From an uncultured Clostridium sp. (GTDB lineage: Bacteria; Bacillota; Clostridia; Lachnospirales; Lachnospiraceae), in assembly GCA_945915475.1 (NCBI GenBank), contig CAMEFI010000002.1:62001-126000 (forward strand): a stretch of 64,000 nt of DNA, in the 5' to 3' direction. Under the pieces are notes generated by a model. That model saw only the letters and a program-made list of their open reading frames with translations, had not been told where the DNA came from and searched no databases. Position numbers and translations under genes: made by a program. How positions within the stretch are numbered: the first letter of the stretch is position 1; each line of letters starts with the position of its first letter. Below, one piece after another: positions 1-64,000 of this stretch.

Positions 1-1488
1 TTGGATGTTGAAGATAGTCGTTTGAATGATAAAGACGTATTTGAATCAGATGCATATGTAAGTGCTTTAGGCTCATTTATTGAAAAGGATTTTGTGAATT
101 TCAGATTACAGAACTCCGACAAAACTATCGGTGGAATGATTGTTTGTAGAACAAATCCGCAGGCGAAAAAAGTACATGAATGGTTTAAAAATAATTCTAC
201 AATTACCACTGGACTTGTTATCACAGACCAGAATGATCCAACGCAGGCACAAATCAATAAAAACAATCAGATTGATTTCAGAGATACATTAGCTCCTGAC
301 ATTTTGGTTGTAAATTTCATGCTTACCACAGGTTATGATGTTAAGCGTTTGAAAAAGATGTATCTGCTCAGAGGACCACATGCACAGTCATTGTTACAGA
401 CAATTTCCAGAGTAAACAGACCTTACAAATCACCTTCTGGAAAAGTGTATAAATACGGATATATTGTGGATTTCGTAGATATTGAACAGGAATACGATAA
501 CACAATTGAAGCCTATATTAAGGAGCTGGAAGCAGACCTTAATGAAAATGGCGAAAATGAAGGTTCCTTAGCGGGGCTTGTTATTGATAAAGAGGATATT
601 AATAAAAAATACCATAAGTATGCTGACGAACTGGAAAACATTATTGCAACAGATAATCTGGAAAGATTTTCAAAGCAGCTAACATTCTACAATAAAGAAA
701 CATTGCTTAAAATCAGAAGACTATTAAATGGTATCAAAGAGTGTGAGACAGAATTTATTCTTTCCAGAGCTATTGAATATGCAAAACAGATTGATGCCGA
801 CAAGAATAGAAAGTTGCTTCGTTCTGTTCAGGAAAGAATTGATTTTATCAATTTATCTACAAAGACAGTGGATATGATGAGCGTTATTTCAAATGATGAA
901 GTAGTGGAAATTCTGTATGAATTTATTAAGACAAAAGTTCTGATTTTGGATTTAGGTCAGTTTACACCAGATAACCCTACATATCAGAGATTTGAAAAGA
1001 CTGTGAGAGAGATTCAGCATGAAATCAAAAATAACAAGAACAAAGGCGATATTAAAATCGTTAAGCTGGATCAGTTATTACAGGAAATCTTTAATAAGCT
1101 ATCAATTTCTGATTTGTCAGATTTGGATGCTATTACGGATGAATTGCTGGAAGCATTAAAGCAGGCACGAGATATCAATTACGAAAATGATAGATTAGCA
1201 CAGATTTACGGTGGTAACTATGCATTTGTAAAAACCTATCAGGACGCTATTGAAAAATATGATGCCGACAAGTCTGAAATTGAAAAAATGATGGTTCACA
1301 TTTATGAGGACATCAAAGAAGTTTTAGAAGCTGACACATTGATTGTACAGGGCAGAAAGAACTTTGCAGATTCTATCAAACATGATGTTACGAAGTTACT
1401 GTTGAAGGACAAAATATATGTAAAAGTCAAAGGCTTCTATGACCAGATACTTAATGAACTGTACACCAACTTACAATTATTCAAATAA
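1..1488 (+). CDS. hsdR: Type I restriction enzyme R subunit, C-terminal part (partial at left edge)
   Basis: This is the 3' part of an hsdR gene; the reading frame is open from base 1, so the start and the N-terminal nuclease and first helicase domain lie outside the window. The visible 495 residues begin in the second RecA-like lobe of a DEAD-type SF2 translocase. Residues about 45-70 read GGMIVCRTNPQAKKV, a motif V-like LVVNFMLTTGYDV lies near 105, and motif VI QTISRVNRP is near 133. The remaining ~330 residues are helical and match the C-terminal region that contacts the methylase. HsdR translocates and cuts unmodified DNA as part of the R2M2S complex. hsdM follows after 15 bases, so the genes form one operon. 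The family call is secure; completeness cannot be judged. Confidence 0.9.
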   Translation: MDVEDSRLNDKDVFESDAYVSALGSFIEKDFVNFRLQNSDKTIGGMIVCRTNPQAKKVHEWFKNNSTITTGLVITDQNDPTQAQINKNNQIDFRDTLAPDILVVNFMLTTGYDVKRLKKMYLLRGPHAQSLLQTISRVNRPYKSPSGKVYKYGYIVDFVDIEQEYDNTIEAYIKELEADLNENGENEGSLAGLVIDKEDINKKYHKYADELENIIATDNLERFSKQLTFYNKETLLKIRRLLNGIKECETEFILSRAIEYAKQIDADKNRKLLRSVQERIDFINLSTKTVDMMSVISNDEVVEILYEFIKTKVLILDLGQFTPDNPTYQRFEKTVREIQHEIKNNKNKGDIKIVKLDQLLQEIFNKLSISDLSDLDAITDELLEALKQARDINYENDRLAQIYGGNYAFVKTYQDAIEKYDADKSEIEKMMVHIYEDIKEVLEADTLIVQGRKNFADSIKHDVTKLLLKDKIYVKVKGFYDQILNELYTNLQLFK

Positions 1489-1503
1489 AGGAGAATGATA
1501 ATT

Positions 1504-3180
1504 ATGCCAGATATTTTTACTTTGGAAAATAAAATCAAACAAATTATTGATGAACTGAAAGGACTTTGCCAGACTAACGGTTTAGCAAATCAAGCAAGCG
1601 AAGAAGTGGTTATTACTTCTGTGTTCTTGTATAAATTTTTGAATGATAAATTCATGGCAAATTTGAAAGACTTTGCCGAAGAAATTGGTATGTCTTATGA
1701 AGAAGTCCTGAAAAATGAAAATGCAGAAATGGACGCTTTTTATGATACATACCCACAGGACGTTGCTTTTACTTATGACGAAACCATTGAATACTTAATC
1801 AACAAGGTTTCCTATAATGAATTCTACAAATTATTTGATGACGCGTTAGAAAAGATTTCTAATGATACAAAGAATGAAGCTTTCTCTGTAGAGACAGCGG
1901 ATGGTAACAGAAAACCTTTATTTACAAGAATTACTGAAAATGTAGAAGCTTCAAAAAGAAACAACTTTGCTAAAAATATCTTTGGTATTATCAGCCAGGA
2001 AAAATTTGATTTTGGTGATGCATTTAAGGGTAACTTTGATTTCTATTCAACCATTTTTGAATACTTGATTAAGGATTATAACGTGGCAAGTGGTGTATAT
2101 GCAGAATACTTTACTCCACAGGCTATTAGTGCTATTATTGCAAAGATTCTTGTTAATATGTCTCCCGTGGAAGACAAATTATATGAGATTTATGACCCAT
2201 CCGCAGGTTCTGGTTCTCTCGTGTTACATTTAGCAAATGCACTGGGAAAGGGTTCTTTCGGAGATAAAGCGCAGGTCTATACACAGGATATTTCAGGTAA
2301 ATCTTCAAGATTTTTGCGTATTAATATGCTACTTAATGGATTAACAAATTCATTAGACAACATCATTGAAGGAGACACGCTAGATACCCCTGCTCATTAC
2401 AATACACCACATGATCCTAGCTCTGGCGTTAAGAGATTTGATTATATTACTTCAAATCCTCCGTTCAAAATGGACTTCTCTTCTACAAGAGATGGTATTG
2501 AGCAAAAATGGGCTGAATCAGAGGAAAGAAATGGTATCAGAAGATTCTTTGCAGGCATTCCTAAGATTCCAAATGCAAAGAAAGAATCTATGGGAATTTA
2601 CTTATGTTTTATCCAGCACATCCTTTGGTCTTTAAAGGATGATGGAAAGGCTGCCATTGTTGTACCTACAGGATTCATTACAGCTCAGTCAGGAATTGAA
2701 AAAACTATTAGACAGACAATCGTTGAGAAGAAATGGCTCAAAGGTGTTGTTTCTATGCCTTCAAATATTTTTGCCAACACAGGAACCAACGTATCTGTAT
2801 TATTTATTGATAAATCCAATACTGACGGTGACATTATGCTTGTTGACGCATCCAAACTTGGCAAAAAGGTTAAGGATGGTAAGAATCAGAAAACTGTTCT
2901 TAGCGATACCGAAGTGAAATTAATTGAAGATACATTTATTAATCAGGATGTAGTAGATGACTTTTCAGTAAAAGTTTCTTATGAACAAATTACAGAAAAG
3001 AATTATTCTTTCTCCGCAGGGCAGTATTTTGAAGTCAAGATTGAATATGTAGAGTTATCATCTGAAGAGTTTAATAATAAGATGGCTACATACACAGCTA
3101 ATTTGGACAAACTATTTTCTGAAGGAAAGTCCCTTGAACAATCTATAAAGGAAAGATTGGGGGAATTGAAGTATGAATAG
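1504..3180 (+). CDS. hsdM: Type I restriction-modification DNA methyltransferase subunit
   Basis: This is the N6-adenine methylase subunit of the type I system. The SAM-binding motif I (DPSAGSGS) lies near residue 231 and the catalytic motif IV NPPF near residue 318, both intact. The N-terminal helical HsdM domain (about 1-140) is present, and 558 residues is a normal length. The ATG at 1504 was chosen because GGAG at 1490-1493 is 10 bases upstream; the in-frame ATG at 1495 is only one base from that Shine-Dalgarno sequence. The gene overlaps hsdS by eight bases, implying translational coupling. The protein should methylate the bipartite site chosen by HsdS and also serve in the restriction complex. 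Confidence 0.95.
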   Translation: MPDIFTLENKIKQIIDELKGLCQTNGLANQASEEVVITSVFLYKFLNDKFMANLKDFAEEIGMSYEEVLKNENAEMDAFYDTYPQDVAFTYDETIEYLINKVSYNEFYKLFDDALEKISNDTKNEAFSVETADGNRKPLFTRITENVEASKRNNFAKNIFGIISQEKFDFGDAFKGNFDFYSTIFEYLIKDYNVASGVYAEYFTPQAISAIIAKILVNMSPVEDKLYEIYDPSAGSGSLVLHLANALGKGSFGDKAQVYTQDISGKSSRFLRINMLLNGLTNSLDNIIEGDTLDTPAHYNTPHDPSSGVKRFDYITSNPPFKMDFSSTRDGIEQKWAESEERNGIRRFFAGIPKIPNAKKESMGIYLCFIQHILWSLKDDGKAAIVVPTGFITAQSGIEKTIRQTIVEKKWLKGVVSMPSNIFANTGTNVSVLFIDKSNTDGDIMLVDASKLGKKVKDGKNQKTVLSDTEVKLIEDTFINQDVVDDFSVKVSYEQITEKNYSFSAGQYFEVKIEYVELSSEEFNNKMATYTANLDKLFSEGKSLEQSIKERLGELKYE

Positions 3181-4399
3181 ATGCAAATTAGGTTCTTTAT
3201 TAAAGATTCAGCACGGCTATGCATTTAAAAGTGAAAATTATGTTGAATCCAGTCAGTATCGATTGATTACTTTAGGAAATTTTGCAGAAGGAAATAGTTT
3301 TAAATATAATGACGAAAAGGCAACGTATTATGGTGCTGAATTTCCAAGCGAATTTATACTAAAAGAAGGCGATCTTATTATGCCTATGACAGAACAGGTT
3401 GTAGGATTATTTGGAAATACTGCGTTTGTACCCAAAACAGAAAACTATACATTTGTATTAAACCAACGTGTGGGTAAGGTGATTTATGACGAAAAAAAAG
3501 TAAATAAATATTATTTACATTATCTATTAGCTACAAATAGTGTTAAACAACAAATCGAAGCACGGGCAAGTGGAACAAGACAAAGAAATATTTCGCCAGA
3601 AAATGTATATGACGTGGAGGTAGATATCCCAGATATAAGTATTCAGGATAAGATAGGGAAGTTATTATATTCATTTGAAGAAAAACAGATTTGCAATAAT
3701 AAAATCAACGCTGAACTTGAAGCAATGGCGAGAACTATTTATGATTATTGGTTTCTCCAATTTGATTTTCCAGATGAAAATGGAAAGCCTTATAAGTCAT
3801 CTGGCGGCAAGATGGTATGGAATGAGGAGTTGAAAAGAGAAATTCCAGAAGGATGGAGTAGTACGACAATAGGAAATATCACGAATTGTTATGATTCAAG
3901 TAGAATTCCTTTATCAAATGCTGATAGGGAAAAAAGAAAAGGAAATATTCCATATTATGGAGCAACTGGAGTCATGGACTATGTGGATGAAGCAATTTTT
4001 GATGGTGATTATGTTTTAATGGCAGAAGATGGCTCCGTAATGGATGATAAGGGAAATCCTATTTTACAGAGATTGACAGGTAAAGCATGGGTAAATAATC
4101 ATGCACATGTATTAAAGCCATCTAAATCTCATGGATGTAAGTTGTTGATGATGTTGTTAAAAGATGTGCCTGTTATGAAGATAAAAACAGGTTCAATACA
4201 GATGAAAATTAATCAAGAAAACATGAACAATATAGCAATTCCAGAGATCCCAGAAGAATTAATTTATAGAATTAATTTGATTTTGGATGATATTGATTCT
4301 CAGATATTGCATAGAGAAAAGGAAAATCAAGAACTTGCTTCATTGCGTGATTTCTTATTGCCATTGCTGATGAATGGACAAGTAGGGTTTAAAAATTAA
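3173..4399 (+). CDS. hsdS: Type I restriction-modification specificity subunit
   Basis: The 408-residue HsdS protein sets which DNA sequence the type I enzyme recognises. It shows the usual duplicated plan: target-recognition domain 1 (about 1-165, beginning CKLGSLLKIQHGYAF), a central conserved helix near 170-190, target-recognition domain 2 (about 222-365, beginning EIPEGWSSTTIGNI), and a distal helix ending LRDFLLPLLMNGQV. Both halves look full length, so the subunit appears functional. The ATG at 3173 lies inside the end of hsdM. No inverted partial hsdS copies or recombinase were seen nearby, so there is no visible sign of shuffling-type phase variation in this window. Confidence 0.93.
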   Translation: MNRCKLGSLLKIQHGYAFKSENYVESSQYRLITLGNFAEGNSFKYNDEKATYYGAEFPSEFILKEGDLIMPMTEQVVGLFGNTAFVPKTENYTFVLNQRVGKVIYDEKKVNKYYLHYLLATNSVKQQIEARASGTRQRNISPENVYDVEVDIPDISIQDKIGKLLYSFEEKQICNNKINAELEAMARTIYDYWFLQFDFPDENGKPYKSSGGKMVWNEELKREIPEGWSSTTIGNITNCYDSSRIPLSNADREKRKGNIPYYGATGVMDYVDEAIFDGDYVLMAEDGSVMDDKGNPILQRLTGKAWVNNHAHVLKPSKSHGCKLLMMLLKDVPVMKIKTGSIQMKINQENMNNIAIPEIPEELIYRINLILDDIDSQILHREKENQELASLRDFLLPLLMNGQVGFKN

Positions 4400-4419
4400 C
4401 TAAAGAATGGAGATTTTCA

Positions 4420-5382
4420 GTGTATAAAGTATTGACTAAAAATGGGTTATTAGAACCATATAAATATGCAACAGAAGATGAATTTGAACAGGAGATTGTT
4501 CGTAATAAAAATGCCATATTTGGTGAAAATTCTATTTATTTTAATGTAAAGAAAAAAATAGGTAATACCATTCCTGACGGATATTGGCTGGATTTAACTT
4601 TTCATTCAGAGCCTAAATTATATTTTATTGAAGTTGAAATGGAAAGCCATGATTTATATGGACATATAGCGGAACAATTATTAAAGTTTTCTATGGCATT
4701 TGATGACAATAAATATAAGTTAAAAAGCATTCTTATGGAAGAAATAGCTAAGGATTCTAAAAAGCAAAAGGCATTAAAAGAATACTTAAGAGAATCGCAT
4801 TTTAATGATGAAACGGAATTACTGTATCATGTTATTTATGAAATGCCAATTTCTATTATTATAGTTATAGACGAATATACAGAGCAGCTTGAAAGAGTAC
4901 AATCCAAGCTGAGTGATGAAATAACTGTATTGGAATTTGAATCATATAAATGTGGGAATGAAGTTGTTCATAGGTTTACTCCGTTCTACGATAATGAAGA
5001 AATTGATGTAGAAAGCGATTCAGAAGCTGACGTCGATGAGTTAGATACTATTATTGTGCCTGCAATGGAAGATGGATTTAATGAGACATTTCTTGGAGAA
5101 AATTGCTGGTATGCAGTAAGAATATCCGCACCAATGATTAATAGGATAAAATATATTGCCGCTTACCAAGTATCACCTATATCAGCTATAACATATTATG
5201 CGGATGTAGAAAGAATAGAAAAATATAGAGATACAGGAAAATATATTATTTACTTCAAAGATAAAGCAAAGAAAATTGAAAGGATACCATTAGGAAATAA
5301 TAAGATGGCTGTTCGTTCATGCAGATACACCAATTTACAAAAGATGTTATCTACAGATACAGTCTCTGCATTATGGGATTAA
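4420..5382 (+). CDS. Unknown protein, possibly PD-(D/E)XK nuclease-like, next to hsdS
   Basis: A 320-residue protein starting at GTG 4420, with GGAG at 4409-4412. I do not recognise a named family. Residues 50-75 read as a possible PD-(D/E)XK core: IPDGYWLDL (D53, D58), then a strand LYFIEVEME (E71, E73), then a helix with HIAEQLLKF (Q86). This resembles E-x-E variants of the fold in which the lysine is replaced. An acidic stretch lies near 200-215 and the C-terminal 100 residues form a second domain ending near the hairpin. It lies 20 bases after hsdS on the same strand and probably belongs to the operon. It may be an accessory nuclease or a modification-dependent component; that is inference from motif spacing only. 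Confidence 0.55.
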   Translation: MYKVLTKNGLLEPYKYATEDEFEQEIVRNKNAIFGENSIYFNVKKKIGNTIPDGYWLDLTFHSEPKLYFIEVEMESHDLYGHIAEQLLKFSMAFDDNKYKLKSILMEEIAKDSKKQKALKEYLRESHFNDETELLYHVIYEMPISIIIVIDEYTEQLERVQSKLSDEITVLEFESYKCGNEVVHRFTPFYDNEEIDVESDSEADVDELDTIIVPAMEDGFNETFLGENCWYAVRISAPMINRIKYIAAYQVSPISAITYYADVERIEKYRDTGKYIIYFKDKAKKIERIPLGNNKMAVRSCRYTNLQKMLSTDTVSALWD

Positions 5383-5387
5383 CAGGA

Positions 5388-5412
5388 TAGCTCTGTCATT
5401 TTGGCAGGGCTA
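5388..5412 (+). terminator. Hairpin after the hsd operon
   Basis: TAGCTCTGTC and GGCAGGGCTA pair with two G-U pairs around a five-base loop, just after the stop codon at 5382. The following T-tract is weak, so this may be an inefficient terminator or a barrier before the Detocs-like operon. Confidence 0.5.
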
Positions 5413-5493
5413 TTTGTGCTAGTGAAATATATGTAAAAGTGGTTTAGCAAAATTTTAGAATATAGCAAGATGTACAGATTGGAGAAAAGACAT

Positions 5494-8400
5494 ATGGGGA
5501 ATACAGTAGATTTGATAAAAAACACGATTGTCCGTTTAGAAATGAATAGGCGTGGTCGAAAAAATAGAAAAACAGAGGTGCAACTTCTCAAAGAGTTAGG
5601 GAATAGATTTAATGAGGTCCTAACTCAAGAAGATGACGAAGTCTTTTTTGATGATTTCGCTAAGATTATTGCGTCACAGGCAGCAGAACCATATATTTCA
5701 AGTAATTTTTTTCCAGAAAGCATGGCGAATTACGCAGAATTTGGTAATATTTTTGGGTTCTCCAATGATTTTAAATATGAAATACGTTGGATGATTGCTT
5801 GCATTTTATATCGAAAAGATGTCATTGATGAATTTGTTGTTCAAAGAGAAAAATACGATAATTTCGTACTGCTTAATAAGTATGAAGAAGCACTCCAAGT
5901 TATTGAGTATGTTGAAGCGCAGTATGGTGTATCTTATTGGTCAACAGAATGTAGATTCTTTTTATATAGTAAATTAGGAAAAAGTGTAACAGAATTGGTA
6001 GAAAATGCTGTTCCTACAGTATTTGGCTCTGTTTTAAATTTTTATGAACTAAAGAACAGAGAAAGTGTAACCAGTGATGAATATTATTACATTGCCGAAA
6101 AGGAAATAACAGGTGCAAAAAAGTACCTTCAAAATGCAGATCAAGCAATTGAATTTTTTAATTATTCCATTGCTGGAAATGCTTATATTGCCGAGCCTGA
6201 AAAAATAATGCTTACGATTGGAGTTATACAGCACTGTTCTTTAATTGATAGATATTTATTTGTAATCAATGTGTGTAATGAATTAATGAATCAACCTAAG
6301 ACAAACTATTTTTATCAATGTATGCAGGCATATATTGTGTTTTTGCATGAAATAAATGATGATCATTTAAATGCAATAAGATTTGTACTTGATACGAAGG
6401 AACACAGAAAAGAGAATTATACACTAAAAAGCCGCTTAGATGGGGCTAAAACCAAATTCATTTTAGGAAAACTTAAAGAAGCAAGAGAAGAAGCAGTAGA
6501 ATTGCTTAAATTATTCCCTAATAATACAGAAGCAATGAGCTTACTCGTAGAAACTAATATATTAATCAATGACGGAGAAAGCCAATTTAAAGATACTAAT
6601 TTAGGGACTTTACTTGAGCATTTATCATCTGTATACAAATTAAATGCCCAAAGAGATGATGCGATGGAAGCAATAAGTAAATTTGCACTTACATGTAGCC
6701 AATCTACATGGGCGAAAAGTATTATAAGCGATATATTATCAAGATGTTATGATAGTAATGGATTTGATTATGTACATCATAGAATATTGGGTAATCTTCA
6801 ACATCTTGATATAGAAACTCTTGTGTGTAGCTTAGATAAAGAAGAATGTAAGGATTTCATTACAGATAAGTTGGATGAAAAAGATCCTTATGTTCAATTT
6901 AGAAAAGCACTGTTATGTAAAGAATATCAGTTGGCGTCGGATATATGTGGAATAGAAGAAATTAAGGATTATTTATTTGTGTGCGATAGCAATACAAGTA
7001 CATCAGATAAAATAGCGCATTTACATCCTATTGACGGAAATAATTCTTCTATAAGTATTGACGCAATGAAAAGATTTCTTTCTTCGGTAAATCTCGAACA
7101 AGATTGGGAAATAGTTTTTAATATAGCGGCAAATTTAGTAATTGATAATATTTATACATCTCTATTTATTCCGTGGGGAAAAATTATTTCATATATAGAT
7201 AATGGGCCTACAGAAATAAGAAAAAATATATGCACACCAATATTATACTATGTGTTTGCGTATTATATCGAAAGAGACAAAAAGGATGATTTGGGAATAG
7301 TAGTTAGTAACTTCTTTGATTTAGAAGATATAGAGCGTCCATCTCAAATGAAAGTGTTTGCGGATAGATATGATAAGAAGATGCTAGTATATTTCTTGAA
7401 AAATGTATGTATAGCAAAAACTATGGATGATGCAGTATACATATTTGAAAATCCGCAGGAAAGAGATCAAGAAAGAGTCGAAATATGTAACCTATTAACG
7501 TTCCTTGATTCGGAAAATGAAAAAGAATATGAAAATGAAATCAGAGAGCTTACACAAAAGCTTATGATTAATAAAGAGTTGAAGATTATAGATGAGAGTA
7601 GAATTCACGTAAATGTAGAGGGAATCAAAGAAAAGCTTATCAGTGCAGAAGGCTCTACGAATAGATTCGATAATAACTTAAAAAATGATTTCCAACGTTA
7701 CATGTTTTATCAAGATGATAGAGTAAAACAATGGTTCCGACTTTTGGAGGGAGAAGAAGAAAATAAATTTAGAGAATCCAATGAAACAGCATATCGCTTA
7801 TTAAAAGAATTAGTACAAAAAATAAGAGATGCTTTTGTTTCTAGTGGAGAATATGGATTAAATGGATATTTAAGCCTTAATATAAGGCACAATACATTGG
7901 AAGATGAATTAAGAAGCCCCCTGCAAAGAGCTATGCTATACGCAAAAAAAGATAATGCCAATAAAACATATATAGTTCCTACTCGTTGGATTCAATTCGT
8001 TGGTCGTGAAGATAAGGAAATTCTTTGTAACGCATTTGGAGAATTTCACTCTGCAACAGAGGGAATTCTGGCTAAACTCAAGTCAGATTATATTCAAATA
8101 AGGACAGAATTAAAAGGTGAAAAAGGAATATTTGATTATAGATTGACAGATATTGATTATGGAGATATAGCGTATTATGCAGATAATATAAAAACTTTTG
8201 AAGAGTTTTTTGATCTGGTAATAACATATCTATGGGGAAAAACAGAAATCAACCTAGAAAATATAAAGCACGTTATAAGGAATGAGATTAAGCAGGATTA
8301 TATGGCTGCATTTAACAATTTAAGAAATGCAATTTCAACTATAAACAACAAAACTATTGTAAGGGAGCTTCAACAAAAGATTAGTGAAGCTGAAACTGAT

Positions 8401-8943
8401 ATGCAAAATGTTCTTGAGCATATTTGTCACTGGTTTCAAAGAAGTAATGAAAGTAAACATAGTGATTTTGACCTTCAATTTGCTTTTGACCTAGGATTAA
8501 AGACGATAACGAATATGCACCCTGAAGCAAGATTTGTTGTTGAAAAAATTGAAGATACTATTAGCGACAAAATTCCTGGACAATTTATAAAAAGTTTCGA
8601 TGGTATATTTTATAATCTTTTTGACAATATTTATAAGAAAGCAACGCCACGAAATAATACATTCTATATTAGATATGCGTTGAAGAATTCCGAAGGAAAG
8701 ATGAGAATATACATAGAGAATGATTTTGATTGTACAAAAGATATTTCAGATGATATTCGGCGAGTAGAGATTGCTAAAGAAATTTATGAAACTGAAAAAT
8801 ATGCAGAAAAAGCAAAAGGAGAAGGTGGTACTGGAATTCCTAAGATATGCAAAATCATAAAGTATGATTTGTGGAAACATCCATTTATTGATTTTGGTTA
8901 TAAACAAGAAGAAAATAAATTCTATATGGAAATTAAGTTCTAG
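5494..8943 (+). CDS. dtcA: Detocs-like defence histidine kinase with TPR-type sensor (DtcA)
   Basis: A 1149-residue soluble protein. About 800 N-terminal residues are helical repeats of TPR character (for example AREEAVELLKLFPNNTEAMSL). The C-terminal ~180 residues look like a divergent histidine kinase. Candidate phospho-acceptor histidines are H976 and H979 (EHICHWF). An N-box-like NLFDNIYKKA has N1045, and a G2-like box is KGEGGTGIPKI (G1111-G1114). The usual DNGxG G1 box is degraded to ENDFD. There are no membrane segments. In Detocs, DtcA senses phage infection and phosphorylates two receivers; the two genes downstream are exactly those receivers. The ATG at 5494 has GGAG at 5481-5484; an upstream in-frame ATG at 5470 lacks a ribosome site. 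The call rests strongly on operon architecture. Confidence 0.85.
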   Translation: MGNTVDLIKNTIVRLEMNRRGRKNRKTEVQLLKELGNRFNEVLTQEDDEVFFDDFAKIIASQAAEPYISSNFFPESMANYAEFGNIFGFSNDFKYEIRWMIACILYRKDVIDEFVVQREKYDNFVLLNKYEEALQVIEYVEAQYGVSYWSTECRFFLYSKLGKSVTELVENAVPTVFGSVLNFYELKNRESVTSDEYYYIAEKEITGAKKYLQNADQAIEFFNYSIAGNAYIAEPEKIMLTIGVIQHCSLIDRYLFVINVCNELMNQPKTNYFYQCMQAYIVFLHEINDDHLNAIRFVLDTKEHRKENYTLKSRLDGAKTKFILGKLKEAREEAVELLKLFPNNTEAMSLLVETNILINDGESQFKDTNLGTLLEHLSSVYKLNAQRDDAMEAISKFALTCSQSTWAKSIISDILSRCYDSNGFDYVHHRILGNLQHLDIETLVCSLDKEECKDFITDKLDEKDPYVQFRKALLCKEYQLASDICGIEEIKDYLFVCDSNTSTSDKIAHLHPIDGNNSSISIDAMKRFLSSVNLEQDWEIVFNIAANLVIDNIYTSLFIPWGKIISYIDNGPTEIRKNICTPILYYVFAYYIERDKKDDLGIVVSNFFDLEDIERPSQMKVFADRYDKKMLVYFLKNVCIAKTMDDAVYIFENPQERDQERVEICNLLTFLDSENEKEYENEIRELTQKLMINKELKIIDESRIHVNVEGIKEKLISAEGSTNRFDNNLKNDFQRYMFYQDDRVKQWFRLLEGEEENKFRESNETAYRLLKELVQKIRDAFVSSGEYGLNGYLSLNIRHNTLEDELRSPLQRAMLYAKKDNANKTYIVPTRWIQFVGREDKEILCNAFGEFHSATEGILAKLKSDYIQIRTELKGEKGIFDYRLTDIDYGDIAYYADNIKTFEEFFDLVITYLWGKTEINLENIKHVIRNEIKQDYMAAFNNLRNAISTINNKTIVRELQQKISEAETDMQNVLEHICHWFQRSNESKHSDFDLQFAFDLGLKTITNMHPEARFVVEKIEDTISDKIPGQFIKSFDGIFYNLFDNIYKKATPRNNTFYIRYALKNSEGKMRIYIENDFDCTKDISDDIRRVEIAKEIYETEKYAEKAKGEGGTGIPKICKIIKYDLWKHPFIDFGYKQEENKFYMEIKF

Positions 8944-8952
8944 GAGGGCAAC

Positions 8953-9393
8953 ATGCGAGTATTGATAATAGAGGATAATTTAAATAAACTCAAGCAAATA
9001 CGAGACTTGCTAGAAAATAAATATCCTGATTGCATAGTGGATGAAACATATGCTTTTAATAATGGCATGAAAAAAGTTCTTGAAGATAATTGGGATTTGG
9101 TAGTTTTAGATATGTCATTGCCAACTTATAACATCACAAGTACAGAGAGTGGAGGAGATAAAAAACCTGTAGCTGGGAAAAACATAATGAAACGAATGTT
9201 AAATAAAAAAATATTTTCTCCAGTTGTAGTGATTACCCAGTTTGAAACATTTGATGATGATAAAATATCTTTGGAATCATTAAATAAAGAATTTGAAGCT
9301 TCGTTCAGCCAAATATGGAAAGGTACAATATATTATGGAGATGATGAATGGGCTGCTAATTTTGAGATGCTTTTGGACACGTTAGATTTATAG
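8953..9393 (+). CDS. dtcB: Stand-alone receiver protein of Detocs-like system (DtcB)
   Basis: A 146-residue single-domain response regulator. The acidic pocket is E7-D8 (VLIIEDN) and the phospho-acceptor is D53 (LVVLDMSLP). A later strand reads SPVVVITQF, and there is no output domain. It starts ten bases after dtcA, and the AGGAGG Shine-Dalgarno overlaps the dtcA stop codon. In the described Detocs system the stand-alone receiver acts as a phosphate sink that drains stray phosphoryl groups from the kinase and so prevents accidental firing of the toxic effector. That role is taken from the family; the sequence shows only the receiver fold and gene order. An insertion (about 61-73, STESGGDKK) follows the phosphorylation loop and recurs in the next gene, suggesting the two receivers are related. 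Confidence 0.85.
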   Translation: MRVLIIEDNLNKLKQIRDLLENKYPDCIVDETYAFNNGMKKVLEDNWDLVVLDMSLPTYNITSTESGGDKKPVAGKNIMKRMLNKKIFSPVVVITQFETFDDDKISLESLNKEFEASFSQIWKGTIYYGDDEWAANFEMLLDTLDL

Positions 9394-9401
9394 GAGGAAT
9401 C

Positions 9402-10634
9402 ATGGTAAATATACTTATTGTAGATGATGAACAAAGTAAGAGACAGGAAATATATAGGGTATTAACACCTTATATATCAGATGAAGTATCAGTTGCCGCT
9501 GTGGGGAACATTAATGAGGCAAAGCGAAAGTTAAGAGAAAAGAATTATGATATTATGATTTTGGATATCCACCTTCCTCAAACGGAATGCAGTGCGACTC
9601 TTACTGATGGTGGAATGAAATTATTAAAAGAGATAAAAGAATCAAGAACCATGTCTTTCTTTTATCCAAGATATGTTATTTCTGTATCAGGGCATAAAGA
9701 TAGTACTGAAATTTTTTCAAGTTCAGAAGGAGCTATTCACACGGCAATAGATTATGATCCATCTAATACTGATTGGGAGGAAGACCTTAAAACAAGGATT
9801 GAGGCGGCTATTGCAATCGTTTCAAATACTACAATTCGTAGAGCTTACGATTATGATATTGCAGTTATATGTGCTTTAAAAGAAGAAATAGACGTTATTG
9901 CTGAAGGGTTGCAAGGTGTTAAAGAAATCAATGTTGAGTACGACGACGATATTTATAGTACAGGATATTTTGAAAAAGATGGACAAAAAATACGTGTAGT
10001 ATTTTCAAATGCAAGTCAAATGGGAATGGTTGCAGCAACCTCGTTAGCAACAAAAATGATTAATAATTTTATACCTAAATATATCGTAATGACAGGTATT
10101 ACAGGTGGAGCAAAACCAGATAAGATGAATTACGGTGACATAATCGTTGCATCAAGAGCATGGGATTATAGAGCAGGAAAAGATGTTAAAAAGGAAGAAG
10201 AACATTTACATATGAATTCCATTGACCAGAAATCAATTGATGCAACGCTATTAGGGTATTGCAGAAGGCTGCAAAGTGATGCTAGTGCTCTGGCTTCAAT
10301 TCAGGACAGCTTTACTCATGGGAAAAAACCAGAGACAAAATTGAAACTTTTAATTGGACCAATCGCATCAGGAGCGTCTGTAGTGACAGATCCAGAAATA
10401 GTAGAAGATATTATCAATAATCAAGACAGGGATGTTTTAGGGATAGAAATGGAAATCTATGGTATGTATTATGCTGCATATTGTGGTCTAAATCCAAAAC
10501 CTAAATTTATAGCGATTAAGTCTGTTAGTGACTTTGCCAATCAAGGAAAAAATGATGATTATCATGATTATGCATCTTTTACAAGTGCAAAAGCTTTTGA
10601 GATATTGGCAAAAGAATATTTTGTTTATGATTAA
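9402..10634 (+). CDS. dtcC: Receiver-nucleoside phosphorylase effector of Detocs-like system (DtcC)
   Basis: A 410-residue fusion. Residues 1-130 are a receiver domain (acidic pair D8-D9, phospho-acceptor D55 in IMILDIHLP). Residues about 148-405 are a PNP/MTA-SAH-nucleosidase fold: it opens DIAVICALKEEID, has GITGG near 230, the substrate-site motif GIEMEIYG (E349, E351) and the catalytic-type SVSDFA aspartate D377. In Detocs the phosphorylated receiver releases the PNP-type domain, which cleaves the glycosidic bond of ATP in infected cells and aborts phage growth. All key pocket residues I can place are present, so the effector should be active. It is nine bases after dtcB and ends the operon, followed by a strong hairpin. 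A general purine-salvage role is unlikely given the receiver fusion. Confidence 0.88.
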   Translation: MVNILIVDDEQSKRQEIYRVLTPYISDEVSVAAVGNINEAKRKLREKNYDIMILDIHLPQTECSATLTDGGMKLLKEIKESRTMSFFYPRYVISVSGHKDSTEIFSSSEGAIHTAIDYDPSNTDWEEDLKTRIEAAIAIVSNTTIRRAYDYDIAVICALKEEIDVIAEGLQGVKEINVEYDDDIYSTGYFEKDGQKIRVVFSNASQMGMVAATSLATKMINNFIPKYIVMTGITGGAKPDKMNYGDIIVASRAWDYRAGKDVKKEEEHLHMNSIDQKSIDATLLGYCRRLQSDASALASIQDSFTHGKKPETKLKLLIGPIASGASVVTDPEIVEDIINNQDRDVLGIEMEIYGMYYAAYCGLNPKPKFIAIKSVSDFANQGKNDDYHDYASFTSAKAFEILAKEYFVYD

Positions 10635-10642
10635 TGAATAAT

Positions 10643-10679
10643 GTAAAAGGAAGCAGTTATGAAAACTGTTTCCTTTTAC
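10643..10679. terminator. Strong bidirectional terminator hairpin
   Basis: GTAAAAGGAAGCAGTT and AACTGTTTCCTTTTAC form a near-perfect stem around a short loop. The A- and T-rich arms give U-rich ends on both strands. It separates the dtc operon (plus) from the convergent small acidic gene (minus). Confidence 0.85.
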
Positions 10680-10707
10680 ACTGTGATGTATTAAAGCGAG
10701 ACTGAGA

Positions 10708-10974
10708 TTACATATAATCTTCTTCTTTGTAGTAGACCGCATCCAGACGGTTCATTGTCTCACAATATTCCCGATATTCTTCGTCTTCCTGTTCGGATTT
10801 AAGTCTATGCTCCTCATAGGCTCTTAGACGCTCTTCTTCGTCCTCTGGCGACTCTTTCCACCAAAGAGGTTCGATTTCATCATTATCGTCATAATCTTCG
10901 TTGTCTAGGTAATCTTCCTCGAAAATAGAGTTCCGTCTATAAAAATCGGGGTCATCTTCAATAAAAATACTCAT
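10708..10974 (-). CDS. Small very acidic protein, function unknown
   Basis: An 88-residue protein beginning MSIFIEDDPDFYRR and dominated by Asp and Glu, with a helical ERLRAYEEHRL segment in the middle. The start at 10974 (reading leftward) is fixed by AAAGGAGG seven bases away, at 10983-10990; a longer frame starting at 10998 lacks a ribosome site. I do not recognise a family. Its extreme negative charge could suit a DNA mimic or a partner of a basic DNA-binding protein, but this is a guess from composition only. It faces the Detocs-like operon tail to tail and lies near a TnpC-like gene, so it may be cargo of the same mobile element. Confidence 0.6.
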   Translation of the reverse strand: MSIFIEDDPDFYRRNSIFEEDYLDNEDYDDNDEIEPLWWKESPEDEEERLRAYEEHRLKSEQEDEEYREYCETMNRLDAVYYKEEDYM

Positions 10975-11154
10975 AACTGCAACCTCCTTTAAAAGCAAAC
11001 ATTTGTTCTATAATAATAGTACCATAAATAGTGTGATTTTGCGACATTAGATATTAAATAAATAATACCTAAATATCTATTTCCATTTTCTTATACATCT
11101 ACCCTCAATCAAGATTTTCTAAGTGCTGAAAAGACTAGCACTAAGCAAATCTAT

Positions 11155-11188
11155 CTTTCTCCCTACATGACACAAGTGAGGGAGAAAG
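11155..11188. repeat. Inverted repeat in the 10975-11233 gap
   Basis: CTTTCTCCCT (11155-11164) and AGGGAGAAAG (11179-11188) are perfect inverted repeats around a 14-base spacer. A weaker dyad, AGTGCT/AGCACT, lies just before it (about 11122-11142). With the terminator at 11205 the gap carries three stem-loops in 110 bases and no gene. Confidence 0.6.
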
Positions 11189-11194
11189 AGTAGT

Positions 11195-11229
11195 AAAAAT
11201 GAAAACAGACTAGCAAGAAGCCAGTCTGT
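11195..11229 (-). terminator. Terminator of the DUF6262-like gene
   Basis: On the minus strand ACAGACT and AGTCTGT pair around an 11-base loop five bases after the stop codon at 11234, followed by a T-rich tract (11195-11204). The layout is that of an intrinsic terminator. Confidence 0.7.
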
Positions 11230-11233
11230 CGAA

Positions 11234-11788
11234 TTACTTGTTATTTTTTTCTTCAATTTGTTTCTTTACATCAACAATTTTTTCTTCCATAAATCTATTT
11301 AATGCTTTAAGTGTCTGATGTTCATGAACATAACTTTCAATCAGTTTTACGTGTAGGTGATAGTTTAGAGCAGAATTATCTTTAGAATTTGTCGGATAAT
11401 ATAATCCTGCTTTTTTGGATTCTGTTTCCAAACGTTTTAATTCATCATTATAATCCTTGCACTTATCAATCATTCTTTTGATTTTTTTATTCTTATATAT
11501 GTAACTGCGACTGATTCCTGCATGTTGACTGAGTGTTGTCGGATTAACAGGAAGGTGATTTAATTTTAAGAATTCTATTCCTAATTGAGCTTTTAGTAGT
11601 GCATCAGCGGCGGATTTTTCATTTTCCTTCTCAATGCCAGACATTCTATTTGATTCTTGCTGTTCTTCTTCAAGTTCTGCCAAGTACGCCTGCTGCTGTT
11701 CATAGGTCATTTTACTCCAAGCTTCTCGCAATTTCTGTTCTTCAGCTTCTTTTGCAATTCTATCAAGATTAATGCGTCCATCACCCAT
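11234..11788 (-). CDS. DUF6262/TnpC-like DNA-binding coiled-coil protein
   Basis: A 184-residue protein with an N-terminal charged helix, a helix-turn-helix near residues 93-110 (TTLSQHAGISRSYIYKN) and then a long predicted coiled coil interrupted by NYHLHVKLIES. This plan (HTH on the pattern GxSRSxxYxN, then a coiled coil) is that of DUF6262/TnpC, the third protein of Tn554-type transposons, which helps the two tyrosine recombinases TnpA and TnpB. No recombinase gene lies beside it in the window, so it is either orphaned or its partners lie upstream of base 1. The start at 11788 has GAGAGGATG nearby. The family call is by pattern and moderately sure. Confidence 0.65.
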   Translation of the reverse strand: MGDGRINLDRIAKEAEEQKLREAWSKMTYEQQQAYLAELEEEQQESNRMSGIEKENEKSAADALLKAQLGIEFLKLNHLPVNPTTLSQHAGISRSYIYKNKKIKRMIDKCKDYNDELKRLETESKKAGLYYPTNSKDNSALNYHLHVKLIESYVHEHQTLKALNRFMEEKIVDVKKQIEEKNNK

Positions 11789-11845
11789 AACGAATCATCC
11801 TCTCTGTTTCGATATTGATAGTATATCACAAGGGTACAAAAATCA

Positions 11846-11865
11846 GTAGACATTTTAGTGTCTAC
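11846..11865. promoter_or_regulatory. Candidate operator dyad between divergent genes
   Basis: GTAGACA and TGTCTAC are a perfect 7-bp dyad with a six-base spacer. It lies between the divergent DUF6262-like gene (minus, starts 11788) and the plus-strand gene at 11914, where an autoregulator would bind. The HTH protein at 11234-11788 is the obvious candidate ligand; this is inference. Confidence 0.4.
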
Positions 11866-11913
11866 ACCGTAAAATTAATAATAAATAATCGAATGAAAAG
11901 GTGGTGGAATTTC

Positions 11914-12576
11914 ATGTATGGAACTTTGTTGTTTGTAAGTAATAAGAAGTATAAAAAAGAAAAAGTTCTACAGATTATGCAGCAATATTGTTTTGGTGCG
12001 GAAATTCCAGAAAAAGAATATGGAAAAATAACTGACGAGCATATTGTAAAAATGTTTAATGCAGCGAAACCACCTGAATTTATGGTTCTCATGGCAAAAA
12101 AGAAGTATGAAGAAACCAAAAGCGAAAGGTACAGAAGAAGGTTAGAGGAATATAATGCATTATTACACGGAGATATAGAGAAATATTTTAATATGCAGGA
12201 TGGATTTTCTGTTAGAAGGGGAAGGGTTTTTACAACAAAAAATCTCGTTAATGGAAAATATAAATTTATTTCCTTTGGCATTGGTGATGATTTTCAAAAA
12301 TTACTGACAAAGAAAAATGGAAATGCTGTCGATGTATGTAAAAAAGAAGAATTAGCTGAATGTACGTTGGATGCTATTTCTATGTTTTTTGATTATGACA
12401 ACGATCATTGGCATGAGATTATAAGACCACTAGTTGTTAATGATGGAGATGATTTTGTATATGAAGAGGCACTTAAAAGAGCAGAGCAAGTTAAAAGATC
12501 CAAATTGGATATGATTGAATTAATCCATAACATATCCAAAGAGAGATATTGTTATGGGCTGGCTTATGAATTGTAA
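11914..12576 (+). CDS. Hypothetical protein, accessory island
   Basis: A 220-residue protein (MYGTLLFVSNKKYKKEKV). It is mixed alpha/beta, rich in Lys, Glu and Tyr, with a helical region near 55-95 (KKKYEETKSERYRRRLEEY) and no membrane segments. I do not recognise it. The ATG at 11914 is preceded by GGTGGTGG; in-frame starts at 11815 and 11893 have no ribosome site and the first would run through the operator-like dyad. It stands alone between the DUF6262-like gene and the helicase, with A+T-rich composition like the rest of the island. It could be a small defence or regulatory protein; nothing in the sequence settles this. Confidence 0.55.
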   Translation: MYGTLLFVSNKKYKKEKVLQIMQQYCFGAEIPEKEYGKITDEHIVKMFNAAKPPEFMVLMAKKKYEETKSERYRRRLEEYNALLHGDIEKYFNMQDGFSVRRGRVFTTKNLVNGKYKFISFGIGDDFQKLLTKKNGNAVDVCKKEELAECTLDAISMFFDYDNDHWHEIIRPLVVNDGDDFVYEEALKRAEQVKRSKLDMIELIHNISKERYCYGLAYEL

Positions 12577-12711
12577 TAAATAACGAAATTTAAGAGTTTG
12601 GGTGAAGTAATCGGAAATGTTTAAATTATATGATATACTATAAATACATTTTGGGTTATTTGATTATGCATTATTAAAGATATAATTCTAATAATTACAG
12701 AGGTGACAAAC

Positions 12712-14724
12712 ATGCGTAAATTTGGAGAATATTGTGATTTATCAACAGAGGTTGTTGAGTGTATTGAAAAAATAATAGGAGAAATAGAAAAGCTTCAAAT
12801 AGAAGACATTTCAATATACTATGGTTATCCCTTAATAGAATTAGATAGACAAGAAAGTGTTATGAAAGGGTGTATTGTATCTCGCAAAGGGATTATTGCT
12901 TTGTATGAGATAGAGGCTGAAAAAATTATATATACAAGGCATTTTACGCAAGTTGTTATGTCTAGTCCAAATCTTAGTGACTTGTATTTTGCTGGGCAAA
13001 AAGTTTTAGAATGTATTTGCTTAAAAGATATAGCAGCAATACTTGAATTTTTAAATGGAAATGATTTATTATCGCGAGAAGAATATAAACAGGTCAATGG
13101 TATAATTCAGAATGTATATGGAATGAATAATACGGATGACAGAGAAATAGATAAGGCGAATTCTTTGGGGGCTATAATCAAGAAGCGAAATAATTCAATG
13201 AATATGTTGGATCAGGAACAGTTTAAAGGTATATATAACAAGACTAGTAATCATATGCGTATAAGAGGACTAGCAGGAAGTGGAAAAACCATTTTACTGG
13301 TTAAGAAAATGGCGTATACACATTTTAAATATCGTGATCTGGACTTGGCATATGTTTTTTACACCAAATCACTAAAACAGTATGTTGAAGAATTGTTTAA
13401 ACTGTATTATAAAGATTTTGAAAAGTATAAAGAGCCTGATATGAGTAAAATTCACATCCTTCATTCATGGGGAGGAAGTGAAATGGAAGGTTTTTATTCA
13501 AAAGTTTGTACGGATAATAACTTAAATTTTCATTCATACCGTTCAGCTATGAATCTTCGCGGAACAGATAAATATGATGCTGTATGTAGAGAACTTTTAG
13601 AAAAATCTGGAGAAAATATAAAGAAAACATATAACTATATTTTTGTAGACGAAGCACAAGACTTTAAATTAAATTTTTTTAAATTGGCATTAAGAACATT
13701 AAAGTACACAGGTAAACTAATATATGCGTATGATGAATTGCAATCGCTGAATAACACTAATCCTATGCCATTAAAGGGAGATATTTTCGGACAGGAAACT
13801 TGTGAAGACATTGATTTGAGTGTTTGTTATAGAACACCGAAAGAAATTCTAGTAACAGCACATGCTCTTGGGTTAGGAATATATAAAAAGAAAAAAGATG
13901 GAACGCCTGACCTTGTAAATATGATGGAAGATTATTCTATTTGGAAAGCTGTCGGTTACAAAGAAAAAGAAGGGGTTCTTGGCTATGGAAAACATGTAGT
14001 GTTAGAAAGAAATGAGGAAATTGAGTTTAAACCAGAAGAATGTGTAGAAATAAATCCTGTTTCTGATACGGATGAACAATATAAAGAAATAACAAAAGAA
14101 ATTTTTAGATTGGTAGAAGAGGAAGACGTTTTATTAGAAGACATATTAATTATTGATTTATCCTCTATGAGTTTGCAAGATGATTTTTCTGAATTTAAGG
14201 ATGCTTTCAACGAAGCCAAAAGAGCTGCAGGGCAAAATGATTATAAGGTACATTTGGTAAACAAAGATAATGCAATTAAGTTTAAAAGAAAAGGCAGTAT
14301 AACATTTACGACTATCTTTAGAGCCAAGGGCAATGAGGCTAATATAGTATTTGTAATCAATGCTCATAAGATGAGTAGTATGCTTACTTATTCTAGGAAT
14401 AGATTGTTTACAGCTATGACACGAGCTAAATTCAAAACGTATGTTTATGGAACTGCTGGTGATGTAATGGAAACATTATGTTCAGAATATGAAGAAGTAA
14501 AGGAAAAAAATTATACACTTGATTTTGATTATCCAACTCTTGACGTTCTGAAAGAAATGCAAAGTATTGCAAAAGTGGAATCTGAGAAAATGGATACAAT
14601 AGAAGATGTTTACAAGAAGGTAGGAACTAATACAGACGTTACAATTGAAGTCCTCAAAGAACAAGTAGGAGCTACTTCAATAGAAGATTTAATAAGAAAG
14701 TTGAAAAAATATTCAGATGAGTAA
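12712..14724 (+). CDS. SF1 (UvrD/Rep-like) DNA helicase with unknown N-terminal domain
   Basis: A 670-residue protein. Residues 1-150 form a domain of unknown type (contains YYGYPLIELDRQE). A superfamily 1 motor follows: Walker A RGLAGSGKTILL near 183-194, Walker B/motif II FVDEAQDFK near 310, a motif III-like IYAYDELQSL near 341, motif IV-like SVCYRTPKEI near 375, motif V TIFRAKGNEANIV near 535 and motif VI NRLFTAMTRAK near 562. The ATG at 12712 follows AGAGGTG; a GTG three codons earlier lies within that ribosome site. The gene overlaps its downstream neighbour by eight bases, so the two products probably act together. Stand-alone SF1 helicases with partner genes are common in phage-defence islands; the exact system is not one I can name. 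Confidence 0.85.
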   Translation: MRKFGEYCDLSTEVVECIEKIIGEIEKLQIEDISIYYGYPLIELDRQESVMKGCIVSRKGIIALYEIEAEKIIYTRHFTQVVMSSPNLSDLYFAGQKVLECICLKDIAAILEFLNGNDLLSREEYKQVNGIIQNVYGMNNTDDREIDKANSLGAIIKKRNNSMNMLDQEQFKGIYNKTSNHMRIRGLAGSGKTILLVKKMAYTHFKYRDLDLAYVFYTKSLKQYVEELFKLYYKDFEKYKEPDMSKIHILHSWGGSEMEGFYSKVCTDNNLNFHSYRSAMNLRGTDKYDAVCRELLEKSGENIKKTYNYIFVDEAQDFKLNFFKLALRTLKYTGKLIYAYDELQSLNNTNPMPLKGDIFGQETCEDIDLSVCYRTPKEILVTAHALGLGIYKKKKDGTPDLVNMMEDYSIWKAVGYKEKEGVLGYGKHVVLERNEEIEFKPEECVEINPVSDTDEQYKEITKEIFRLVEEEDVLLEDILIIDLSSMSLQDDFSEFKDAFNEAKRAAGQNDYKVHLVNKDNAIKFKRKGSITFTTIFRAKGNEANIVFVINAHKMSSMLTYSRNRLFTAMTRAKFKTYVYGTAGDVMETLCSEYEEVKEKNYTLDFDYPTLDVLKEMQSIAKVESEKMDTIEDVYKKVGTNTDVTIEVLKEQVGATSIEDLIRKLKKYSDE

Positions 14725-15379
14725 AAGACAAAAAATTGAACTTACTGATTTTGATGTGATTCAACAGCAATTCTTGGAATTTCAAGCATTAGACAATGAT
14801 ATTGGTATTGTTAATATAGTTAATAAATATCATTGTAGTAAAAATGAAATTGGAGAGACAACTGATCATATTAAATATGACTCTTATCAAGAGATATTTG
14901 ATAAACTTTTAAGGGATGATAAGTACACAATTTTATTGATTGATGATTCCATAATTACTATGCAATATATTTTTGATGATAATGGAAAACTATTGCAACA
15001 TACATTGTCTTTTTTGCCAAATTACAGGCAAAATATTTTGGAAGATGAAGAAGAAATGCAAGAAGATGCTGACATTAGTCCTAAGGAATTCAGTAGGAGA
15101 TTAAGTAATTATATAAGAATTGATTACGGAGAATTAGGAAGACAAGATTATTATCATGCTTTAGTACACTTGCATATTGGCGTGTTTAAGGAAAGCGTGA
15201 GGATGCCATTGCAATGTTTTCTCTATCCTAAAGAATTTTTGTTTCTCATTTTTAAGTACATATATCATTTAGAAGATGATGAATTGGTAAAATTGGAGTG
15301 TGGGCTTCCGAAACATTGTTTGCTTAAAGATAATGAAATGAAAAAATTAAGAATGGCATTTGGAAATTGCATAGATTGA
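14717..15379 (+). CDS. DUF2290-like protein, partner of the helicase
   Basis: A 220-residue protein whose ATG lies inside the helicase gene's end, implying translational coupling. The second half carries the pattern I associate with DUF2290: YIRIDYGELG near 132-141, then HALVHLHIGVFKESVRMPLQCFLYPKEFLFLIFKYIY in separate strand and helix blocks around 145-185. The His residues at about 145 and 149-151 with the following Arg may form a catalytic or binding site. No transmembrane segments are seen. Molecular function is unknown. The overlap with an SF1 helicase inside a defence island suggests a two-gene defence module, which is inference. Confidence 0.6.
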   Translation: MSKRQKIELTDFDVIQQQFLEFQALDNDIGIVNIVNKYHCSKNEIGETTDHIKYDSYQEIFDKLLRDDKYTILLIDDSIITMQYIFDDNGKLLQHTLSFLPNYRQNILEDEEEMQEDADISPKEFSRRLSNYIRIDYGELGRQDYYHALVHLHIGVFKESVRMPLQCFLYPKEFLFLIFKYIYHLEDDELVKLECGLPKHCLLKDNEMKKLRMAFGNCID

Positions 15380-15408
15380 ACGTCTAAAATAGCAAATAGA
15401 ACAATAAT

Positions 15409-15445
15409 AAATAAGACCATAAAAGTAACGTCTATGGTCTTATTT
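15409..15445. terminator. Terminator after helicase/DUF2290 pair
   Basis: AAATAAGACCATA and TATGGTCTTATTT form a perfect 13-bp stem around an 11-base loop. It ends the helicase operon. An ATG at 15434 that could extend the next gene falls inside the 3' arm, which argues that the HNH gene starts later. Confidence 0.85.
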
Positions 15446-15502
15446 GTTGTTGGAAATAAATATCTGGTTGATAATATTACTTGGGGAAGGCGATGGGTAC
15501 TT

Positions 15503-16804
15503 ATGAAGTGTGCATATTGTGAATATACAGGGAAAATGTCAAGAGAACATATAATTCCGAAAGGTTTTATTGATCATATGAATGTAGAAGAACAGTCTGT
15601 ATGGTCAGACAAAGCGCCTGTTAGACTTATTAAGGGTGAATTAACTGTAAAAGATGTATGTGCAGACTGCAATAATAGAGAATTGTCGCAGTTAGATGAC
15701 TATGCTTTGAATTTAATATTGAAATATAATGAATGCTTATCTATATCAACAAAGAAGATTTATTTTAAATATAATTATAATATGTTGGTTAGGTGGCTTT
15801 TAAAGATATGTTATAATTCGGCAAGAGCGAATGATGCTGAATTTGATATTAAACTATATGAAAAAAATGTAGATTATATTATGAATAGGGGATGTGCTGA
15901 ATCCAATATAACAGTTTTTGCAATATATATGGGAAGTGGATGTTTAAGCAAAGAAATGGCTGAACATTGTTATCATTTGAAAAATGAAAGGGAATTTGAA
16001 ATTGATTGGTTTCGAATAGGACCATTTAGATTAACAGAACATTCAACTTATTATTGTGCTAGCAGATGCATTATCATAAACTCATTTGCGTTCTTTATAG
16101 TAGTCTCTGATAAAGAAAATGACGATGAATTATCAAAAATAAGAACAGAAATGGAAAAACAATATAAAAATGCAGTTGAATTGTCTAACAATGGAAAAGT
16201 ATGGTTAAAGAGGGATGACAAGTTCTTTTTAGATTCTTGGGCTACAAATAGGGTTTTGAGAGATAATTTTTTAGAGAAAAGGACAAAAAAGAAAGATGAC
16301 AGATTTCAGATTTTGACATTGACGAAAGAAGAAATTGAAAATGATGACTTTTCAAAATTGAAAGCAATGAGCATGGAATTTATGTCTAATAAGGATGATT
16401 TGCTTGATTGTTATCAGAAAGTGATAATAGCTATTGAAGGCTATGAAAATGAAGATCGTGAGCCTTATCAAAGTAGGGCTTTTCAAAATTACTTTAGAAA
16501 ATTATTTGATGATTTTCCTGAAATTATCTGGGCATTATGTCTTGATGAAAAAATTATTACTGTGCAGATGATGATATGGGCATATGTGAATGACAATTAT
16601 ACAGATGATGTAAATAATACTACGACAAATATTAAAGCTAATAAAAACAGAAGTATGCAGCTTTTGGAAAAATGCTTTATGGCGATAAATAAACTTGTTA
16701 ATAAATATGCTTTTGACTTTAGTAAAAATAAAGATTTGACAAGAAGATTTCAAACTGTATATAGCAAAACATTAGGTATAAATGAAAGTGAAAAGGTCAT
16801 GTAG
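15503..16804 (+). CDS. HNH endonuclease-like protein
   Basis: A 433-residue protein opening with a zinc-type HNH module: C3-x2-C6 (CAYC), REHIIPKGF with H16, and C53-x2-C56-NN (CADCNNRE). This C-x2-C...H-I-x-P-K...C-x2-C-N-N pattern is that of the HNH_5-like family of metal-dependent nucleases. The remaining 370 residues are unassigned and probably choose the target or partner. ATG 15503 was chosen because it places the first zinc knuckle at the N-terminus, as in the family, and because an upstream ATG (15434) sits in a terminator. It is the last gene before the island's right boundary, with the same A+T-rich composition. It may be a defence nuclease or part of the mobile element. Confidence 0.75.
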   Translation: MKCAYCEYTGKMSREHIIPKGFIDHMNVEEQSVWSDKAPVRLIKGELTVKDVCADCNNRELSQLDDYALNLILKYNECLSISTKKIYFKYNYNMLVRWLLKICYNSARANDAEFDIKLYEKNVDYIMNRGCAESNITVFAIYMGSGCLSKEMAEHCYHLKNEREFEIDWFRIGPFRLTEHSTYYCASRCIIINSFAFFIVVSDKENDDELSKIRTEMEKQYKNAVELSNNGKVWLKRDDKFFLDSWATNRVLRDNFLEKRTKKKDDRFQILTLTKEEIENDDFSKLKAMSMEFMSNKDDLLDCYQKVIIAIEGYENEDREPYQSRAFQNYFRKLFDDFPEIIWALCLDEKIITVQMMIWAYVNDNYTDDVNNTTTNIKANKNRSMQLLEKCFMAINKLVNKYAFDFSKNKDLTRRFQTVYSKTLGINESEKVM

Positions 16805-16827
16805 TCGCTATGATTACATGACTTTTT
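16796..16827 (+). terminator. Terminator overlapping the HNH stop codon
   Basis: GTCATGTA and TACATGAC form an 8-bp stem around an 11-base loop, followed by TTTTT (16823-16827). The 5' arm overlaps the last codons of the HNH gene. Confidence 0.85.
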
Positions 16828-16965
16828 CTATGCAAAAAAATGCCTTCAAACCCTTGTAAACAAAGGGCTGTATCAGCTCTAACCATCACTAACCCTATAC
16901 ACCTTATACCGAGATACGCAGGTTAACTCTATCAGTGCTATCACAACTAACCCTTATTTTTTAAC
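16828..16965. other. Right boundary of the accessory island
   Basis: This non-coding stretch separates the last island gene from the surviving part of cpaF. It contains several copies of CTAACC-type words (about 16880, 16890, 16947) and a short inverted match, CCCTTGTAAACAAAGGG (16853-16869). The CpaF frame becomes recognisable at about 16966 (SALIVGEVRD) and meets a stop at 16948-16950 just upstream, so the junction lies between about 16951 and 16966. No direct-repeat partner can be identified because the left end is outside the window. Confidence 0.6.
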
Positions 16966-17406
16966 TCCGCACTTATTGTGGGAGAGGTTCGGGATCATGC
17001 AGCAATGGATATGACAAACAGTATGTTGACGGGACATGACGGAAGTATCAGTACAGGACATGGCAATTCTGCAAAGGAGATGCTGCTGCGGCTTGTAACC
17101 ATGATTCTTATGGGATATGACATGCCGGTGCCTGCCATTAAGCAACAGATTGCTGCAGCAATTGATATTGTTATTCATCTTGGAAGACTGCGGGATAACA
17201 GCAGGAGGGTATTGGAAATTAGTGAAGTGGGGGGTATTGAGAATGGAGAAATACAACTTCGCCCGATTTATCAGTTCTTTGAAAAAGGGGATGGAAAGGG
17301 GAAGGTGGAAGGACAACTCATACGGTTGCAGAATTTAGAACATATTGAGAAGCTGCAAGCAAGTGGAATATGGGAGGAGAGTCTTATTGAATCTGAGAAA
17401 GTATGA
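16966..17406 (+). pseudogene. cpaF: CpaF/TadA pilus ATPase, 3' fragment only
   Basis: The last ~146 residues of the Tad secretion ATPase. They contain SALIVGEVRDHAAMDM, MLTGHDGSISTGHGN (the conserved His-box region) and the C-terminal helices up to NLEHIEKLQASGIW. CpaF proteins are usually about 400-450 residues with the Walker A motif well upstream; that part is absent here, and the frame is closed by a stop at 16948-16950. Immediately upstream is A+T-rich island DNA. The gene therefore seems to have been interrupted by the island, with the 5' part presumably at its other end. The fragment has no evident start codon of its own other than GTG 16978. Without another ATPase copy, the pilus would not assemble. 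Confidence 0.85.
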
Positions 17407-18133
17407 TGAGTATGTCTTTATCGGAAAGGATTATATAGAGTGTGTGATCATAGTGCTGGTGATGACAGGAGTAATCAGTTATTTATTCTATGATACAGGA
17501 AAAGCAGCAATAATTGGGATTCCCATTGCCTTTGCGCAGTATCGTAGTCTGAAACGGAAAAAGGTGAAACAGCAAAAAAAACAGCTTTGTAAGCAATTTC
17601 AATCACTAATGGAGGCATTGGTGACGTCCCTTACAGCGGGTTATTCTTTAGAACAGTCATTTTGTATGGCACAAAAGGATTTGCGGCTTATCTATGAGAA
17701 AGAGGCAGTGATATTTGAGGAATTAGACCGGATTATTTATGGGATTGAACGGAATATGCCTGTTGATGAATTATTAAGGGATTTTGGCGAACGGAGCCGG
17801 TTAGAAGATATACAGAATTTTGCCAACGTTGTGGGTGCAGCAAAACGAAATGGTGGCAATCTCATTCGTATCATGCAAAAGACTGTCAACAGCATTTCAG
17901 ACAAAATGAGTGTGGAAAATGAGATAGAAACAATGATTGCATCAAAGAAATTAGAAGAGAGAATTATGATGATAATGCCATATGGGATATTAGCCTACTT
18001 AAGAGTTAGTAACGGAGATTTTCTTATGGTGTTATATCATAACGCAATTGGAACTTTATTGATGACCATTTTCTTAGTGCTTATATATGTAGCCGGAAAA
18101 TGGGCAGAACATATCATGGAGATATCAGTATGA
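17387..18133 (+). CDS. tadB: TadB-like type II secretion F-domain membrane protein
   Basis: An inner-membrane platform protein of the Tad/Flp pilus machine, 248 residues. Hydrophobic segments lie near 17-45 and at the C-terminus (about 210-245). The cytoplasmic T2SS-F domain between them includes LMEALVTSLTAGYSLEQSF and GERSRLEDIQNFANVVGAAKRNGGNL, the usual F-domain signature. Start TTG 17387 is preceded by GGGAGGAGA at the right distance and overlaps the end of cpaF by 20 bases. The overlap shows it once belonged to an operon with intact cpaF; after the island insertion it has lost its upstream genes and possibly its promoter. Confidence 0.85.
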   Translation: MNLRKYDEYVFIGKDYIECVIIVLVMTGVISYLFYDTGKAAIIGIPIAFAQYRSLKRKKVKQQKKQLCKQFQSLMEALVTSLTAGYSLEQSFCMAQKDLRLIYEKEAVIFEELDRIIYGIERNMPVDELLRDFGERSRLEDIQNFANVVGAAKRNGGNLIRIMQKTVNSISDKMSVENEIETMIASKKLEERIMMIMPYGILAYLRVSNGDFLMVLYHNAIGTLLMTIFLVLIYVAGKWAEHIMEISV

Positions 18134-19452
18134 GAATTATAAATTTGCTGCTATACACAGCAGGAATTATGGCGGCTGCCATTGCTTATGGGAATAAAAG
18201 AGGGAAGGTAACAAACCAGGTGGGAGAATACATTTATCATTACCGGTATCTTCTGCTCATATTGTTTGCAGCAAATACCATCAGTTTTGGTCTGACTTTT
18301 GTGGAGGGAGCAGAGAAAATTCTGATTACAAGGGAGGATTACGGTGGAGAGGAAAGACAGGTACCTCTCTTGCTTCAGACAGGAGATTCCACAGAGGAAA
18401 TGGTGCTGCCGGTAAAGGAGAGGCAGTATGATGAGGAGACTGTCTATCGAAAAATGAGGGAAGCATTTGCTTATTTAGATTCCCATCTTGCAGGAGAAAA
18501 TGAATCCCTTCACAGGGTAAGGAAAGATCTGGAGGTTACGTTGGATTATGAGAAGTTCCCCTTTGATGTTGAAGTGCAACCCCTGGATTATTCCTTAATT
18601 GATGAGAAAGGAATGGTAAGAAATAGTGAGCAGGAGCTGATAGCAGCGGGATTTGACCGGGAGGAGATAGAAAATGGAATTTTAACTTCGATTAAAATTA
18701 TTCTTTCATATGGAGAAATAATAGAGGACAAGACGTATCCAATAACGATTGTAAAACGGGAACAAAAAGAAACGGAAAGGCTGTTTTCCAAGGTGGAACA
18801 AACAATTTCTGCAATAGAAAAAACACAGGAAAGAGAAATTACATTTGAAGTACCTGCTTCTATAGAGGGGGTATCGGTTGTCCGGACAGATACAAAGGGA
18901 GTCAGTCCCGTGCAGGTACTGGTGTTTGGTTTTGTCATTGCAGTACTGTTGGTATTTCGGGAAAAAGAACAGTTACGTCAGGCTGAAAGGATGCGAAGGC
19001 AGAAACTGCTTCGAAGTTATCCATGGTTTGTAAATGAGATGGTTCTGATGCTGGGAGCAGGTATGCAGGTAAAACATATTTTTGCACAGATGTTATCAGA
19101 ATATGCCGGAAAAGAGCCAGATGACCGGGAACCCCTCATGAAGGAATTACGAATAGCACAAAGAGGGTTTGAACTTGGAATGCCGGAAGAGCAGATCTAC
19201 TACCAGTTAGGCAGAAGGCTGCAGATAGCTTCTTACATTAAACTGATGACATTGTTAGAACAAAATGTGACCAGGGGAGCAAAAGGACTTACCGGTATTT
19301 TTGAGCAGGAAGAGCAGGCGGCGTTGGAGGAACGGAAGAATCTTGCCAGAAAATATGGGGAAGAGGCAGGAACGAAGCTTCTTGGCCCCATGATCCTATT
19401 ATTGGTCATTGTTATGCTGATGATTATGATTCCGGCATTTATGAGTTTTTAA
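18130..19452 (+). CDS. tadC: TadC-like type II secretion F-domain membrane protein
   Basis: A 440-residue second platform protein. Two N-terminal hydrophobic segments (about 4-20 and 33-52) are followed by a long extracytoplasmic, Glu-rich domain (about 55-255), a membrane helix (VLVFGFVIAVLLVF), an F-domain with LGAGMQVKHIFAQML and TLLEQNVTRGAKGL, and a final membrane helix (LLGPMILLLVIVMLMIMI). The large periplasmic-side insertion makes it longer than typical TadC proteins. The ATG overlaps the tadB stop codon as ATGA, with GGAG at 18118-18121, so the two are translationally coupled. It pairs with TadB in the pilus base. Confidence 0.8.
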   Translation: MRIINLLLYTAGIMAAAIAYGNKRGKVTNQVGEYIYHYRYLLLILFAANTISFGLTFVEGAEKILITREDYGGEERQVPLLLQTGDSTEEMVLPVKERQYDEETVYRKMREAFAYLDSHLAGENESLHRVRKDLEVTLDYEKFPFDVEVQPLDYSLIDEKGMVRNSEQELIAAGFDREEIENGILTSIKIILSYGEIIEDKTYPITIVKREQKETERLFSKVEQTISAIEKTQEREITFEVPASIEGVSVVRTDTKGVSPVQVLVFGFVIAVLLVFREKEQLRQAERMRRQKLLRSYPWFVNEMVLMLGAGMQVKHIFAQMLSEYAGKEPDDREPLMKELRIAQRGFELGMPEEQIYYQLGRRLQIASYIKLMTLLEQNVTRGAKGLTGIFEQEEQAALEERKNLARKYGEEAGTKLLGPMILLLVIVMLMIMIPAFMSF

Positions 19453-19485
19453 AGGAATACAAACGCTGGAAAGGAGGTGAGGCGT

Positions 19486-19671
19486 ATGAGGGAGTTAAAT
19501 AGTGCGTTTTCTGAATTCATGGAAGACGAATCCGGAATGGGAGTGGTGGAAATCATTTTGATCATCGTGGTGCTGATTGCACTTGTAGTGATCTTTAAGC
19601 AACAGATCACCACCCTTGTCAATAATATCTGGAAGTCGATCAATCAGGACGCAAAGGATATCTATTCATAA
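19486..19671 (+). CDS. Flp1-like type IVb pilin
   Basis: A 61-residue prepilin. The leader ends SG, and the mature part starts MGVVEIILIIVVLIALVVIF, which has Glu at +5 as prepilin peptidases require. The hydrophobic stretch is followed by a short amphipathic tail (QQITTLVNNIWKSI). This is the Flp1_like pattern of clostridial Tad loci. Start ATG 19486 has AAGGAGG at 19471-19477; a GTG at 19477 lies in that ribosome site. The strong ribosome site fits an abundant structural subunit. The prepilin peptidase gene is not in this window. Confidence 0.88.
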   Translation: MRELNSAFSEFMEDESGMGVVEIILIIVVLIALVVIFKQQITTLVNNIWKSINQDAKDIYS

Positions 19672-19712
19672 CAGATTAAAAAAGTCAGAATGCCAAAAAA
19701 GAGAGGTGCACT

Positions 19713-21179
19713 ATGAAAAACAAAGGACAGACAACCGTGCTATTTTCACTGATGATCAGTGTACTGCTTCTATTTACTTTGACTGCACTCGAAGTTGGAA
19801 GAATATATATGAGCCGTGTTAAAAATGCAGCTGTGGTTCATAGTGCACGGACCAGTATTATGGCCGATTATCACCAGGAACTATTTGAACGGTATCATCT
19901 GCTTTTTTTCGATCCCACATATGGAACAGGAAGTGTGGCGGTTTCAGAAGAGCGGATTCGTAACTACATAGAGGAGTCATTAAATGACGGAAGTGGGCAG
20001 CTCTATCAATATGATGTGGAAGATATAGCGCTTATGAATGAGACTGGTATTCTCGAAGATGGAATGGGGCAGTTAAAAGAACAGATCAGGGAATATGAGA
20101 AGACGGCAGGTGTGGTAAAGACGGCTGAGGAGGTACTGCAAGAGGCAGAAGCTGACACAGAAAATATTAAGAGGGCACAATGGGAAACCGAGCAAAATGG
20201 GCAGGAAATTCCGAACATGAATACAGGGGAGAATATATCAGAGGACCATACAGAAAAGGATAATGAAGTAGCTGATCCGAGGGAGACATTAAAAGAATCT
20301 CTAAAGTTTGGAATACTATCTTTTGTACTTCCGGATAATGTAACGGTTTCAAGGCAGATTAATGATTATTCAAAATCTCCTTCAAAAAAGTATACAGCTT
20401 TTGTAAAAGAGAAAGAGGATATCAGTTTTTCGGATTTTACATATTTCAAAGACATATTGAATAAATCTACACAACACATTGAAGTATCCGGGATCGATCA
20501 GCTGGCATTTGCTGACTATGTAGAGGAGCATTTTTCAAATGTGGTAAGGCCAAAAGAGGATTCGGTGGTCTGCTGTGAAGTGGAATATATTATTGCCGGC
20601 AAAAATAATGATTATGACAATGTGGAAGCAGTAGTGAATGATATTACCTGGATGAGAATGCCGGTTAATTATGCCTACCTGCTGACAGATAACGCAAAGA
20701 AAAGTGAGGCACTTACGGTTGCTGCAGCAATCTGTACGGCTACAGGTACACCGGAATTCATGGAGATTGTTAAATATCTGTTGTTAGGATGCTGGGCCTA
20801 TGGAGAATCTTTACATGAGGTCAGGCTTATACTTGCAGGACAAAAGATTCCATATGTTAAAAATTCGGAAACATGGTATACCGATCTTAAAAGCTTAGCG
20901 GCAAATGGAACTGTAGGTGAAGTGAAAAAGGGAATGAATTATGAGAGTTTTCTTCTGATTCTTCTTACAAAAGAAGGGGGAAAGGATATTGTATATGCAA
21001 GAATGTTAGATGTAATGGAGAAGAATCTTCAGGTTGCCATGCCGTCTTTTCGGATTACAGATCTGATCGGGTCAGCAACAATACAGGGGAAGATTACCGT
21101 AAATCCTATGTTTGTAACGGGATATGGTGAAGATGCATATGCATATTATTTTGAAGAATCCTTTTCCTATACAGAATAG
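19713..21179 (+). CDS. DUF5702 family Tad-locus protein
   Basis: A 488-residue membrane-anchored protein. The N-terminus MKNKGQTTVLFSLMISVLLLF is a pseudopilin-like signal anchor (TadE/TadG style), followed by RTSIMADYHQELFERYHLLFFDPTYG, which is typical of DUF5702. A long extracellular alpha/beta domain follows, with a Glu/Asn-rich low-complexity insert near 150-190. It lies between the pilin and the TadE-like genes, consistent with a minor pseudopilin or assembly factor. Its function beyond membership of Tad loci is not known. ATG 19713 has GAGAGG upstream. Confidence 0.8.
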   Translation: MKNKGQTTVLFSLMISVLLLFTLTALEVGRIYMSRVKNAAVVHSARTSIMADYHQELFERYHLLFFDPTYGTGSVAVSEERIRNYIEESLNDGSGQLYQYDVEDIALMNETGILEDGMGQLKEQIREYEKTAGVVKTAEEVLQEAEADTENIKRAQWETEQNGQEIPNMNTGENISEDHTEKDNEVADPRETLKESLKFGILSFVLPDNVTVSRQINDYSKSPSKKYTAFVKEKEDISFSDFTYFKDILNKSTQHIEVSGIDQLAFADYVEEHFSNVVRPKEDSVVCCEVEYIIAGKNNDYDNVEAVVNDITWMRMPVNYAYLLTDNAKKSEALTVAAAICTATGTPEFMEIVKYLLLGCWAYGESLHEVRLILAGQKIPYVKNSETWYTDLKSLAANGTVGEVKKGMNYESFLLILLTKEGGKDIVYARMLDVMEKNLQVAMPSFRITDLIGSATIQGKITVNPMFVTGYGEDAYAYYFEESFSYTE

Positions 21180-21337
21180 CAGATGATGCGCAGTTGCAGA
21201 TTGGAAAGAGTCCTTATACAGAATATCCAGAAAATTAACTATTAATATTTATGTGATATCTCCAAGCACGAACAAAATATTATGTATAAGGGCTGTTTTC
21301 AATCTGCAAATAAGAATATATGGAAAGAGGGAAAGAT

Positions 21338-22069
21338 GTGAAGAATAGAGGTTCTATAACAGTGGAAGCAAGTATTGTTGTGCCAATATTTCTGTTCTTT
21401 TTACTAACTGTGGCTAAAATTGCAGGTATGTTGATTGCGGAGGCACAGATTCATCAAAGCCTTGCGGAGGCGGCGGGGTACACAGCGCAGTATTGTTATT
21501 TAGAGCAGCGGCTTTTGGGAGACAATTCCTCAGCTGTGGTTGTGAATACAGGAGTGTTGGTATCACAGTTTCAGGATTATATTGGGGATAGCAGTTATGT
21601 GGAGAAAAATGTGGCAGGGGGAGAAAAGGGAATTATCATAACACAGACACCGGATACAGAAAATGGAAAGGTGTTTTATGCAAAGGCGGATTATAGTTTC
21701 CGGTTAGAGGTACCATTCCTTGGAGTGTTTCATATGAAAAGAAGAAATGTAATCAAACAGAAAGCATTTCTTGGCTTTGATGGGCAGGAAGAGGTGGATT
21801 CTTATGTATTCATCACACCGAATCAGGAAGTATATCATTTAAGACGGGATTGTACCCATCTGGAGTTGAAGGTCAGGAAAACGGCAGGAACCGGAGGAAT
21901 GTCTCCCTGCAGGTATTGCGGGAGGAGGAAGACCGGAAATTACTATATAGCAAAGGATGGAAGAGTGTATCATTGCAGTCGGGATTGTAGTGGTCTGAAA
22001 CGGACCGTTTATCGTGTGAAATTAAGTGAAGTGAATGGGTTAGATCCCTGTCAAAGATGTGGACGATAG
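21338..22069 (+). CDS. TadE-like pseudopilin with C-terminal Cys-rich tandem domain
   Basis: A 243-residue protein beginning MKNRGSITVEASIVVPIFLFF, the TadE signal-anchor pattern. After an extracellular domain (about 40-150) comes a tandem pair of metal-binding-type units: VYHLRRDCTHLEL...SPCRYCGRR and VYHCSRDCSGL...DPCQRCGR. Each has a Cys after an H-x4-C spacing and a terminal C-x2-C, similar to the Ada-like zinc motif found on secreted nucleases. GTG 21338 was preferred because AAGAGGG is 6 bases upstream and it gives the standard TadE N-terminus; ATG 21320 would add six residues. What the Cys domain does on a pseudopilin is unknown. Confidence 0.8.
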   Translation: MKNRGSITVEASIVVPIFLFFLLTVAKIAGMLIAEAQIHQSLAEAAGYTAQYCYLEQRLLGDNSSAVVVNTGVLVSQFQDYIGDSSYVEKNVAGGEKGIIITQTPDTENGKVFYAKADYSFRLEVPFLGVFHMKRRNVIKQKAFLGFDGQEEVDSYVFITPNQEVYHLRRDCTHLELKVRKTAGTGGMSPCRYCGRRKTGNYYIAKDGRVYHCSRDCSGLKRTVYRVKLSEVNGLDPCQRCGR

Positions 22070-22087
22070 AAGAAGGGAGCGGTGAAG

Positions 22088-22432
22088 ATGCGGGGAATGA
22101 ACAGAGGAAGTATCATCATAGAGATGACATTACTGATGCCGGTTTTTTTAGTGGTTTTCTATTTCTATATCATGACATTTCTGTATTATGTGGAAACGGG
22201 AAAACAGATGAATGAATTAGCAGTTATGCTTTATCAGGAAAATGGTGAGAGTGGGGAGGTTCTACCAGGAAAAACAGAAACAATACAAATATATAACCAG
22301 GGAGGAACCTGGACGGGAATTCTTCAGGATAGACAGAAATGGACAGATATTACACTGGTCATGAAGAGGGATGGAAGCAATCCGGTTAGGAATCTCAGGA
22401 GGTGGCAGATTGTTGCAGACACAGTTCACTAA
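22088..22432 (+). CDS. TadE-like minor pseudopilin
   Basis: A 114-residue protein starting MRGMNRGSIIIEMTLLMPVFLVVFYFY, again a TadE-type anchor with Glu after the cleavable basic leader, followed by a short beta-rich extracellular domain. GGGAG at 22075-22079 supports ATG 22088. It overlaps the start of the FHA gene by 23 bases. Likely a minor pilus component paired with the preceding TadE-like protein. Confidence 0.75.
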   Translation: MRGMNRGSIIIEMTLLMPVFLVVFYFYIMTFLYYVETGKQMNELAVMLYQENGESGEVLPGKTETIQIYNQGGTWTGILQDRQKWTDITLVMKRDGSNPVRNLRRWQIVADTVH

Positions 22433-23639
22433 AGAGGGGATTACCAGTTATATGATTCTTCCATGGGATGGAATATGGGAGGACAATTATCAAAGCCGGT
22501 TATTCCAGTTTCATGCAGTACCGGGTTTTTTACAGTATGAAGTGAGAAGGCTTGATGGAGAAATATCTCTTTATTACAGACTGCCATATCACACCAGATT
22601 AGCAGACATAACGGATCATGTTCCTGTTACATATGAAAAAGCGTGTAATATGTTGATGTCAATGACAGAAGCGCTTGATATGGTGGAGGAGTATTTTTTG
22701 GAACCGGAAGGAATTGTGTGGGACAGTAATCATATATTTATCGATGTGGCAACAGGAAAGTTACAGTTTTGTTATTATCCGGAAACGGGAAAAAAGCAGG
22801 GGAGTATTCGGTCTGTTGTTGCTGAGATCGTACAAAAAGTGGATAAAAACCAGGAGGATATTATCAGCCTGTTTATGGAATTCTATGATCTGGCAACGGA
22901 GGAGCGGCTTACCAATCAGGCGCTGGAATATCTGAAAGAAAAGATAAAGAGAGGATATATAGGTCCTGAAGAGTGGACAAAGAGCAGGGAAGAGACGGAA
23001 AGCAGGATGACAGAGTGGATGAATGAGGTGGATAATAAGGAAGAGAAAAATTCTGTAAAAAAAGAGAAAATGTCAGTTCGAAAGATTCTTGGGGATGCAG
23101 TGCTCTGTAGTGTGGGGATAGCAGATCTGATATTATTATGTGGTTTTGTTATGAATTGGATCTCATTAAATTATATGGGATACCTGTTTGTGGGAATGGT
23201 TGTGCTTATTATTCTAATTATTATACGGATGAAACCGGAGGAAGATACACCGGATCAGATTATGCAGGACTATTTTGCAACGATGGCAGAAACATCCATG
23301 TTAACTGAGCAAACATCGAAATTGCCTGTACAAGAACATCAGGAAGAGCCCCTTCGTCTGGAAGCCATGGAAAAGGAACGGTATCCCACCATCACGCTGC
23401 AAAAAGGGAGTGCTGTGATTGGCAGTATGGAAGAGGGATGCAGTTATGTATTGAAAGAACGGGGTGTCAGCCGTCTGCATGCAAAGATTATGGAGAAGGC
23501 GGATGGCATATATCTGCTGGATCTGAATTCTACCAACGGAACTTATCTGAATGGAGAGCGGATTGATGCAGGCCAGGATTATAAGCTGGAAAAAGGAGAC
23601 ATGGTAGCCTTTGCAAAATGCGAGTTCTATGTTGTGTAG
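22410..23639 (+). CDS. DUF6382-FHA domain membrane protein of the Tad locus
   Basis: About 409 residues. The N-terminal ~190 residues match DUF6382 (PWDGIWEDNYQSRLFQF, VTYEKACNMLMSM). Two membrane helices follow (about 235-285: IADLILLCGFVMNWI and LFVGMVVLIILIII). A C-terminal FHA domain carries the phosphothreonine-binding signature: ITLQKGSAVIGS, GVSRLHAKI and DLNSTNGTYLNG. FHA domains read Ser/Thr phosphorylation, so pilus assembly may be linked to a Hanks-type kinase, not seen here. The TTG at 22410 was chosen because AGGAGGTGG lies seven bases upstream; an in-frame ATG at 22371 lies deeper in the previous gene without a ribosome site. It closes the Tad operon. Confidence 0.8.
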   Translation: MLQTQFTKEGITSYMILPWDGIWEDNYQSRLFQFHAVPGFLQYEVRRLDGEISLYYRLPYHTRLADITDHVPVTYEKACNMLMSMTEALDMVEEYFLEPEGIVWDSNHIFIDVATGKLQFCYYPETGKKQGSIRSVVAEIVQKVDKNQEDIISLFMEFYDLATEERLTNQALEYLKEKIKRGYIGPEEWTKSREETESRMTEWMNEVDNKEEKNSVKKEKMSVRKILGDAVLCSVGIADLILLCGFVMNWISLNYMGYLFVGMVVLIILIIIRMKPEEDTPDQIMQDYFATMAETSMLTEQTSKLPVQEHQEEPLRLEAMEKERYPTITLQKGSAVIGSMEEGCSYVLKERGVSRLHAKIMEKADGIYLLDLNSTNGTYLNGERIDAGQDYKLEKGDMVAFAKCEFYVV

Positions 23640-23657
23640 AAGAGGGTAGTAAATATT

Positions 23658-23701
23658 CCTAAATACCTATGTGTGGTTTTCATATGTATTGGTATTTTAG
23701 G
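23658..23701. terminator. Imperfect hairpin after the Tad operon
   Basis: CCTAAATACC and GGTATTTTAGG pair with one bulge across a 23-base loop, 18 bases after the FHA stop codon. It is a weak terminator candidate; the rest of the gap to 23834 is A+T-rich and holds the ribosome site of mntA but no other gene. Confidence 0.4.
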
Positions 23702-23834
23702 ATTTGTAATTTATATTTTAGGATTCGTGATTGTACTTGAAATGGACTAGTGATAATGATAAGATGTGATTAAGAAGTGTTTAAAAATCCTGTTTTGTGT
23801 ATATTATAAATGTGTCATGAGGAGGTATGGTGTG

Positions 23835-24128
23835 ATGGAAATGTCAGGAACGGAAGTTGAAATGCATATTAGGAAATTACTCTTAAAATATCATGCTGAA
23901 TGCGCTATACTTTTTGGTTCTTATGCACGTGGAGAGGAAACGATGGAATCAGACATTGACGTGATTGTAGTGGGTGGTGCAGATTTTGAGGCACGAGATA
24001 TCTTTGCGTTTGGTGAAGAACTGCGGCAACTTACACAAAAGGATGTGGATGTGTTTGAGATACGTGAAGTCAATAAAGACACGAAGTTTTATGAAACTGT
24101 GATGAGAGAGGGTGTGCGTATAGCTTGA
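23835..24128 (+). CDS. mntA: MntA-like antitoxin nucleotidyltransferase
   Basis: A 97-residue minimal nucleotidyltransferase. The signature GSYARGE (about 30-36) with SDIDVIVV and a third Asp in DVDVFEI gives the metal-binding triad. In MntA-HepT modules MntA adds AMP units to a Tyr of HepT and silences its toxicity. ATG 23835 has GGAGG nine bases upstream. The stop overlaps the hepT start, as is usual for this pair. All triad residues are present, so it should be active. Confidence 0.88.
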   Translation: MEMSGTEVEMHIRKLLLKYHAECAILFGSYARGEETMESDIDVIVVGGADFEARDIFAFGEELRQLTQKDVDVFEIREVNKDTKFYETVMREGVRIA

Positions 24129-24469
24129 AAAAAACAGATTATGAAAGACTTAAGAAAATTGTATCTACATGGGAAAGTCTTAGTCAAGAAATGAAGGAAC
24201 GAGATATTACACCTGACAAATTGTTGTCTGATGAATTTTTACAGTGGGCAGTTACGACTCCTTTGTATAATATTGGGGAACAAGTGTATCAGTTAACGGA
24301 TGAATTGAAGAATAAGTATTCAGAGCAACCATGGAACATGGTTGCCGGATTGAGACATCGGCTTGTACATGATTATGATGGAATTAATTGGACAATTATT
24401 GTGGAAGTGGTGTTTGAAGAAATGGATCCATTTATAGAGAAGGTTAAACAAATAATAAAAGAATTGTAA
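24125..24469 (+). CDS. hepT: HepT-like HEPN toxin
   Basis: A 114-residue all-helical HEPN RNase-type toxin. The catalytic R-x4-H-x-Y motif is intact in GLRHRLVHDYDGI; the Tyr is the residue that MntA AMPylates in characterised pairs. It starts at TTG 24125, overlapping mntA by four bases. Together they form a type VII toxin-antitoxin module placed between the Tad locus and the CapA-like gene. Confidence 0.88.
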   Translation: MKKTDYERLKKIVSTWESLSQEMKERDITPDKLLSDEFLQWAVTTPLYNIGEQVYQLTDELKNKYSEQPWNMVAGLRHRLVHDYDGINWTIIVEVVFEEMDPFIEKVKQIIKEL

Positions 24470-24479
24470 TTAGAAATGC

Positions 24480-24638
24480 CAGACCATCAGTAGTCTGAAT
24501 GTAAACCAAAATACGGCATTGACAGCATTATATTGCGATGATAATCAGCTAAGCAGTCTGGATGTGAGCAACAATATTATGTTAACATATTTAGTGTATG
24601 ACGAAGATAAAGTGACAGTGACTGGATGGCCACGATAA
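24480..24638 (+). pseudogene. Remnant of a BspA-like leucine-rich-repeat protein
   Basis: In frame from 24480 to the stop at 24636-24638 the sequence reads SSLNVNQNTALTALYCDDNQL and SSLDVSNNIMLTYLVYDED. This is the L-x2-L-x-V-x2-N-x2-L-x2-L repeat of bacterial surface LRR proteins, ending in a short tail VTVTGWPR. No start, signal peptide or further repeats are present upstream, because hepT ends at 24469. It is the last ~50 codons of a lost gene. Confidence 0.7.
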
Positions 24639-24689
24639 ATAATTTTTTTGTTGCGGAAATCATTTCCGTAGATTAATTTTTGTTATTTA

Positions 24690-24725
24690 ACGAGCAGATC
24701 AGGTGAATATACCTGACCTGCTCGT
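24690..24725. terminator. Hairpin between LRR remnant and CapA-like gene
   Basis: CGAGCAGATCAGGT and ACCTGACCTGCTCG pair with one A-C mismatch around a 6-base loop. T-tracts are short on both sides; it probably serves the plus-strand LRR remnant and the convergent capA-like gene. A smaller hairpin, CGGAA/TTCCG, precedes it at about 24656. Confidence 0.65.
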
Positions 24726-24801
24726 GTTAGTTTAAAAATATTTGTTATGGCAGGTAGGGGTTGTCACTATATTTGCAAATGGTTAAACGGAAAGAAAAAG
24801 T

Positions 24802-25830
24802 CTACCGTACCCTTCCCTTTGTTCCAACCGTAACATGCATCCCTCTGCTCAGTGTATTGATCTTATTCAGTACCCGTTTTTTGGAGGAACCGGACAGAAT
24901 TCCAGGTTGGTAATCATTGCAGGAGGAAGAACCGGATAGAGAGCAGGCAATTACCCGGGCATCTTTCTTTTTCAGTAGTTTTCCATTCTTGATATAGAAT
25001 TTCTGTTGAAAAATCATGGTGTCCTTGTCTGCAGGATTGCAATTGCCGCCAAAACAGAAATTACCAAGGCTGTATACAATATACCGACCCCGGTATTCTT
25101 CGATCCCCTGCAAGACATGTGGATGATGTCCTAAAACAAGGGAAGCTCCGGCGTTGATGGCACTGTGGGCAAGGGTTTTCTGATTCTGGTTTGGATGATA
25201 TTCACGTTCAATTCCCCAGTGGAAACTTGTGATGATGATCTTTGCCCGCTTTTTCTTTGCGGCCTTTACGGCACTTGCGACCTGGGAAGCAGAAGTGCCC
25301 TGAAGCTGGCTGAAGCCTATGAATGCAATTTTCACGCCTTTTACGGTTTTGTATGCAATGGTACTGTTATAGCAGTAGGAAATATGGTTGTTTTTCAATG
25401 TCTTTGTGGTATCTGTAAAACCGGTTTTTCCGTAATCCATGGAATGATTATTGGCAAGAGTTACCACTTCCACAGAACCTTTCTTTAAGATGCCAACATA
25501 CTTTGCCGGGCCCTTAAAGGCATATTTCTTCATCGCCCGATTGGAAGAGGTGGTCAGTGTGCCTTCAAAATTCACTATGGTTAAGTCATCTTTGGCAAAT
25601 ACCGGTTTCACTTTCTTCAGGAAATAGGCATTTCCGTTCTTATTGTAATATCCGTCAAAGGTATGGTGAATGGTTGGATCAATACCGAGGGTACAATCTC
25701 CGGCGGCACTGATGGTGATGGTTGTTGTCCGGTTGCTCTTTTGATGTTTTGCAGCATTTACGGAAATGGGTGTACAGCAAAAAAGACTCAGTATAATGAT
25801 AGGAATCCATAATGATTTTCTAATTTTCAT
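24802..25830 (-). CDS. CapA-like secreted metallophosphatase-fold protein
   Basis: A 342-residue exported protein of the PGA_cap (CapA/PgsA) family. A signal peptide (about 1-26, ending SVNA) is followed by the calcineurin-like fold motifs of this family: AAGDCTLG (about 42-49), NFEGTL, LANNHSMDYG, FHWGIE, and the histidine-rich GHHPHVLQG with YSLGNFCFGG. The ATG at 25830 has GGGAGAA eight bases away. CapA proteins take part in poly-gamma-glutamate or related polymer production or processing; no capB or capC gene is adjacent, so here it may act as a stand-alone phosphatase-like cell-wall enzyme. It is monocistronic and convergent with the LRR remnant. Confidence 0.85.
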   Translation of the reverse strand: MKIRKSLWIPIIILSLFCCTPISVNAAKHQKSNRTTTITISAAGDCTLGIDPTIHHTFDGYYNKNGNAYFLKKVKPVFAKDDLTIVNFEGTLTTSSNRAMKKYAFKGPAKYVGILKKGSVEVVTLANNHSMDYGKTGFTDTTKTLKNNHISYCYNSTIAYKTVKGVKIAFIGFSQLQGTSASQVASAVKAAKKKRAKIIITSFHWGIEREYHPNQNQKTLAHSAINAGASLVLGHHPHVLQGIEEYRGRYIVYSLGNFCFGGNCNPADKDTMIFQQKFYIKNGKLLKKKDARVIACSLSGSSSCNDYQPGILSGSSKKRVLNKINTLSRGMHVTVGTKGRVR

Positions 25831-26037
25831 AGTGTTCTCCCTTTCATAAATTCTTCATAGTAAAATAGTTTATAGAAATATATTTTAAAATATCACATTT
25901 AGTATAACTGTTCAATCAGAATTCTTCCAAATCAGCAAGGAAACCATTGTAAAAATACTCATTTTCCGCTATACTTAAGATGGTATTTTGTTCTGTAGGT
26001 CTGATGGTATGAATAGTGTCAGATACACAGATAACAG

Positions 26038-27123
26038 GTGGAGGTGAATCCGACGAAGATTAATATATACTATGGTGGAAGAGGATTAGTAGAAGATCCG
26101 ACCATTTATGTACTGAATAAGATGACAGAGGTTTTGAAAGAACTTCGGGTAGAAGTGAACCGATATAATATATTTGAAGATAAGAATGCAATTGCAACAT
26201 TACCGGCTACACTCAAAGGTGCAGATGGTGTGATTTTAGCAGCCTCTGTAGAATGGTTTGGAATCGGTGGATATATGCAGCAGTTTCTGGATATGTGCTG
26301 GTTATATGCTGACAAACAGGTCATTAAGGAATTGTATATGCTGCCGGTTGTAATGGCGACGACCTACGGAGAACGGGATGCAGAGCTTAGTCTGGTTCGT
26401 GCATGGGAGACATTAGGAGGTATTCCGGTGACCGGACTGGTGGCTTATGTTGAGAATTTAGATGATTTTGAAGGAAATGAAGAATACAGCCAGATTATTG
26501 AGAAACGTGCAGAAGCGTTGTACCGTGCAATTCACCAAAAGACAAAGAGTCTTCCTACAAGTAATTTAGCAGTAAGAGCGAACCTGCTGAAGACGAAGAC
26601 AATGGATCTGACACCACAGGAGAGTGAACAGCTTTCAAGGTTTGTGAGTGATGAGACTTATGTGAAGCAGCAAAAGGAAGATATCGAAGAATTATCTGCC
26701 CTGTTTAAGAAGATGCTTCAGGATGAAGATCCAAAAGAGGAAGAGAAGGAAGAAGATGTAGTTGTTCAGACAAAGAAGAAAGCGGAACCTGCATCGGATA
26801 AGGCAATCGATACGGCAGGGGATCGGTTTGCCGGAGCGTTAATCCGGCATTATCATGCACAGGAAGATTTTACGGCATCCTATGCCATAATTATTTCGGA
26901 TGAAGATAAGATATTGCATGTGGAAGTGACACCGGAGCATGTGAAGACATTTTATGCAGCCACAGATGAGGCAGATGTGATATTGCGTACTTCCACAAAG
27001 ATATTAGAGAATATCATTGAGAATAAGACAACTTTCCAAAAAGGATTTATGGCAGGAGAGATTTCTGCCAAGGGCAATTTCAAGACACTTCGGATGTTAG
27101 ATACGGTGTTCCGTTTTGGATAA
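26038..27123 (+). CDS. Flavodoxin-like domain fused to an SCP2 sterol-carrier domain
   Basis: About 361 residues. Residues 5-165 are a flavodoxin-like fold (INIYYGGRG, then GVILAASVEWFGIGGYMQQFLD, then VVMATTYGERDAELSL), resembling NAD(P)H-dependent FMN reductases. Residues about 200-265 are a charged, Glu-rich linker. Residues about 265-360 match the SCP2 lipid-binding fold (DRFAGALIRHYHA...TFQKGFMAGEISAKGNFKTL). The role is unknown: it may bind a hydrophobic redox substrate. The start is uncertain; GTG at 26038 or 26044 both sit at a GGTGGAGG run and no ATG is available. It lies just upstream of dnaX on the same strand, 62 bases away. Confidence 0.7.
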   Translation: MEVNPTKINIYYGGRGLVEDPTIYVLNKMTEVLKELRVEVNRYNIFEDKNAIATLPATLKGADGVILAASVEWFGIGGYMQQFLDMCWLYADKQVIKELYMLPVVMATTYGERDAELSLVRAWETLGGIPVTGLVAYVENLDDFEGNEEYSQIIEKRAEALYRAIHQKTKSLPTSNLAVRANLLKTKTMDLTPQESEQLSRFVSDETYVKQQKEDIEELSALFKKMLQDEDPKEEEKEEDVVVQTKKKAEPASDKAIDTAGDRFAGALIRHYHAQEDFTASYAIIISDEDKILHVEVTPEHVKTFYAATDEADVILRTSTKILENIIENKTTFQKGFMAGEISAKGNFKTLRMLDTVFRFG

Positions 27124-27185
27124 TCGTAGAACGAGAGGATAGATTAAAGCCTGGTTCTTAGAGCCGGCAGAAAAGAGTGATAATT

Positions 27186-28817
27186 ATGTCATATATGGCA
27201 CTATATCGAAAATGGCGGCCGGATGAATTTGAGGAAGTCAAGGGACAGGAGCATGTTGTTACCACCTTGAAGAATCAGATTACCCATGACCGGATTGGGC
27301 ATGCGTACCTGTTCTGTGGAACGCGGGGAACCGGTAAGACCACGGTGGCCAAATTGTTTGCAAAGGCAGTGAATTGTGAACATCCACTAGAAGATGGCAG
27401 TCCATGTAATGAATGTGCGACTTGCAAAGCCATTCAGGCAGGAAACTCCCTGAATGTGATAGAGATTGATGCGGCATCCAATAATGGTGTCGATAACATA
27501 AGAGATATACGGGAGGAAGTACAGTATTCTCCGGCAGAGGGCAAATATAAGGTATATATTATTGATGAAGTGCATATGCTTTCCATTGGAGCATTTAATG
27601 CACTGCTTAAGACATTGGAGGAACCACCGTCCTATGTTATATTTATATTGGCAACAACGGAGGCGCATAAGATTCCCATTACGATATTGTCCCGCTGCCA
27701 GCGTTATGATTTCCGACGGATCAGCATAGAGACGATATATGAACGTTTGATGGAACTGCTCCGGCGGGAAGGGATTGAGGCAGAGGAAAAGGCGGTACGT
27801 TATGTGGCAAAGGCGGCAGACGGTTCCATGCGTGATGCCCTTAGTCTGTTAGATCAGTGCATTGCTTTTTATCTAGGGCAGAAGCTCACCTATGATAAGG
27901 TACTAGAAGTGCTGGGTGCGGTGGACATTGATGTGTTTAACCGTCTGATTACGGAGATTGTGAAGGGGCAGACCATGGAAGCCCTGAGTATTATCGATGA
28001 GATCATCTGGCAGGGGAGAGAGTTATCCCAGTTTGTGACGGATTTCACATGGTACATGCGGAATCTCATGATGGTGAAGATTTCCGATGACGTAAATGAT
28101 CAGTTAGATCTGTCAGCGGAGAATCTGGCAATTATGAAGAAGACAGCCGGGGAAATTGAGTTGGCAACACTGATGAGGTATATCCGGGTGTTTTCTGAAT
28201 TGTCGAATCAGATCCGGTATGCCACTCAGAAGCGTGTATCCCTGGAGCTTGCGATTATCAAATTGACAACACCACAAATGGAAGTGGATACGGATTCCAT
28301 ATTGGATCGCCTGCGTGTATTGGAACGTAAGGTGGATAAAGGAACCCTGTCCCTGACAGAAGAGCAGATTGCGGTGATCTCTGCAAAGAATACAGCGTCA
28401 GATGTGCCGCAGGAGACAACGGATATTAACCGGGAAGCGATACTGAAACGGGAATTAACTCCGGCACGTATAGAAGACTTAAAGATGATTAAGGATAGTC
28501 TGGAAAAGATTGGAAAAGATCAGGAGTTACGTAACCGTATTGGGGAAACCACTGCCCGTTTTCTGGAGGCAGCAAAGATTCAGAATGGTCATGATAACCA
28601 GTCGATTCTGTTATCTTTTGACAATACACCGGCAGGAACAATGGGATATCGTCAGTTTTCCAAGGAGGAACACATAGACACCCTGAAAGATATCGTAGGC
28701 GAGCTTACCGGTAAACAGGTAGAGATATCTGTTGTAATGGCAGACACTGCAAAGGAAACAGATGCATCGAATATCAATTTAGCTAAAGTTAATTTTGATG
28801 TTATTGTTGAAGATTAA
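27186..28817 (+). CDS. dnaX: DNA polymerase III subunits gamma/tau
   Basis: A 543-residue clamp-loader ATPase. Near the N-terminus is YRKWRPDEFEEVKGQEHV, then Walker A GTRGTGKTT, a four-Cys zinc module (CEHPLEDGSPCNECATC), Walker B DEVHML and the sensor LSRCQRYDF. The C-terminal third is the tau-like region. It loads the sliding clamp for chromosome replication. ATG 27186 gives the standard MSYMALYRKWRP start; GTG 27177 is in frame but adds only three residues. It is followed by ybaB and recR, the conserved dnaX-ybaB-recR cluster. Confidence 0.97.
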   Translation: MSYMALYRKWRPDEFEEVKGQEHVVTTLKNQITHDRIGHAYLFCGTRGTGKTTVAKLFAKAVNCEHPLEDGSPCNECATCKAIQAGNSLNVIEIDAASNNGVDNIRDIREEVQYSPAEGKYKVYIIDEVHMLSIGAFNALLKTLEEPPSYVIFILATTEAHKIPITILSRCQRYDFRRISIETIYERLMELLRREGIEAEEKAVRYVAKAADGSMRDALSLLDQCIAFYLGQKLTYDKVLEVLGAVDIDVFNRLITEIVKGQTMEALSIIDEIIWQGRELSQFVTDFTWYMRNLMMVKISDDVNDQLDLSAENLAIMKKTAGEIELATLMRYIRVFSELSNQIRYATQKRVSLELAIIKLTTPQMEVDTDSILDRLRVLERKVDKGTLSLTEEQIAVISAKNTASDVPQETTDINREAILKRELTPARIEDLKMIKDSLEKIGKDQELRNRIGETTARFLEAAKIQNGHDNQSILLSFDNTPAGTMGYRQFSKEEHIDTLKDIVGELTGKQVEISVVMADTAKETDASNINLAKVNFDVIVED

Positions 28818-28836
28818 AATATAGGAGGATAGAACA

Positions 28837-29187
28837 ATGGCAAAACGTGGAGGATTTCCAGGAGGAATGCCTGGCAACATGAATAATCTGATGAAGCAGG
28901 CACAGCGCATGCAGAAGCAGATGGAGGAACAGGCAAAGGCATTAGAGGATAAGACCTATGAAGCAACTGCCGGTGGAGGTGTTGTAAAGGTCGTCATTTC
29001 CGGTAAGAAAGAAGTTCAGGAGGTTCATTTAGATCCTGAGGTGGTAGATCCGGATGATATTGAAATGTTAGAGGATTTGATTATGGCAGCAACGAATGAG
29101 GCATTACGGATGCAGGAGGAAGACCAGAATTCCCAGATGTCTAAGATTACCGGTGGTATGGGAGGAATGGGAGGCTTTCCGTTCTAA
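28837..29187 (+). CDS. ybaB: YbaB/EbfC nucleoid-associated protein
   Basis: A 116-residue protein of the YbaB/EbfC family: Met/Gln-rich N-terminus ([16 protein letters not shown]), central strand [22 protein letters not shown] and C-terminal helix, ending in a Gly/Met tail. The family forms dimers that bind DNA. AGGAGG precedes the ATG. The stop codon overlaps the recR start (TAATG). Confidence 0.95.
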
Positions 29188-29783
29188 TGGATTTGTATAG
29201 TGAACATGTGAATCATCTTGTGGAAGAGCTTGGAAGACTGCCGGGGATTGGTAATAAGTCAGCACAGCGGCTGGCATATCATATTATCAATATGCCGTTA
29301 GAGCAGGTGAAGGCACTGGCAGAATGTATGATGACTGCAAGAGAAAATGTGAGATACTGTAAGGAATGTTATACCTTAACAGACAAAGAGGTTTGTCCGA
29401 TATGTGCATCAAATAATCGGGATAAATCAACCATTATGGTGGTGGAGACTCCCCGGGATCTTGCAGCATATGAGAGAACAGGCAAATATAATGGTGTGTA
29501 CCATGTGTTACATGGAGCCATTTCCCCGAAACTGGGAATCGGACAGGAGGATATTAAATTAAAAGAACTGATTGTCCGTTTGCGAGGGGATGTCAAAGAA
29601 TTGATTATTGCAACCAATTCCGGTGTGGAAGGTGAGATTACAGCGATGTATATCAGCAAGCTGGTGAAACCCACGGGAATTAAAGTAACCCGGATCGCAT
29701 CCGGTATTCCGGTTGGCGGAGATTTGGAGTGTATTGATGAAGTTACCCTTCTTCGTGCATTAGAGGGAAGAGTAAGTTTATAA
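29187..29783 (+). CDS. recR: Recombination mediator RecR
   Basis: A 198-residue RecR. The helix-hairpin-helix [18 protein letters not shown] (about 11-28), a four-Cys zinc finger ([16 protein letters not shown]) and the Toprim domain ([19 protein letters not shown], then [17 protein letters not shown]) are in the usual order. RecR acts with RecF and RecO in loading RecA on gapped DNA. The start overlaps ybaB, indicating coupled translation. Confidence 0.97.
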
Positions 29784-29814
29784 TATGACGCAAGAGAGAA
29801 AGGAAGGTAAGCAA

Positions 29815-30894
29815 ATGAAACGAATTGGTATGTTGACAAGTGGTGGTGATTGTCAGGCACTGAATGCTACAATGAGAGGTGTTGTAAAAGGTCTTTGTAA
29901 TATGTACAAGGATGACATTGAAGTGTACGGATTTTTAGAGGGTTATAAAGGCTTGATCCGTAATAACTACAAGTTGTTAAAGGCTGAAGACTTTTCCGGT
30001 ATTCTTACAAAGGGTGGGACGATTCTTGGAAGTTCCAGACAACCATTTAAGTTAATGGATCAGCCAACGGAAGATGGTATCAATAAAGTAAAAGCAATGA
30101 AAGATACCTATAAAAAGCTTAAGTTAGATTGTCTTGTTGTATTAGGAGGTAATGGTTCCCAGAAGACAGCAAATCTGTTAAGCGAAGAAGGATTAAATGT
30201 AATCGGACTTCCAAAGACCATTGATAATGATCTCTGGGGAACGGATATGACATTTGGATTCCAATCAGCAGTAGATATTGCAACCCAGGCCATTGACTGT
30301 ATTCATACAACCGCAGCATCTCATAATCGTGTATTTGTTATAGAGATTATGGGTCATAAGGTTGGTCATATTACGCTTCATGCAGGTATTGCCGGAGGTG
30401 CAGATATCATTTTACTGCCAGAGATTCCTTATGATATCAATGTTGTATGCAAAGCATTAGAGAAGAGAAGCAAAGCAGGGAAGGGATTTTCTATTATTGC
30501 GGTAGCGGAAGGTGCCATTTCCAAGGAGGATGCAGCGCTTCCAAAGAAAAAGAGAAAGGAAAAGATAGCACAACGTGCATATCCATCTGTTGCATATGAG
30601 ATTGCAGATCAGATTAAAGAGTGCTGTGGATGTGAAGTACGTGTCACCGTGCCGGGACATACACAACGTGGAGGAAGTCCGGATGCATATGACCGGGTAC
30701 TTTCTTCCCGTTTTGGTGCCTATGCAGCACAGTTGATCAAAGAAGAAAAATACGGACGACTGGTTGTATTGAAAGACAATGACGTAACTGATATTGCATT
30801 ATCTGAAAGCGCCGGTAAGTTAAAATATGTTTCACCGGAAGACAGTATCGTATTAAATGCAAGAGCATTGGGAATTTCCTTTGGTGATCAATAA
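29815..30894 (+). CDS. pfkA: 6-phosphofructokinase, PfkA family
   Basis: A 359-residue phosphofructokinase of glycolysis. It has the N-terminal GMLTSGGDCQALNATMRG, GGNGS (111-115), PKTIDND (133-139) with both catalytic-type aspartates D137 and D139, MGHKVGH and GGSPDAYDR. Gly114 with Lys134 is the pairing seen in many ATP-dependent members that carry PKTIDND. Two positions are odd: the usual Asp of GGDGS is Asn113 and the usual Arg of MGR is His. ATG 29815 has AAGGAAGG upstream; the frame extends ten codons further without a better site. It follows recR by 31 bases and ends at a strong terminator. Confidence 0.9.
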   Translation: MKRIGMLTSGGDCQALNATMRGVVKGLCNMYKDDIEVYGFLEGYKGLIRNNYKLLKAEDFSGILTKGGTILGSSRQPFKLMDQPTEDGINKVKAMKDTYKKLKLDCLVVLGGNGSQKTANLLSEEGLNVIGLPKTIDNDLWGTDMTFGFQSAVDIATQAIDCIHTTAASHNRVFVIEIMGHKVGHITLHAGIAGGADIILLPEIPYDINVVCKALEKRSKAGKGFSIIAVAEGAISKEDAALPKKKRKEKIAQRAYPSVAYEIADQIKECCGCEVRVTVPGHTQRGGSPDAYDRVLSSRFGAYAAQLIKEEKYGRLVVLKDNDVTDIALSESAGKLKYVSPEDSIVLNARALGISFGDQ

Positions 30895-30919
30895 TAAAAG
30901 ATAGCAGATGTCTTGAGGG

Positions 30920-30961
30920 GTGCAGACGATTCCGGCTGGTTAAGGAGTCGTTTGCACTTTT
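30920..30961 (+). terminator. Terminator of pfkA
   Basis: GTGCAGACGATTCC and GGAGTCGTTTGCAC pair with G-U pairs around a 10-base loop, followed by TTTTG. Confidence 0.85.
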
Positions 30962-31039
30962 GTATAAGGAAAGCTTCGCACACTTTTATCAACACCGCAT
31001 ATTTTAGAATTATGGAAGATATATATGAGGAGAATATAT

Positions 31040-31426
31040 ATGGATATGCAGGGATTTCATTATAATCTGGATGCACTGTTTCCAAGTGAACCGGATTTTT
31101 TAGAGGATGAGGAGCTTTGTCAGAAAGATTATGAATATTTGAAACGGTTGTATCCGAAAGAGGTGCGGTTGATTGCTTCTGTTTTGGAGGAGTATCTTGA
31201 CCGATATGAGTATGAGGGCAGTCCGATGTATGCCCAATATCCGGATGCAGTAACCATTTACCGTATGGCAAATGAGATATGGAAAATGCTTTCCATGGAA
31301 GCAGACAGGGAACAGGAAAGACATTGGAAAAATATGCTGCAGGTGATGGTGTGTCAGGAGATGTATGTGAGAAGACGACGCCATGACAAATTCTGTAGAA
31401 AATTCCAGGATTGTAGAAGAAGATAG
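31040..31426 (+). CDS. Hypothetical protein, small helical
   Basis: A 128-residue protein (MDMQGFHYNLDALFPSEPDF) that is acidic at the N-terminus and strongly basic at the C-terminus (RRRRHDKFCRKFQDCRRR), mostly helical, with no signal or membrane segment. GAGGAG seven bases upstream supports ATG 31040. I do not recognise the family. It precedes the 848-residue membrane protein by 42 bases and may be co-transcribed with it. Confidence 0.6.
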   Translation: MDMQGFHYNLDALFPSEPDFLEDEELCQKDYEYLKRLYPKEVRLIASVLEEYLDRYEYEGSPMYAQYPDAVTIYRMANEIWKMLSMEADREQERHWKNMLQVMVCQEMYVRRRRHDKFCRKFQDCRRR

Positions 31427-31468
31427 AATATAACAGACAGAATGTCTGATGGAATATAGGAGATTATT

Positions 31469-34015
31469 ATGGACGGAAGATTAGTTGCAAAGATACTTAT
31501 CTTACTAATGATATTTATTGGAAGTATTTATGTTGTAAATAAAATCGATAATGCAGGTGTGGAAGATGTATCCGTAGAGATGGAACAGGCAGAGCTTCCT
31601 ATTGTTTACGTGCGGTATCAGGATCAATTTATCAACACATTGCATGGATATACAGGTAAAGTAGATACCACTTATTTCCGGGATACCATCACACCGATGG
31701 ACTATGGACAGACAATCGAGCTATGGTCGGACCAGGGAAATGTATCCTATAATACGTATGAATATGAACTGCGGAGCCAGTATCAGGGAGATTTGATTGA
31801 AAACGGAGCAGTAACGGAATTCAACCAGGCAGACGGATATGACAAGATCCGTGTTACATTTCGTACAAAATTAGAGGAACTACAGGAATATGTACTGGTA
31901 CTGAAAGCGATGAATGGCGAGGATGTGGGGGCGAGATACTATACCCGGGTCGTGGTGGAAAATGATTTCCATACGGCGAAGTTACTGGAATTTGTGAATA
32001 ATTTTAATGCGGCTATTTTTGACAAAAAAGAGGCGGAAAAAGTAATCTCCAAAAGTATTGAACCAAATGAGGATGGTAATAACGAGTATCTGTCAGAGGT
32101 AGATATTCATTCGAGTTTTGATACCATTACCTTTGCAGATCTGAATCCAACGCAGCTTACAAAGCCCATCGCAAGTATTAAGGAGATTGATGACAGTTAT
32201 GCAATCATCCAGTTAAAATACATGATATCGGCAACAGAAGGTAAAGTATTGGAGAATTTCTATATAACGGAAGATTACCGTGTCCGATATGTAGATGAGG
32301 ATAATGTATATCTGCTGGATTATAAGCGAACCCAGGAGGCTTTGTTTACACCGGATAATGTTGATATTACGTCCAATCAATTTAAGATTGGAATTACCAA
32401 GGAGGAGGATTACCAGTATGTCACCAATAAGAAGCAGACCAAGGTGGCATTTTCACAGGCAAGACAGCTATGGTATTATGATTACAACAGTGGAACCATT
32501 ACCAATGTGTATGGTTTCTGTCAAAATGACAACTATACAGATGTGCGTGTAACCTATGACGAGAACAACATTAAGATTCTGAATATGGATGATGAGGGGA
32601 ATATCACATTTGCGGTATATGGTTACATGAACCGGGGAGTGCATGAGGGCAAGGTTGGCATTGCAGTATATTGTTTCGAGGCAGACAAAGATCGTATGCA
32701 AGAGGTATTATTTATTGAAAATAACAAGCCTTACAGCATTTTGAAAGAAGATATGGAGACCCTTCTTTATCTGAATAAAGATGGCGAATTTTACTATTTT
32801 GATAATGATGCAGTTGTTAAGATAGATACCCAGACGAAGAAATCAGAGATTTTTATTGAGGACGTGTTAAATGAGCACCTGGCGGTATCGGAGGACAATC
32901 ATTTAATCGGATATCCGAATGAATTGCTCCCGGAAAATACCACAAAGGTTACTGTACTTGACCTGGATACGAAAAAAAGCTGGTCTCTTGAAGCGGAAAG
33001 CGGTGAGAGATTAGAGACCATTGGGTTTGTGGAACAGGATTTAATTCTTGGAAGAATCAGGAAGGGAGATATCGAGGTCGCATTAGATAAGACCGTTACC
33101 TGCCCGATCTCTACCATTGATATCATTAACCAGAAAAAAGAGATTGTAAAAAGTTATGGTTCCACCGGTGTATATGTAATGGAGGCTACAGCGAAAGATG
33201 GTGTGGTGTATCTGGATCGTGTCCGCAAGATTAATGGTGTATTTGAGCCAACGACACAAGACTTTATTACGTATAAGGAAGAGGAAAATGAGGATGAGAT
33301 CAAGGTGGCTTACCGATATACAGATAATGCGTATAATCAGCTTTATATGACATTTCCGGATTATATTTATGTAACCAATAAGCCGAAGCTGATGATCACA
33401 AAGGAGATTGTTAATGAGGATGATACAACCGTTAAGATTACTTTTGATCATATTAACAAGAAGTTCTACTGTTATGGTCAGGGACAGTACCGGACGGATT
33501 ATCTGAATCTCAATGAAGCCGTACGAGAGGCATATGAAAATGCCGGTGTGGTGTTAGATGAAAATGGTGTTATTGTATGGAGAAAGATTGCAGTGAAAGA
33601 CTATCATACGGTGGCGGATAAGATTAAGATCTATACCGTATCGGATGTGTCGGATACGCTTGCTGCCTGCATTTATATGATGGGTGTTTATGAAGAGAAA
33701 AATCCGGATTTGTCAGGGATGCAGCAGGATTTGGCAGATGAGCTGTCAATTGAGGACGTGGTTTTGAAATATACCGGGCGGCAGGGGACGGATATAACAG
33801 GATGCGACTTTGAAAATGGTCTGTATTATTTGTGTAAGGATGCACCAGTTATTACCCGGTTTGCAGATGGTACCTATGTGTTGGTTACCAGCTACAATGG
33901 AGAACGGATTCGATATATCAATCCACTTGAGACAAAGGATATTGTGGAGTCCCGGGAGGAATTTGAGAGTAAGGTGAAGGATAGCGGTAACGTATTTATC
34001 AGTTATGTAAGATAA
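31469..34015 (+). CDS. Large membrane-anchored extracellular protein, function unknown
   Basis: An 848-residue protein with one N-terminal membrane anchor (about 8-26, KILILLMIFIGSIYVV) and then an all-extracellular chain. The extracellular part is beta-rich, dominated by Asp, Tyr and Thr, and its middle region (about 300-600) has repeated DGE/DDEGNITF-type turns suggestive of a beta-propeller. I see no catalytic motif. The start has TAGGAG at a good distance. It is probably a conserved surface or sensing protein; the preceding small gene may be its partner. It ends just before a bidirectional terminator. Confidence 0.65.
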   Translation: MDGRLVAKILILLMIFIGSIYVVNKIDNAGVEDVSVEMEQAELPIVYVRYQDQFINTLHGYTGKVDTTYFRDTITPMDYGQTIELWSDQGNVSYNTYEYELRSQYQGDLIENGAVTEFNQADGYDKIRVTFRTKLEELQEYVLVLKAMNGEDVGARYYTRVVVENDFHTAKLLEFVNNFNAAIFDKKEAEKVISKSIEPNEDGNNEYLSEVDIHSSFDTITFADLNPTQLTKPIASIKEIDDSYAIIQLKYMISATEGKVLENFYITEDYRVRYVDEDNVYLLDYKRTQEALFTPDNVDITSNQFKIGITKEEDYQYVTNKKQTKVAFSQARQLWYYDYNSGTITNVYGFCQNDNYTDVRVTYDENNIKILNMDDEGNITFAVYGYMNRGVHEGKVGIAVYCFEADKDRMQEVLFIENNKPYSILKEDMETLLYLNKDGEFYYFDNDAVVKIDTQTKKSEIFIEDVLNEHLAVSEDNHLIGYPNELLPENTTKVTVLDLDTKKSWSLEAESGERLETIGFVEQDLILGRIRKGDIEVALDKTVTCPISTIDIINQKKEIVKSYGSTGVYVMEATAKDGVVYLDRVRKINGVFEPTTQDFITYKEEENEDEIKVAYRYTDNAYNQLYMTFPDYIYVTNKPKLMITKEIVNEDDTTVKITFDHINKKFYCYGQGQYRTDYLNLNEAVREAYENAGVVLDENGVIVWRKIAVKDYHTVADKIKIYTVSDVSDTLAACIYMMGVYEEKNPDLSGMQQDLADELSIEDVVLKYTGRQGTDITGCDFENGLYYLCKDAPVITRFADGTYVLVTSYNGERIRYINPLETKDIVESREEFESKVKDSGNVFISYVR

Positions 34016-34078
34016 GAGGAGCTAAAGATGTGACTGCATGGATGAAAATGTATATGGCAGTTATCTGGAAACAGAGAA

Positions 34079-34112
34079 AAAGAGCCGGTAGTGAATACTA
34101 CCGACTCTTTTC
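34079..34112. terminator. Bidirectional terminator
   Basis: AGAGCCGGTAGT and ACTACCGACTCT pair around GAAT with one mismatch, flanked by A-rich and T-rich runs. It separates the plus-strand 848-residue gene from the convergent pfl/ferredoxin cluster. Confidence 0.88.
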
Positions 34113-34123
34113 TACTATAGATA

Positions 34124-34294
34124 TTACTCTTCAGAAATAGATCCTGTTGGGCAAGTACCTGCACAAGAACCACAAGAGATGCATGCATCAGCATCGATCT
34201 CGAACTTGCCATCTCCTTCAGAGATTGCACCTACTGGACAAGCACCAGCACAAGCACCACAAGATACACAACCATCATTAATAACAAATGCCAT
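34124..34294 (-). CDS. 2[4Fe-4S] ferredoxin
   Basis: A 56-residue clostridial ferredoxin: two C-x2-C-x2-C-x3-C-P motifs (CVSCGACAGACP and CISCGSCAGTCP) joined by a short linker, ending GSISEE. Each motif supplies ligands for one low-potential [4Fe-4S] cluster. AAGGAGG precedes the ATG at 34294. It lies downstream of pflA on the same strand and could supply electrons to the radical-SAM activase or to pyruvate metabolism; that link is inferred from position. Confidence 0.95.
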   Translation of the reverse strand: MAFVINDGCVSCGACAGACPVGAISEGDGKFEIDADACISCGSCAGTCPTGSISEE

Positions 34295-34465
34295 AATGAA
34301 TATCCTCCTTTGAATATGCGTTATAAAAATCTTTGTTGGTATAATACCTCAATACCATTATTTTAAAACAAGTTACCTCATATAGCAAGGCTTTTTTCAA
34401 ATACAATAAATCCTATAGAAAAATATCACTCTTATTTCAGAATCGTAGGTGAAACCCTATGTGAT

Positions 34466-35233
34466 TTATTGTGCCGCTTTGGCTGCATCATCCTGACGAC
34501 GGCGTTTGGCTGCCTTTAAAATGATATCCCTTGCATAGATGGCATCCTGATTGGTAAGGGGTTTCATGCCTTTTAATGGGTAATCTATACCAAGTTTCTC
34601 GTATTTTACTTCTCCCATGCTGTGATAAGGAAGTACATCTAATGCCTTTAAATGTTTCAGTCCGCCGATAAAATAGCCTAATTCATCTAGATAGTTGTCT
34701 ACCAGTGTAATGTCTTTGACAATTACATGGCGAATCCAGATATCTACACCTTTCTCGTCAATATATTTTGCAAAATCCAATATATTATCATTTGGCTGTT
34801 TGCATAGTTTTAAATGCTCTTCCGGATTAATATGTTTAATATCTAACATAATCAGGTCTGTTACTTCCATGAGGCGGTCAAACTTTGCAAGAAGAGTCGG
34901 ATTGTCCCGATGGAAAATAACTCCGGAAGTATCTAAACAGGTGTGAATGCCTTTTGCTTTTGCCTTCTCAAACAATTCTGTTAAGAAGTCGATCTGCATC
35001 AGAGGTTCTCCACCCGTTGCAGTAATGCCTCCATTTTTGTAGAAGTCTTTCATGGAGTCATATTGTGCCAGCAGATCATCTGCTGTGTGCTCCTCGCCAC
35101 CGGCCGGATCCCATGTGTCAGGGTTATGACAATAAGCACATCGCATTGGACAGCCCTTAAAGAATACAACAAAACGCATTCCCGGACCGTCTACTGTACC
35201 GCATGTCTCAATAGAATGAATATGTCCTACCAT
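34466..35233 (-). CDS. pflA: Pyruvate formate-lyase activating enzyme
   Basis: A 255-residue radical-SAM enzyme. The cluster-binding C-x3-C-x2-C is C28-C32-C35 (GCPMRCAYCHNPDTW), with the SAM-contacting TATGGEPLMQ near 90-100. It abstracts the hydrogen from the glycine of the glycyl-radical partner to make the catalytic radical. Here the substrate glycine lies on a separate 80-residue protein encoded just upstream. Length and motifs are normal. A terminator sits between the radical-domain gene and pflA, so pflA probably depends on read-through or has its own start. Confidence 0.95.
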   Translation of the reverse strand: MVGHIHSIETCGTVDGPGMRFVVFFKGCPMRCAYCHNPDTWDPAGGEEHTADDLLAQYDSMKDFYKNGGITATGGEPLMQIDFLTELFEKAKAKGIHTCLDTSGVIFHRDNPTLLAKFDRLMEVTDLIMLDIKHINPEEHLKLCKQPNDNILDFAKYIDEKGVDIWIRHVIVKDITLVDNYLDELGYFIGGLKHLKALDVLPYHSMGEVKYEKLGIDYPLKGMKPLTNQDAIYARDIILKAAKRRRQDDAAKAAQ

Positions 35234-35255
35234 AATATATATACCTTTCTTTGTG

Positions 35256-35288
35256 ATAAAAAAGGCAAGGGCAGATGCCCTTGCCTCT
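35256..35288 (-). terminator. Terminator/attenuator between glycyl-radical gene and pflA
   Basis: AGGCAAGGGCA and TGCCCTTGCCT form a perfect 11-bp stem with a 2-base loop; on the minus strand it is followed by TTTTTT. It would cut most transcripts after the lyase genes and leave less activase mRNA, matching the low stoichiometry an activase needs. Confidence 0.88.
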
Positions 35289-35308
35289 TTTGTAGGTTAA
35301 CTTTTCAA

Positions 35309-35551
35309 TTACATACTCTCGTGGAATGTTCTTGAAATAACGTCTGCCTGCTGCTCTGGTGTTAATTTAACGAAGTTAACTGCGTAACCAGAAACACGAA
35401 TTGTTAACTGAGGATAATTCTCCGGATGCTTCTGAGCATCTAATAATGTATCACGATTTAATACGTTAACGTTAAGATGGTAACCACCTTCTGAAACATA
35501 GCCATCTAACATATTTACTAAATTATCAACCTGTTGTGAACTTGCTGCCAT
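35309..35551 (-). CDS. Separate glycyl-radical domain of split pyruvate formate-lyase
   Basis: An 80-residue protein that matches the C-terminal end of ordinary pyruvate formate-lyase: [43 protein letters not shown] with the radical glycine at G55, and the end [13 protein letters not shown]. The family normally carries this as the last ~75 residues of a ~750-residue chain; here it is free, with its own AAGGAGG ribosome site and start. It resembles the stand-alone repair protein GrcA/YfiD in form, but the neighbouring lyase lacks this domain, so it is likely the obligatory radical subunit rather than a spare. Confidence 0.92.
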
Positions 35552-35573
35552 AATAGTGTCCTCCTTTTAATTA

Positions 35574-35789
35574 TTAATTATTGTATAATTCTTCATCCAT
35601 ACCTTCCATTAAAGTAGGTACGCTACATGCCAAATCACCTTTGGCACAGTCGGTACAACCCATGGTAACCTCGGTCCTCTGACCGTCTGCTACGGTGTCG
35701 TCCACGGACACATTGATGTGTCCGTGACCATTACCGACCATATTGTCTAACATTGAAACAATGTCATCTACCTGATTCTTGTCTGCCAT
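35574..35789 (-). CDS. 71-residue partial paralogue of the glycyl-radical domain, with Cys motif
   Basis: The N-terminal ~30 residues (VDDIVSMLDNMVGNGHGHINVSV) align with the start of the 80-residue radical protein ([23 protein letters not shown]). The rest differs: there is no RVSGYAV loop, and instead a cysteine-bearing GCTDCAKGDLAC (three Cys) followed by an acidic end. It has its own GGAGG and lies between the catalytic and radical genes in the same operon. It may be a structural filler for the lyase, a metal-binding regulator or a decayed duplicate. No function is known to me. Confidence 0.8.
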   Translation of the reverse strand: MADKNQVDDIVSMLDNMVGNGHGHINVSVDDTVADGQRTEVTMGCTDCAKGDLACSVPTLMEGMDEELYNN

Positions 35790-35834
35790 AATAAACCTCC
35801 AAGGGATTATAGTAAAACATTGTTGTCACTTATC

Positions 35835-37877
35835 TTATTTGCTTAAGTCGATATCAATATCTCCTGCAAATACCTGATCCTCTTTACCAAGAGCACCTGG
35901 GATGATAGAGAAGGTATTAGAAATACCATCCTGAGCATCCTTAAATGGAATCTTAGCTACAGATGCCAATGAAGCTACTGCACCGTGAGTATCTCTCTTA
36001 TGAAGTGGGTTAGCTCCTGGAGCAAATGGTGCACCATGCTTACGTCCACAAGGTGTATCACCGGTATTCTTACCATATGTTACGTTAGAAGTAATTGTAA
36101 GAATAGACTGTGTTGGGATACCATTTCTATATACGTGATGCTTTCTTAACTTATCCATGAATGTAGTAACAATGTTGGTTGCAATCTCATCTACACGGTC
36201 ATCGTTGTTACCATATTTAGGGAAATCACCCTCTGTTCTATAGCTTACTACGATACCCTGCTCGTTACGGATTGGATAAACCTTAGCATATTTAATTGCT
36301 GATAATGAGTCAGCTACTACAGAAAGACCAGCAACACCAGTTGCGAAGTATCTCTTAACATCTCTGTCATGTAATGCCATCTGAATTCTCTCATATGCAT
36401 ACTTATCATGCATGTAGTGAATGATGTTCAAAGCATTGACATATACAGTAGCTAACCATTCCATCATATCATCGAATTTAGCCATTACATCATCGTAATC
36501 AAGAGGACCATCACCCTCAACCGGACGATACTTCGGACCTACCTGTACGCCTGTACACTCATCCACACCACCGTTGATAGAGTAAAGTAAGCATTTTGCA
36601 AGGTTAGCACGAGCTCCGAAGAACTGCATCTCTTTACCGATAACCATAGAAGATACACAACATGCGATACCATAGTCATCACCGTGAAGAGGTCTCATTA
36701 AGTCGTCGTTCTCATACTGGATAGAAGAAGACTTAATTGACATCTTAGCACAGAACTGCTTCCAACCTAAAGGAAGTCTTGTTGACCATAATACTGTCAT
36801 GTTTGGTTCTGGTGCTGTACCTAAGTTGTTCAATGTATTAAGGAAACGGAAGCTCATCTTAGAAACCAATGTACGTCCGTCAACACCCATACCACCTAAT
36901 GACTCTGTTACCCAAACCGGGTCACCAGCGAAGATCTGGTTGTATTCTGGAGTACGAGCGAACTTAACGCATCTTAACTTCATAACGAAGTGATCGATGA
37001 ACTCCTGAATCTGCTCCTCAGTAAATGTACCATTTGCTAAATCTCTCTCTGCATATACATCCAAGAAAGTAGCTGTACGTCCAAGTGACATTGCAGCACC
37101 GTTCTGCTCTTTAACAGCTCCTAAGTAACCGAAGTATGTCCACTGGATAGCTTCCTGTACGTTCTTAGCCGGCTGAGAAATATCAAAACCATAAGAAGCA
37201 GCCATCTGTGTTAACTCCTTCAAAGCTTTGATCTGCTCTGCGATCTCTTCCTTGCCACGGATTACATCATCTGTGTAAACAGTACCGAAAGACTCCTTCT
37301 GTGCCTGCTTATCCTTAATCAAGAAATCTGTTCCGTAAAGAGCAACTCTTCTGTAGTCACCGATGATACGTCCACGTCCGTATGCATCTGGAAGACCTGT
37401 GATGATGTGGTTGGTACGACATCTTCTGATCTCTGGATCATAAACATCAAATACACCTTCGTTGTGTGTCTTTCTGTGCTTAGAGAAGAAATCTACAATC
37501 TCTGGATCTACAGTATACCCGTTGTCCTCGCAAGCCTTCATAGCCATACGAAGACCACCGTATACGTTCATACCTCTCTTAAAAGGCTTGTCTGTCTGGA
37601 AACCAACAATAGTCTCTTTGTCCTTGTCAAGATATCCAGGACCATGAGAAGTTAATGTAGAAACAACCTTGGTATCCATATCAAGAACACCGCCTGCTTC
37701 TCTCTCCTTCTTTGTTAAGTCCATAACCTGTGCCCATAAGTCTGTGGTGTTCTGGGTTGGTCCGCAAAGGAAAGAATCATCACCTTCATATGGTGTGTAG
37801 TTCTTCTGAATAAAGTCACGAACATCTACAAACTTCTCCCAATTACCACCTGTGAAACCATTCCATTCTGATCTCAT
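35835..37877 (-). CDS. pflB: Pyruvate formate-lyase catalytic chain lacking the glycyl-radical domain
   Basis: A 680-residue chain, about 70-80 residues shorter than usual. The active-site cysteine pair C406-C407 (GIACCVSS) is present, as are the N-terminal [20 protein letters not shown] and the late [16 protein letters not shown] and [15 protein letters not shown]. The chain then stops at GDIDIDLSK, exactly where the glycyl-radical domain would start. That domain is encoded separately downstream. The enzyme splits pyruvate and CoA to acetyl-CoA and formate in anaerobic fermentation. AAAGGAGG precedes ATG 37877. A consensus promoter (37952-37980) drives the operon. A frameshift is unlikely because each piece has its own ribosome site. 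Confidence 0.95.
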
Positions 37878-37909
37878 TTCAAAATGTCCTCCTTTAATAT
37901 GAAATTTAT

Positions 37910-37941
37910 GAAAATCACCTCGTTATCAAGCGATGATTTTC
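37910..37941 (-). promoter_or_regulatory. Stem-loop in the pfl 5' leader
   Basis: GAAAATCA and TGATTTTC are inverted repeats separated by 16 bases, lying between the promoter and the pflB ribosome site. The hairpin could stabilise the mRNA 5' end or be an operator. Confidence 0.45.
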
Positions 37942-37951
37942 TTATGACTTT

Positions 37952-37980
37952 ATTATAGTTTTATATTGTATACACGTCAA
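37952..37980 (-). promoter_or_regulatory. Sigma-A promoter of the pfl operon
   Basis: On the minus strand TTGACG (37980-37975), a 17-base spacer and TATAAT (37957-37952) form a near-consensus promoter, giving a start about 70 bases before pflB. The spacer contains GTATAC. Confidence 0.88.
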
Positions 37981-37996
37981 TGAAAAAATGTCGTTA

Positions 37997-38020
37997 TTTT
38001 GTACTTTTTTCAGTACAAAA
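37997..38020. promoter_or_regulatory. Candidate operator upstream of the pfl promoter
   Basis: TTTTGTACT and AGTACAAAA are perfect 9-bp inverted repeats with a six-base spacer, centred about 30 bases upstream of the pfl -35 box, the place for an activator site. The remaining bases 38021-38226 show no gene that I can support. Confidence 0.5.
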
Positions 38021-38226
38021 TGAGAGGTTTAAAGCAGATAAAGTGTGCGAAAAATGTAGGAAAAATCAGTATTTGGCGGTAGGGAAGGATTGTATACACA
38101 AGATGTACTATTTCGCGGTGTTGATGAGGCGTTTGTACTTCGATACCCTGGAATTCGGAACAATGATTCGGACACTTTTTGGTACCTTTCGAAATGTCTG
38201 TTTTCCGATGGAGTGCAGTCTTATTC

Positions 38227-38594
38227 CTAAGAATTGATATCTGTTAAATGCCGGTCATGAAAAAGTACCTTTTGGCCAAGTTTTTTTACATTTTTACCGA
38301 ATGTAATCCTTTTCAGACTGTTACACTTTGCAAAGGCATTGTCTCCGATGAATGGTTGTATAACCATATTACCAATTGAATCTGCGCAATCTGTCCTTTG
38401 ATGAACTGGGTGTTTGTAGCAAAACTTTGTGAAATGACGAGGCCGGATGCAATTTCACTGCTATTTTCTTCGGTAACGGAAACCTGAATTCATAGATCTT
38501 ATGCGGAGTATGAACAAGAATTTTTCGTTGATCGCTTTCTAGATAGAGAATGGAACAAAGCGGAATCGTCATCGCATATGCCGATTGTTATCAT
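38227..38594 (-). pseudogene. Decayed LytTR response regulator joined to an LRR fragment
   Basis: Reading leftward from 38594, with TTGGAGG upstream, the sequence begins MITIGICDDD, the N-terminus of an AgrA/LytTR response regulator. It then shifts frame within ~20 codons into a LytTR DNA-binding domain piece (SILYLESDQRKILVHTPHKI, YEFRF). After another shift come ATNTQFIKGQIAQIQ and finally an LRR_5 (BspA-like) piece: IGDNAFAKCNSLKRITFGKN and VKKLGQK. Most of the receiver domain is deleted. The element is a composite of two lost genes and cannot make a functional protein. Confidence 0.7.
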
Positions 38595-38637
38595 AAAATG
38601 CCTCCAACAATAATTTCGTAAAATAATTACATAACAA

Positions 38638-38694
38638 AATACACAAATTTGTCCGGTGGATCTAAGAGATTACATCGTCACAAATTTGTGTATT
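38638..38694. repeat. Paired ACACAAATTTGT palindromes forming a long inverted repeat
   Basis: AATACACAAATTTGT (38638-38652) and ACAAATTTGTGTATT (38680-38694) are perfect 15-bp inverted repeats 27 bases apart. Each half is itself near-palindromic around AAATTT, with centres 37 bases apart. This may be a double operator for the decayed regulator, or a terminator between the phosphoribosyltransferase gene and its surroundings. Confidence 0.6.
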
Positions 38695-38755
38695 AGGATT
38701 TGACGCAAGTATTCATAACATGAGTCATGGAATAGATGTAGTCAAATAAGATTCT

Positions 38756-39403
38756 TTACAGCTTGGAATAACCGTAGCTGTTAACAATTGCTTCAATCTT
38801 CTTACCGGATTGACAGAATGGACACTGGTTATGCGGGTAGGTCTTATACTCTGGAATATCGGAAGCTTTGAATAAGGTGTGTACCTGTTGACCTGCAATC
38901 TCTTCACTAGCAGAGAAAATAGCAGAAATTCCGGCAACAATGCCACCGTAGTAGCTGATACATTCCAAGCTCCGTTCCACTGTTCGGCCGGTTGTTGCAG
39001 AAGCTAACAGAATCAGTACATGACGTCCTTTGATCATAGGTTGAAGATTGTCGCGGAAGATCATCTGTCCTACAGAATTAAACTCCGGTGTAACAATATA
39101 CATTGCTTTATGCTGATTCATGGACATAATTCCGGAATTGGTTAATTCTTCTGCTAAGTACCCTCCAATTACTTCCGTTCCATCCATACATATAATGGTG
39201 TCAATAATCGTTGTTCCTACATATTCACTGGCAATGGATTTGGCTGCAGCCCGGGCCATGCTCTGACGAGTCTTCAGTGTTGTCATATCAATATAGTGTG
39301 TAATATGAGAGTGATTGGTTGCAAAATGTCCCGGAACAACGGTGATATTGACACTGTTGTTGTATTGGGAAGAAATCTTCATAGCATCATGTTGAAATAT
39401 CAT
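38756..39403 (-). CDS. Phosphoribosyltransferase-like protein (orotate PRTase-type)
   Basis: A 215-residue type I PRTase-like protein. The PRPP-loop-like motif is HVLILLASATTGRTVERSL (about 128-146), where the usual two acidic residues before TTG are replaced by ASA. An upstream region (DTIICMDGTEVIGGYLAEEL) matches the pyrophosphate-loop area. The C-terminus ends with YPHNQCPFCQSGKKIEA, a single C-x2-C. The missing acidic pair suggests it may bind rather than transform PRPP, or be a regulatory member. AAGGAGGG precedes ATG 39403. It is divergent from the Met T-box promoter and not beside other pyrimidine genes. Confidence 0.7.
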   Translation of the reverse strand: MIFQHDAMKISSQYNNSVNITVVPGHFATNHSHITHYIDMTTLKTRQSMARAAAKSIASEYVGTTIIDTIICMDGTEVIGGYLAEELTNSGIMSMNQHKAMYIVTPEFNSVGQMIFRDNLQPMIKGRHVLILLASATTGRTVERSLECISYYGGIVAGISAIFSASEEIAGQQVHTLFKASDIPEYKTYPHNQCPFCQSGKKIEAIVNSYGYSKL

Positions 39404-39490
39404 ACGTAACCCTCCTTCTAGTCGATATAATGATTAATTCTATTTTATCGTTTTTTTTGGATGATTTCAAGAAGAACTTAGGGAAAATTC

Positions 39491-39519
39491 TTGACAGAAA
39501 GGTTTTCTCTGCCTATAAT
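39491..39519 (+). promoter_or_regulatory. Consensus promoter for the metG T-box transcript
   Basis: TTGACA (39491-39496), a 17-base spacer and TATAAT (39514-39519): a perfect sigma-A promoter, with the start near 39526, just before the T-box stem I. Confidence 0.93.
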
Positions 39520-39534
39520 AAGTTTAGTTATATA

Positions 39535-39842
39535 ATTATGTGCGATGAAGAGAAGAGTACATTTGGAAAGTCTTTGACAGAGAACCTGGTTAGCTGAGAA
39601 CAGGGAAAGTCGGAACAGGTGGAAGATGGTCTCGGAGCTTCTTGTGTGAGGGTTGCCGGTCACTATAATCATTTGCGTGAACAGGCAGATATCTAAGCAG
39701 AAGACGGGAGTACCCGTTACAGTGCAGGCTGGTTGTTGCCAGCTGTTGAGGTCAGCATAGTGATATGCAGATGAATTAAAGTGGTACCGTGAGAGAATAG
39801 CTCGCCTTTAAGTTTTTGAATTAAAGGTGGGCTTGTTTTTTT
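39535..39842 (+). promoter_or_regulatory. T-box leader with methionine specifier, and its terminator
   Basis: A tRNA-sensing leader upstream of metG. Stem I starts GCGATGAAGAGAAGAGTA (AGNAGTA element). A candidate specifier ATG is at 39626-39628 in GGAAGATGGTCTCGG, facing CTTCTT, which closes the stem. The T-box itself is AAAGTGGTACCGTG (about 39777-39790). The terminator pairs AGCTCGCCTTTAA with TTAAAGGTGGGCT (39799-39833), followed by seven T. Uncharged tRNA-Met should pair with the T-box and open the terminator. The Met specifier agrees with the gene downstream. Confidence 0.93.
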
Positions 39843-39969
39843 CTATAGGCAATTACAGAATATACATTATATACAGAAAAGACAGAGCCTACAGAGATAG
39901 CTACAGGAAGCCTTGGAAAGAAATCGGGCATAATGTAAGAATAGTGAATATTTTCAGGAGGGAAGTACA

Positions 39970-41928
39970 ATGGCAAAGAAACCGTATTACATTACCACAG
40001 CCATCGCCTATACATCAGGCAAGCCGCATATTGGCAATACTTATGAGATTGTACTTGCAGACAGTATTGCAAGATACAAGAGATTTGTGGGTTACGATGT
40101 TCGTTTCCAGACAGGAACCGACGAGCATGGACAGAAGATTGAAGAGAAAGCAAAGGAAGCGGGCGTAACACCGAAGGAATTTGTGGATCAGACAGCAGCA
40201 GAGATCAAGCGTATCTGGGATTTGATGAACACTTCTTACGACAAGTTTATCCGTACCACGGATGAGGATCATGAGAGACAGGTTCAGAAGATATTTAAGA
40301 AGTTATATGATAAAGGAGATATCTACAAAGGAGAGTATGAAGGACTATACTGTACACCATGTGAATCCTTTTTTACAGAGTCACAGCTTGTAGATGGTAA
40401 ATGTCCGGATTGTGGAAGAGAGGTTCAGCCGGCAAAGGAGGAAGCATATTTCTTTAAGATGAGCAAATATCAGGGGAAACTGATTGATTATATCAATTCT
40501 CATCCGGATTTCATCCAGCCGGAGTCACGTAAGAATGAGATGATGAATAACTTCTTATTACCAGGGCTTCAGGATCTTTGTGTATCCCGTACTTCCTTTA
40601 AATGGGGAATTCCGGTAGACTTTGATCCAAAACATGTGGTATATGTATGGATTGATGCGCTTACCAACTATATCACCGGTCTGGGATATGATTTGGATGG
40701 TCACAGTGATAAGATGTTTGACAAATACTGGCCATGTGATCTCCATTTGATCGGTAAGGATATCCTTCGTTTTCATACCATTTACTGGCCGATTATGCTG
40801 ATGGCACTGGATTTACCGTTGCCAAAGCAGGTGTTTGGACATCCTTGGTTGATTCAGAGCGATGGCAAGATGAGCAAATCCAAAGGAAATGTAATCTACG
40901 CGGATGATCTGGTGGAATTGTTTGGTGTGGATGCAGTGCGTTATTTTGTATTGCATGAGATGCCGTTTGAAAATGATGGTGTCATTTCCTGGGAGTTAAT
41001 GGTGGAGCGTCTGAATTCGGATCTCGCCAATACATTAGGCAATCTGGTGAATCGTACCATTTCTATGTCCAATAAGTACTTCAATGGAGAGGTTTGCAAT
41101 AAGAAGGTAGCAGAACCGGTGGATAAGGAGCTGATTGACTATGCGTTAGACACCAGAATCCGTGTGTCTAATGCTATGGATAAGCTGCGTGTGGCAGATG
41201 CCATGACAGAGATATTCAACCTCTTTAAGAGATGTAATAAGTATATTGATGAGACAATGCCATGGGCACTGGCAAAGGAAGAAGACAAGAAAGACCGTCT
41301 GGCAACGGTACTTTATAATCTGGTTGAGAGCATTGTAATTGGAGCGACGTTGCTTGAGCCATATATGCCGGAGACATCAGAAAAGATATTAGCACAGTTA
41401 AATGCATCAAAGAGAAAAGTAAATGATCTGGTAAGATTCGGCGGCTATAAGTCCGGAACAAAGGTAACAGATAAGCCGGAAATCTTATTTGCAAGACTGG
41501 ATATAGATGAGGTAATGGAGAAAGTTGCAGCTATGCAGCCGGAGCCGGAACCAGAACCGGTGGTGGATGATAATCCGGGAATCGATCTTGCGGAGAAGAA
41601 ACCGGAGATTACCATCGACGACTTTGATAAGATTCAGCTTCAGGTGGGCGAAGTCATTGCCTGTGAAGAGGTTCCAAAGTCTAAGAAATTGCTTTGTTCC
41701 AAAGTTAAGATTGGAAGCGAAGTAAGACAGATCGTATCCGGAATTAAGAATCAGTTCTCACCAGAGGATATGGTGGGCAAGAAGGTTGTGGTGGTGACCA
41801 ACTTAAAACCAGCCAAGTTAGCCGGAGTGGAATCCCAGGGTATGATACTCTGCGCAGAGGATGCAGAGGGCAAGTTAGCACTTGTGACAGCGGGAGAAGA
41901 TATGCCACATGGTGCGGAGATTCGATAA
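39970..41928 (+). CDS. metG: Methionyl-tRNA synthetase
   Basis: A 652-residue class I synthetase charging tRNA-Met. HIGN (residues 20-23), a two-knuckle zinc site (CTPC and CPDC in the connective insertion), KMSKS in DGKMSKSKGN near 298-302, the anticodon-binding helical domain, and a C-terminal EMAP/Trbp111-like OB domain (about 545-652: FDKIQLQVGEVIACEEVP) that dimerises the enzyme. A Pro/Glu-rich linker (PEPEPEPV) precedes that domain. GGAGGG precedes the ATG. Expression is controlled by the T-box just upstream. Confidence 0.97.
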   Translation: MAKKPYYITTAIAYTSGKPHIGNTYEIVLADSIARYKRFVGYDVRFQTGTDEHGQKIEEKAKEAGVTPKEFVDQTAAEIKRIWDLMNTSYDKFIRTTDEDHERQVQKIFKKLYDKGDIYKGEYEGLYCTPCESFFTESQLVDGKCPDCGREVQPAKEEAYFFKMSKYQGKLIDYINSHPDFIQPESRKNEMMNNFLLPGLQDLCVSRTSFKWGIPVDFDPKHVVYVWIDALTNYITGLGYDLDGHSDKMFDKYWPCDLHLIGKDILRFHTIYWPIMLMALDLPLPKQVFGHPWLIQSDGKMSKSKGNVIYADDLVELFGVDAVRYFVLHEMPFENDGVISWELMVERLNSDLANTLGNLVNRTISMSNKYFNGEVCNKKVAEPVDKELIDYALDTRIRVSNAMDKLRVADAMTEIFNLFKRCNKYIDETMPWALAKEEDKKDRLATVLYNLVESIVIGATLLEPYMPETSEKILAQLNASKRKVNDLVRFGGYKSGTKVTDKPEILFARLDIDEVMEKVAAMQPEPEPEPVVDDNPGIDLAEKKPEITIDDFDKIQLQVGEVIACEEVPKSKKLLCSKVKIGSEVRQIVSGIKNQFSPEDMVGKKVVVVTNLKPAKLAGVESQGMILCAEDAEGKLALVTAGEDMPHGAEIR

Positions 41929-41953
41929 GATAGGCGATTGATCGTATGAATAC

Positions 41954-41995
41954 ACCCCGATATAGCAAATAGTTGTTATATTGGGGTTATTTTTT
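41954..41995 (+). terminator. Terminator of metG
   Basis: ACCCCGATATA and TATATTGGGGT pair around an 11-base loop, followed by ATTTTTT. Confidence 0.88.
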
Positions 41996-42005
41996 ATCTG
42001 TATAA

Positions 42006-42034
42006 TTTACACAAGACAAATTGCAAGGTATAAT
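42006..42034 (+). promoter_or_regulatory. Promoter of the expansin gene
   Basis: TTTACA (42006-42011), a 17-base spacer and TATAAT (42029-42034), giving a ~85-base leader before the ATG at 42125. Confidence 0.75.
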
Positions 42035-42124
42035 AAGTATTATTGATGAAGGAAAGGTTCGAAGCAGGAGAACTTCTGGCATAAAGTCATGGATGAACAA
42101 TAAGAGAAGATGAGGGGGTATACT

Positions 42125-43216
42125 ATGAAAAGATTTCTGTACGGCATATGGATTATGTTGCTATGCGTAGTGTTGTGTGGCGTTCAACCGGTTGAAGCCA
42201 AGACAAAGTTGAACAAGACGAAGATTACCATACCGGTAGACCAGAGGATTACATTGAAAGTCAAAGGAAGCAGGAAGAAGGCAAAGTGGTCAAGCAGCAA
42301 CCGGAAGGTTGTGACAGTCAATCAGAAAGGCCGGGTACGGGCGAAAAGAGCAGGCAATGCAACGGTAACCGCAAAGATTGGGAAGAAGAAATACCGCTGT
42401 AAGATTCATGTGATAAGTATTATAATTCCAACGGATGGGGAACTCATAGAAAAGACCACGGTGGCAAGCACCGAGAATGCAACGGAAGGGAATACGGAGA
42501 AGACCACGGAGGTTAGTGCGGAGCAAAAGACCGAGAAGACAACCGAGGCACTTTCCGGGAAGACAGATTCGCCAAGCGAAGATACAAAGAAACAGGATGC
42601 CGGAGAGTATTCCTTAGATCAGGTACATACCGGGGAAGGAACTTACTATGACCGGGAATCTGGTGGGGCTGCCAATATTGATTACATGGAAGATACCTAT
42701 TATACGGCGGCAATGAACAACGAAGATTACATGAATGGGTTAGCAGGCGCTTATATTGAGATTACCGATAAGGATGGGGACAAGCTAAATGTTGTCATAA
42801 CCGATCGTTTGCCGGAAGGCAAGAAGGGCGACATAGATTTGACGGAAAAATCATTTTCGCAGATCGAACCACTTGTAACCGGGAGAATGGACATTACGTG
42901 GAAGATCATTCCGTTGCCAACGACCGAACCGATTCAGTATGTATTCAAGCCAACGAGTTCACAGTATTGGGCGGAGGTACAGGTAAGAAATCACCGCTAC
43001 CCGATCAAGAAGTTAGAATATCTTGATACTGCTACGAATTCCTATGTGGAATTGCCAAGGCAGGAATATAATTATTTCACAGCAGCTTCCGGAATGGGAG
43101 AGGCACCTTATACCTTCCGGGTAACAGATTTTTATGGACATGTTCTGGTGGATACGGGAATCTCCATGAATGCGACAGAGACACCGGTAAATGGAGCTGC
43201 GAATTTTCCGTATTAG
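42125..43216 (+). CDS. Secreted bacterial expansin with N-terminal Big2 domain
   Basis: A 363-residue exported protein. The signal peptide (1-26, ending VEA) is followed by a basic Big2/Ig-like domain (about 28-103: KWSSSNRKVVTVNQKGRVRA) and a Thr/Glu/Lys linker of TE-KTTE repeats (about 113-160). The rest is expansin-like: a double-psi beta-barrel (GEGTYYDRESGGAANIDYM, then VVITDRLPEGKKGDIDLTEKSF with the catalytic-type Asp of IDL) and a C-terminal CBM63-like domain (SSQYWAEVQVRNHRYPIKKLE, YNYFTAASGMG). Such proteins loosen cellulose or bind peptidoglycan without hydrolysis. The usual Cys of CGAY is Ala (AGAYIEI). GGGGG upstream supports the ATG. The Big2 part probably keeps it at the cell surface. 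Confidence 0.82.
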   Translation: MKRFLYGIWIMLLCVVLCGVQPVEAKTKLNKTKITIPVDQRITLKVKGSRKKAKWSSSNRKVVTVNQKGRVRAKRAGNATVTAKIGKKKYRCKIHVISIIIPTDGELIEKTTVASTENATEGNTEKTTEVSAEQKTEKTTEALSGKTDSPSEDTKKQDAGEYSLDQVHTGEGTYYDRESGGAANIDYMEDTYYTAAMNNEDYMNGLAGAYIEITDKDGDKLNVVITDRLPEGKKGDIDLTEKSFSQIEPLVTGRMDITWKIIPLPTTEPIQYVFKPTSSQYWAEVQVRNHRYPIKKLEYLDTATNSYVELPRQEYNYFTAASGMGEAPYTFRVTDFYGHVLVDTGISMNATETPVNGAANFPY

Positions 43217-43290
43217 ATTTTGATAACATGCAGCTGCTATCAGATGGATAAAAATAAGGAAAAGGGATGAACTTATATGGAGGATGCAGG

Positions 43291-44517
43291 ATGAAAAATC
43301 AGATACGAAGAATCATTATGTTACTTATATGCCTGTGTCTGTGGGGGTGCGGAAATGCTACAGAAGGTCAGACAACAGACGCATTTATTGTCGAAACTGA
43401 AAATGGCCAGGAGAATTCGGTTGCAGAGGATTATTCTATAGGGGATATAGGAATAGATGAGTCTGGTCCGGTAAAACGGGGAGACACCCTGGAGGTTCAT
43501 TACATAGATGTGGGACAGGGGGACGGTATTCTGATTCGGCAGGGAGACGCAGCCATGTTGATTGATGCAGGGAATAATAACAAAGGAACTGCCGTATGGT
43601 CGTATCTGTTAAGTCAGAAGATTGAGAAACTGAACTATGCCATTGGAACCCATCCTGACGCAGATCATATTGGCGGTATGGATGTTGTACTTTACAAGAT
43701 GGATTGTGATGCGGTGTTCCTTCCGGCTTGTGACAATGAGACGAAGACTTACGAGGAATTGATACAGACCATTGGACAAAGAAGCATGAAGGTGACGGTT
43801 CCGAAGAAAGGGGAAACCTATTCCCTTGGAAGTGCACAGTTTCAGATTCTCACGGATACGGATAAGAATTATGGAGACAATACCAATGATTATTCCATTA
43901 CATTGCGTATCGTATTTGGTGATACATCTTTCCTGTTTACCGGAGATGCGGAAGAAGTTGCAGAACAGGATATGCTTGCAAGTGGTTTGACGTTGCAGTC
44001 TGATGTGTACAAAGCAGCTCATCATGGGGCAGATACTGCTAACACGGAGGCGTTTTTAACTGCGGTTAACCCGACTTATTGTGTGATTAGTTGTGGGGAA
44101 GATAACAGTTATGGGCATCCGCGAGCTGGTGTACTGAATCAGCTTCGGGCAATGGGTGTGAAGGTATTCCGGACAGATGAGCAGGGAACCATTGTTGCAA
44201 CTTCGGATGGAGAACATATTACATGGAATACAAGTCCTTCCGAAAGCTGGAAAGCCGGGGAGCCAATAGGAAGTGATGCCGCAGGAGACGATAAAACTGA
44301 TACGGACAAGACAGATGTTGTGACGAAGGCGCCTGCTGATGAAGCTAAAACCAATGCAGCGGGAAGTTATATTCTCAACACCAATACAAAGAAATTTCAT
44401 CGTCCTACCTGTTCTAGTGTCAAACGGATGTCGGATTCTAATAAGATTAAGTCAAATGCATCCAGAGAAGAATTGATGCAGGAAGGATATGAACCATGCA
44501 AGAATTGTAATCCGTAA
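43291..44517 (+). CDS. ComEC-like metallo-beta-lactamase lipoprotein with C-terminal Cys motif
   Basis: A 408-residue lipoprotein; the lipobox LWGC puts the lipid Cys at 20. A metallo-beta-lactamase domain (about 70-325) resembles the extracellular domain of the competence protein ComEC: VHYIDVGQGDGILI, metal-binding HPDADHIGG (H-x-D-x-D-H), FTGDAEE, AAHHGAD and SYGHP. The C-terminal tail (about 360-408) carries NTKKFHRPTCSSVKRM and EPCKNCNP, the same H-x3-C...C-x2-C layout seen in the TadE-like protein at 21338. The protein probably hydrolyses extracellular nucleic acids or phosphodiesters; there is no membrane channel as in true ComEC. GGAGG seven bases upstream fixes ATG 43291. Confidence 0.85.
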   Translation: MKNQIRRIIMLLICLCLWGCGNATEGQTTDAFIVETENGQENSVAEDYSIGDIGIDESGPVKRGDTLEVHYIDVGQGDGILIRQGDAAMLIDAGNNNKGTAVWSYLLSQKIEKLNYAIGTHPDADHIGGMDVVLYKMDCDAVFLPACDNETKTYEELIQTIGQRSMKVTVPKKGETYSLGSAQFQILTDTDKNYGDNTNDYSITLRIVFGDTSFLFTGDAEEVAEQDMLASGLTLQSDVYKAAHHGADTANTEAFLTAVNPTYCVISCGEDNSYGHPRAGVLNQLRAMGVKVFRTDEQGTIVATSDGEHITWNTSPSESWKAGEPIGSDAAGDDKTDTDKTDVVTKAPADEAKTNAAGSYILNTNTKKFHRPTCSSVKRMSDSNKIKSNASREELMQEGYEPCKNCNP

Positions 44518-44536
44518 AAAGACTGTATTTGTAAGG

Positions 44537-44565
44537 TTGACATAGCCATCTTAAGAAAGTAAAAT
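44537..44565 (+). promoter_or_regulatory. Promoter of ddh
   Basis: TTGACA (44537-44542), a 17-base spacer and TAAAAT (44560-44565), about 120 bases before the GTG start. Confidence 0.8.
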
Positions 44566-44685
44566 ATTTACGTTATAAGGCTAAGATATATAAGCGATTG
44601 ACTGGAAGAATGTGCGAAAAGAATGTTATTAACGGGCAGAACTTAATAATGAATAGTTGCAAATAAAAATATAGGAGGACTTAGT

Positions 44686-45666
44686 GTGAGAATTGGTATT
44701 TTAGGATATGGTAATTTGGGGCGTGGTGTAGAGTGTGCAATTAAGCAGAATCCGGATATGGAATTGGTAGCGGTATTTACAAGACGTGCGCCAGAGAGTG
44801 TTTCCATTTTGACAAAGAGTGCTAAGGTATGTTCCATTGATGATGTGGAACAATGGAAAGATAAGATAGATGTGATGATTCTTTGTGGTGGTAGTGCAAT
44901 GGATTTGCCGGAGCAGACTCCCAAATATGCAAAGATGTTTAATGTGGTAGACAGTTTTGATACCCATGCAAGAATTCCGGAGCATTTTGATAAGGTAGAT
45001 GCGGCAGCAAAAGAGAGTGGTCATGTGGGAATCATTTCTGTTGGCTGGGATCCAGGTATGTTCTCAATGAATCGTCTGTATGCAAACTGTATTCTGCCGG
45101 AAGGGAAAGATTATACATTCTGGGGTAAGGGTGTCAGCCAGGGACATTCGGATGCGATCCGTCGAGTAGAGGGTGTCAAGGATGGCAAGCAGTACACGAT
45201 TCCAGTGGAATCTGCATTAGAGGCAGTCAGAAATGGAGAGAATCCGGAATTGACCACCCGACAGAAGCATACGAGAGAGTGCTTTGTTGTTCTTGAAGAG
45301 GGTGCGGATGCAGCCAAAGTAGAAGAAACCATTAAGACAATGCCGAACTATTTTGCAGATTATGACACAACCGTACATTTTATCAGTGAAGAAGAGCTGA
45401 AGGCAAATCACAGTGGAATTCCGCATGGTGGATTTGTGATCCGTTCCGGTAAGACGGGATGGGAGCAGGAGAATAATCATGTGATCGAGTATAGCTTGAA
45501 GTTAGATTCGAATCCGGAATTCACAGCCTGCGTCATAGCGGCTTACGCAAGAGCAGCCTATAAACTGTCCCAGGAAGGGCAGACCGGATGTAAGACGGTA
45601 TTTGATATTGCACCTGCTTATCTTAGCGCGAAGGATGGAGCAGAGCTTCGGAAGAATCTGCTGTAG
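44686..45666 (+). CDS. ddh: meso-Diaminopimelate D-dehydrogenase
   Basis: A 326-residue NADPH-dependent enzyme making meso-diaminopimelate in one step from tetrahydrodipicolinate, for lysine and peptidoglycan. The Rossmann start IGILGYGNLGRGVECAI, the substrate-site VDSFDTHARIPEH, SVGWDPGMFSMNR and GKGVSQGHSDAIRRVEGVK are those of the family, and the length is standard. It starts at GTG 44686 with AGGAGG upstream. It is monocistronic between a consensus promoter and a strong terminator. Confidence 0.95.
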   Translation: MRIGILGYGNLGRGVECAIKQNPDMELVAVFTRRAPESVSILTKSAKVCSIDDVEQWKDKIDVMILCGGSAMDLPEQTPKYAKMFNVVDSFDTHARIPEHFDKVDAAAKESGHVGIISVGWDPGMFSMNRLYANCILPEGKDYTFWGKGVSQGHSDAIRRVEGVKDGKQYTIPVESALEAVRNGENPELTTRQKHTRECFVVLEEGADAAKVEETIKTMPNYFADYDTTVHFISEEELKANHSGIPHGGFVIRSGKTGWEQENNHVIEYSLKLDSNPEFTACVIAAYARAAYKLSQEGQTGCKTVFDIAPAYLSAKDGAELRKNLL

Positions 45667-45694
45667 TGGAAATGGAGTAAGCAGGATATATAGG

Positions 45695-45726
45695 ATCGAG
45701 TAGGAGTTTTCCTGCTCGATTTTTTT
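45695..45726 (+). terminator. Terminator of ddh
   Basis: ATCGAGTAGGA and TCCTGCTCGAT pair around a short loop with one G-T pair, followed by TTTTTT (45721-45726). Confidence 0.92.
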
Positions 45727-45833
45727 ACGCATTATACAAAACGATGTAAAAAATAACATGGATTCCTATGAAAAAATGTAAAATAATACACTAAAACACA
45801 CGAAAGAGGGTATTCAATCTCCCACATTTATAC

Positions 45834-45885
45834 TATTAGCCAAAAATGAAAAAATATTGAATTTGGCTAATAGAAACAGTATAAT
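45834..45885 (+). promoter_or_regulatory. Promoter overlapped by a dyad operator, upstream of the AAA/DUF4143 gene
   Basis: TTGAAT (45857-45862), a 17-base spacer and TATAAT (45880-45885) form a promoter. A perfect 11-bp inverted repeat, TATTAGCCAAA (45834-45844) and TTTGGCTAATA (45862-45872), has its second arm within the spacer, so a bound repressor would block RNA polymerase. Confidence 0.7.
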
Positions 45886-45917
45886 AAGTACATACTGTTA
45901 GTGAAAGGATGATGCAG

Positions 45918-47111
45918 ATGAAGCTGATAGAGCGTAGACAGTATTTAGATAAGTTAATCAATGTACTTGGGACTCCGGATATCAAGGTCATTACCGGGGT
46001 AAGACGAAGCGGAAAGTCAAAGCTGCTAGAAGCATTTAGAGCATATATTGAATCGGAGAACTCGGATTGCAATATCATACAGATAAATTTTAACTTGACG
46101 GATTTTGATGATTTACTAACCTATCGTGCATTATATGATTATGTAAATGCACATTATGTTGCAGGAAAAGAGAATTTTGTCTTTATTGACGAAGTGCAAA
46201 TGTGCGAAGATTTTGAGAAAGCAGTCAATGGACTTCATGCCAGCGAGAAGTATGATATATATATTACCGGTTCTAATGCTTTTTTATTAAGTTCGGATTT
46301 GGCTACGTTATTTACAGGGCGTACTTTTGAAATCAAAGTATATCCGTTTTCCTTTCGTGAATATATGGAGTACTTTGGCTTGAAAGACCGCTACGAAGCT
46401 TTGGATAAGTATGTGCTGGAGGGTGGAATGTCTGGTTCCTATCTTTATAAAGATCAGGAAGCAAAGTATGATTATATAGCTGATGTGTTTGATACACTGA
46501 TAGTGCGTGATATACGTAAAAAATACAAGATAAGAAATACGCAGCTTATGGACAGAATTGTGTATTTTCTTATGGATAATGTGTCGAATCTTTCGTCTGC
46601 GCGTAACATTACCAATACGCTGGGAAGCATGCAGGAGAAGATACACCATACGACAGTTGGTAATTATATGCAATATTTGTGCAATGCATTCGCATTCTAC
46701 AAGGTTAGGAGATATGATATTAAGGGGAAAAAGTATTTATCGAGCAACGACAAATACTATTTGAGTGACCATACTTTCCGTTATGCAAAGCTTGGAACAA
46801 AGAATATGGATTACGGGCGGATATTGGAAAATATCGTGGCGGTTGAGTTATTGCGCAGAGGATATGAAGTATATGTGGGTATACTATATAAGAAGGAAAT
46901 AGATTTTGTCGCAGTGAAGCGCAGTGAGAAAATCTATATTCAGGTGTCTGATAATATCAGTGATGAGAAGACCTTTGAAAGGGAAGTAGTCCCACTTTTG
47001 CATATTAAAGATGCATACCCTAAGTATGTGGTAGCCAGAACCAGGCATGATGAATACCAGTATGAGGGAATCAAGGTTATTGATATTGCGGATTGGTTGT
47101 TGGATAAATAA
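45918..47111 (+). CDS. AAA+ ATPase with DUF4143 domain
   Basis: A 397-residue protein of the ATP-binding/DUF4143 family. Walker A is GVRRSGKSKLL (about 28-38), Walker B FVFIDEVQM near 95, sensor YITGSNAFLL near 122, then the YPFSFREYMEYF segment typical of the family. The DUF4143 part (about 210-395) ends in a restriction-endonuclease-like module with GRILENIVAVELLRRGYEVYVG and EIDFVAV (E-x-D-F). The role is unknown; members are frequent and patchily spread in gut Firmicutes and Bacteroidetes. ATG 45918 has AAAGG nine bases upstream; two earlier ATG codons lie too close to it. Confidence 0.85.
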   Translation: MKLIERRQYLDKLINVLGTPDIKVITGVRRSGKSKLLEAFRAYIESENSDCNIIQINFNLTDFDDLLTYRALYDYVNAHYVAGKENFVFIDEVQMCEDFEKAVNGLHASEKYDIYITGSNAFLLSSDLATLFTGRTFEIKVYPFSFREYMEYFGLKDRYEALDKYVLEGGMSGSYLYKDQEAKYDYIADVFDTLIVRDIRKKYKIRNTQLMDRIVYFLMDNVSNLSSARNITNTLGSMQEKIHHTTVGNYMQYLCNAFAFYKVRRYDIKGKKYLSSNDKYYLSDHTFRYAKLGTKNMDYGRILENIVAVELLRRGYEVYVGILYKKEIDFVAVKRSEKIYIQVSDNISDEKTFEREVVPLLHIKDAYPKYVVARTRHDEYQYEGIKVIDIADWLLDK

Positions 47112-47336
47112 TGCCATTAGTGAAGACGTACAAATGAAAAGTGAGATAGCATGTAACTATGACAAACTGCATTTAATGATGATTCATAATTGGTTATAAT
47201 GTTGTGTACTCTGGTAATTGCTTCTTTATTTCCCATGACATCTAAAGTTGCTTTTAGATATAATAGGGAATTCTGGGTCAAAGCATTTTCCTTTCCCATA
47301 TTTTGTTGCAGAACAGACATTCTGGAAAAACAATTA
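47112..47336. other. Gap after the DUF4143 gene
   Basis: No gene I can support. A minus-strand open frame across 47117-47371 contains a protein-like stretch (KEAITRVHNIITNYESSL) but no ribosome site, and it overlaps the end of the broken SPFH gene. It may be debris from what truncated that gene. Confidence 0.4.
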
Positions 47337-47750
47337 TCACAACATAATATATGGGAATTGTTTGTCACCATCAGAAATTGCCAGATTCATTTCTCCGGAT
47401 GCACCTATTTCAACAGGTACACCAAGTGTTGGTTCAATAAATCTAACTTTTGAATCTGTACCCCATTTTACTGCCATCTGGACAGTTTTGTTAATAAAAT
47501 ATACTTCACAATGAAAAGTACTTATACCAGTAATGTTGTTTACTAGTTTTGTTAAAATTGGAATATTCTCGGCATCAAGTTTATATCTGCCGGGACCAAA
47601 TGTATCAGTTGCTTGTCCGTTTGCAAAGAAAATTGCTTCTTGACTTTCGTGGACGATTAATTCAGTCATGCTATTAAAGTCTTTATTAGGATATTTCCAG
47701 ATAAATGTTGAATTATCGCCCTCGTATTTGATTAATTGTGAGAGTGCCAT
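47337..47750 (-). pseudogene. SPFH-domain (YdjI-type) protein, truncated after 137 residues
   Basis: The start is sound: AAAGGAG and ATG 47750, MALSQLIKYEGDNSTFIWKYP, then the SPFH sequence (SMTELIVHESQEAIFFANGQATDTFGPGRY, TKLVNNITG). The match runs to SGEMNLAISDGDKQF and stops at a spurious IML. Intact members of this virion-core/SPFH family are over 300 residues and continue with the rest of the SPFH domain and a zinc-ribbon tail. Nothing in any frame downstream restores it. The gene is therefore a 5' fragment cut near 47345. Confidence 0.75.
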
Positions 47751-47860
47751 GCATTTATTTCTCCTTTGTCTTTATTGAAATATTTGACAATCTGTATTTA
47801 TAATTGTCAATTGTTTTGGAAATGTACCCCCCTCAATGCGCCTAGTGTTATATAGACAAA

Positions 47861-47890
47861 GAAAGAGCCGCTCACACGAGCGGCTCTTTC
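47861..47890. terminator. Perfect bidirectional terminator
   Basis: GAAAGAGCCGCTC and GAGCGGCTCTTTC form a perfect 13-bp stem with loop ACAC. It ends mscL (minus strand). Confidence 0.93.
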
Positions 47891-47907
47891 TGGAAACTAA
47901 TAATTTA

Positions 47908-48303
47908 TTATTTACCTAGTTCTGACGTACAATGTCCGCATCGGGTTGCTTCGATCGGAATCTCGAATCTACAGTAAGGGCAGATCTTTGTTGTTTTGGC
48001 TTTTTCGACCGGCTTCTTACCAAAGGACATCGCCTTATTGATCGCTTTCATAATACAGAACAGGATAAATGCCATGATTAAGAAATTCACAACGGCACTT
48101 AAGAAGTTAGAGGCAAAGCCACCAACATCCTGCAGCGAATAACGTGCTCCGGCTGTTAAGAACTTCAGGATCGGATTGATAAAGTTGTCGGTCAATGAGG
48201 TTACGATTCCGGAAAATGCACCACCAATAATGACACCGACTGCCATATCCATGACATTTCCCTTGAGCGCAAATGCCTTGAATTCTTCAATAAATTTCTT
48301 CAT
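47908..48303 (-). CDS. mscL: Large-conductance mechanosensitive channel with zinc-ribbon tail
   Basis: A 131-residue MscL. The N-terminal helix MKKFIEEFKAFALKGNVMDMAVGVIIGGAF contains the pore-lining TM1, and TM2 is FLSAVVNFLIMAFILFCIM. The tail has two C-x2-C knuckles (CPYCRFEIPIEATRCGHC), a zinc-ribbon form common in Firmicutes in place of the usual amphipathic helix. The channel opens under membrane tension to release solutes on osmotic downshock. AAAGGA lies upstream of the ATG. It is read from the same strand as the rfb operon but after that operon's terminator. Confidence 0.95.
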   Translation of the reverse strand: MKKFIEEFKAFALKGNVMDMAVGVIIGGAFSGIVTSLTDNFINPILKFLTAGARYSLQDVGGFASNFLSAVVNFLIMAFILFCIMKAINKAMSFGKKPVEKAKTTKICPYCRFEIPIEATRCGHCTSELGK

Positions 48304-48337
48304 ATGTAATGGATTCCTTTCTATAATAATTAAAGAT

Positions 48338-48365
48338 AGGGCTGGGATCCTTATATCCCAACCCT
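48338..48365 (-). terminator. Terminator of the rfb operon
   Basis: AGGGCTGGGAT and ATCCCAACCCT pair with one mismatch around a short loop, 30 bases after the rfbC stop codon. Confidence 0.8.
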
Positions 48366-48395
48366 AATATATGTCGACCAGTTTAATATAAAACT

Positions 48396-49004
48396 TTAGA
48401 AGTGGAAAGTATCTTTTAAGCCTACCCACAACTGGTCCTTGTCACTTAGGTTAAGTGGACTTCCGTCGGTTAAATGATAGCCCTCGCCAGAAGCAGTTCC
48501 TTTGTACTCGCCTTCAAGCTGCGGCCATTCAATACCGATTTCCGGATCATTCCAGGCAAGACCGCCTTCGTCTCCCGGATGATAGAAGTCTGTACACTTG
48601 TAGCAGAATTCCGCAATGTCACTTAGAACCAGGAAACCATGCGCAAAGCCCTCTGGAATATAGAACTGTTTCTTGTTTTCTTCTGTTAACTCTACTCCAA
48701 ACCATTTGCCGTAAGTTTCAGAATTACTTCTCAGATCCACGGCTACATCAAATACGGAACCTTTCACCACACGGACTAATTTGCCTTGAGGAAATTCTTT
48801 TTGAAAATGAAGTCCACGAAGGACACCTTTTGTTGAACAGGACTGGTTGTCCTGTACAAATTCCATTGTTAACCCTTCTTCTGCCATGTCATTCTTGTTA
48901 TATGTCTCCATAAAATATCCTCTGGCATCTCCATGAACGGCAGGGGTAATGACACATAAACCCTCAATGCCACCTGCATTTTTCTCGACTTTAATCTGTC
49001 CCAT
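48396..49004 (-). CDS. rfbC: dTDP-4-dehydrorhamnose 3,5-epimerase
   Basis: A 202-residue cupin epimerase, the third enzyme of dTDP-L-rhamnose synthesis. HGDARGYFMETYNKNDM, DNQSCSTKGVLRGLHFQ with the catalytic-type His, and FYIPEGFAHGFLVLSD are all present. AAAGGAG precedes the ATG at 49004. It is the last gene of rfbABDC, 15 bases after rfbD. Confidence 0.95.
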   Translation of the reverse strand: MGQIKVEKNAGGIEGLCVITPAVHGDARGYFMETYNKNDMAEEGLTMEFVQDNQSCSTKGVLRGLHFQKEFPQGKLVRVVKGSVFDVAVDLRSNSETYGKWFGVELTEENKKQFYIPEGFAHGFLVLSDIAEFCYKCTDFYHPGDEGGLAWNDPEIGIEWPQLEGEYKGTASGEGYHLTDGSPLNLSDKDQLWVGLKDTFHF

Positions 49005-49019
49005 GATACATGTACTCCT

Positions 49020-49961
49020 TTAAAAATCAATCTCTTTCAAATAACGGCTTAACGCATCCTGCCAGGTTGGTAATGGTGTGAAGCCCTGCTCTACCAACTT
49101 ACTCTTATCAAGACGGCTGTTAAATGGTCTTGCAGCTTTGGACACACCGTATTCTTCCGTTGTAACAGGAAGAACCTTCAGGCGGTCTTCGCTATATTCA
49201 TCGTGTCCAAGTTCTACGGCCTGACGGAAGATTTCTTTGGTAAAATCATACCAGCTGATGTAACCGCCCTCATTCGTTGCATGATAGAAGCCATATTTGT
49301 CTGTCTGAATCATATCTACCAGGAGTCTTGCCAGATCATATGTGTACGTTGGTGTACCAATCTGATCATTGACTACTCTAATCTCGTCATGGTTTTTTCC
49401 GACATTTAACATTGTTTTGATGAAGTTTTTGCCATTGGTTCCGAATACCCATGCAATTCGAATGATGAAGAATTTCTCCATGCGACTGGTAACGGCCTTT
49501 TCCCCGGCAAGTTTTGTACTCCCGTATACATTAAGGGGTGCATAGTCTGTACAATCCGGTTTCCAAGGTTCTGTTCCCTGTCCGTCAAAGACATAGTCGG
49601 TGGAAATATACATCATGGGAATATTCAACTGGCTGCACACATTGGCAATATTTTTAGTGCCTCCAAAATTGATACCCCGCACCTTGTGTTGGTTTTCCTC
49701 ATCTTCTGCAGCATCTACGGCTGTCCAGGCAGCACAGTGGATAACAGCATCCGGCTGTTCGAAAATAATACGGGCTTCAACAGTTTCACTATCTGTTAAA
49801 TCAATAGGAATATACCGCATGGTTGTTACGGCACTTCCGTCATCTGCACCATTATAGGTATCAGCAATATCACTACCGATGCCCTCGATGCCACGTTTAG
49901 CTAATTCATTCATAACGTCATGGCCCAATTGACCAGCAACGCCAGTTACTAAAACTTTCAT
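49020..49961 (-). CDS. rfbD: dTDP-4-dehydrorhamnose reductase
   Basis: A 313-residue short-chain dehydrogenase, the last step to dTDP-L-rhamnose. MKVLVTGVAGQLGHDV is the nucleotide-binding start, and the catalytic Tyr-x3-Lys is in NVYGSTKLAGEKAV. CGGAG seven bases upstream fixes ATG 49961; a TTG two codons earlier lies too close to it. It sits between rfbB and rfbC. Confidence 0.95.
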   Translation of the reverse strand: MKVLVTGVAGQLGHDVMNELAKRGIEGIGSDIADTYNGADDGSAVTTMRYIPIDLTDSETVEARIIFEQPDAVIHCAAWTAVDAAEDEENQHKVRGINFGGTKNIANVCSQLNIPMMYISTDYVFDGQGTEPWKPDCTDYAPLNVYGSTKLAGEKAVTSRMEKFFIIRIAWVFGTNGKNFIKTMLNVGKNHDEIRVVNDQIGTPTYTYDLARLLVDMIQTDKYGFYHATNEGGYISWYDFTKEIFRQAVELGHDEYSEDRLKVLPVTTEEYGVSKAARPFNSRLDKSKLVEQGFTPLPTWQDALSRYLKEIDF

Positions 49962-50011
49962 AATCAATCTCCGTTCTATGCATTCCTGTTTCAGGATAAC
50001 TCAGCTTTTCA

Positions 50012-51031
50012 TTAGCGGTTGCTATACATTTTTTCATAGTAGTTCTGATATTCGCCGGAAATGATGGTTTCCCACCATTCTTTGTTGTCAAGATACCACT
50101 GAATGGTCTTCTTGATACCATCGGCAAACTTGGTCTCCGGCAACCAGCCAAGTTCATTGTGAATCTTGGTTGGATCGATGGCATAGCGCATATCGTGTCC
50201 TTTACGGTCAGATACATATGTGATCAGGCTTTCCGGTTTGCCAAGTTCTTTACAGATAATTTTAACAATATCAATGTTCTTCATCTCGTTATGGCCACCG
50301 ATGTTATATACTTCACCGACGCGTCCCTTGTGGATGATCAAATCAATTGCCTTACAGTGGTCTTCTACATATAACCAGTCGCGTACATTTTCACCCTTAC
50401 CATAGACTGGAAGTGGTTTGTCATTTAATGCGTTGGCAATCATAAGTGGAATCAGCTTCTCTGGGAAGTGATATGGTCCATAGTTGTTGGAACAACGGCT
50501 GATGGTGACAGGCAAACCATAGGTTCTGTGATAAGCAAGTACCAAAAGATCAGCCGCAGCTTTGGATGAGCTGTATGGGCTGCTTGTGTGAATTGGAGTC
50601 TCTTCAGTAAAGAATAAATCCGGTCTGTCAAGAGGAAGATCACCATATACCTCATCAGTAGATACCTGATGATAACGGGTGATACCATATTTTCTACATG
50701 CATCCATCAATACGGCAGTTCCTTTGATGTTGGTATCTAAGAATACTTCCGGATTCTCGATAGAACGGTCAACGTGGCTTTCTGCAGCGAAGTTAACAAC
50801 GATATCCGGATGCTCTTCCTCGAATAATCTATAAACTGCCTCACGGTCTGTAATACTCTCCTTCACAAAACGGAAGTTAGGGTTGTCCATAACCGGAGCA
50901 AGAGTGGATAAGTTGCCTGCATAAGTCAGGCAGTCTAAACAAACGATACGATAATCCGGGTATTTGTCTAACATGTGAAAAATAAAGTTGCTTCCGATAA
51001 AGCCGGCTCCGCCAGTTACAATAATTGTCAT
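50012..51031 (-). CDS. rfbB: dTDP-glucose 4,6-dehydratase
   Basis: A 339-residue extended short-chain dehydrogenase. It has the NAD-binding VTGGAGFIGSNF, the dehydratase triad region QVSTDEVYGDLP and the Tyr-x3-Lys in SPYSSSKAAADLL. It converts dTDP-glucose to the 4-keto-6-deoxy sugar. AAAGGAG precedes the ATG. Confidence 0.96.
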   Translation of the reverse strand: MTIIVTGGAGFIGSNFIFHMLDKYPDYRIVCLDCLTYAGNLSTLAPVMDNPNFRFVKESITDREAVYRLFEEEHPDIVVNFAAESHVDRSIENPEVFLDTNIKGTAVLMDACRKYGITRYHQVSTDEVYGDLPLDRPDLFFTEETPIHTSSPYSSSKAAADLLVLAYHRTYGLPVTISRCSNNYGPYHFPEKLIPLMIANALNDKPLPVYGKGENVRDWLYVEDHCKAIDLIIHKGRVGEVYNIGGHNEMKNIDIVKIICKELGKPESLITYVSDRKGHDMRYAIDPTKIHNELGWLPETKFADGIKKTIQWYLDNKEWWETIISGEYQNYYEKMYSNR

Positions 51032-51078
51032 AATATTTTCTCCTTTTTTATTATTTATATGTTTCGCAACATAGGTAC

Positions 51079-51975
51079 TTAGTGTAAGACGTCAAGATAT
51101 TTGCCGTCTAAAACATCTTTCAGGTATTGTCCGTATTGGTTCTTTTTAAGAAGTTCATATACTTCCATGACATCGTCCTTGGTAATCCAGCCATTTAAGT
51201 AAGCGATTTCCTCAAGACAAGCAATCTTACGGTGCTGGTGACTCTCCATGGTTTTAACGAAATTCGTTGCTTCTACAAGACTTTCGTGTGTTCCGGTATC
51301 TAACCAGGTAAATCCCTGACCGAGCAATTCCACATTTAAGTTACCTTTTTCTAAGTAAATGCGGTTCAGGTCGGTAATCTCTAATTCTCCACGGGCACTT
51401 GGTTTTAAATTCCTGGCATATTCTACAACCTTATTGTCATAGAAATAAAGACCGGTTACACAGTAGTTGCTCTTTGGATGTTCTGGTTTTTCTTCAATTG
51501 AGATTGCCTTGCCATCAGAATTGAATTCTACGATACCAAAACGTTCCGGATCATCTACATAGTAGCCGAATACCGTTGCCCCAAGTCCGTTTTCTGCATT
51601 TTCAACAGCAGCTTTCAGACGTTTCTTAAGACCATGGCCGGCAAAAATGTTATCCCCTAATACCATGGCTACGGTGTCATCACCAATGAATTCTTCACCG
51701 ATAATAAATGCCTGTGCCAGTCCGTCCGGACTAGGTTGTACAGCATAGGATAACGATACACCAAATTGATGGCCGTCTCCGAGGAGTTCCTTAAAACGAG
51801 GAGTATCCTGTGGAGTGGAAATGATTAAAATGTCACGAATGCCTGCATTCATTAAGACAGACATTGGATAGTAAATCATAGGTTTGTCGTAGATTGGTAG
51901 TAACTGTTTGGAAGTTACCATAGTAAGTGGATAAAGGCGTGTGCCTGAACCACCGGCCAGAATAATACCTTTCAT
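51079..51975 (-). CDS. rfbA: Glucose-1-phosphate thymidylyltransferase
   Basis: A 298-residue nucleotidyltransferase that begins the pathway by making dTDP-glucose. The signature is [13 protein letters not shown], followed by [26 protein letters not shown] and the C-terminal allosteric region with [23 protein letters not shown] precedes the ATG. First gene of the operon; a ~100-base leader separates it from the promoter at 52087-52117. The rhamnose is presumably for a cell-wall polysaccharide or glycoprotein, whose genes are not in this window. Confidence 0.96.
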
Positions 51976-52086
51976 TATAAAATGCCTCCTTTTGTAAAAT
52001 TCTATTAGTAAAAATGTATGTGTACTCTAAGATGTCCTAGTATTCAGGGAAACTACCAGTGGCAGTCTGACCTGTGTATAAATCAT

Positions 52087-52117
52087 ATTATATAAGGTGA
52101 CGCAACGTCACCTGCAA
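52087..52117 (-). promoter_or_regulatory. rfb promoter with a 19-bp spacer filled by a perfect dyad (MerR-type)
   Basis: On the minus strand TTGCAG (52117-52112) and TATAAT (52092-52087) are separated by 19 bases. The spacer region carries AGGTGACG-CAA-CGTCACCT (52095-52113), a perfect dyad. A 19-bp spacer with a dyad between the boxes is the hallmark of promoters twisted into activity by MerR-family proteins, and a MerR-type gene lies just upstream. Confidence 0.75.
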
Positions 52118-52153
52118 GAGGAAATTTATGAAAAATATTATTTTTTTGCAAAA

Positions 52154-52190
52154 AAATAGACAGGTACAACATATTGTGTTCTGTCTATTT
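52154..52190 (-). terminator. Terminator of the MerR-methyltransferase gene
   Basis: AAATAGACAG and CTGTCTATTT form a perfect stem with a 17-base loop. On the minus strand it overlaps the stop codon and ends in TTTTTTT. Confidence 0.88.
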
Positions 52191-53417
52191 CTCACATACA
52201 AAGATTCCGGCATTTTTTGTAATAGAAAAGCCTTTCTTTGTCTTACGGCTTACAAAAGCATGAAAATCTTTGTAGCGGTCTAATATATATTGGTTCTGAT
52301 TGCCGTGACAGGACAGGATATATTCAATGAGTGGTTCGGATTCTGTCACCAATAGACCATCGTTATAAGTTCTCATTTCAATCGTGGAGAAGTAAGGTGC
52401 TAATAAAGTGGCACCATTTTCTAATCCGAAGCGTTCATACAGGTGATCTGCGGACAAGGTAATCTGTGGATGGAAGTCCTGCACCAAATGTGTGATTTCC
52501 TGCATATGGGATGCACCATAGGTACTACATATAAAGTAACCATTAGGTTTTAATACACGGCGGACTTCTTCTAATACCATATTCAGATCATCGCAATAGA
52601 AAAGAACATGGTTGGCGATGATTAAGTCAAAGGTTTGATCCCCATAGGGGATGGAGTGGCAGTCGAAAGCATCAAAGGTAAAGCGGGTGGTATCTGTTGC
52701 AGAATTCGTGGCAGAAAAGTTCTTAACCGGAGCATCCTGTTCTAAAGAAGCAATCTCCCGTCGCGTATCCCGGAGCATCCCTTCAGATATATCATTTAAT
52801 ACAATCTCACATTGAGCCGGAATCAGGGGGAAATTCTCCTTCCATAAAGCACCGTTGCCGCAGCCGATTTCTAAAATGTGCATGGAATCCGTAATGTGGC
52901 ACTGTTCATACACCCAGGGAAACCACCCCTGTTTATTAGTGGCATAGAGCTTGTGCAGGCGGATTCTTGCTGAAATATTGGTGGCGTTCTGGTATTGGGC
53001 CTTTAATGTATTCTCCATGCTGGTTAAATGAATCAGGTTAAGCATCTGACTCCAGTTAATTTCCTGATCATTATCGATGGCGTCGGTGGTGTCTTCTATG
53101 GCTTTGGCCACAAGTTGCATCTGTTCGATCCGGTCTTTCACGAGCTTAAGCTGCAAATTCAGAGAATTACGGAGCATGTGGTAGTCAAGGTCGCCGATGG
53201 TCATATCCCGGATATCCTCCAACGAAAATCCCAGATATTTTAACAGAAGAATCTGCTGTAGTCTGGCAAAATCTTCATCCGTGTAGAACCTTGCTCCGGA
53301 TTCATTCACATAGGATGGTTTTAAGATATTCTGTTTGTCATAGTAGCGGATTGTGCGGACGGTAATGTGTGCCATCTTTGCAAATTCGCCGGAAGTGTAA
53401 TATCCCGGAAGCTTCAT
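52185..53417 (-). CDS. MerR-family regulator fused to a SAM-dependent methyltransferase
   Basis: A 410-residue fusion. Residues 5-75 are a MerR winged HTH (YYTSGEFAKMAHITVRTIRYYDKQNIL, then DEDFARLQQILLLKYLGFSLEDI), then a dimerisation helix (about 90-130). Residues about 170-405 are a class I methyltransferase with motif I ILEIGCGNGALWKENF, DISEGMLRD and IANHVLFYCDDLNMVLEEVRRVLKPNGYF. AGGAAAGG supports ATG 53417. The effector part may sense a small molecule or SAM, or methylate something; its substrate is unknown. The downstream rfb promoter has the right geometry to be its target. A partial second copy lies at 55248-55380. Confidence 0.85.
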   Translation of the reverse strand: MKLPGYYTSGEFAKMAHITVRTIRYYDKQNILKPSYVNESGARFYTDEDFARLQQILLLKYLGFSLEDIRDMTIGDLDYHMLRNSLNLQLKLVKDRIEQMQLVAKAIEDTTDAIDNDQEINWSQMLNLIHLTSMENTLKAQYQNATNISARIRLHKLYATNKQGWFPWVYEQCHITDSMHILEIGCGNGALWKENFPLIPAQCEIVLNDISEGMLRDTRREIASLEQDAPVKNFSATNSATDTTRFTFDAFDCHSIPYGDQTFDLIIANHVLFYCDDLNMVLEEVRRVLKPNGYFICSTYGASHMQEITHLVQDFHPQITLSADHLYERFGLENGATLLAPYFSTIEMRTYNDGLLVTESEPLIEYILSCHGNQNQYILDRYKDFHAFVSRKTKKGFSITKNAGIFVCEK

Positions 53418-53567
53418 AGTCTGTGCCTTTCCTGATGGTTCGTAAAATCTTGATGTACAAATCAAATTTTGTTGTTGCATTGGAAACAGAAATATTGTAG
53501 CACAATGTCCTATTTGATGCTACAAATTTCCTTTAAATATGCTTATTTTTCATGTATTCTGGTTCTT

Positions 53568-53687
53568 ATTATAAAAAAGCTAGGTGGTTCGGTGGAAATC
53601 ACATCTGAATTGGGAAAAGGAACGAATGTATACCTTACGATTTTGAAAAAAGTGAAATTATATAGAACATTTATGCATTTGGAGTAA
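53568..53687 (+). pseudogene. 3' remnant of a histidine kinase
   Basis: In frame from 53568 the sequence reads IIKKLGGSVEITSELGKGTNVYLTIL. That is the end of a HATPase domain (usual form: IVKxLGGxIxVxSELGKGTxFTI). Nothing upstream continues the kinase, and the preceding bases encode no G1 or N box. It is the last ~30 codons of a lost two-component kinase plus a random tail to the stop at 53687. Confidence 0.65.
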
Positions 53688-53702
53688 AACCGGTGTGCAT
53701 TT

Positions 53703-54116
53703 TTATGAAAATGCAAAAGTCAGAAAAATACCAAGGATAAATACGAAAGGAAGACAGCAGCATAAAACATCAACGATTATCCCTTTGTTATAGGAATCAT
53801 TTTCATACAAAAAATCCTTTGGGTTTTGTGGATTTATAAGTAATGTAAGCTGTTGGCCTATTTCAAAGGATACCAGTGAAGAATAGAATGCAGTATCAAT
53901 TATATTATTTTCTCCATCTGTCGTAATAAATATTGGTTTATATACCATACCTCCCCTTGCGGTTTTCTTTTCCAATATTTCTTTGACTTCCACGAATAAT
54001 TGTTTTGTGCAATTTTTTCTTTTATGGTCCCATTTCCGGTATTTGTAGATGCATAATATAGCCCATGCAGACATGAAGATAAATATAAATCCGTATTTTA
54101 TTATATAATTGATCAA
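53703..54116 (-). CDS. DUF3592-like small membrane protein
   Basis: A 137-residue protein with an N-terminal membrane helix (YGFIFIFMSAWAILCIY), a soluble middle (about 30-105, with GQQLTLLINPQNPKDFLYE, the strand pattern of DUF3592) and a C-terminal membrane helix (VLCCCLPFVFILGIFLTFAF). TTG 54116 is the likely start because GGAGG (54124-54128) is seven bases away; a longer frame begins at 54143 without one. It follows the 301-residue gene by 33 bases and may be its partner or immunity protein. Function unknown. Confidence 0.65.
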   Translation of the reverse strand: MINYIIKYGFIFIFMSAWAILCIYKYRKWDHKRKNCTKQLFVEVKEILEKKTARGGMVYKPIFITTDGENNIIDTAFYSSLVSFEIGQQLTLLINPQNPKDFLYENDSYNKGIIVDVLCCCLPFVFILGIFLTFAFS

Positions 54117-54149
54117 AATATCACCTCCGGTTTTATTATACAACAGTTG

Positions 54150-55055
54150 TTACTGTTTTTCGTATAGATATTCCCATGCATTATATGCCATGTTCCATGT
54201 ATTCGTAATGGAATCCATTTTATTCGTATAGATATTCCCCAGTGGTATTGTTGGAAGGGTTTCTGACATGGAAACATGTCCTTCGGCAACAGTTCCTTCT
54301 CCACCAATACCAACCCCAACATAACCGCCAACCGGTTTCATATCGTTTCCTTCACCGGCAGATAAAATACCTGCGCTCCCCACGAAGGCTTCTCCAAAAC
54401 TGCCGCCCATATCTGTACCAAATCCTTCTGTTTCAGATATGTTTTTCATGCCGGGATAAACCGCTGCATAAACTGTACCATCCGCAGATGCACCGGCTTC
54501 TGCTCCTGCACCGCCAGAAAACTGTAACCCGACATTACCATTCATATCTACGACCAACTGAACAGAACCACACAGATATCCGCCTGCACCAATACTGCTG
54601 GAAATACCAATTGCCACAACACCATTGATTGCAATAGCATCCTGCGCTGCCTGAACAATCTCGTTATATCTGTCACGAAAATCCTGCATGTAATGATTGG
54701 CAGAATCCATAAGCTTATCCAATTGATCCCAGACAGTGTTTTCCTGATTGACTGTATTATTTTTTGATTGTCTCTCATCTGAGTGATTACTGGATATTAC
54801 ACTTTCCGTTTTCTCATAATATAAAACAATAAGTTCCAATGTATTGCAAAGTTTTTTAACATAATTCTGTTCTGCATTCAAATCTGTGATAACTGTTTTG
54901 AGGGTGCTGACAACATCATGATATACAAGCATCTGATTCAGTGTATTTTTAATACTTTCCATTTTTTGTGTCTGATCTGATATCATTTTATAAACCAGAC
55001 GAAGGTTTTGTATCTCTTCTGATAAAACATTATGATTAACAGAAAAATCACTCAT
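54150..55055 (-). CDS. Possible secreted effector: helical N-terminus, Gly-rich C-terminus
   Basis: A 301-residue protein without a classical signal peptide. Residues 1-100 are helical and resemble the ~100-residue N-terminal module of type VII-type substrates (MSDFSVNHNVLSEEIQNLRLVY...LNQMLVYHDVVSTLKTV). A second helix (about 110-140) is followed by a Gly/Ala/Ser-rich beta region (SSSIGAGGYLCGSVQL, FSGGAGAEAGASADG, GGYVGVGIGGEG) with alternating pattern, then a short tail. Such an arrangement fits an exported toxin or adhesin, but I see no catalytic motif and no export genes nearby. AAGGAGATA supports ATG 55055. The downstream membrane protein may protect against it. Confidence 0.55.
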   Translation of the reverse strand: MSDFSVNHNVLSEEIQNLRLVYKMISDQTQKMESIKNTLNQMLVYHDVVSTLKTVITDLNAEQNYVKKLCNTLELIVLYYEKTESVISSNHSDERQSKNNTVNQENTVWDQLDKLMDSANHYMQDFRDRYNEIVQAAQDAIAINGVVAIGISSSIGAGGYLCGSVQLVVDMNGNVGLQFSGGAGAEAGASADGTVYAAVYPGMKNISETEGFGTDMGGSFGEAFVGSAGILSAGEGNDMKPVGGYVGVGIGGEGTVAEGHVSMSETLPTIPLGNIYTNKMDSITNTWNMAYNAWEYLYEKQ

Positions 55056-55124
55056 AGTTGTATCTCCTTACCCTTTCATTATTTATCCTATTATAGCACA
55101 TAATAAAAAGAAAAAAGCCGTAAA

Positions 55125-55158
55125 GGATGAATAACCAGTTTTTTGGATGAATAACCAG
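55125..55158. repeat. Two direct copies of GGATGAATAACCAG
   Basis: The 14-base word occurs at 55125-55138 and 55145-55158, a 20-base period, upstream of the 301-residue gene. It may be a regulator site or a small duplication. Confidence 0.6.
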
Positions 55159-55247
55159 CTATAAGGTATATTCCGTTGCTGTATAAATTTTCTGTATTCC
55201 TTACGATTTTATAAGGATTTTATATTAAAATGTAAGACAGAGTTAAT

Positions 55248-55380
55248 GTGTTCTGTCTATTTCTTACAAACAAAGATAACGGCATTTTTTGTAATAGAAA
55301 AGAATATGGTTGGCGATGATTAAGTCAAAGGTTTGATCCCCATAGGGAATGGAGTGGCAGTCGAAAGCATCAAAGGCAAA
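55248..55380 (-). pseudogene. Deleted second copy of part of the MerR-methyltransferase gene
   Basis: Bases 55248-55302 closely match 52178-52230, and 55293-55380 closely match 52595-52682, with scattered substitutions. The two matching blocks meet at AATAGAAAAG, a 10-base word that occurs at both positions in the intact gene (52221-52230 and 52595-52604). The copy has therefore lost the ~374 bases between those two words. No reading frame survives. Confidence 0.85.
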
Positions 55381-55496
55381 GGTTGTTGTGGTCAGATAGC
55401 ATGTTCTATACAAATGTCAGGCGGTTTGGTATACTATAAAAAACAGGTAGAAGAGGAAGAATGAAATGAGCAGGATATATATTATAAAAATAAGGA

Positions 55497-55525
55497 TTGA
55501 CACCATATATGACACCACATATAAT
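55497..55525 (+). promoter_or_regulatory. hicAB promoter containing a direct repeat
   Basis: TTGACA (55497-55502), a 17-base spacer and TATAAT (55520-55525). GACACCATATAT and GACACCACATAT are near-identical 12-base repeats spanning the -35 box and spacer, a likely site for the HicB antitoxin. GGAGG follows before the hicA ATG. Confidence 0.85.
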
Positions 55526-55545
55526 ATAGATAGGAGGTATTCATA

Positions 55546-55803
55546 ATGTCAAAATGGGATAAACTATTAGCAAGAATATGTACTTTGTCAAAAGACCTCC
55601 GTTTTGACGAGTTAAGGAAGGTGCTGGAAAGTTATGGATATGAAATGAATGCGCCAAAGGGTGGAAGCAGTCATTACACATTCAGAAAGCCGGGTTGTCA
55701 GCCGATTACAATACCTAAGCACGAACCAATCAAAAAAGTATATGTCGAAATGGTAAAGCAGATTGTGGAAAGTGAGGCGAACAATAATGAAAACGCTGAA
55801 TGA
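55546..55803 (+). CDS. hicA: HicA-type mRNA interferase toxin
   Basis: An 85-residue HicA with the dsRBD-like fold: FDELRKVLESYGYEMNAPKGGSSHYTFRKPG, with the catalytic-type His in SSHYTF, and TIPKHEPIKKVYVEMVKQIVE at the end. These toxins cleave mRNA when the antitoxin is degraded. AGGAGG precedes the ATG. It overlaps hicB by 17 bases. Confidence 0.93.
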   Translation: MSKWDKLLARICTLSKDLRFDELRKVLESYGYEMNAPKGGSSHYTFRKPGCQPITIPKHEPIKKVYVEMVKQIVESEANNNENAE

Positions 55804-56149
55804 TTATATGGCAATGAATTATCGTATGGAAATTGTAGAGGATAAAGATGAGGGAGGATTTGTAGTTTCTTTTCCAGAACTTCCGGGATGTATTACTTGT
55901 GGTGAGAGTTTGGAATCCGCAATTTCAAATGCTGTGGATGCTAAAAAAGCATGGTTGGAGGCAGCAGTTGAGGAAGGAATCGAAGTACATGAGCCGGACA
56001 GCTTGGAAGAATACTCCGGTCAGTTTAAGTTAAGAATGCCTCGAAGTCTGCATCGTTCTCTTGCAGAGCATTCTAAGAGAGAAGGCATCAGCATGAACCA
56101 GTACTGTGTATATCTTCTTTCTAAAAATGATGCAGTTTATTCAAAATAG
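55787..56149 (+). CDS. hicB: HicB-type antitoxin
   Basis: A 120-residue antitoxin: the partial RNase H-like fold (YRMEIVEDKDEGGFVVSFPELPGCITCG, then SAISNAVDAKKAWLEAAVEEG) followed by a ribbon-helix-helix (LRMPRSLHRSLAEHSKREGISMNQY). It binds HicA and probably represses the operon through the direct repeats at the promoter. ATG 55787 is downstream of GAGG at 55774. Confidence 0.93.
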   Translation: MKTLNDYMAMNYRMEIVEDKDEGGFVVSFPELPGCITCGESLESAISNAVDAKKAWLEAAVEEGIEVHEPDSLEEYSGQFKLRMPRSLHRSLAEHSKREGISMNQYCVYLLSKNDAVYSK

Positions 56150-56214
56150 TGATTGAGTATAGGCTCAAATAAGTTGACATTTACGGACATCCCCCGTACA
56201 ATGTGATTTGTAAT

Positions 56215-56405
56215 AAATGAAATATGCTCTGTTTACGAAAGAGAAACAGATTAGAGGGAAACCCGGTGGGAATCCGGTGCAACCGCCATTACTGTATTAA
56301 GAGTCTGACGTCATTTTTTATCTCAGTGGGAGTACAATCTCCGACTGAGATAAAATAGGAAGAAAAAGATACGGAAGATTCTTTGAGCCAGATTACTCGC
56401 ATATT
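56215..56405 (+). promoter_or_regulatory. Cobalamin (B12) riboswitch aptamer
   Basis: The conserved core is present: AGAGGGAAACCCGGTGGGAA and TCCGGTGC (about 56253-56280), a divergent B12 box (AACCGCCATTACTGTA), GAGTCTGACGTC (56301-56312), a variable hairpin (TTTATCTCAGT/ACTGAGATAAA, about 56316-56355) and the closing TTTGAGCCAGATTACTCGC (about 56382-56400). Ligand binding would favour the downstream terminator. It lies upstream of the DUF4430/ECF genes, so they are likely induced by B12 shortage. Confidence 0.88.
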
Positions 56406-56478
56406 TCACGTGTTTCACGCTTTTGGGTAAGGAAAAGTATCATTCGTTTCATTTCGTTAGGTCGAAGTGTGTTTTTGT

Positions 56479-56517
56479 TGCGTTTTGCTTTTTCTAAGAG
56501 CAGGACGCATTTTTTTT
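56479..56517 (+). terminator. Riboswitch expression-platform terminator
   Basis: TGCGTTTTGCT and AGCAGGACGCA pair with a small internal mismatch around a ~10-base loop, followed by eight T. It ends just before the GGAGGTGAG ribosome site of the first gene. Confidence 0.85.
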
Positions 56518-56531
56518 GGAGGTGAGATGGA

Positions 56532-56822
56532 TTGAGAATGACAAAAGAGGATTGCATTTATGCATTAAAGGAAAAATATGTTGTGCTGAATCGTTATCCT
56601 TGCAAGTCTGATTTTACAGAGGACGAGGTGGCCATGATTAAATCCTATCTTGGACCATGGCCGAGAGCTTTAGAAGCGGCAGGGATTAAGGAACCAAAGG
56701 AAGAGACAAGGGCGCAGAGGAGAAAACAGAAACGGATTGAAACGAAACGGGCAAGAAATGCGGAACGAAAAAAATTAAAAAAACAAAATGTGGCGGAGAA
56801 GAAAGGAAAGGAAACAGAATGA
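56532..56822 (+). CDS. Small basic protein, first gene after the B12 riboswitch
   Basis: A 96-residue protein. Residues 1-50 form a helical domain (KEDCIYALKEKYVVLNRYPCKSDFTEDEVAMIKSYLG in broken segments, ending GPWPRALEAAGI), which resembles the homing-endonuclease-associated repeat type of DNA-binding helix unit. The remainder is a highly basic coiled tail of Arg/Lys/Glu. TTG 56532 has GGAGG nine bases upstream; the ATG at 56538 is two codons later. Its stop overlaps the next start as ATGA. It could be a regulator of the cluster or a leader gene for coupling; no function is known. Confidence 0.6.
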   Translation: MRMTKEDCIYALKEKYVVLNRYPCKSDFTEDEVAMIKSYLGPWPRALEAAGIKEPKEETRAQRRKQKRIETKRARNAERKKLKKQNVAEKKGKETE

Positions 56823-59173
56823 GACAGACAAAAACAAGAGTCATTTCCTGGTTGCTGGTGCTTACTATGGTATTCAGCCTAATTTCTCCAGGAGCACTGC
56901 AAAGAGTCAGTGCAGAAGAAAGTAAGCCATTTGATGGCTATGTGTATGTAACGGTGGAAAAGACAACTTTAGGACAAGGAGTAATCTTAGAGCCTGTTAA
57001 GGTTGGATTTACAAAGGATGAAACTTTGCTGGATATTGTAGTACATGCAATTGGAGAAGAGAATGTTGCTTATACATCTTTTACCGGTAATGGAGTTACA
57101 ACTAAATATTTAAGCAAAATAAAAGATGGTGGTTCTCCAGAGGGTTGGACAGTAAATAATATTCCGTCGAAGATTGCAAATGCAATAGAGGGTGATAGTA
57201 ATCTGCAATTGGAATCGAAAAGAAAAGAAGATTCTGCCTGGTTGAAAGAATATGATTATACATCTGCCGGCGGTTGGATGTTTGGTATTAATAATAAAGG
57301 ATTAAGTACCGGTGCAGGAAATTATACATACGATGCAGAAGGAACTTCAGCTGAAACTTATAAGGATGGAGATGTAGTTCGCTTACAGTATACACTTTAT
57401 GGATATGGGAGTGACTTGAATACGGCCGAACAGTCGAATTGGCAAACACCATTATTAGATTTTCCTAATAAAGATGAGTTGATTAAATGCCTGGCAGATT
57501 GGCAACAGGATAAGACAGAGAATACTTATCAAAATGCGTTGACGGTCTTAGAAGACTGGGATGCCACTCAGGATGAAGTTGATTCTGCAGTGAAGGATCT
57601 TTGTGCGAATAGATTATCTGATTCATATCAGAACAAGAAAAAAACAGCGATTCAGTATTCATTTGACAGTGTAAAAGATCCCGGGTATCAAAGTGAATGG
57701 ACTGTTTTCGCAGTTGCACGCAGCGGTACAGAGAATGCAGTATGGTATCATACATATAAAAATGCCATTGATGCCACAGTGAAACAAAAACAATCGAACA
57801 TTATTGGTACACAGGCAACAGATAATGCAAGAGTGATTATCGGATTGACTGCTGCCGGAATTGATGTAACAGATGTGGCGGGATATAATCTGCTAGAGCC
57901 ATTAGCGGATTATACATATGCTGTAAAGCAAGGACTGAATGGTGCCGTCTATACCCTGATTGCATTTGATTGTGGAGATTATGATATTCCGAATGTAGAA
58001 GAAGGAACGGAACAGACAACAGAAGCAAAATTAGTAGATTTGATTTTATCCAAAAAAATTGAAAATGGTGGATGGGCATATTTTGGTAGTACACCAGATG
58101 TGGATATGACTTCAATGGTGATTCAGGCGTTGGCACCATATAAAGATACAAATCCAGAGGTTGAGACCGCCATCGAGGAAGCACTTAATGTGCTATCTGA
58201 TATGCAGCAATCAGATGGCGGATATAAGAGTTGGGGAACCGCTAGTAGTGAGAGCTGTTCACAGGTATTATGTGCCCTGTCGTCAGTAGGAATTGATACA
58301 GAGACAGACGATCGTTTTGTGAAAGAGGGTAATTCTGTGTTAGACGCCTTGCTTTCATTTTATGATGAAACGACGGGTGGTTTTAAACATGTAGCAGATG
58401 GTAACGTAAATGGAATGGCAACCTGTCAGGGTACATATGCACTTGTGGCGTATGACAGAATGCAGAAGAAACAGACTGGATTGTACGACATGTCAGATGT
58501 TGAAAAGGGAACATTTTTTAAATGTGCAGGTGCGAAAGAAGTTATCAAGAATAAAAAAGCAGCAACCTGTACAGAGGATGGGTATACAGGAGATAAATGC
58601 TGTGATGTATGTGGTCTGCTTCTGGAAAAGGGCGAAACCATTGAAAAGAAAGGACATACAGTAGTAGTCGATCCGGCGGTGGAGCCAACGGAGGACAAAG
58701 AGGGTAAGACAGAGGGAAGTCATTGCTCTGTATGTAATGCGGTGATTAAGAAACAGAATGTGCTTCCGAAGATAGAGAAAAAACCGGATGGAGCTACCCA
58801 GACAACTACCCAGTCAACTACGGAGATAACCTCTGCTTCCACAACAGAAATAACAGATACCCAGACTCCCGTCGCATTGAAAAAGCCGACGGTCAGCAAG
58901 CTTAAGAGCATGAAAAAGAATCAGATTAAGCTCACGCTGAAACCACAGAATGAGATTTCCGGTTATCAGATTCAGGTAAGTACCTCTTCGAAGTTTAAGA
59001 AAGCAAAGACATATAATGGAAAGAAGAGTATTCTTAACAAGACCATAAAAGGCTTGCAGTCCGGCAAGAAATATTATGTGCGTATCCGTACGTATAAGAA
59101 GTTAAAAGAAAATGATAAGACAAAGACAATTTACAGTAAATGGTCGAAAATAAAGAAAGTAAAAGTAAAATAG
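56819..59173 (+). CDS. Secreted transcobalamin/intrinsic-factor-like B12-binding candidate
   Basis: A 784-residue exported protein. Signal peptide 1-32 (ending VSA). Residues about 38-200 are a DUF4430 beta domain (KPFDGYVYVTVEKTTLGQG, SAGGWMFGINNKG, YKDGDVVRLQYT). Residues about 265-555 are an alpha/alpha-toroid with repeats such as ENGGWAYFGSTPDVDMTSMVIQAL and QQSDGGYKSWGTASSESCSQVLCAL. Two Cys-pair units follow (CTEDGYTGDKCCDVCG and EGKTEGSHCSVCN), then a Thr linker and a C-terminal Fn3-like domain (about 690-784). Animal intrinsic factor and transcobalamin join the same alpha-toroid and DUF4430-type domain, but in the opposite order. With the B12 riboswitch and ECF importer beside it, it is probably a surface B12 binder; that function is inferred. 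Confidence 0.78.
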   Translation: MRQTKTRVISWLLVLTMVFSLISPGALQRVSAEESKPFDGYVYVTVEKTTLGQGVILEPVKVGFTKDETLLDIVVHAIGEENVAYTSFTGNGVTTKYLSKIKDGGSPEGWTVNNIPSKIANAIEGDSNLQLESKRKEDSAWLKEYDYTSAGGWMFGINNKGLSTGAGNYTYDAEGTSAETYKDGDVVRLQYTLYGYGSDLNTAEQSNWQTPLLDFPNKDELIKCLADWQQDKTENTYQNALTVLEDWDATQDEVDSAVKDLCANRLSDSYQNKKKTAIQYSFDSVKDPGYQSEWTVFAVARSGTENAVWYHTYKNAIDATVKQKQSNIIGTQATDNARVIIGLTAAGIDVTDVAGYNLLEPLADYTYAVKQGLNGAVYTLIAFDCGDYDIPNVEEGTEQTTEAKLVDLILSKKIENGGWAYFGSTPDVDMTSMVIQALAPYKDTNPEVETAIEEALNVLSDMQQSDGGYKSWGTASSESCSQVLCALSSVGIDTETDDRFVKEGNSVLDALLSFYDETTGGFKHVADGNVNGMATCQGTYALVAYDRMQKKQTGLYDMSDVEKGTFFKCAGAKEVIKNKKAATCTEDGYTGDKCCDVCGLLLEKGETIEKKGHTVVVDPAVEPTEDKEGKTEGSHCSVCNAVIKKQNVLPKIEKKPDGATQTTTQSTTEITSASTTEITDTQTPVALKKPTVSKLKSMKKNQIKLTLKPQNEISGYQIQVSTSSKFKKAKTYNGKKSILNKTIKGLQSGKKYYVRIRTYKKLKENDKTKTIYSKWSKIKKVKVK

Positions 59174-59256
59174 GTATACGCATCACCATATAGTGATATG
59201 CAGTTACTTATGGGGATAGATTGGTGATTGCAAAACTCCTGTTTGATCTATAAATG

Positions 59257-59394
59257 TTGTGCAGATTTAACAATATCCTCACAGGCACGCTTGCGCTGCT
59301 CTCGCCTCGCAGCGGTACTAAACTCGTGTTTCACACCCGTTAAGTGCCGGCGGTCTCAAAGCACCTGCTTAGGATACTTGTTAAATCTACACAA
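59257..59394. repeat. MITE-like or structured element bounded by inverted repeats
   Basis: A 138-base element with terminal inverted repeats: TTGTGCAGATTTAACAA at the left and TTGTTAAATCTACACAA at the right (one mismatch), extended by ATCCT/AGGAT. The interior is G+C-rich and folds further (CGCTG...CAGCG at about 59293-59315). It has no coding frame and sits in the 59174-59462 gap between two co-directional genes. It may be a non-autonomous insertion or a structured RNA. Confidence 0.7.
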
Positions 59395-59462
59395 CTTAAT
59401 ATACATTTTTAAGAGTTTCGCAATTGCCTATATGGGGATAGAACAGGAAAGGAGGAACCGGT

Positions 59463-60470
59463 ATGAAATGGAAGAAAATTGCAGGAGGTGTTTTTGTCAT
59501 TGTGTTGCTGGCGGTTGCCTTCTGGTATGGCGGGAACACACCGGATAACCGGGGTTTTGCTGTATCGGAAACGGCAGCGGTACAACAGAATAGGGATCGT
59601 TCAAAAGTGGAATCTTCTGACCGCAAGGATACAGATACAACTGTGATGCGGCAGGAAACAAAGAATACAAAGGAATCTTCCGGCAATTTTTTTGGGCAAT
59701 TGTTCATGAAGATAACACATATTGGTTCCTCCGGTTCTTCCCCAAAAGCACAGGGAAGTAAGAAAGCACAGCGCAATGCACAAAAGGCAGTTAAGACGGC
59801 GGAAAAGCGGCAGAAGCAGACAGAAGCATCAAAGAAAAGGACGACAGGTAAGGCGTCTAAAAATCAGGAAACTGCGACAACAAAAGATACGGAATCCGGT
59901 AAAGACAATGTGACAGAACAAAAGGATTCCCAGGATGATCAAAAGAATGACAGGAAAACCGATTCGGAAGCAACCCGGCAAAATGGTGATGAGATAACAA
60001 CAGAAAACACGCAGCAGAATATAGAAAGTACGGAGAGTACAACGGAGACATCTGCCAATGTGGTAAGCTGTACCATTAGTATTACCTGTAGTGCCGTTCT
60101 TGATCATATGGATCTGTTGAAGGATAATAAGAAAAAAATAATACCGAAGGATGGTATTATACTGGAAACGACTACAGTGACAGTAAAAAAAGGAAGCAAT
60201 GTATTTGATGTATTACAGAAAGTAACAAAGGAAAATAAAATTCAGCTGGAATATAATTATACACCGGCTTATAAGAATTATTACATAGAGGGAATCGGTA
60301 ATCTTTATGAGTTTGATGCAGGGGAATTGTCGGGCTGGATGTATTGTGTAAATGATACATTTCCGGGATCCGGCTGTTCCTCTTATACCGTAAAAGATGG
60401 TGATGAAATCAAATGGCTGTACACCTGCAATCTTGGCAAAGATGTAGGAGGATATTTTGAAGAGGAGTAG
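59463..60470 (+). CDS. DUF4430 membrane-anchored protein, probable B12-handling partner
   Basis: A 335-residue protein. N-terminal membrane anchor (about 4-22, KKIAGGVFVIVLLAVAFWYGG), then a long Lys/Gln/Thr-rich, low-complexity linker (about 30-190), then a DUF4430 domain (about 200-335): ETTTVTVKKGSNVFDVLQKV, YIEGIGNLYEFDAGELSGWMYCVND, SSYTVKDGDEIKWLYTCNLG. This beta domain is the one that caps cobalamin in transcobalamins. The linker could carry it through the cell wall. GGAGG precedes the ATG, and the next gene (EcfT) starts three bases after the stop. It probably hands the vitamin to the ECF importer. Confidence 0.82.
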   Translation: MKWKKIAGGVFVIVLLAVAFWYGGNTPDNRGFAVSETAAVQQNRDRSKVESSDRKDTDTTVMRQETKNTKESSGNFFGQLFMKITHIGSSGSSPKAQGSKKAQRNAQKAVKTAEKRQKQTEASKKRTTGKASKNQETATTKDTESGKDNVTEQKDSQDDQKNDRKTDSEATRQNGDEITTENTQQNIESTESTTETSANVVSCTISITCSAVLDHMDLLKDNKKKIIPKDGIILETTTVTVKKGSNVFDVLQKVTKENKIQLEYNYTPAYKNYYIEGIGNLYEFDAGELSGWMYCVNDTFPGSGCSSYTVKDGDEIKWLYTCNLGKDVGGYFEEE

Positions 60471-60473
60471 CGT

Positions 60474-61328
60474 ATGGATTCGTTGCATCCGGTTGTGAAT
60501 TTCATATATTTTGCAGTTGTATTAGGGTGCAGCATGGTTCTGATGCATCCGGTCTGCCTGGCAATCAGCTTTGCGGCGGCATTTGTCTACATAGTTCGGA
60601 TGTTTGGATATGTGAATGCAAGAAAGGGATTGCTTGGCATGGCGGGGGTCATGTTAGTGGCGGCGGTGATGAATCCGGCATTTAGTCATCAGGGGGTTAC
60701 CACTCTTTGTTATCTGCCGGATGGCAATGCCCTGACACTGGAATCCATATATTATGGAATGGCGGCGGCATTGATGCTTGGAGCAACCCTCATGTGGTTT
60801 CGGTGTGTCAGTGAGATATTAACTGTGGATAAGATTGTATACCTGTTTGGGAAACCGTTTCCCATATTATCCATGATCCTTTCCATGGTATTTGGATTTA
60901 TCCCTAAGATGCAACGGAAACTGCGGGAAATCCGGTACGCACAGAATATTCAGGAGGGGAAAAAGATGTCAGTACGCCAGGGCATCCGTAGCATTTCCCT
61001 ACTGATTACCTGGGCATTGCAGGATGCAGTGGATATGGCAGAGAGCATGAAATGTCGTGGTTACGGTCTTGATGGAAGAACGGCATATACAACGTTTCGG
61101 TTTACGAAATGGGACAAAACCATATTACTGATGATCCTTGCAGGGCTTTGTTATCTTGTGGGGGGTGTATTTTTCGGCGGTCTTTCCTGGGAATATTACC
61201 CTGCGACGGAAGGAACCGGTATTCATTTGTATTCAGTAAGCATTTATGTAGTATACGCTGGGATATGTTTCCTTCCGGTTGGTGTGGAATTGTTAGAAAC
61301 CTATCAACATCATAAGAGTATGAAATAA
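60474..61328 (+). CDS. ecfT: ECF transporter transmembrane subunit EcfT
   Basis: A 284-residue integral membrane scaffold of an energy-coupling-factor importer. Hydrophobic segments lie near 10-45, 55-75, 95-115, 215-235 and 250-275. The cytoplasmic coupling helices contain PKMQRKLREIRYAQ and the conserved Arg-Gly signature MKCRGYGLDGRT, which contacts the ATPases. It links the S component to EcfA/A'. Gene order T-AA'-S, directly after the DUF4430 gene, supports cobalamin or a related corrinoid as substrate. Confidence 0.9.
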   Translation: MDSLHPVVNFIYFAVVLGCSMVLMHPVCLAISFAAAFVYIVRMFGYVNARKGLLGMAGVMLVAAVMNPAFSHQGVTTLCYLPDGNALTLESIYYGMAAALMLGATLMWFRCVSEILTVDKIVYLFGKPFPILSMILSMVFGFIPKMQRKLREIRYAQNIQEGKKMSVRQGIRSISLLITWALQDAVDMAESMKCRGYGLDGRTAYTTFRFTKWDKTILLMILAGLCYLVGGVFFGGLSWEYYPATEGTGIHLYSVSIYVVYAGICFLPVGVELLETYQHHKSMK

Positions 61329-61341
61329 AAGAGGAGTTTGT

Positions 61342-63357
61342 ATGGAGCAGATTCGAATAGAACATCTTACATTTTCATATGGAAACGATAGTGGTTTTTC
61401 ACTAAATGATATATCAACCACAATACAAAAAGGACAGTTTGTGCTGGTCATTGGGGAATCGGGCTGTGGTAAGACCACGCTACTCCGACATTTGAAGGTG
61501 GACTATATGCCGGCGGGAATACGTAGTGAGGATGCAAGAATCCTCATAGATGGAACTTCCGTAGAGAAAATGTCTCCTCGGGACAAGGCGGGATTGGTTG
61601 GGTTTGTCAGACAGAATCCCGAGTCTGCACAGGTGATGGACAAGGTCTGGCACGAGTTGGCATTTGGATTGGAAAGTCTTGGATATTCCCAGGAACAGAT
61701 GCAGAGAAAAGTTGCCGAAATGGTAGCATTTTTTGGGCTGGAAGGCATCTATAATGAGAAGCTTTGCAATCTTTCCGGTGGGCAGAAACAGTTGGTGAAT
61801 CTTGCGGCAGTTATGGTAATGGAACCGGAGGTACTGGTGTTAGATGAACCCACCAGCCAGTTAGATCCCGTGGCGGCGACAGGATTTTTTCATATGGTAG
61901 AACGGATTCACCGGGATCTGGGAACAACCATCGTCATGACAGAACACCGGTTAGAGGAAGTGTATGGTCTGTGTGACAGAGTACTGCTAATGGACAGTGG
62001 ACGGATTGTGAAAGAAGGAACACCCCAGCGTATAGCGGCATATCTGTGGGGACAAAAATATCCAATGTTTGGGGCATTGCCTTCGGCGACCAAACTTTAT
62101 CTGCAGTTAAATGACAGATTCTGTCAGGAACAGAGGGATACTGTAAGGGAACGGGAAATACCCCTTACTGTAGGGGCAGGACGGAACTGGTTAGAGGAAG
62201 TCGTGAAGAAGAATGGCAGTGGGGTTAAAACAGATTCTGAGGAGAAATGCAGCGGTGCAAAGAACATAACCGGCAAACAGAAATCAGCATTTCAGGCAGA
62301 TGAGCTATGGTTCCGATACCAGGAAAAAGGGATGGATATATTAAAGGCATGTAGCCTGTCGCCGAAACAGGGAACCATTACAGCCATTCTGGGAGGAAAT
62401 GGAGCCGGCAAATCAACCCTTTTGCATGTGCTGGCGGGGCACTGCCAGCCCCTTCGGGGTAAGGTGAAGAAACTATCCGGAACCATTGGTATGATGCCAC
62501 AGAATCCTCAGGCCATGTTTACCCGGGATACCGTATGGGAGGAGCTATGTGCAAGTGCAGGGGTGAATAGGGAAGAAGAGGAGGCAGAGGAGCTAAGGGT
62601 ATCTATCCGGGAGCAGGCTGTTTTTTCCGGATTACAGGATGCATGGAACCAGCATCCCTTTGATCTGTCCGGAGGGCAGATGCAGAAGTTAGCTTTGGCA
62701 AAACTGATCCTTTCAGATTATGATATTTTATTGCTGGATGAACCGGGTAAAGGAATGGATTACCGGGCAAAAGGGGAGATGGGACAACTTCTCCAACAAC
62801 TATCGGCAAGGGGTAAGACCATTGTGCTGGTGAGCCATGATGTGGAATTTTGTGCAAGATATGCGGACGTATGCGGATTATTTTTTGATGGACATATTGT
62901 GTCGCTTTGTGATGCTAAGACTTTCTTCCTGCAAAATGTATTCTATACAACGTCCGTTGTTCGTATGTGCCGGAGTCTGATAGAAAATGTGGTGACGGTA
63001 GAGGATGTATTAGATTGTTTTGGCATGAAACGGGAAGCGAAAACCTGTGAAGGGCAGGATAAGCATGGAGATCTGCCGGAATGTTCCGGGGTGATGCCGG
63101 ACATGTCCTTGCCGGATGGAGAGAGTGCCCAGGAGACGATAAAGGGGAAAACAGTGGGGAACAGGCAATGGGAAATAGGAAAAATAAGCTGGATCAATCG
63201 GGTGGTTTTCTTTGTAATCATGCCTCTTACCATTTTTTTTGGCCATACGATTCTCCGACAGAGAAAGTATTATTTTATTTCTTTGCTTTTGGTAATTGAG
63301 GCAATGACCGCATTTTTGCTGACCTTTGAAAAGGCAGGCCGAAACTTAAAAAAATGA
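61342..63357 (+). CDS. Fused ECF ATPase A-A' carrying the first membrane helices of the S component
   Basis: A 671-residue chain. ATPase 1: Walker A GESGCGKTTLL (about 36-46), signature LSGGQKQLV, Walker B VLVLDEPTSQLDP. ATPase 2: Walker A GGNGAGKSTLL (about 352-362), signature LSGGQMQKLALAK, Walker B ILLLDEPGKGMD. After a ~60-residue variable linker the chain continues with two membrane helices (VVFFVIMPLTIFFGHTI and YYFISLLLVIEAMTAFLLTF). These are normally the start of an ECF S component whose remainder is encoded next in the -1 frame. The stop TGA overlaps the next ATG and lies at A AAA AAA (63348-63354), a classic -1 slippery heptamer. EcfA and A' power uptake by ATP hydrolysis. Confidence 0.88.
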   Translation: MEQIRIEHLTFSYGNDSGFSLNDISTTIQKGQFVLVIGESGCGKTTLLRHLKVDYMPAGIRSEDARILIDGTSVEKMSPRDKAGLVGFVRQNPESAQVMDKVWHELAFGLESLGYSQEQMQRKVAEMVAFFGLEGIYNEKLCNLSGGQKQLVNLAAVMVMEPEVLVLDEPTSQLDPVAATGFFHMVERIHRDLGTTIVMTEHRLEEVYGLCDRVLLMDSGRIVKEGTPQRIAAYLWGQKYPMFGALPSATKLYLQLNDRFCQEQRDTVREREIPLTVGAGRNWLEEVVKKNGSGVKTDSEEKCSGAKNITGKQKSAFQADELWFRYQEKGMDILKACSLSPKQGTITAILGGNGAGKSTLLHVLAGHCQPLRGKVKKLSGTIGMMPQNPQAMFTRDTVWEELCASAGVNREEEEAEELRVSIREQAVFSGLQDAWNQHPFDLSGGQMQKLALAKLILSDYDILLLDEPGKGMDYRAKGEMGQLLQQLSARGKTIVLVSHDVEFCARYADVCGLFFDGHIVSLCDAKTFFLQNVFYTTSVVRMCRSLIENVVTVEDVLDCFGMKREAKTCEGQDKHGDLPECSGVMPDMSLPDGESAQETIKGKTVGNRQWEIGKISWINRVVFFVIMPLTIFFGHTILRQRKYYFISLLLVIEAMTAFLLTFEKAGRNLKK

Positions 63358-63866
63358 TGGTCATTGCTGTGATGACTGCCATTACAGTGGCGGGCCGGGC
63401 TGCATTTTATATGGTGCCAAATGTGAAACCCATGGCGGCACTTACCATATTATCCGGAATTGGTCTGGGAGGGGAAGCCGGGTTCCTGATCGGTGCGTTA
63501 TCCATGCTTGTTTCCAACATTTTTTTTGGTCAGGGCCCCTGGACACCATGGCAGATGATGGCCATGGGAATGTTGGGAATGCTTAGTGGACTTATTTTCA
63601 AAAGAGATACCCCCTGTGATAAGAAGAAGCTTTTCGGAATCTGTCTGTTTGGTTTTGTGGCGGTTCTTGTTGTATATGGGGGCATTATGAACCCGGCATC
63701 TGTGCTGATGTATCAGGAATCTGTCAACTGGGAAATGATTCTGTCAGCCTATGGGCTGGGATTACCCTTTGATCTGATTCACGCAGTAGGAACAGTTGTA
63801 TTTTTGCTAGTGGGAGCCCGGCCAATTCTTAAGAAACTCAAGCGGGTAACAGAGGTGATCCGGTAG
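63354..63866 (+). CDS. ECF transporter substrate-binding S component, main part
   Basis: A 170-residue membrane protein: MMVIAVMTAITVAGRAAFYMVPNVKPMAALTILSGIGLGGEAGFLIGALSMLVSNIFFGQGPWTPWQM in broken segments. The AVAGRAAF-type and FGQGPWTPWQM motifs are those of S components placed beside B12-controlled ECF genes. Compared with full-length S components it lacks the first two helices, which are encoded at the end of the preceding gene. It could be made by re-initiation at the ATGA overlap or as a full fusion by -1 frameshifting. S components bind the vitamin within the membrane. Confidence 0.8.
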   Translation: MMVIAVMTAITVAGRAAFYMVPNVKPMAALTILSGIGLGGEAGFLIGALSMLVSNIFFGQGPWTPWQMMAMGMLGMLSGLIFKRDTPCDKKKLFGICLFGFVAVLVVYGGIMNPASVLMYQESVNWEMILSAYGLGLPFDLIHAVGTVVFLLVGARPILKKLKRVTEVIR

Positions 63867-63902
63867 CGGAGGAATTATGTGCCGCCGGGGATAAGATTAG
63901 AG

Positions 63903-63931
63903 TTGACCGGTAAAATGAACGTGGCTATAAT
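63903..63931 (+). promoter_or_regulatory. Promoter of the gene at the right edge
   Basis: TTGACC (63903-63908), a 17-base spacer and TATAAT (63926-63931), 46 bases before the ATG at 63977. Confidence 0.85.
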
Positions 63932-63976
63932 AAAAATGTCGTAACGATGAAAATGGGATACAAAAGGAGGATTTGT

Positions 63977-64000
63977 ATGGAACCGGTAAAACGTTTGAAG
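63977..64000 (+). CDS. Start of a gene cut by the window edge
   Basis: AAAGGAGG at 63964-63970 and ATG 63977 begin MEPVKRLK, with the window ending after eight codons. With its own consensus promoter it is a new transcription unit. The product cannot be identified. Confidence 0.7.

Follow-up and report, generated by a model that had tools for sequence, protein, structure and literature searches.

The operon described here, which comes from a gut bacterium, quite probably encodes a cobamide (B12) capture-and-import system, in which a clamp made of an alpha/alpha toroid and a DUF4430 domain would feed a CbrT-type ECF importer. It is located in a window of 64,000 nucleotides, which is the whole stretch of DNA analyzed, and all coordinates below refer to the + strand of this window. 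In the predicted mechanism, low adenosylcobalamin would allow transcription to read through a riboswitch terminator. ORF1 would be secreted and held at the cell wall, where its toroid would catch cobamides with or without the DUF4430 domain of ORF1 itself, and ORF2 would present a second DUF4430 domain next to the importer, on a stalk anchored in the membrane. The toroid and DUF4430 would then close over the cobamide in a shared pocket, in the way that intrinsic factor closes its alpha and beta domains, and would hand the cobamide over to the CbrT-type S component for import driven by EcfT and EcfAA′. The extracellular B12 capture system proposed in an initial annotation of this DNA is largely supported by the riboswitch association, the CbrT-type S component, the co-occurrence of the genes and the presence of the gene set in Clostridia and lactobacilli, but its pairing of domains is corrected below. 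A settled mechanism for extracellular B12 capture by Gram-positive gut bacteria was not found in the literature, and ECF importers are not known to rely on an extracellular binding protein, substrate capture being the task of the S component in the membrane. If the proposal is true, Clostridia and lactobacilli supply an ECF importer through a clamp resembling intrinsic factor, gut competition for B12 involves a second class of players, and many Gram-positive bacteria may use the clamp to capture B12 extracellularly.

Leader region

Regarding the control of the operon, the cobalamin riboswitch that had been noticed ahead of ORF1 was confirmed as an RF00174 aptamer at 56207–56418, which covers the full model (positions 1–189), scores 43.7 bits where the gathering score is 31.5 (window E value 1.1e-7) and has no second match in the 3.09-Mb genome at E ≤ 0.001. 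The aptamer is followed by an expression platform with an intrinsic terminator at 56479–56509, a 14-pair stem and then T8. Two terminator-like sites were found compared with 0.3 expected from shuffles, and the fold of the terminator has a z score of −2.2, with 7 of 200 shuffles equally low. A promoter-like site, TTGACA-17-TACAAT, which contains 11 of 12 consensus bases, precedes the riboswitch at 56174–56202; two such sites were found in the leader stretch, where 1.4 are expected by chance. Between the riboswitch and ORF1 sits a small basic ORF of 96 amino acids (56532–56822) with an HNH_repeat domain (PF18780, E 9e-8), which was absent from the initial annotation and has relatives at 19 of 77 named loci.

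The secreted toroid protein ORF1

ORF1 (56819–59173) encodes a secreted surface protein of 784 residues with a signal sequence at residues 1–32, as judged by eye. The N-terminal DUF4430-like domain, of the capture-side type (56945–57427), is weak, with a Pfam E value of 0.13 and 61 bits against the relatives' profile, a score that is partly circular in that this profile started from ORF2 and may have absorbed the ORF1 domain while it was built. The alpha/alpha toroid at residues 293–560 (57695–58498) shares 39–53% identity with 23 relatives over the domain. Its matches to Pfam Prenyltrans (E 4e-4) and to an NCBIfam squalene cyclase model (E 5e-8) fall below the family cut-offs, and its score of 371 bits is circular because that profile started from the ORF1 toroid. 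A profile of the toroid relatives retrieves squalene-hopene cyclase folds from the PDB (E 4e-16), and D429, T431, Q537 and R547 are invariant in 69 of 69 alignment rows; E478 and Q482 also count among the conserved residues. The toroid is followed by the Cys-pair region at residues 569–639 (58523–58735), with Cys 594/595/598 and 636/639, and by a C-terminal fn3-like domain (58919–59110; PF00041 E 1.3e-4, below cut-off), which probably serves wall attachment.

ORF2 and the ECF importer

Downstream of ORF1, the DUF4430 anchor protein and the ECF importer expected from the initial annotation were recovered as ORF2 and as EcfT-, EcfAA′- and EcfS-like ORFs. A repeat element of about 150 bp (59250–59402), which was absent from the initial annotation, is located between ORF1 and ORF2. 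This repeat could be a break in cotranscription, and in that respect it counts against the operon reading. ORF2 (59463–60470) is a membrane-anchored protein whose layout consists of one N-terminal hydrophobic segment, seen by hydropathy, a long polar linker and a DUF4430 domain of the transporter-side type (60192–60425; E 5.8e-19), which was assigned from the Pfam match and a tree. The transmembrane coupling protein EcfT (60474–61328) matches CbiQ below the cut-off (E 1.5e-4) and is supported by its conserved position. The fused ATPases EcfA-EcfA′ (61342–63357) match PF00005 in two stretches (E 2e-52) and approach the ECF ATPase models TIGR04521 and TIGR04520 at E values of about 1e-87, just under their cut-offs. 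EcfS follows at 63354–63866 (PF07155, E 5e-13), and EcfT and two EcfA ATPase domains lie alongside the S component, with the ABC_tran match well above cut-off.

A family profile of EcfS (34 rows), searched against the PDB, finds CbrT (6fnp) as the best match with E 1.5e-17 and RibU next with E 9.4e-5. From this relationship, EcfS is a CbrT-type S component for which B12 transport is predicted. It is improbable that the importer instead carries another corrinoid-related compound, such as cobinamide, a lower-ligand precursor or cobalt, with surface proteins matched to it. Such a substrate would agree with the available excerpts reporting that CbrT itself carries cobinamide too (PMC5997447) and that cobalamin riboswitches can also govern cobalt uptake genes (PMC2667541), but no solved S component is closer than CbrT, and no CbiD match was found in the host genome, so that cobalt for corrin making is an unlikely purpose. 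The host genome does encode a MetH-like protein.

Conservation of the gene set

Among 397 family genomes, the toroid protein is present in 85. The EcfS described here occurs in 79 of these 85 genomes, leaving six without it, compared with 20 of the 312 others (Fisher p 2e-56, with genomes that are not independent). EcfS lies within 8 kb of the toroid in at least 64 of the 79 genomes, a lower bound because only 91 toroid protein matches were used. The riboswitch scan covered 79 of 84 toroid-match genomes, the five weakest being left out, and pairing with the toroid used 116 protein matches, from which the omitted genomes and additional segments of a frame already counted had been taken out. RF00174 was found upstream of the toroid match, on the same strand and within 15 kb, in 41 of the 79, compared with 4, 4 and 0 of 79 in three control orientations; under stricter filters, no riboswitch was found near the toroid in the remaining 38. 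The Rfam scan of named loci covered 28 of 77, picked mostly for full length, and found RF00174 ahead of the toroid, on its strand, in 20, with nothing above the RF00174 gathering score in the other 8. A single-protein search of the genome contigs gave no matches. The gene maps were made with profiles that started from window proteins, and the searched set included the window, so that the window's own scores with these profiles prove nothing alone.

All five components are found together at 52 of the 77 named loci, and a DUF4430 ORF lies immediately before ecfT at 51; 47 of these 51 ORFs have a hydrophobic segment at the N terminus. This recurrence of the toroid with DUF4430 and ECF genes, as well as the signal sequence of ORF1, makes it highly unlikely that the toroid is an enzyme resembling terpene cyclases or prenyltransferases whose place among these genes has nothing to do with capture. 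Squalene cyclase and prenyltransferase toroids do provide the best Pfam, NCBIfam and PDB matches, but those of the window fall short of the family cut-offs, as mentioned above.

The gene set also occurs in Ruminococcus bromii and in lactobacilli, where Lactobacillus plasmids carry the same parts, one adjoining B12 genes and another with a riboswitch. Among the relatives, the toroid proteins vary in length, with open frames that reach 3648 amino acids and short forms of 368–410 amino acids that hold little beyond the toroid. Long frames of this kind, together with wall domains (fn3-like, MucBP and LPXTG) and a lactobacillus homolog named fucose-binding lectin, could suggest a role as adhesins or as piracy receptors, in which the surface proteins would bind B12-carrier proteins or glycans, from the host or from microbes, in place of free cobamide. 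This explanation has little probability. The so-called lectin has no Pfam match at E ≤ 0.1 and reaches 53 bits against the toroid profile, the short forms leave hardly any room for other domains, and toroid relatives are present in metagenome-assembled genomes labeled Desulfotomaculum and Pelotomaculum, genera that are usually free-living.

The partner of the toroid

In 12 compact relatives, the toroid, a membrane hairpin and DUF4430 are combined in one chain in the order of intrinsic factor, and hydrophobic segments separate the toroid from DUF4430 in 12 of 12; the sample of 20 stretches was hand-chosen, with 10 compact-looking frames and 10 other forms, and is not random. No RF00174 match was found in ten of the twelve compact-form genomes. 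In a tree, the DUF4430 domain of ORF2 groups with the DUF4430 behind the toroid in the compact relatives with moderate support (85/96), and the N-terminal DUF4430 of ORF1 falls on the opposite side on a long branch. The toroid's partner is therefore probably the separate, anchored ORF2 and not the N-terminal domain of ORF1, as far as the tree and domain layouts indicate, and the same grouping implies that the intrinsic-factor order may be the older one. The reversed domain order of ORF1, which the initial annotation took as an intrinsic factor turned around within one protein, was accordingly given up as the working unit.

It is also conceivable, although rather unlikely, that in a cobamide system of this kind only DUF4430 contacts the vitamin and the toroid serves for scaffolding or docking, without a closed pocket like that of intrinsic factor. 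A beta-propeller lies near the transporter genes in 8 of the 20 genomes that have EcfS and no toroid match, which argues that the toroid is replaceable, and the toroid is nearest to other toroid families. However, the toroid is strongly conserved, including its four invariant residues, and shares one chain with DUF4430 in the compact relatives, both of which speak against this alternative.

Comparison with known systems

CbrT is the proven B12 S component of Lactobacillus delbrueckii, where, according to the available excerpt, a single ECF module is described as serving eight S components (PMC5997447). The importer described here likewise consists of EcfT, EcfA/A′ and a CbrT-type S component, but it has its own fused EcfAA′ and extracellular DUF4430 and toroid proteins in one operon. 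In gut bacteria, CbrUVT B12 transporters have been predicted, and the DUF4430 protein LGG_02295 (= LRHMDP2_2713) is listed as "Additional lipoprotein component of putative cobalamin ECF transporter" (PMC8123684, PMC6593275, PMC9963975). In tying a DUF4430 protein to a cobalamin ECF transporter, this listing anticipates the predicted role of ORF2. In contrast, the toroid partner, the resemblance to intrinsic factor and the propeller variant were not found in the excerpts of those descriptions.

BtuG is a seven-bladed propeller lipoprotein that serves BtuB, and the excerpt at hand describes this surface strategy as confined to Bacteroidetes (PMC6143338). BtuG catches B12 at the surface for an importer, as the present system is predicted to do, and beta-propellers occur among relatives of the present system. 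However, no propeller family is among the Pfam matches of ORF1 at E ≤ 1, and the propellers of its relatives match PQQ/BamB-type models.

The animal carriers intrinsic factor, transcobalamin and haptocorrin possess an alpha/alpha toroid, as the present system does. DUF4430 is reported in TCN proteins in the available excerpt (PMC4350170), and broad DUF4430 profiles, searched against the PDB, have transcobalamins as their first, weak matches, which for a profile of 74 rows are transcobalamin-1 (E 0.0019) and transcobalamin-2 (E 0.007); a narrow profile of the ORF2 type found no transcobalamin in the PDB. Toroid profiles matched terpene cyclases and not intrinsic factor in the same database. PF01122, the animal alpha domain, has no match in the host genome, and so the toroid is not recognized as such there; weak PF01122 matches fell on toroid hits in 4 of 7 cases among the 397 family genomes and in 1 of 3 among 299 phylum genomes. 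The system also differs from the animal carriers in being bacterial, wall- or membrane-held and split across two genes, with ORF1 in the opposite order and ORF2 separate, and its B12 binding is putative. On the side of likeness stand the alpha/alpha toroid, the DUF4430-type beta domain, clearest in ORF2, and the alpha-then-beta order kept in one chain by the compact relatives. Homology of the system with the animal carriers is thus weakly supported by sequence. It may tentatively be proposed that a bacterial cobamide clamp of toroid and DUF4430, held at the membrane and serving an ECF importer, gave rise to the animal B12 carriers or has a common ancestor with them. In this view, Bacillota would use the clamp, together with PQQ-type propellers that can take its place and it theirs, as a modular kit for capture at the surface, contrary to the rule that no extracellular binding protein takes part in ECF import. 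If this is true, the origin of the animal B12 carriers turns into a testable question.

Inferred Operon Organization and Probable B12 Requirement of the Host

The gene set comprising ORF1 (a secreted 784-aa protein, 56819–59173, forward strand), ORF2 (an anchored DUF4430 protein, 59463–60470, forward strand) and the genes of an ECF importer is very probably a cobamide capture-and-import operon. A promoter-like site, a cobalamin riboswitch (RF00174, 43.7 bits; gathering score 31.5 bits), a terminator, a 96-aa basic ORF, ORF1, ORF2, EcfT, a fused EcfAA′ and EcfS follow one another at 56174–63866 (+), which we infer from the sequence to be one transcription unit. This confirms the parts named in the initial annotation, namely the riboswitch 5′ of a secreted protein with DUF4430, an alpha/alpha toroid, Cys pairs and an fn3-like end, and the anchored DUF4430 protein and ECF importer 3′ of it. 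ORF1 and ORF2 are separated by 289 bases, within which lies a MITE-like element of ~150 bp with 18-nt inverted ends (59250–59402), present in at least 35 genome copies including itself (≥90% identity, nearly full length). The small basic ORF between the riboswitch and ORF1 (56532–56822, +) carries an HNH_repeat-like domain, and relatives occur in 19 of 77 named loci (from the best 80 of 134), mostly adjoining the toroid gene. An ORF identified by eye as HicB-like (55763–56149) stops just 5′ of the promoter-like site.

The riboswitch upstream of ORF1 is the sole RF00174 match in its own 3.09-Mb genome. Since a B12-binding domain occurs in two of this genome's proteins (one of them MetH-like by eye) and CbiD, the sole corrin-ring gene searched for, has no match, the host probably needs B12 and is unable to make the corrin ring.

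Domain Architecture of ORF1 and ORF2

The N-terminal DUF4430 of ORF1 is weak (Pfam E 0.13) and is followed by the toroid (residues 293–560), Cys pairs and an fn3-like C-terminal end. ORF2 has a single hydrophobic segment at its N-terminus, which a long polar linker separates from a clear DUF4430 (E 5.8e-19). A 24-toroid profile picks up squalene-hopene cyclases among PDB proteins (E 4e-16), and the toroid family is therefore assigned by sequence to the alpha/alpha toroid superfamily. In L003, a downstream secreted protein, CAP-like by eye (10027–11028), has a terminal fn3-like domain resembling that of ORF1 by eye, which suggests that the two have a wall-attachment domain in common.

Twenty family stretches were fetched, not at random, and 12 of them (10 picked for their compact look, plus L128 and L129) encode a single frame of 491–707 aa in which the toroid is followed by two or more hydrophobic segments and then by DUF4430. 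These frames adjoin EcfT/AA′/S on the same strand in 11 of the 12, the twelfth being on a 5.6-kb contig. A tree of 74 DUF4430 domains has a branch (support 85/96, in 82% of bootstrap trees, from few columns) that separates the ORF2 and compact types from the N-terminal and other surface DUF4430s. The initial annotation paired the toroid with DUF4430 within ORF1; both domains are indeed there, but the compact order and the tree grouping favour the ORF2 domain, which we read as the toroid's original partner, with the N-terminal DUF4430 of ORF1 as a putative added capture-side copy. Ten of the 12 compact-form genomes have no RF00174 match at all, and the remaining two have one each, at 38.2 bits and at 24.4 bits (below the cut-off); these riboswitch-poor genomes count against a simple story.

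The S Component and Distribution of the Gene Set

Among solved relatives, the EcfS family profile matches CbrT best (6fnp, E 1.5e-17), followed by the riboflavin component RibU (E 9.4e-5); CbrT is reported as an S component demonstrated to carry cobalamin (PMC5997447). The first 560 residues of ORF1, searched against 397 family genomes, found an ORF1-type protein in 85, own genome counted. CbrT-type EcfS (E ≤ 1e-10) occurs in 99 of the 397, that is, in 79 of the 85 toroid genomes (not found in six) vs 20 of 312 toroid-less ones (Fisher p 2e-56, for related and thus not independent genomes). Several loci, L036–L040 and L042 among them, have another EcfT-like gene 3′ of EcfS; the L036 copy is CbiQ-like, below the cut-off.

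In 79 toroid genomes (the 85 minus own genome and the five weakest), PF14478 (DUF4430) is always present, and RF00174 lies ≤15 kb upstream on the toroid strand in 41; the control arrangements, same-strand downstream and two opposite-strand, give 4, 4 and 0. Toroid, DUF4430, EcfT, EcfAA′ and EcfS occur together in 52 of 77 named loci from the best 80 of 134 (4 of the 52 also have a propeller, 48 do not), several of the other 25 being short contigs. Among the 77 loci are some from Ruminococcus bromii isolates and others from MAGs or isolates that bear the labels Emergencia, Christensenella, Pelotomaculum and Desulfotomaculum. An Rfam scan of 28 named loci places RF00174 upstream on the toroid strand in 20, and one Emergencia locus has five within 20 kb. 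The toroid profile also matched 55 of 299 phylum genomes (E ≤ 1e-12), not all necessarily with the same system.

The same parts are found on plasmids of Latilactobacillus curvatus (LPXTG-anchored toroid, DUF4430, EcfT, ATPase, S), Lactiplantibacillus plantarum (EcfT, ATPase, S, a toroid named "fucose-binding lectin II", DUF4430) and Levilactobacillus brevis (RF00174 at 72.4 bits, DUF4430, toroid, a second DUF4430, with ECF genes close by on the opposite strand); the L. curvatus and L. plantarum stretches had no RF00174 match. The L. plantarum plasmid is described with NrdJ, CobA and CbrVUT (PMC6722938). Public "fucose-binding lectin II" proteins (L159, 7440–8492; L160, 7686–8732) match the toroid profile at ~53 bits, and the L159 protein has no Pfam match at E ≤ 0.1; their annotation looks wrong.

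Comparison with Known B12-binding Systems

Against 177,635 PDB sequences, a 74-row DUF4430 profile has transcobalamin-1 (E 0.0019) and -2 (0.007) at the top; a 30-row profile gives E 0.16 and 0.042, and a narrow ORF2-type profile did not find transcobalamin. Intrinsic factor was not found in the PDB by toroid profiles. PF01122, the animal alpha-domain family, has seven matches (E ≤ 0.01) in the 397 family genomes, four on toroid matches, the best three among them, and three in the 299 phylum genomes, one on a toroid match. Such overlap may be a weak sign of kinship, because any toroid would give this result where toroids are few. The odds that toroid and DUF4430 enclose the ligand in the manner of intrinsic factor are roughly even; an ancestor shared with the animal carriers is possible, if rather doubtful.

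Inspection of all 20 EcfS-bearing genomes lacking a toroid match revealed a beta-propeller surface protein adjoining the DUF4430-CbrT-ECF genes in eight (L134, L135, L136, L139, L140, L144, L146 and L152). Three, scanned with Pfam, match PQQ_2/Beta-prop models, and the other five were recognised with a profile built up from one of those. The remaining 12 comprise two with a faint toroid, three at contig ends (one on the downstream side only), five with neither propeller nor toroid and two with a weak S match only. A single protein joins DUF4430, propeller and toroid in L044, L052, L054 and L102. A propeller near B12-type importer genes recalls BtuG, a seven-bladed propeller reported to bind B12 (PMC6143338); however, one such propeller finds BamB-like and other PDB proteins, with BtuG not among the matches (E up to 10).

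Already known are CbrT as a B12 importer, CbrUVT as a prediction for gut bacteria and, next to rtpR, a DUF4430 protein listed as an "additional lipoprotein component of putative cobalamin ECF transporter" (PMC9963975). No description of the toroid-DUF4430-ECF system was found in the open-access literature searched. Since these leads exist and the whole was not found described there, we take the system for an importer of a known type, joined to an intrinsic-factor-like module outside the cell that had gone unrecognised.
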